Below are positions 1-9,647 of a DNA stretch of 9,647 bases, piece after piece (position 1 is the stretch's first letter; the number at the start of each line of letters is the position of its first letter). Where the stretch lies: the NCBI GenBank assembly GCA_021800805.1, contig JAJYYR010000022.1:1-9647 (forward strand). Reading direction: 5' to 3'. Source of the DNA: a bacterium. GTDB lineage: Bacteria > SZUA-79 > Acidulodesulfobacterales > Acidulodesulfobacteraceae. The notes under the pieces are model-generated. The model made no database searches. It was given only the letters and a program-made list of their open reading frames with translations, and had not been told where the DNA came from. Both the position numbers and the translations under genes were made by a program.

Positions 1-329
1 ATATTATTTATGAAAAAAATATATTCGTTTCGATAGAAAGAACTGAAAAGCCTTATGGAACGGACATCCTTTTCAAAAACGACGTTGCCCCGGGACTGAG
101 CCAGTTTTCTATAAGGGCGGGCTATTCAGAGGTCGTTGACGTAGAAGCGGTATTAAAAAAGTACAATATAGACGAAACCGTCATATTTTACGGCTTCGAG
201 GAAATAGTCAGCAATAATATATTTTGGAGGATATTTGCGCTTATTAAAAAACTGTCGCCTTCATTCGTTCGGTTTTACAAACTTCCCGCCGAAAAGGTCA
301 ACGGGGTCATGGTAAGGGTAAAAATGTAA
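1..329 (+). CDS. kup: KUP-family potassium uptake protein, C-terminal part (5' end outside window)
   Basis: This is the last 108 codons of a gene that enters from the left; complete codons start at base 3 and the stop is TAA at 327-329. The translation holds the motifs AGYSEVVDVEAVLKKY and FYKLPAEKVNGVMVRVKM. These match the layout of the cytoplasmic C-terminal domain of KUP/HAK potassium transporters: a GY/GW-x-E-x-x-(D/N)V-E segment, then a stretch like 'F.L/I P..+V...V.V' at the very end. No membrane segment is visible because the transmembrane part lies upstream of the window. KUP proteins take up potassium with protons at the inner membrane. The gene converges on the sox operon and is probably unrelated to it. 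Assignment rests on motif recall, not on alignment. Confidence 0.8.
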   Translation, partial: IIYEKNIFVSIERTEKPYGTDILFKNDVAPGLSQFSIRAGYSEVVDVEAVLKKYNIDETVIFYGFEEIVSNNIFWRIFALIKKLSPSFVRFYKLPAEKVNGVMVRVKM

Positions 330-411
330 ATGATTTTAATCTCCCCCGCAAGCAAACAAGAACCCGCAGGAGAGATAAGAGAGAGTAAAGATAAAAGAGA
401 AGGGGGCATTC
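330..411. other. Convergent intergenic gap with a purine-rich tract and a weak stem
   Basis: This gap lies between the convergent ends of the kup-type gene and the outer-membrane protein gene. Bases 368-406 are almost all purines on the plus strand, with only three T residues. An imperfect inverted repeat pairs 340-349 with 366-375; on the minus strand its two mismatches become G-U pairs, around a 16-base loop. It could be a terminator for the minus-strand operon, but no U-rich tail follows it, so this is weak. No canonical intrinsic terminator is visible for either gene. Confidence 0.3.
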
Positions 412-1506
412 CTAAAACTTAAACGGTATTGTTACGGATAGGAGCCCCATGGTCAAATCCGGACCGTTCTTTGCATGTAATGTTTTTAATACCCTTGCGT
501 CGGCAATTATTCTGCCGTAACGGTAAGAAACTCCGAGACCGGTCATTAATGCCTGATATCCGCTGTTTAAATAGCCGTATTTTAAACTTGTGGATGCCGC
601 TCCAAGCGGATTAGTATTAAACCAGCCGTAATTTGCGCTCTGGTTTTCGAAAACCGTTTCGTTAAAAATCTCTAATTTCTTAAATAAGATAAATCTGAGA
701 TACGTATTTGCTATAAAGTTATTGCCCGGGTTAGTATAACTCCCCGTGCCTGTCGGAGACAGGGTTGAATTATATCCGAGCGCCGTCGGAGCCGCAGCCG
801 TAGCCGCCGCGTAGTTAATCGAATCATGTCCAAGATTATAGCTTTCGCCTACCGCATAATCTAAAGCAAGCCTGAATTTTTTGTTAAACGTATATCCCAA
901 TCCGCCCGTTAAAGCAAGCTCGAAATTAAACTCGTCGCTTCCGACATTATTTACGGAGCTTGAGCTCCAGTTATTCGGTATTACCGTTACAAGCATAGGC
1001 ATAAAATTATACTTGAATCTTCCGATTTTTTGGTGCCACGCCTCTATTCCGTAAAAGATAACCGGATTTCCTATCCCGCCGTTCGTAAATTGATACCCGT
1101 TTGTAAACATAATGTTGGGTTTGCCGTTAGGCAGAGTTTGCGGAACATTGCCTTGAGCGGTCTGGCTCCCCATCGGAAACGCGACTTCGAAAAAATTTAC
1201 TTTTCTTAAAAACCTGTAAGTCCAGACAAAAGCCGGAATAAACAAAATCTGCTGCTGGGCAGGTTTAGAAATCAACTCTCCGTTATTATTGTAAACCTGA
1301 TTAAAACCCTGATATTGCAAGGCGTTAAAACTTACAAACGTGTTCGGCTTATGCATGCTGAAAGCAAACGGATTCTGGTTTATAAAATTATTAATGGTTC
1401 CGTCAGGACCGCCTGCAAAGCTCTTGACCGGATTTATGAATAAAACCGAAAACAACATAAATATCGCGGCAAAGACAAAAATACTCTTTTCCTTTTTTAA
1501 AAACAT
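412..1506 (-). CDS. Outer-membrane beta-barrel protein at the end of the sox operon (transporter/MetA-like barrel)
   Basis: The protein has 364 residues. It starts with a lysine-rich, hydrophobic signal peptide (about residues 1-31, likely cleaved after SFA). The rest has alternating polar and hydrophobic stretches with many Asn, Gly, Tyr and Phe, and it ends in Phe (IPFKF). These are the usual marks of an outer-membrane beta-barrel, including the C-terminal aromatic used by the BAM machinery. The overall pattern, with a long barrel and an internal GLGYTF segment, resembles the family labelled 'MetA-pathway of phenol degradation/transporter', but I am not certain of the family. A strong ribosome site (GGAGGAG) lies just upstream of the ATG. 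It is the last gene of the operon, 45 bp after a dsrE-like gene. Its place suggests a channel for a sulfur compound or attachment to a solid substrate; that is inference. Confidence 0.72.
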   Translation of the reverse strand: MFLKKEKSIFVFAAIFMLFSVLFINPVKSFAGGPDGTINNFINQNPFAFSMHKPNTFVSFNALQYQGFNQVYNNNGELISKPAQQQILFIPAFVWTYRFLRKVNFFEVAFPMGSQTAQGNVPQTLPNGKPNIMFTNGYQFTNGGIGNPVIFYGIEAWHQKIGRFKYNFMPMLVTVIPNNWSSSSVNNVGSDEFNFELALTGGLGYTFNKKFRLALDYAVGESYNLGHDSINYAAATAAAPTALGYNSTLSPTGTGSYTNPGNNFIANTYLRFILFKKLEIFNETVFENQSANYGWFNTNPLGAASTSLKYGYLNSGYQALMTGLGVSYRYGRIIADARVLKTLHAKNGPDLTMGLLSVTIPFKF

Positions 1507-1551
1507 AAATCTCCTCCATTTAAGTTATTTGACTGATTTAAAAAGCGCAGA

Positions 1552-2025
1552 TTACGGCTTAATATAAGCATAACCCTGCTGCTCTTTTTGCACTATATAA
1601 AAAATCGCCCCCGGATAAACCACGTCCACAAACGGGAAAAGGTCGCTCTTTTTTATATGGAGACCAATCATAGTCGTATGACAGGCCACTAATTTAACCC
1701 CGTAAGAATGAAGCGATTGAAGCATAGCGTAATATTTTTTATCGTACTTTTTCATAAAAAATTTAATCGCTGGACCATATGCGACTATAACAATTTTATA
1801 ATTTATAAAATGCTGGTCTGAAAACTTTACGTTATTTGATGCGTTTGAAACCAAAAGCCCCCATATTTTAGGATTGTCCGGCACCTGGTAAAGCTCTTTT
1901 AAATCATGATGCTTAAAATACGGTAGGGCTTGAATATCTTTGCCGTATGCCGCATTAAGAGAAAATGCAATTATTAAAATGCCTAAAAGCAAAGTAGATA
2001 TGCTTAATTTTTTAATTCCATGCAT
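1552..2025 (-). CDS. Periplasmic DsrE-family protein, second copy
   Basis: The protein has 157 residues: a signal peptide at about 1-28 (cleavage near AAYG/KD) followed by one DsrE/DsrF-like domain (COG1416 style). Family features visible are the YGP segment (83-85), then YGVKLVAC with Cys115, the core 'ACxxTM' motif, and the C-terminal QKEQQGYAYI (146-155), which matches the usual 'RQQEGYAYI' ending. Cys115 is the only cysteine, so it is the likely sulfur-binding residue. It is about 60% identical by hand count to the neighbouring copy at 2084-2554, with a one-residue gap after YGP, so the pair is a tandem duplication. A good AGGAGG ribosome site precedes the ATG. Members of this family often accompany sulfur-oxidation genes; the exact reaction of this exported type is not known to me. 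Confidence 0.82.
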   Translation of the reverse strand: MHGIKKLSISTLLLGILIIAFSLNAAYGKDIQALPYFKHHDLKELYQVPDNPKIWGLLVSNASNNVKFSDQHFINYKIVIVAYGPAIKFFMKKYDKKYYAMLQSLHSYGVKLVACHTTMIGLHIKKSDLFPFVDVVYPGAIFYIVQKEQQGYAYIKP

Positions 2026-2083
2026 AATATTTATCCTCCTTATTTTTTATAATTGGTTAACTTGATTGAATTAAGATTTTCGT

Positions 2084-2554
2084 TCACGCCGGTATATAGA
2101 CATAACCCTGCTGCTCTTTTTTAACTATATATAAAACGGCGCCGGGATAAACGATATCGGTTAATTTAAACAGTGCCCGCTTTTTAATATGCAATGTTTT
2201 CAAAGTCTCGTTGCATGCGACAAATTTAACGCCGTAAGATTTAAAACTTTGAATATCCGGATAGAACTTTTTATCGAATTTTTTCATTAAAAACCTGATG
2301 CCGATAGGCCCGTATGAAACAACGACAATCTTGTAATTCAAAAAGTATTTGTTCGAAAATATTATGCTGTTGGAAATATCCGAAACAATAAGCCCCCATC
2401 TTTTCGGATTTTGCGGAACGACATATATCTCTTTTAAGGTATGGCGTTTTAGATAATGAACTATATGGATATCCTTTGAATATGCCTGCTTATCAAGCAG
2501 GCATATTATTATAGTTAAAACGGCAATAAATAAAGTTTTATATAATTTTTTCAT
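2084..2554 (-). CDS. Periplasmic DsrE-family protein, first copy
   Basis: The protein has 156 residues: a signal peptide at about 1-26 followed by a single DsrE/DsrF-like domain. The conserved cysteine is Cys114 in YGVKFVAC; the only other cysteine (Cys18) is in the signal peptide. The C-terminus KKEQQGYVYI matches the family ending. The sequence differs from the second copy mostly at surface-type positions and in the loop after the cysteine (NETLKT against HTTMIG), so the two may bind different partners. The start is fixed by a near-perfect AAAGGAG ribosome site. The gene follows soxB by 39 bp. An unusual feature is a perfect 13-bp inverted repeat inside the signal-peptide codons (see the separate entry). 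Role is inferred: holding or transferring sulfane sulfur in the periplasm beside SoxYZ. Confidence 0.82.
   Translation of the reverse strand: MKKLYKTLFIAVLTIIICLLDKQAYSKDIHIVHYLKRHTLKEIYVVPQNPKRWGLIVSDISNSIIFSNKYFLNYKIVVVSYGPIGIRFLMKKFDKKFYPDIQSFKSYGVKFVACNETLKTLHIKKRALFKLTDIVYPGAVLYIVKKEQQGYVYIPA
2479..2507 (-). repeat. Perfect 13-bp inverted repeat (hairpin) inside the first dsrE-like gene
   Basis: The left arm is 2479-2491 (AATATGCCTGCTT) and the right arm is 2495-2507, its exact reverse complement, with only three bases (2492-2494) between. In mRNA this gives a long stable hairpin within codons 16 to 26 of the signal peptide, about 50 bases after the start codon and about 90 bases after soxB ends. 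It is the longest perfect inverted repeat I found in the window. The duplicated gene downstream does not have it at the matching place. It lacks a U-tract, so it is not a standard terminator. It could pause or process the mRNA between soxB and the distal genes. Confidence 0.85.
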
Positions 2555-2593
2555 TTTATCTCCTTTGCGCTATCGGCAAAAATAAACGAACGC

Positions 2594-4303
2594 CTATCCA
2601 GCCGTTCTTGAATGCCTGTAAATAACTTTTTCCGTATCGGCGGACATGACGGTTTTATGTTTTTTAATATATTCTGCAATGACGTCGCAGGCTTTGTATC
2701 CTGTCCTACCTTCATCTTTCGCGTTCATATGCTGCATCTTTCCGCCTGTGGAAACGGCCCAGTATTTCTTATTTAAATCCAAAGGTTTTCCGTTAATTTC
2801 CCATGTTTTTATTCTTTTAACTAACGGCTGATTTATTAAAATATGAAATTTAGAATTGGAAACGCGGGTTACGTCTCCTCCCATCTGCAAATAAGGGTCT
2901 TTTGCAAACGCATCGCTTAAAACGCTTAATTGCGATAACAATAGTTGTTTGCCGGTAAGAAGAGTCTTGTAAACCTCGGGATACGTCGTTCCGTATTCCC
3001 CGTAAACATTTTCCATCGTAATATCCGAACCGGGAAGCAATGTTTCCCCCCATCTCCAGCCGGGCGCGAAAAATAAAGGCGTGTCGAATTTTTCGTTAAA
3101 AGCCTGTCCGGCGAGGCTGTCCACCGTGCTTTCAAATGTGGCCCTTCTATATAATAGCGATTCGGTTTTTCCTAATTTTTCGTTAAGAACTTCTTTGAAC
3201 GGCGCATATTCTTGTTCGATTATTTGCCGGATATTTTCGTCCGGTTTAATCCAATCGGTTACGATAGGTATAAGTTTATGGTTATAATCAATAATTTTTT
3301 TGCTTTTAATATTCAAATCAAGCCTTCCTATAAATTTTCCGTGTGTTCCTGCCTGACAGATAACCGTGTTATTTATTATTTCCGGAACCGGAAGAATGTC
3401 GTGTGTATGTCCTCCTATAATTACGTCTATACCGTTTATTAAAGACGCAAATTTTCTGTCAACTTCCAGACCGTTATGGGAAAGGACGACTATCAGGTCA
3501 ACTTTTTTATTCTTAAGCTCGTTAACCATTTTTTGCGCATGAGACGTATCTATCCCGAAAGACCACCCGTCTGAAAAATGAGCCGGATGCGCCAGAGGAA
3601 CGTAAGGAAATGCCTGTCCGATTATACCTATGTTTAAACCGTTTACTTCTTTTATTATATAAGGTTTAAATATTAAATTATCCCAGTTGGAATCCCTTAC
3701 ATTCTGCGCAATAAACGGAAAATTTAAATTTTTAATATTTTCCAGCAATTGTTTTTTTCCGTATGTAAATTCCCAATGCCCAGTCATTGCATCGTAGCCC
3801 ATAGCGTTTTGAACCTTATAAACCGCCTTTCCTTTAGTCAGCAGCGCTATGCCGGTTCCCTGCCATGAATCGCCCGTGTCCAAAAGAATTGTTTTTCCGT
3901 ATCTTTCATTTCTTATTTTATTAATTATAGAAGCCATATGCGCATATCCGCCCATTAACCCGTATCTTTTATGATTATTTTCAAAATCTATATACGAACA
4001 AAAGTAGCCCATAGCCGATTTTGGGTCTATATCGTAATATAGATTAAAGGCATCGCCTACCAGATGACCGGGTCTTCCGTTCATATGCCGGGGCCCGATA
4101 TTTACAGACGGTTCTCTGTAAAGCATAGGGTTCAAATGGGCATGGGAATCGGAATTCCAAATAATAGTAAGATTTCCGGCAGGCTTGAATTTTAACAAAT
4201 TAACCGGATTGATGATAGCCGAAACGCCCAGAAGGCCGGCGTTTTTTAAAAAACTTCTCCTCGACAGGCCGTTTTTTACCTCAAAACCCTCATTTTTATC
4301 CAT
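2594..4303 (-). CDS. soxB: SoxB, di-manganese thiosulfohydrolase of the Sox pathway
   Basis: SoxB hydrolyses the terminal sulfone group from thiosulfate bound to the SoxY cysteine, releasing sulfate in the periplasm. The 569-residue length is normal for the family. A textbook Tat signal is present (SRRSFLK, residues 14-20), consistent with export of a folded metalloprotein. The metallophosphatase-like core shows the metal-binding motifs in order: D-S-H-A-H (52-56), GDSWQG (144-149), Gln-Asn with Asn201, SHNG (275-278), and GGHTHD (297-302). The SoxB hallmark TGHWEFTYG at 174-182 separates it from ordinary 5'-nucleotidases. The C-terminal 5'-nucleotidase-type domain follows. An AAGGGG ribosome site precedes the ATG. 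The gene sits 21 bp after the DUF302 gene and 39 bp before the dsrE-like pair. No catalytic residue appears missing. Confidence 0.96.
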   Translation of the reverse strand: MDKNEGFEVKNGLSRRSFLKNAGLLGVSAIINPVNLLKFKPAGNLTIIWNSDSHAHLNPMLYREPSVNIGPRHMNGRPGHLVGDAFNLYYDIDPKSAMGYFCSYIDFENNHKRYGLMGGYAHMASIINKIRNERYGKTILLDTGDSWQGTGIALLTKGKAVYKVQNAMGYDAMTGHWEFTYGKKQLLENIKNLNFPFIAQNVRDSNWDNLIFKPYIIKEVNGLNIGIIGQAFPYVPLAHPAHFSDGWSFGIDTSHAQKMVNELKNKKVDLIVVLSHNGLEVDRKFASLINGIDVIIGGHTHDILPVPEIINNTVICQAGTHGKFIGRLDLNIKSKKIIDYNHKLIPIVTDWIKPDENIRQIIEQEYAPFKEVLNEKLGKTESLLYRRATFESTVDSLAGQAFNEKFDTPLFFAPGWRWGETLLPGSDITMENVYGEYGTTYPEVYKTLLTGKQLLLSQLSVLSDAFAKDPYLQMGGDVTRVSNSKFHILINQPLVKRIKTWEINGKPLDLNKKYWAVSTGGKMQHMNAKDEGRTGYKACDVIAEYIKKHKTVMSADTEKVIYRHSRTAG

Positions 4304-4324
4304 ATTTTACCCCTTTTATTTTTT

Positions 4325-4819
4325 TTAGAAACCGGTTTTTACGGAATTAATTATTCTTATTAATTTTTTTGTCGCCTTTAAAGCGGCTTTAACCGTAGTT
4401 TTGTTATTTTTAAAATAACGCATAAAATAGCTCGGCAAAAATGCAATTATTACGACATGATGCCGACCTTTTTTATATATGGCTATTCTGCAAGGCATAA
4501 GCGCCGCATAATTCATATCATGCTTTAGCAAGTCGTAGCCTATGGATGCGTTGCAAAGGTCTAAAACTTCAAGCTTGGATATTTTAAATCCAAACATCTT
4601 TAAGCCTTTGGAAATAGGCGTAGCGGCGGCAACGGTAAAGTTTTCCGCTATAACAGCCTGATTCAAATCAAAATACGCTCTTTTAAAGCTCTTTTTTATC
4701 TTTACGGCATAAAACGGACCATTAGGTATTTTAAGCGCAAAGGCGCATTTTGAAAGAAACGGTAAAACAAAAGCAATAAATATGAATATAAAAAATGTAA
4801 ACGTCGTTATTCTTTTCAT
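4325..4819 (-). CDS. Exported DUF302-domain protein within the sox operon
   Basis: The protein has 164 residues: a hydrophobic signal peptide (about 1-29, likely cut after AFA) and a DUF302 domain. The domain is recognised by two spaced elements, VLDLCNASIGYDLL (Cys89) and YAALMPCRIAIY (Cys110). They match the family pattern 'ACNP..A...L' followed by 'LLPCnVvvy'. Cys25 lies in the signal region as L-S-K-C, but lysine before the cysteine makes a lipoprotein site unlikely. It is placed between soxZ (15 bp gap) and soxB (21 bp gap), so it is surely co-transcribed with them. DUF302 proteins occur beside sulfur-oxidation genes in several bacteria; their function is unknown. With two conserved cysteines it may bind sulfur, a metal or a heme. 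I see no clear ribosome site, so it may rely on translation coupling with soxZ. Confidence 0.82.
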   Translation of the reverse strand: MKRITTFTFFIFIFIAFVLPFLSKCAFALKIPNGPFYAVKIKKSFKRAYFDLNQAVIAENFTVAAATPISKGLKMFGFKISKLEVLDLCNASIGYDLLKHDMNYAALMPCRIAIYKKGRHHVVIIAFLPSYFMRYFKNNKTTVKAALKATKKLIRIINSVKTGF

Positions 4820-4834
4820 TTTAAAAAATATTAT

Positions 4835-5164
4835 TTAGACGGCATTAATCATAACGGTCTTTTTATAAATATTGCCCTTAGTGTCGTACATTACAAACTC
4901 TAGAGGAGCTTTTTCGTCGGCCTTAACATAAAAAGACAGAAACGGATTTGCGGCGATACCTATGCCGTAGTTACAAGTCGTTATAAGCCTTTTATTATAA
5001 AATATGTTTACCTTGTAAATAATCCACCTCGGAATTTTTTTTCCGGTTTTTGGATCTTTTACAAGACCGGTATCCATAGGATGTTTCGTTAAACTAATAA
5101 TTTTTATAATACGTCCTTTTTTAACCTTATGGGGTACCCTTACTAATATTTCTCCTATTTTCAT
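4835..5164 (-). CDS. soxZ: SoxZ, partner subunit of the SoxYZ sulfur carrier
   Basis: This protein of 109 residues pairs with SoxY to form the carrier that holds sulfur intermediates during oxidation. It matches the SoxZ pattern closely: HPMDTG (28-33), then KDPKTGKKIPR with the family's 'IPR.II' motif (44-49), and IAANPFLSFY (70-79). It has no signal peptide, as usual for SoxZ, and is expected to be exported as a complex with Tat-bearing SoxY. A GGAG ribosome site stands upstream of the ATG. It follows soxY after 56 bp. Cys64 lies at the position just before the IAANP motif; I do not recall a cysteine as common there. Confidence 0.95.
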   Translation of the reverse strand: MKIGEILVRVPHKVKKGRIIKIISLTKHPMDTGLVKDPKTGKKIPRWIIYKVNIFYNKRLITTCNYGIGIAANPFLSFYVKADEKAPLEFVMYDTKGNIYKKTVMINAV

Positions 5165-5220
5165 TTTTTGTCTCCAATAATATTATAATAAAATTATTCT
5201 TATTAACATTATCCGCCCGC

Positions 5221-5760
5221 TCAACATCCGCCTACCGTAACTTTAACGAGTTCTCTTCCGCCGTAAACCGTTCCGTCGGAATACTCCGCGAGAACCTGCA
5301 CGTAAGATTGTTGAAGAAGTTTTATTCTGGTAGAAATATAACCTCTTCCGTTAGCGGGGCTTAGTGAGAACGAACCGAGAAGGCGGCGCGGATTATTGAG
5401 GTCGCAAACATAAAATGTTTTAAGGTATTTCTGCGGCGACATAGGCAGTTTAACTTCCATAGTCAAAGGAACCATAGCGCCATCCTGAGCAATTAAAGGA
5501 AGCCTTAATTTCGGTATTAGGAGTTTCTGCTCCGGCGTGGGCGTTCCGGTAATCCATATAACCTTTTTACCGTTTATCTCCTTTATGTAAGCCTTTTTAA
5601 TTTTTATAGGTTTTAACGAAATTTTTTTAGATTCGGCATCTGCCGGCTTCAAAGCCGCTCCGATTAAACCGTCCGCTATTAAGGCAGAAACGGCAATTTT
5701 GATAGTTTTTCCAATAAAATCACGCCTTGGAATAAAATTTTCGGTTTTTTCTTTTTTCAT
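5221..5760 (-). CDS. soxY: SoxY, sulfur-carrying subunit of SoxYZ
   Basis: SoxY binds sulfur intermediates covalently on a cysteine in a flexible C-terminal arm. The 179-residue protein starts with a Tat signal (P-R-R-D-F-I-G-K, residues 11-18) and a hydrophobic stretch ending near PADA. The immunoglobulin-like domain follows, and the arm reads KVTVGGC at the end. The usual family ending is GGCGG, so this one stops directly after the active cysteine (Cys179). The sequence gives a clean TGA there; the next in-frame codons are Ala-Gly-Gly and then TAA. An AGGAGG ribosome site lies about 12 bases upstream of the ATG. The gene is 32 bp after the thioredoxin-like gene and 56 bp before soxZ. Confidence 0.94.
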   Translation of the reverse strand: MKKEKTENFIPRRDFIGKTIKIAVSALIADGLIGAALKPADAESKKISLKPIKIKKAYIKEINGKKVIWITGTPTPEQKLLIPKLRLPLIAQDGAMVPLTMEVKLPMSPQKYLKTFYVCDLNNPRRLLGSFSLSPANGRGYISTRIKLLQQSYVQVLAEYSDGTVYGGRELVKVTVGGC

Positions 5761-5792
5761 TATTTTAGGCAGCCTCCTTTTAAGTTTACATA

Positions 5793-6329
5793 TTAAAAAC
5801 TATTTTTAAAGTATTTTCTCAAAGATTCTCTTTTATATGATTTACTTGATATCCAGCCTAGTACAAGCATAAAATCTTTTTTATTCCAATAACCGGGCAG
5901 ATAAAATATCTTTTTATAATGCGAATCAAAAAATAACGACGTCGGAAAGCCTATAATATTAAATTTGGACGATAATGATTTTCCGCCGTATTTCTTTCCG
6001 TCAAAAAATTTATACTTTCTGTCGCCGTAAGCATTTACCTCCACCGGATAAAAATTTTTATTTATTAAATCAATCACATCTCTTTCGGATAAAATATTCT
6101 TCTTGAACAATATGCAATATTCGCAGCCCGTTTCATGAAACCAGACAAAAAAAGGCTTTTTAAAATTTTTATTTTTTTTTATTGCCTTTTGAAAACTTAA
6201 CCAGCGTATCCCTGCCCCCGCCGTATTTTCGATTCCTCCAAAAAAAACAATCAGGAGCAAAAATACGGCGGCTGAGTTCTTTGAAATAATATAACGAATC
6301 ATTAAGTAATCTATGATTGCAATAAGCAT
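5793..6329 (-). CDS. Exported thioredoxin-like protein, SoxW type
   Basis: The protein has up to 178 residues. A hydrophobic export signal is followed by a thioredoxin fold with the redox motif CEYC (Cys69 and Cys72), a cis-proline segment GFPT (Pro129), and a C-terminal helix. The order 'WFHETGCEYC' then 'GFPTSLFF' then a 'GY' turn is that of SoxW and related periplasmic thioredoxins that reduce sulfur-linked cysteines, including SoxY. Start choice: ATG at 6329 gives a signal with ten extra residues, and no ribosome site is visible there. The second ATG at 6302 (MIRYIISKN) gives a more ordinary signal peptide, so 6302 may be the true start. It is the first gene of the sox operon, downstream of the tandem palindromes. 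Possible gene name soxW; I left the symbol open because assignment rests on fold and position. Confidence 0.8.
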   Translation of the reverse strand: MLIAIIDYLMIRYIISKNSAAVFLLLIVFFGGIENTAGAGIRWLSFQKAIKKNKNFKKPFFVWFHETGCEYCILFKKNILSERDVIDLINKNFYPVEVNAYGDRKYKFFDGKKYGGKSLSSKFNIIGFPTSLFFDSHYKKIFYLPGYWNKKDFMLVLGWISSKSYKRESLRKYFKNSF

Positions 6330-6509
6330 ACCATTAATGCAAAACTATATTTTTTTATCCTAAAAAAATAAATTTATTGCGCTGTATATGAACTTGCGGG
6401 AACTAATCGCGAAAAATTATACGGGAAGTATATGATAAAATATGGATGATATTTTCAAGAAAGTCCGAAAATGGACAGACCGTTGTCCTAAAATGGACAA
6501 TTATATGTT
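6330..6509 (-). promoter_or_regulatory. Control region of the sox operon
   Basis: This gap of about 180 bp separates the response-regulator stop from the first sox gene. It holds the two tandem palindromes (separate entry). Further toward the gene is a perfect TATAAT on the minus strand (6416-6421), but I see no -35 box at the right distance. A TTGAAA box lies at 6453-6458 (minus strand), too far from TATAAT and poorly placed for other -10 sequences. A GG-N10-GC sigma-54 promoter is not evident on the minus strand. If TATAAT is used, the leader would be about 80 bases long. No gene was found here on either strand. Confidence 0.55.
6463..6500. promoter_or_regulatory. Two tandem palindromic activator sites, 22 bp apart
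   Basis: Site 1 (6463-6476) reads GTCC-N6-GGAC. Site 2 (6483-6500) reads TTGTCC-N6-GGACAA, a perfect 6-bp-armed palindrome. Centre-to-centre distance is exactly 22 bp, two turns of DNA, so two dimers would sit on the same face. The spacers are also alike (GAAAAT and TAAAAT on the plus strand). This is the style of enhancer sites for NtrC-type activators, whose Fis-type DNA-binding helix gene ends only 9 bases away. The likely binder is therefore the adjacent response regulator; this is inference from position and shape. Confidence 0.72.
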
Positions 6510-7874
6510 TTATTTGAAAAGATTGTACTTTTTCATCTTAGTTATAAGCTGTTTTCTTGATATGCCGAGTGCGGCGGCAGACTTAGTCTGATTGAAACCG
6601 TTTTCCCTGAGCACCCGTTTAATTAACCCTGTTTCTACGCATTCGAGTTTTATACTGCCGGAGGTTAAATCGTTTTGGTTTTCATCGTCTTTTACGCCGG
6701 ATTCTTCGTTAATCAATGTTTTTGGAAGGCAGGACGGTTCAAGTATATCGTACGGAGAAATAATGACCGCACGCTCTATAATATTTTCAAGTTCTCTTAT
6801 ATTTCCGGGATAATTATAATTCATCAATAATTCTATCGCTCCATCGGAAATAGATTCTATATTCTTTTTGTTCAGTTCGCTGTATTTTTTAACGAAAAAA
6901 TTAGCAAGCGGAATTATATCGTCTCTTCTTTCTCTTAGGGGCGGAATTTTAAAATGGAGCACGTTTATTCTATAAAAAAGGTCTTCTCTGAATTTTTTTT
7001 CGATAACCGCCTTTTCAAGCTCTATATTCGTAGCGCAAATTATTCTTGCGTTAAGTTTGATTTTTAAATTAGACCCTATCCTGAAAAATTCTTTATCCTG
7101 TATTGCCCTTAGCAATTTCGCCTGCGTAAATAAAGGCATTTCTCCTATTTCGTCTAAAAAAAGCGTTCCTCCTTCGGCTGCTTCGAATTTTCCCTTTTGC
7201 ATCGATATTGCGCCTGTATAAGACCCCTTTTCATGTCCGAAAAATTCGTTTTCCAAAAGGTCTATAGGCACCGCACTGCAATTTATAGGAACAAATTCCC
7301 CGTTTCTATCCGACAAATTATGTATAATTCTTGCAATAAGTTCTTTTCCGGTTCCCGTTTCACCGGTTATTAGAATATTCGACATGGATTTAGCCGTTAA
7401 ATAAATCTCGCTTAAAATCTCGCCGATTTTAGGGCTTTTAAATATAAAACCGCCTTTAATCTTTGATAGGGCTTCGTCCTCCGTTGTTTTTACATCGGTA
7501 GATTTCCTGCCTTTGTTTCTATTTAAAAATATATTTAAGTTAAAAGCGAGCCCTTCTATATCGACAGGCTTAGAGATAAAGTCGTCGGCGCCGAGTTTCA
7601 TTGCGTAAACCGCCTGTTCGATATTTCCGAATGCGGTAATAATTATAAAAACAATCTGCTTATCAAGGCTTCTAACCTTGGAGAGAAGTTCGATGCCGTT
7701 CATTCCTGATAGTTTCAGGTCGCACAATATTGCATCGTATTTTTTTTCTAAGAAAAGATCTAATCCATGCTCGGCGCTTATAGCCGTATCCACGAGGAAA
7801 CCTTTTTTTATCAAGTTAAGGCTTACCACCCTTAAAAGATTTTTTTCATCGTCTATTAATAAGATTTTAACCAT
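6510..7874 (-). CDS. NtrC-family sigma-54-dependent response regulator
   Basis: The protein of 454 residues has three parts. The receiver domain (about 1-120) has the acid pair D8/D9, phospho-acceptor D52, T80 and K102. The AAA+ sigma-54 interaction domain (about 143-385) shows Walker A GETGTGKE (171-178), the sigma-54 contact loop GSYTGA (217-222, a variant of GAFTGA), Walker B TLFLDE (237-242), and the arginine-finger segment FREDLFYRI (295-303). The Fis-type helix-turn-helix at about 416-452 contains NQTKSAAALGISRKQL. No key residue is missing, so it should be a working phosphorylation-controlled activator. An AGGA ribosome site lies in the 22-bp gap after the kinase gene, so the two form an operon. 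The target is probably the sox operon, because paired palindromes stand right after this gene. Confidence 0.95.
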   Translation of the reverse strand: MVKILLIDDEKNLLRVVSLNLIKKGFLVDTAISAEHGLDLFLEKKYDAILCDLKLSGMNGIELLSKVRSLDKQIVFIIITAFGNIEQAVYAMKLGADDFISKPVDIEGLAFNLNIFLNRNKGRKSTDVKTTEDEALSKIKGGFIFKSPKIGEILSEIYLTAKSMSNILITGETGTGKELIARIIHNLSDRNGEFVPINCSAVPIDLLENEFFGHEKGSYTGAISMQKGKFEAAEGGTLFLDEIGEMPLFTQAKLLRAIQDKEFFRIGSNLKIKLNARIICATNIELEKAVIEKKFREDLFYRINVLHFKIPPLRERRDDIIPLANFFVKKYSELNKKNIESISDGAIELLMNYNYPGNIRELENIIERAVIISPYDILEPSCLPKTLINEESGVKDDENQNDLTSGSIKLECVETGLIKRVLRENGFNQTKSAAALGISRKQLITKMKKYNLFK

Positions 7875-7896
7875 TAACTTATCCTGCGTTAAAAAA

Positions 7897-9348
7897 TCAC
7901 GACACTTGCCCGGGTTGGCGCAATATCGGAATAGTTACGTTAAAGACCGTCCTTTTTTTATTGCTTTGAACGTTTATGGTTCCACCGTGAAGCTTAATTA
8001 TCCGCAACGATATCGGAAGCCCGAGTCCCGAACCGGCGTTTTTAGTAGTAAAAAACGGTTTAAATATATTTTCTATATTTTCTTTGGTAATAGGCTGTCC
8101 GTTGTTTTCTATTTGAATATTTAAATCACCGTTTTTAACTATAGTTTTTACTTTTATAACCTTATCTTCAAATTCGGCTGACGCAAAAGAATTTGCTGCG
8201 CATGTTGCGTCAATCGCATTTACTATCAAATTGAGTATAACCTGTTTTAACAATTCGGGGTCTCCGTTTATAATCGGAATATTGCCGTCTAAATCTTTAA
8301 TTAGTTTTATATTAAAATTTGCCAGTTCAAATTTAGATATGCTAAGGGAATCATTTATAAGCTTATTTATATCTAAAGGCGTTAATTCGGGACTTCTCTG
8401 GCGGGAAAAACTCAAAAAATCTACCGTCATACGGTTTAGCCTGTTAACCTCGTTATTAATTATACCTGCGAACTCCTCTACGATTTTATTTTTTGTTTCA
8501 TGGGCAATGTAATTATTGGCGGAGGAAATAATATATATGGCATTTTTTATTTCATGGGCAATGTTTGCGGACATTTCTCCCATAATAGCCATACAGTTCA
8601 ATTCATTTTTCTCTTTATTTATCGAATCAATTCTTTTCATATAATCTTCTATCGCATAAGCCATTGAGTTAATTGCGTTTATAACGCTTCCGATTTCATC
8701 GTTAAATTTGCTTTTAAAATTTATTTTATAATTTCCGCTTTTTATTTCTTCTATATTCTTTTTTATTTCGGATAAAGGTTTTGTCAAAAAAACCGTTATC
8801 ATATAAAACATAAAAAGCCCCAGAGCAATAAATCCGGCGGCAATTACGAGAAATCTTATTCCGACCCAAAAAACCCGGACTTTTACGCCATTTAACTCTT
8901 GTTTTAAATTAAATTTTACGGCAAGCGTTCCTAATCTTTCCCCGTTATAACTCAGTTTCTTTAATAATAATCCGCTATTCCTTTTATAACCATTGTTACT
9001 GCCATATAAATAAAACCTGTTATTCAAAAAATGTTTACCGCGGCTTATTATTAAATCTCCTTTTGCGCTATATAAACTTAATCCTTCTATTTTGCGGTGT
9101 TTAATAATGTAGCTTAAATAATTTTTAATAAATTTTATCTTTTTCGTATATAAAGGATATTTTAGGGAGGAAACTATAACTTCGGCTAATCTTTCATTTT
9201 TAAGCGAATTTCTATAGTAAAGAGTTTTATATATAGTCCAGAGAAAAATACCGTCGCTCATAAAAATAGTAAAGAAAAAAATAATAAAAGCGCTGGACAG
9301 TATTTTCCACTTTATACTTAAATTTTTAATAAAATTAAACATCGGCAT
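7897..9348 (-). CDS. Membrane sensor histidine kinase, NtrB/PAS-less type
   Basis: The protein of 483 residues has a first membrane helix at about 14-41 and a periplasmic region of about 120 residues (42-160). A second helix follows at about 162-187, then a HAMP linker to about 240. The HisKA segment carries His265 in SANIAHEIKN, and the ATPase domain ends in GSGLGLPIS (439-447). The N-box is ILNLIVNAID (371-380, Asn377). In the G1 box the usual D-x-G-x-G reads N-N-G-Q-P; Asn in place of Asp is a known variant. It should phosphorylate the adjacent NtrC-type regulator (22 bp downstream). The periplasmic region shows no domain I can name, so the signal is unknown; a periplasmic sulfur compound would fit the neighbouring sox genes. 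The start is supported by a GGAG ribosome site 8 bases before ATG 9348. Confidence 0.93.
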   Translation of the reverse strand: MPMFNFIKNLSIKWKILSSAFIIFFFTIFMSDGIFLWTIYKTLYYRNSLKNERLAEVIVSSLKYPLYTKKIKFIKNYLSYIIKHRKIEGLSLYSAKGDLIISRGKHFLNNRFYLYGSNNGYKRNSGLLLKKLSYNGERLGTLAVKFNLKQELNGVKVRVFWVGIRFLVIAAGFIALGLFMFYMITVFLTKPLSEIKKNIEEIKSGNYKINFKSKFNDEIGSVINAINSMAYAIEDYMKRIDSINKEKNELNCMAIMGEMSANIAHEIKNAIYIISSANNYIAHETKNKIVEEFAGIINNEVNRLNRMTVDFLSFSRQRSPELTPLDINKLINDSLSISKFELANFNIKLIKDLDGNIPIINGDPELLKQVILNLIVNAIDATCAANSFASAEFEDKVIKVKTIVKNGDLNIQIENNGQPITKENIENIFKPFFTTKNAGSGLGLPISLRIIKLHGGTINVQSNKKRTVFNVTIPILRQPGQVS

Positions 9349-9511
9349 TCAAATCTCCGGAAACACTCAATAACAAACGATGGTCAACCTTACATTCCGT
9401 GAAAAAATATATTTGGTCGTCTAACTCGATATCGCATATCGCGGCAGGACATTCTCGCATATCGCATTCACAACTGCGAAATGCAGTTATCGGATACGTC
9501 GTAAAGCGGAT
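9349..9511 (-). promoter_or_regulatory. Gap between lgt and the kinase gene with short repeats
   Basis: The gap of 163 bp contains the direct repeat TCGCATATCGC at 9432-9442 and 9455-9465 (23 bp apart, close to two DNA turns). It also holds a perfect 6-bp inverted repeat with a 5-base loop at 9472-9477 and 9483-9488. The hairpin begins about 24 bases after the lgt stop but has no U-tract, so its role as a terminator is weak. The direct repeats could be operator sites for the kinase-regulator operon. No convincing -35/-10 pair was found. Confidence 0.4.
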
Positions 9512-9647
9512 TTAGATGCTTTTATACTTATAGTGCCTGTAAATCAAAACGCCGATAGAAATAATAACGGCAAACATGCTTAAAACCTGCGACACCCTTA
9601 TGCTGTTTCCGAGCCATAAACTGTCGATTCTCGTTCCTTCGGTAAAA
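9512..9647 (-). CDS. lgt: Prolipoprotein diacylglyceryl transferase, C-terminal part (5' end outside window)
   Basis: The last 44 codons are present (first complete codon ends at base 9646 on the plus strand; stop TAA at 9512-9514). The segment FTEGTRIDSLWLGNSIRVSQ is the conserved Lgt C-terminal signature ('FFxEGLRTDSL...RVSQ/AQ'). It is followed by a final membrane helix (about residues 21-35 of this fragment) and the basic tail YRHYKYKSI. Lgt adds the diacylglyceryl group to lipoprotein cysteines at the inner membrane, a housekeeping step. It lies on the same strand as the kinase and regulator but is separated from them by 163 bp. Confidence 0.88.
   Translation of the reverse strand, partial: FTEGTRIDSLWLGNSIRVSQVLSMFAVIISIGVLIYRHYKYKSI

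Follow-up and report, generated by a model that had tools for sequence, protein, structure and literature searches.

A dyad pair ahead of a sox operon in Acidulodesulfobacterales as the probable upstream activating sequence of a TspS/TspR-type circuit

Control of sox genes by a sigma-54-dependent two-component system is already on record, although the original prediction for the DNA analyzed here had presented such control as uncommon. Li et al., in 2017, reportedly described the circuit of Acidithiobacillus caldus that consists of TspS/TspR, an upstream activating sequence (UAS) and the sox-II operon, and their abstract is said to have noted similar clusters and sites in other chemolithotrophs, so an overlap with the Aquificota result presented below is possible. 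The part of a review dealing with this system describes TspS/TspR as sigma-54-dependent and located ahead of sox-II, with the UAS TGTCCCAAATGGGACA (PMC6335251), and its role is repeated in passages of two further papers (PMC12194929; PMC10318464), one of which also states that in some alphaproteobacteria an ArsR-family regulator, SoxR, binds sox intergenic stretches (PMC10318464). In the literature covered, mostly outside subscription journals, the UAS string was found in the former review alone, and no work was found that joins TspR with Sulfurihydrogenibium, with Acidulodesulfobacter or with the sox genes of Aquificota.

The window, by which we mean the whole stretch of 9647 bases that was analyzed, belongs to the Acidulodesulfobacterales and presents the following features, in minus-strand order:

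7897-9348, minus strand: sensor histidine kinase, TspS-like, the proposed partner of the regulator (HAMP, HisKA and HATPase domains)
6510-7874, minus strand: NtrC-type response regulator, TspR-like (receiver, sigma-54 AAA+ and HTH_8 domains; placed in a tree)
6483-6500 (18-bp form), no strand: promoter-distal dyad TTGTCC-TAAAAT-GGACAA, core GTCCTAAAATGGAC at 6485-6498, centre 6491.5
6463-6476, no strand: promoter-proximal dyad GTCC-GAAAAT-GGAC, GTCCGAAAATGGAC, centre 6469.5, proposed UAS for the adjoining regulator
6316-6335, minus strand: putative sigma-54-type promoter AATGGTATGCTTATTGCAAT, GG at 6332-6331, GC at 6320-6319
5793-6302, minus strand: thioredoxin-like protein, first gene of the operon (Thioredoxin_2 match; relatives aligned)
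5221-5760, minus strand: soxY (Pfam SoxY, above cut-off)
4835-5164, minus strand: soxZ (above the Pfam and NCBIfam cut-offs)
4325-4819, minus strand: DUF302 protein (domain match)
2594-4303, minus strand: soxB, thiosulfohydrolase (TIGR04486, above cut-off)
1552-2554, minus strand: two DsrE-type genes, possibly in the same transcription unit (Pfam DsrE for 1552-2025 only)

Read from 9348 to 412, the minus strand thus carries the kinase, the regulator, the dyads, the thioredoxin-like gene, soxY, soxZ, the DUF302 gene, soxB, the two DsrE-type genes and a gene for a 364-aa protein, with the kinase-regulator pair directly upstream of the sox operon and on the same strand, as is the case for TspS/TspR. 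Since the intergenic gaps between 6329 and 412 measure 15-58 bases on a single strand, one operon is plausible. The soxY product stays under the NCBIfam SoxY_true cut-off (78.5 vs. 125 bits). The first gene, which had been named soxW, lies downstream of the dyads; its protein matches Thioredoxin_2, and its three NCBIfam matches are all below cut-off, none of them being SoxW. Neither soxX nor soxA is among the 10 window proteins scanned. The DUF302 gene occupies the place between soxZ and soxB at which one Aquificota locus (L121) has a soxA-like cytochrome. The two adjoining genes behind soxB resemble each other, and the 364-aa protein at the operon end (412-1506) looks by eye like an outer-membrane protein and matches nothing in Pfam or NCBIfam at 1e-3; the C-terminal part of a potassium transporter (K_trans_C, 3-329, plus strand) faces the operon. 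The nearest named relative of the regulator belongs to Candidatus Acidulodesulfobacterium sp. H_13 (P0125, 75%), and a SoxB relative to Candidatus Acididesulfobacter diazotrophicus (P0009, 79%), the two matches on which the placement of the window in this lineage is based. The presence of soxA, soxB, soxY and soxZ has been reported for three of four Acidulodesulfobacterales genomes, in a paper that does not contain the words "two-component" (PMC6776010).

As to the dyads, the original prediction of two GTCC-N6-GGAC palindromes, placed between an NtrC-type regulator and sox genes, is confirmed by the DNA: the pattern occurs exactly twice in the 9647 bases, with centres 22 bp apart, the second copy is extended to TTGTCC-N6-GGACAA, both spacers (GAAAAT and TAAAAT) are A-rich, and the pair lies between the regulator and the thioredoxin-soxYZ genes, the distal dyad in its 18-bp form being 9 bases from the regulator stop codon. 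Dinucleotide shuffles of the window (2000) gave a mean of 0.022 strict sites per window, with at least two sites in a single shuffle and a pair within 40 bp in none, and a chance origin of the pair was set aside on this ground. When one mismatch is allowed, there is still no third site in the window (0.81 expected from the shuffles). Measured against the fuller pattern TGTYCC-N4-GGRACA, the proximal dyad matches 9 of the 12 fixed positions (in a 16-base frame) and the distal one 10; both are without the inner C-G pair, and the distal dyad retains the core TGTCC-N6-GGACA. The window dyad appears to be a variant of the TspR UAS as quoted in the review (PMC6335251), a likeness in support of NtrC-type control of sox.

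The original prediction noted the dyads and overlooked the putative sigma-54-type promoter at 6316-6335. Among the GG-N10-GC sites of the window, both strands included, it ranks first, scoring 8.1 against 2.8 for the runner-up under a matrix built from 24 Aquificota sox promoters; these training sites themselves score 19.0-26.8, for which reason the window promoter is regarded as a weak variant. Its score was reached in 6 of 1000 shuffles of 6302-6510 on the minus strand, and the distances from its -12 to the upstream dyad centres are approximately 150 and 172 bp. Transcription would start near 6307, which is only about 5 bases ahead of ATG 6302; this counts against the TspS/TspR reading, together with the low promoter score and the dyad matches of 9 and 10 of 12. 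The start of the thioredoxin-like gene in the list of open reading frames, ATG 6329, overlaps the promoter; ATG 6302 is the likelier true start, both because ATG 6329 falls within the promoter and because a relative, P0245, begins at the place equivalent to 6302. An alignment has M-L-I-A retained at the place of ATG 6302 in four relatives with longer frames (P0241-P0244), the remaining two (P0246 and P0247) diverging there; if this methionine is an ATG start, its retention would imply the DNA sequence ATG-N6-GC, which fits a retained -12.

A SoxB scan of genome contigs yielded 588 loci, of which the best 80 were kept, none of these being titled as Acidulodesulfobacterales, and scans of viral contigs with the regulator of a relative and with the window SoxB gave no matches in either case. 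The most extensive comparison is provided by Aquificota, represented by 41 genomes from the family of a Sulfurihydrogenibium genome, a family that we take to be Hydrogenothermaceae. One example is the locus of Sulfurihydrogenibium sp. ARK-13 (L004), which has the kinase, regulator, dyads, thioredoxin gene, soxY, soxZ and soxB in that order, soxX (L186 in the soxX set) being located after the dyads and before the thioredoxin gene. A regulator match at 1e-95 or better was found in 26 of the 41 genomes, as was a soxX match at 1e-20 or better (26 of 41). Two of the soxX loci (L171 and L181) have only 33 and 130 bases upstream and were left out, and 23 of the 24 evaluable regions contain a dyad TGTYCC-N4-GGRACA at 11/12 or better before soxX, the exception being L188, in whose soxX upstream region there is none; in 200 rounds of shuffling these regions, a mean of 0.06 of 24 had a dyad, with a maximum of 2. 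As the genomes are related, the 24 regions are not independent cases. A pair of dyads at 10/12 or better is present in 19 of the 24, with a spacing of 21-23 bp in nine and of 32-35 bp in ten and none intermediate, that is, about two or three helical turns; four regions (L172 and L177-L179) have a single dyad only. A TGGCA-like -24/-12 element is recognized, under a loose rule, at 24 of the 26 soxX loci, 17 with GC at -12 and seven with a non-C base. At 11 loci whose fetched flank contains no regulator (L172, L173, L175, L176, L180, L183, L184, L185, L187, L189, and L190), the dyad still precedes soxX, which argues that the dyad is not merely a signal at the 3' end of the regulator gene.

Across the same 41 genomes TGTYCC-N4-GGRACA occurs at 78 sites (column sums), vs. 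21 for a reversed control pattern. Thirty of the 78 sites were turned into loci (L135-L164) and inspected: nine immediately precede a soxX match (L138, L139, L141, L144, L147, L148, L152, L163, and L164), one (L145) lies before thioredoxin-soxY-soxZ with no soxX match, 17 are inside stop-to-stop frames of at least 90 codons elsewhere, and three (L135, L159, and L162) are outside such frames, the L159 site being within a 54-aa frame. In these genomes the motif thus clusters at sox, with further sites elsewhere. Two of the last three sites deserve mention in their own right. At L135 (G007, approximately 1340-1516), a perfect dyad and a TGGCA-type promoter are followed, in that direction, by no listed open frame of 100 aa, and an inverted repeat with a T run after it, read by eye, comes about 100 bases on; this element is a candidate small RNA that may be co-regulated with sox. 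At L162 (G037, approximately 1501), a perfect dyad with a degenerate second one lies upstream of a 463-aa non-sox protein, possibly a further target.

Similar arrangements occur in the class of a Hydrogenophilales genome (G048, carrying L049), presumably Gammaproteobacteria, in which 193 of the 369 sampled genomes match the Aquificota regulator at 1e-95. At each of the five best matches (L203-L207), soxY is found in the flank and the regulator is preceded by a kinase match. Three of them (L205-L207) possess a 12/12 dyad whose start is 12-14 bases away from the regulator stop codon, counted from its first base, with a TGGC-type promoter approximately 149-230 bp beyond it; the two best by score (L203 and L204) have no dyad at 11/12 or better within 600 bases from the regulator stop, with sox genes adjoining. 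The phylum of G005, presumably Nitrospirota and so labelled here, has the regulator at 1e-108 or better in 25 of 198 genomes. L233-L256 were rejected as members of the circuit, the 1.5 kb fetched at each of these 24 loci having no match to soxX, soxY, soxZ or soxB; a DUF302 match is found at L234 alone, and a dyad at 11/12 at four of the 24 (L234, L237, L238, and L254). Another locus from this phylum, L005/L083, was rejected as well, its kinase and regulator lying approximately 2 kb behind soxB but without a dyad after the regulator, and so was L025, where a regulator of 36% identity lies ahead of sox genes but no dyad at 11/12 is present.

On the evidence of these comparisons, the two dyads of the window are very probably the UAS of a TspS/TspR-type circuit. 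This interpretation has good support, the kind of control being already known from TspS/TspR of A. caldus. The proposal that an NtrC-type regulator acts on sox through paired dyads is strongly backed by the comparison: both in Aquificota and in the class of G048, regulators related to that of the window adjoin a sox operon or share a genome with one, and the same type of dyad and a -24/-12-type promoter go with these operons. Three other readings have been weighed. If the dyads instead bound some other factor, an ArsR-type SoxR or an unlinked regulator, with the adjoining NtrC-type regulator acting elsewhere, the precedent would be the SoxR of some alphaproteobacteria mentioned in one source (PMC10318464), and binding of the dyads by the adjoining regulator is itself a prediction; yet the scan of 10 window proteins gave no ArsR-family match at 1e-3, the association of related regulator, dyad and promoter with sox recurs in two other groups, and the TspR UAS, as published in the review excerpt, shares its half-site with the window dyads, making this reading very unlikely. 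The idea that the dyads act in the RNA, as hairpins with which the regulator transcript ends and which serve as a terminator or processing signal, and not as protein-binding DNA, draws on the ability of both to fold as short minus-strand hairpins (z-score of -2.27, with 4 of 200 shuffles equally or more stable). We set it aside as highly improbable because a terminator scan reports the distal dyad for the plus strand alone, opposite to the regulator transcript, and because dyads precede soxX at the 11 Aquificota loci that have no regulator in the fetched flank.

The proximity of the distal dyad to the regulator stop codon could also be taken to mean that the dyads control the operon of the regulator only, any effect on sox being incidental. 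The sites are, however, downstream of the regulator, nothing above 9/12 is found ahead of the kinase (9349-9647), and in Aquificota the dyads accompany soxX even where the regulator is elsewhere, leaving this the least credible reading, with hardly any probability of its own.

A tree of 78 regulators was midpoint-rooted, with lineage labels inferred in part from similarity or from the genome searched. In this tree the 16 rows assigned to Acidulodesulfobacterales, the window included, neighbour the 23 Aquificota rows (99/96), and five rows from the class of G048, together with seven Nitrospirota rows, join these two groups at 86/76, which is not firm. The recognition helix LGISRKQLRTKM is present in all 23 Aquificota rows, in 5 of 5 rows from the class of G048 and in 6 of the 16 from Nitrospirota, but in none of 18 other paralogues; as Nitrospirota rows bearing it show no sox match in the fetched flank, this helix alone is no marker of sox control. 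The helix of the window regulator, LGISRKQLITKM, differs from it in one residue, and 39 relatives from a protein search fall into several helix classes, with I, R or another residue at the variable place. One may speculate that the TspR-sox circuit is an old module whose half-site was kept across phyla and whose specificity shifted in part of the Acidulodesulfobacterales: the change from QLRTK to QLITK (Arg to Ile) would go together with the disappearance of the inner C-G pair, and the resulting insulated GTCC-N6-GGAC code would drive a sox operon without soxX and soxA. The association of Ile with the lost pair is seen at one locus with known DNA, and L183 and L184 each have one window-type dyad (TGTCCTTTTATGGACA) beside a full one in genomes that carry QLR-type regulators, for which reason we rate this proposal as doubtful. 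An observation apart concerns L234, L237 and L240, from the phylum of G005, whose sister regulators have an altered helix (LGITRRQLRTKM in L240, similar in the other two); the regulator stop is followed by paired half-sites of the TGTTCA type, and TGGCA-like promoters precede genes with no sox match.

The mechanism proposed here, in which binding, phosphorylation, sigma-54 dependence and the signal are predicted, starts from the sites, promoter sequence, domains and cross-phylum conservation observed. The membrane kinase would sense a reduced sulfur compound, thiosulfate being the published proposal for TspS, and would phosphorylate the NtrC-type regulator, whose dimers would occupy both dyads on the same helix face, two turns apart. 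The regulator would then assemble into an AAA+ ring and, through a DNA loop of approximately 150-170 bp, reach the sigma-54 RNA polymerase located at 6316-6335, activating thioredoxin-soxY-soxZ-DUF302-soxB from the -24/-12 promoter. The switch reported for Acidithiobacillus would in this way be extended to an uncultivated lineage from acid mines and, by comparison, to Aquificota, a different phylum with heat-loving members, suggesting that sigma-54 two-component control of sox is widespread and no peculiarity of one genus. The combination of a dyad pair at two or three turns, a -24/-12 element and sox genes offers a searchable signature that could predict sox regulation in uncultured genomes, and one helix residue together with one base pair present concrete changes bearing on how an activator chooses its sites. 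What is new is the Acidulodesulfobacterales lineage, the apparent phasing of the dyad pairs by two or three helical turns, the site variant that lacks the inner C-G pair, and an operon in which soxX and soxA are missing.

Compared with the systems described so far, the window regulator has a domain plan and sequence similarity in common with NtrC-family activators of solved structure, its best PDB matches by sequence being 4l4u, 1ny5 and 3dzd, which we take to be NtrC1 and NtrC4 of Aquifex aeolicus. The ArsR-type SoxR of alphaproteobacteria also controls sox genes, but it belongs to another protein family. The Aquificota loci (L121 and L004 among them) resemble the window in having dyads, a -24/-12-type promoter and then sox with thioredoxin and DUF302 genes, and the 21-23 bp class of their pairs is the spacing class of the window pair; they differ in that their half-sites are mostly fuller (TGTYCC), their promoters are nearer to the consensus, the distance from the proximal dyad centre to -12 is approximately 62-120 bp vs. 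approximately 150 bp in the window, and L121 possesses soxX and soxA. With TspS/TspR of A. caldus the window shares a two-component pair of the sigma-54-dependent type directly before a sox operon and a palindromic UAS with the half-site TGTCC. The review excerpt gives one UAS sequence for A. caldus (PMC6335251), while the window has two dyads, 22 bp apart, both lacking the inner C-G pair. The gene order in A. caldus is soxXYZA-hyp-soxB, while that of the window is thioredoxin-soxY-soxZ-DUF302-soxB, without soxX or soxA, these two genes being a feature of the A. caldus cluster rather than of the switch.
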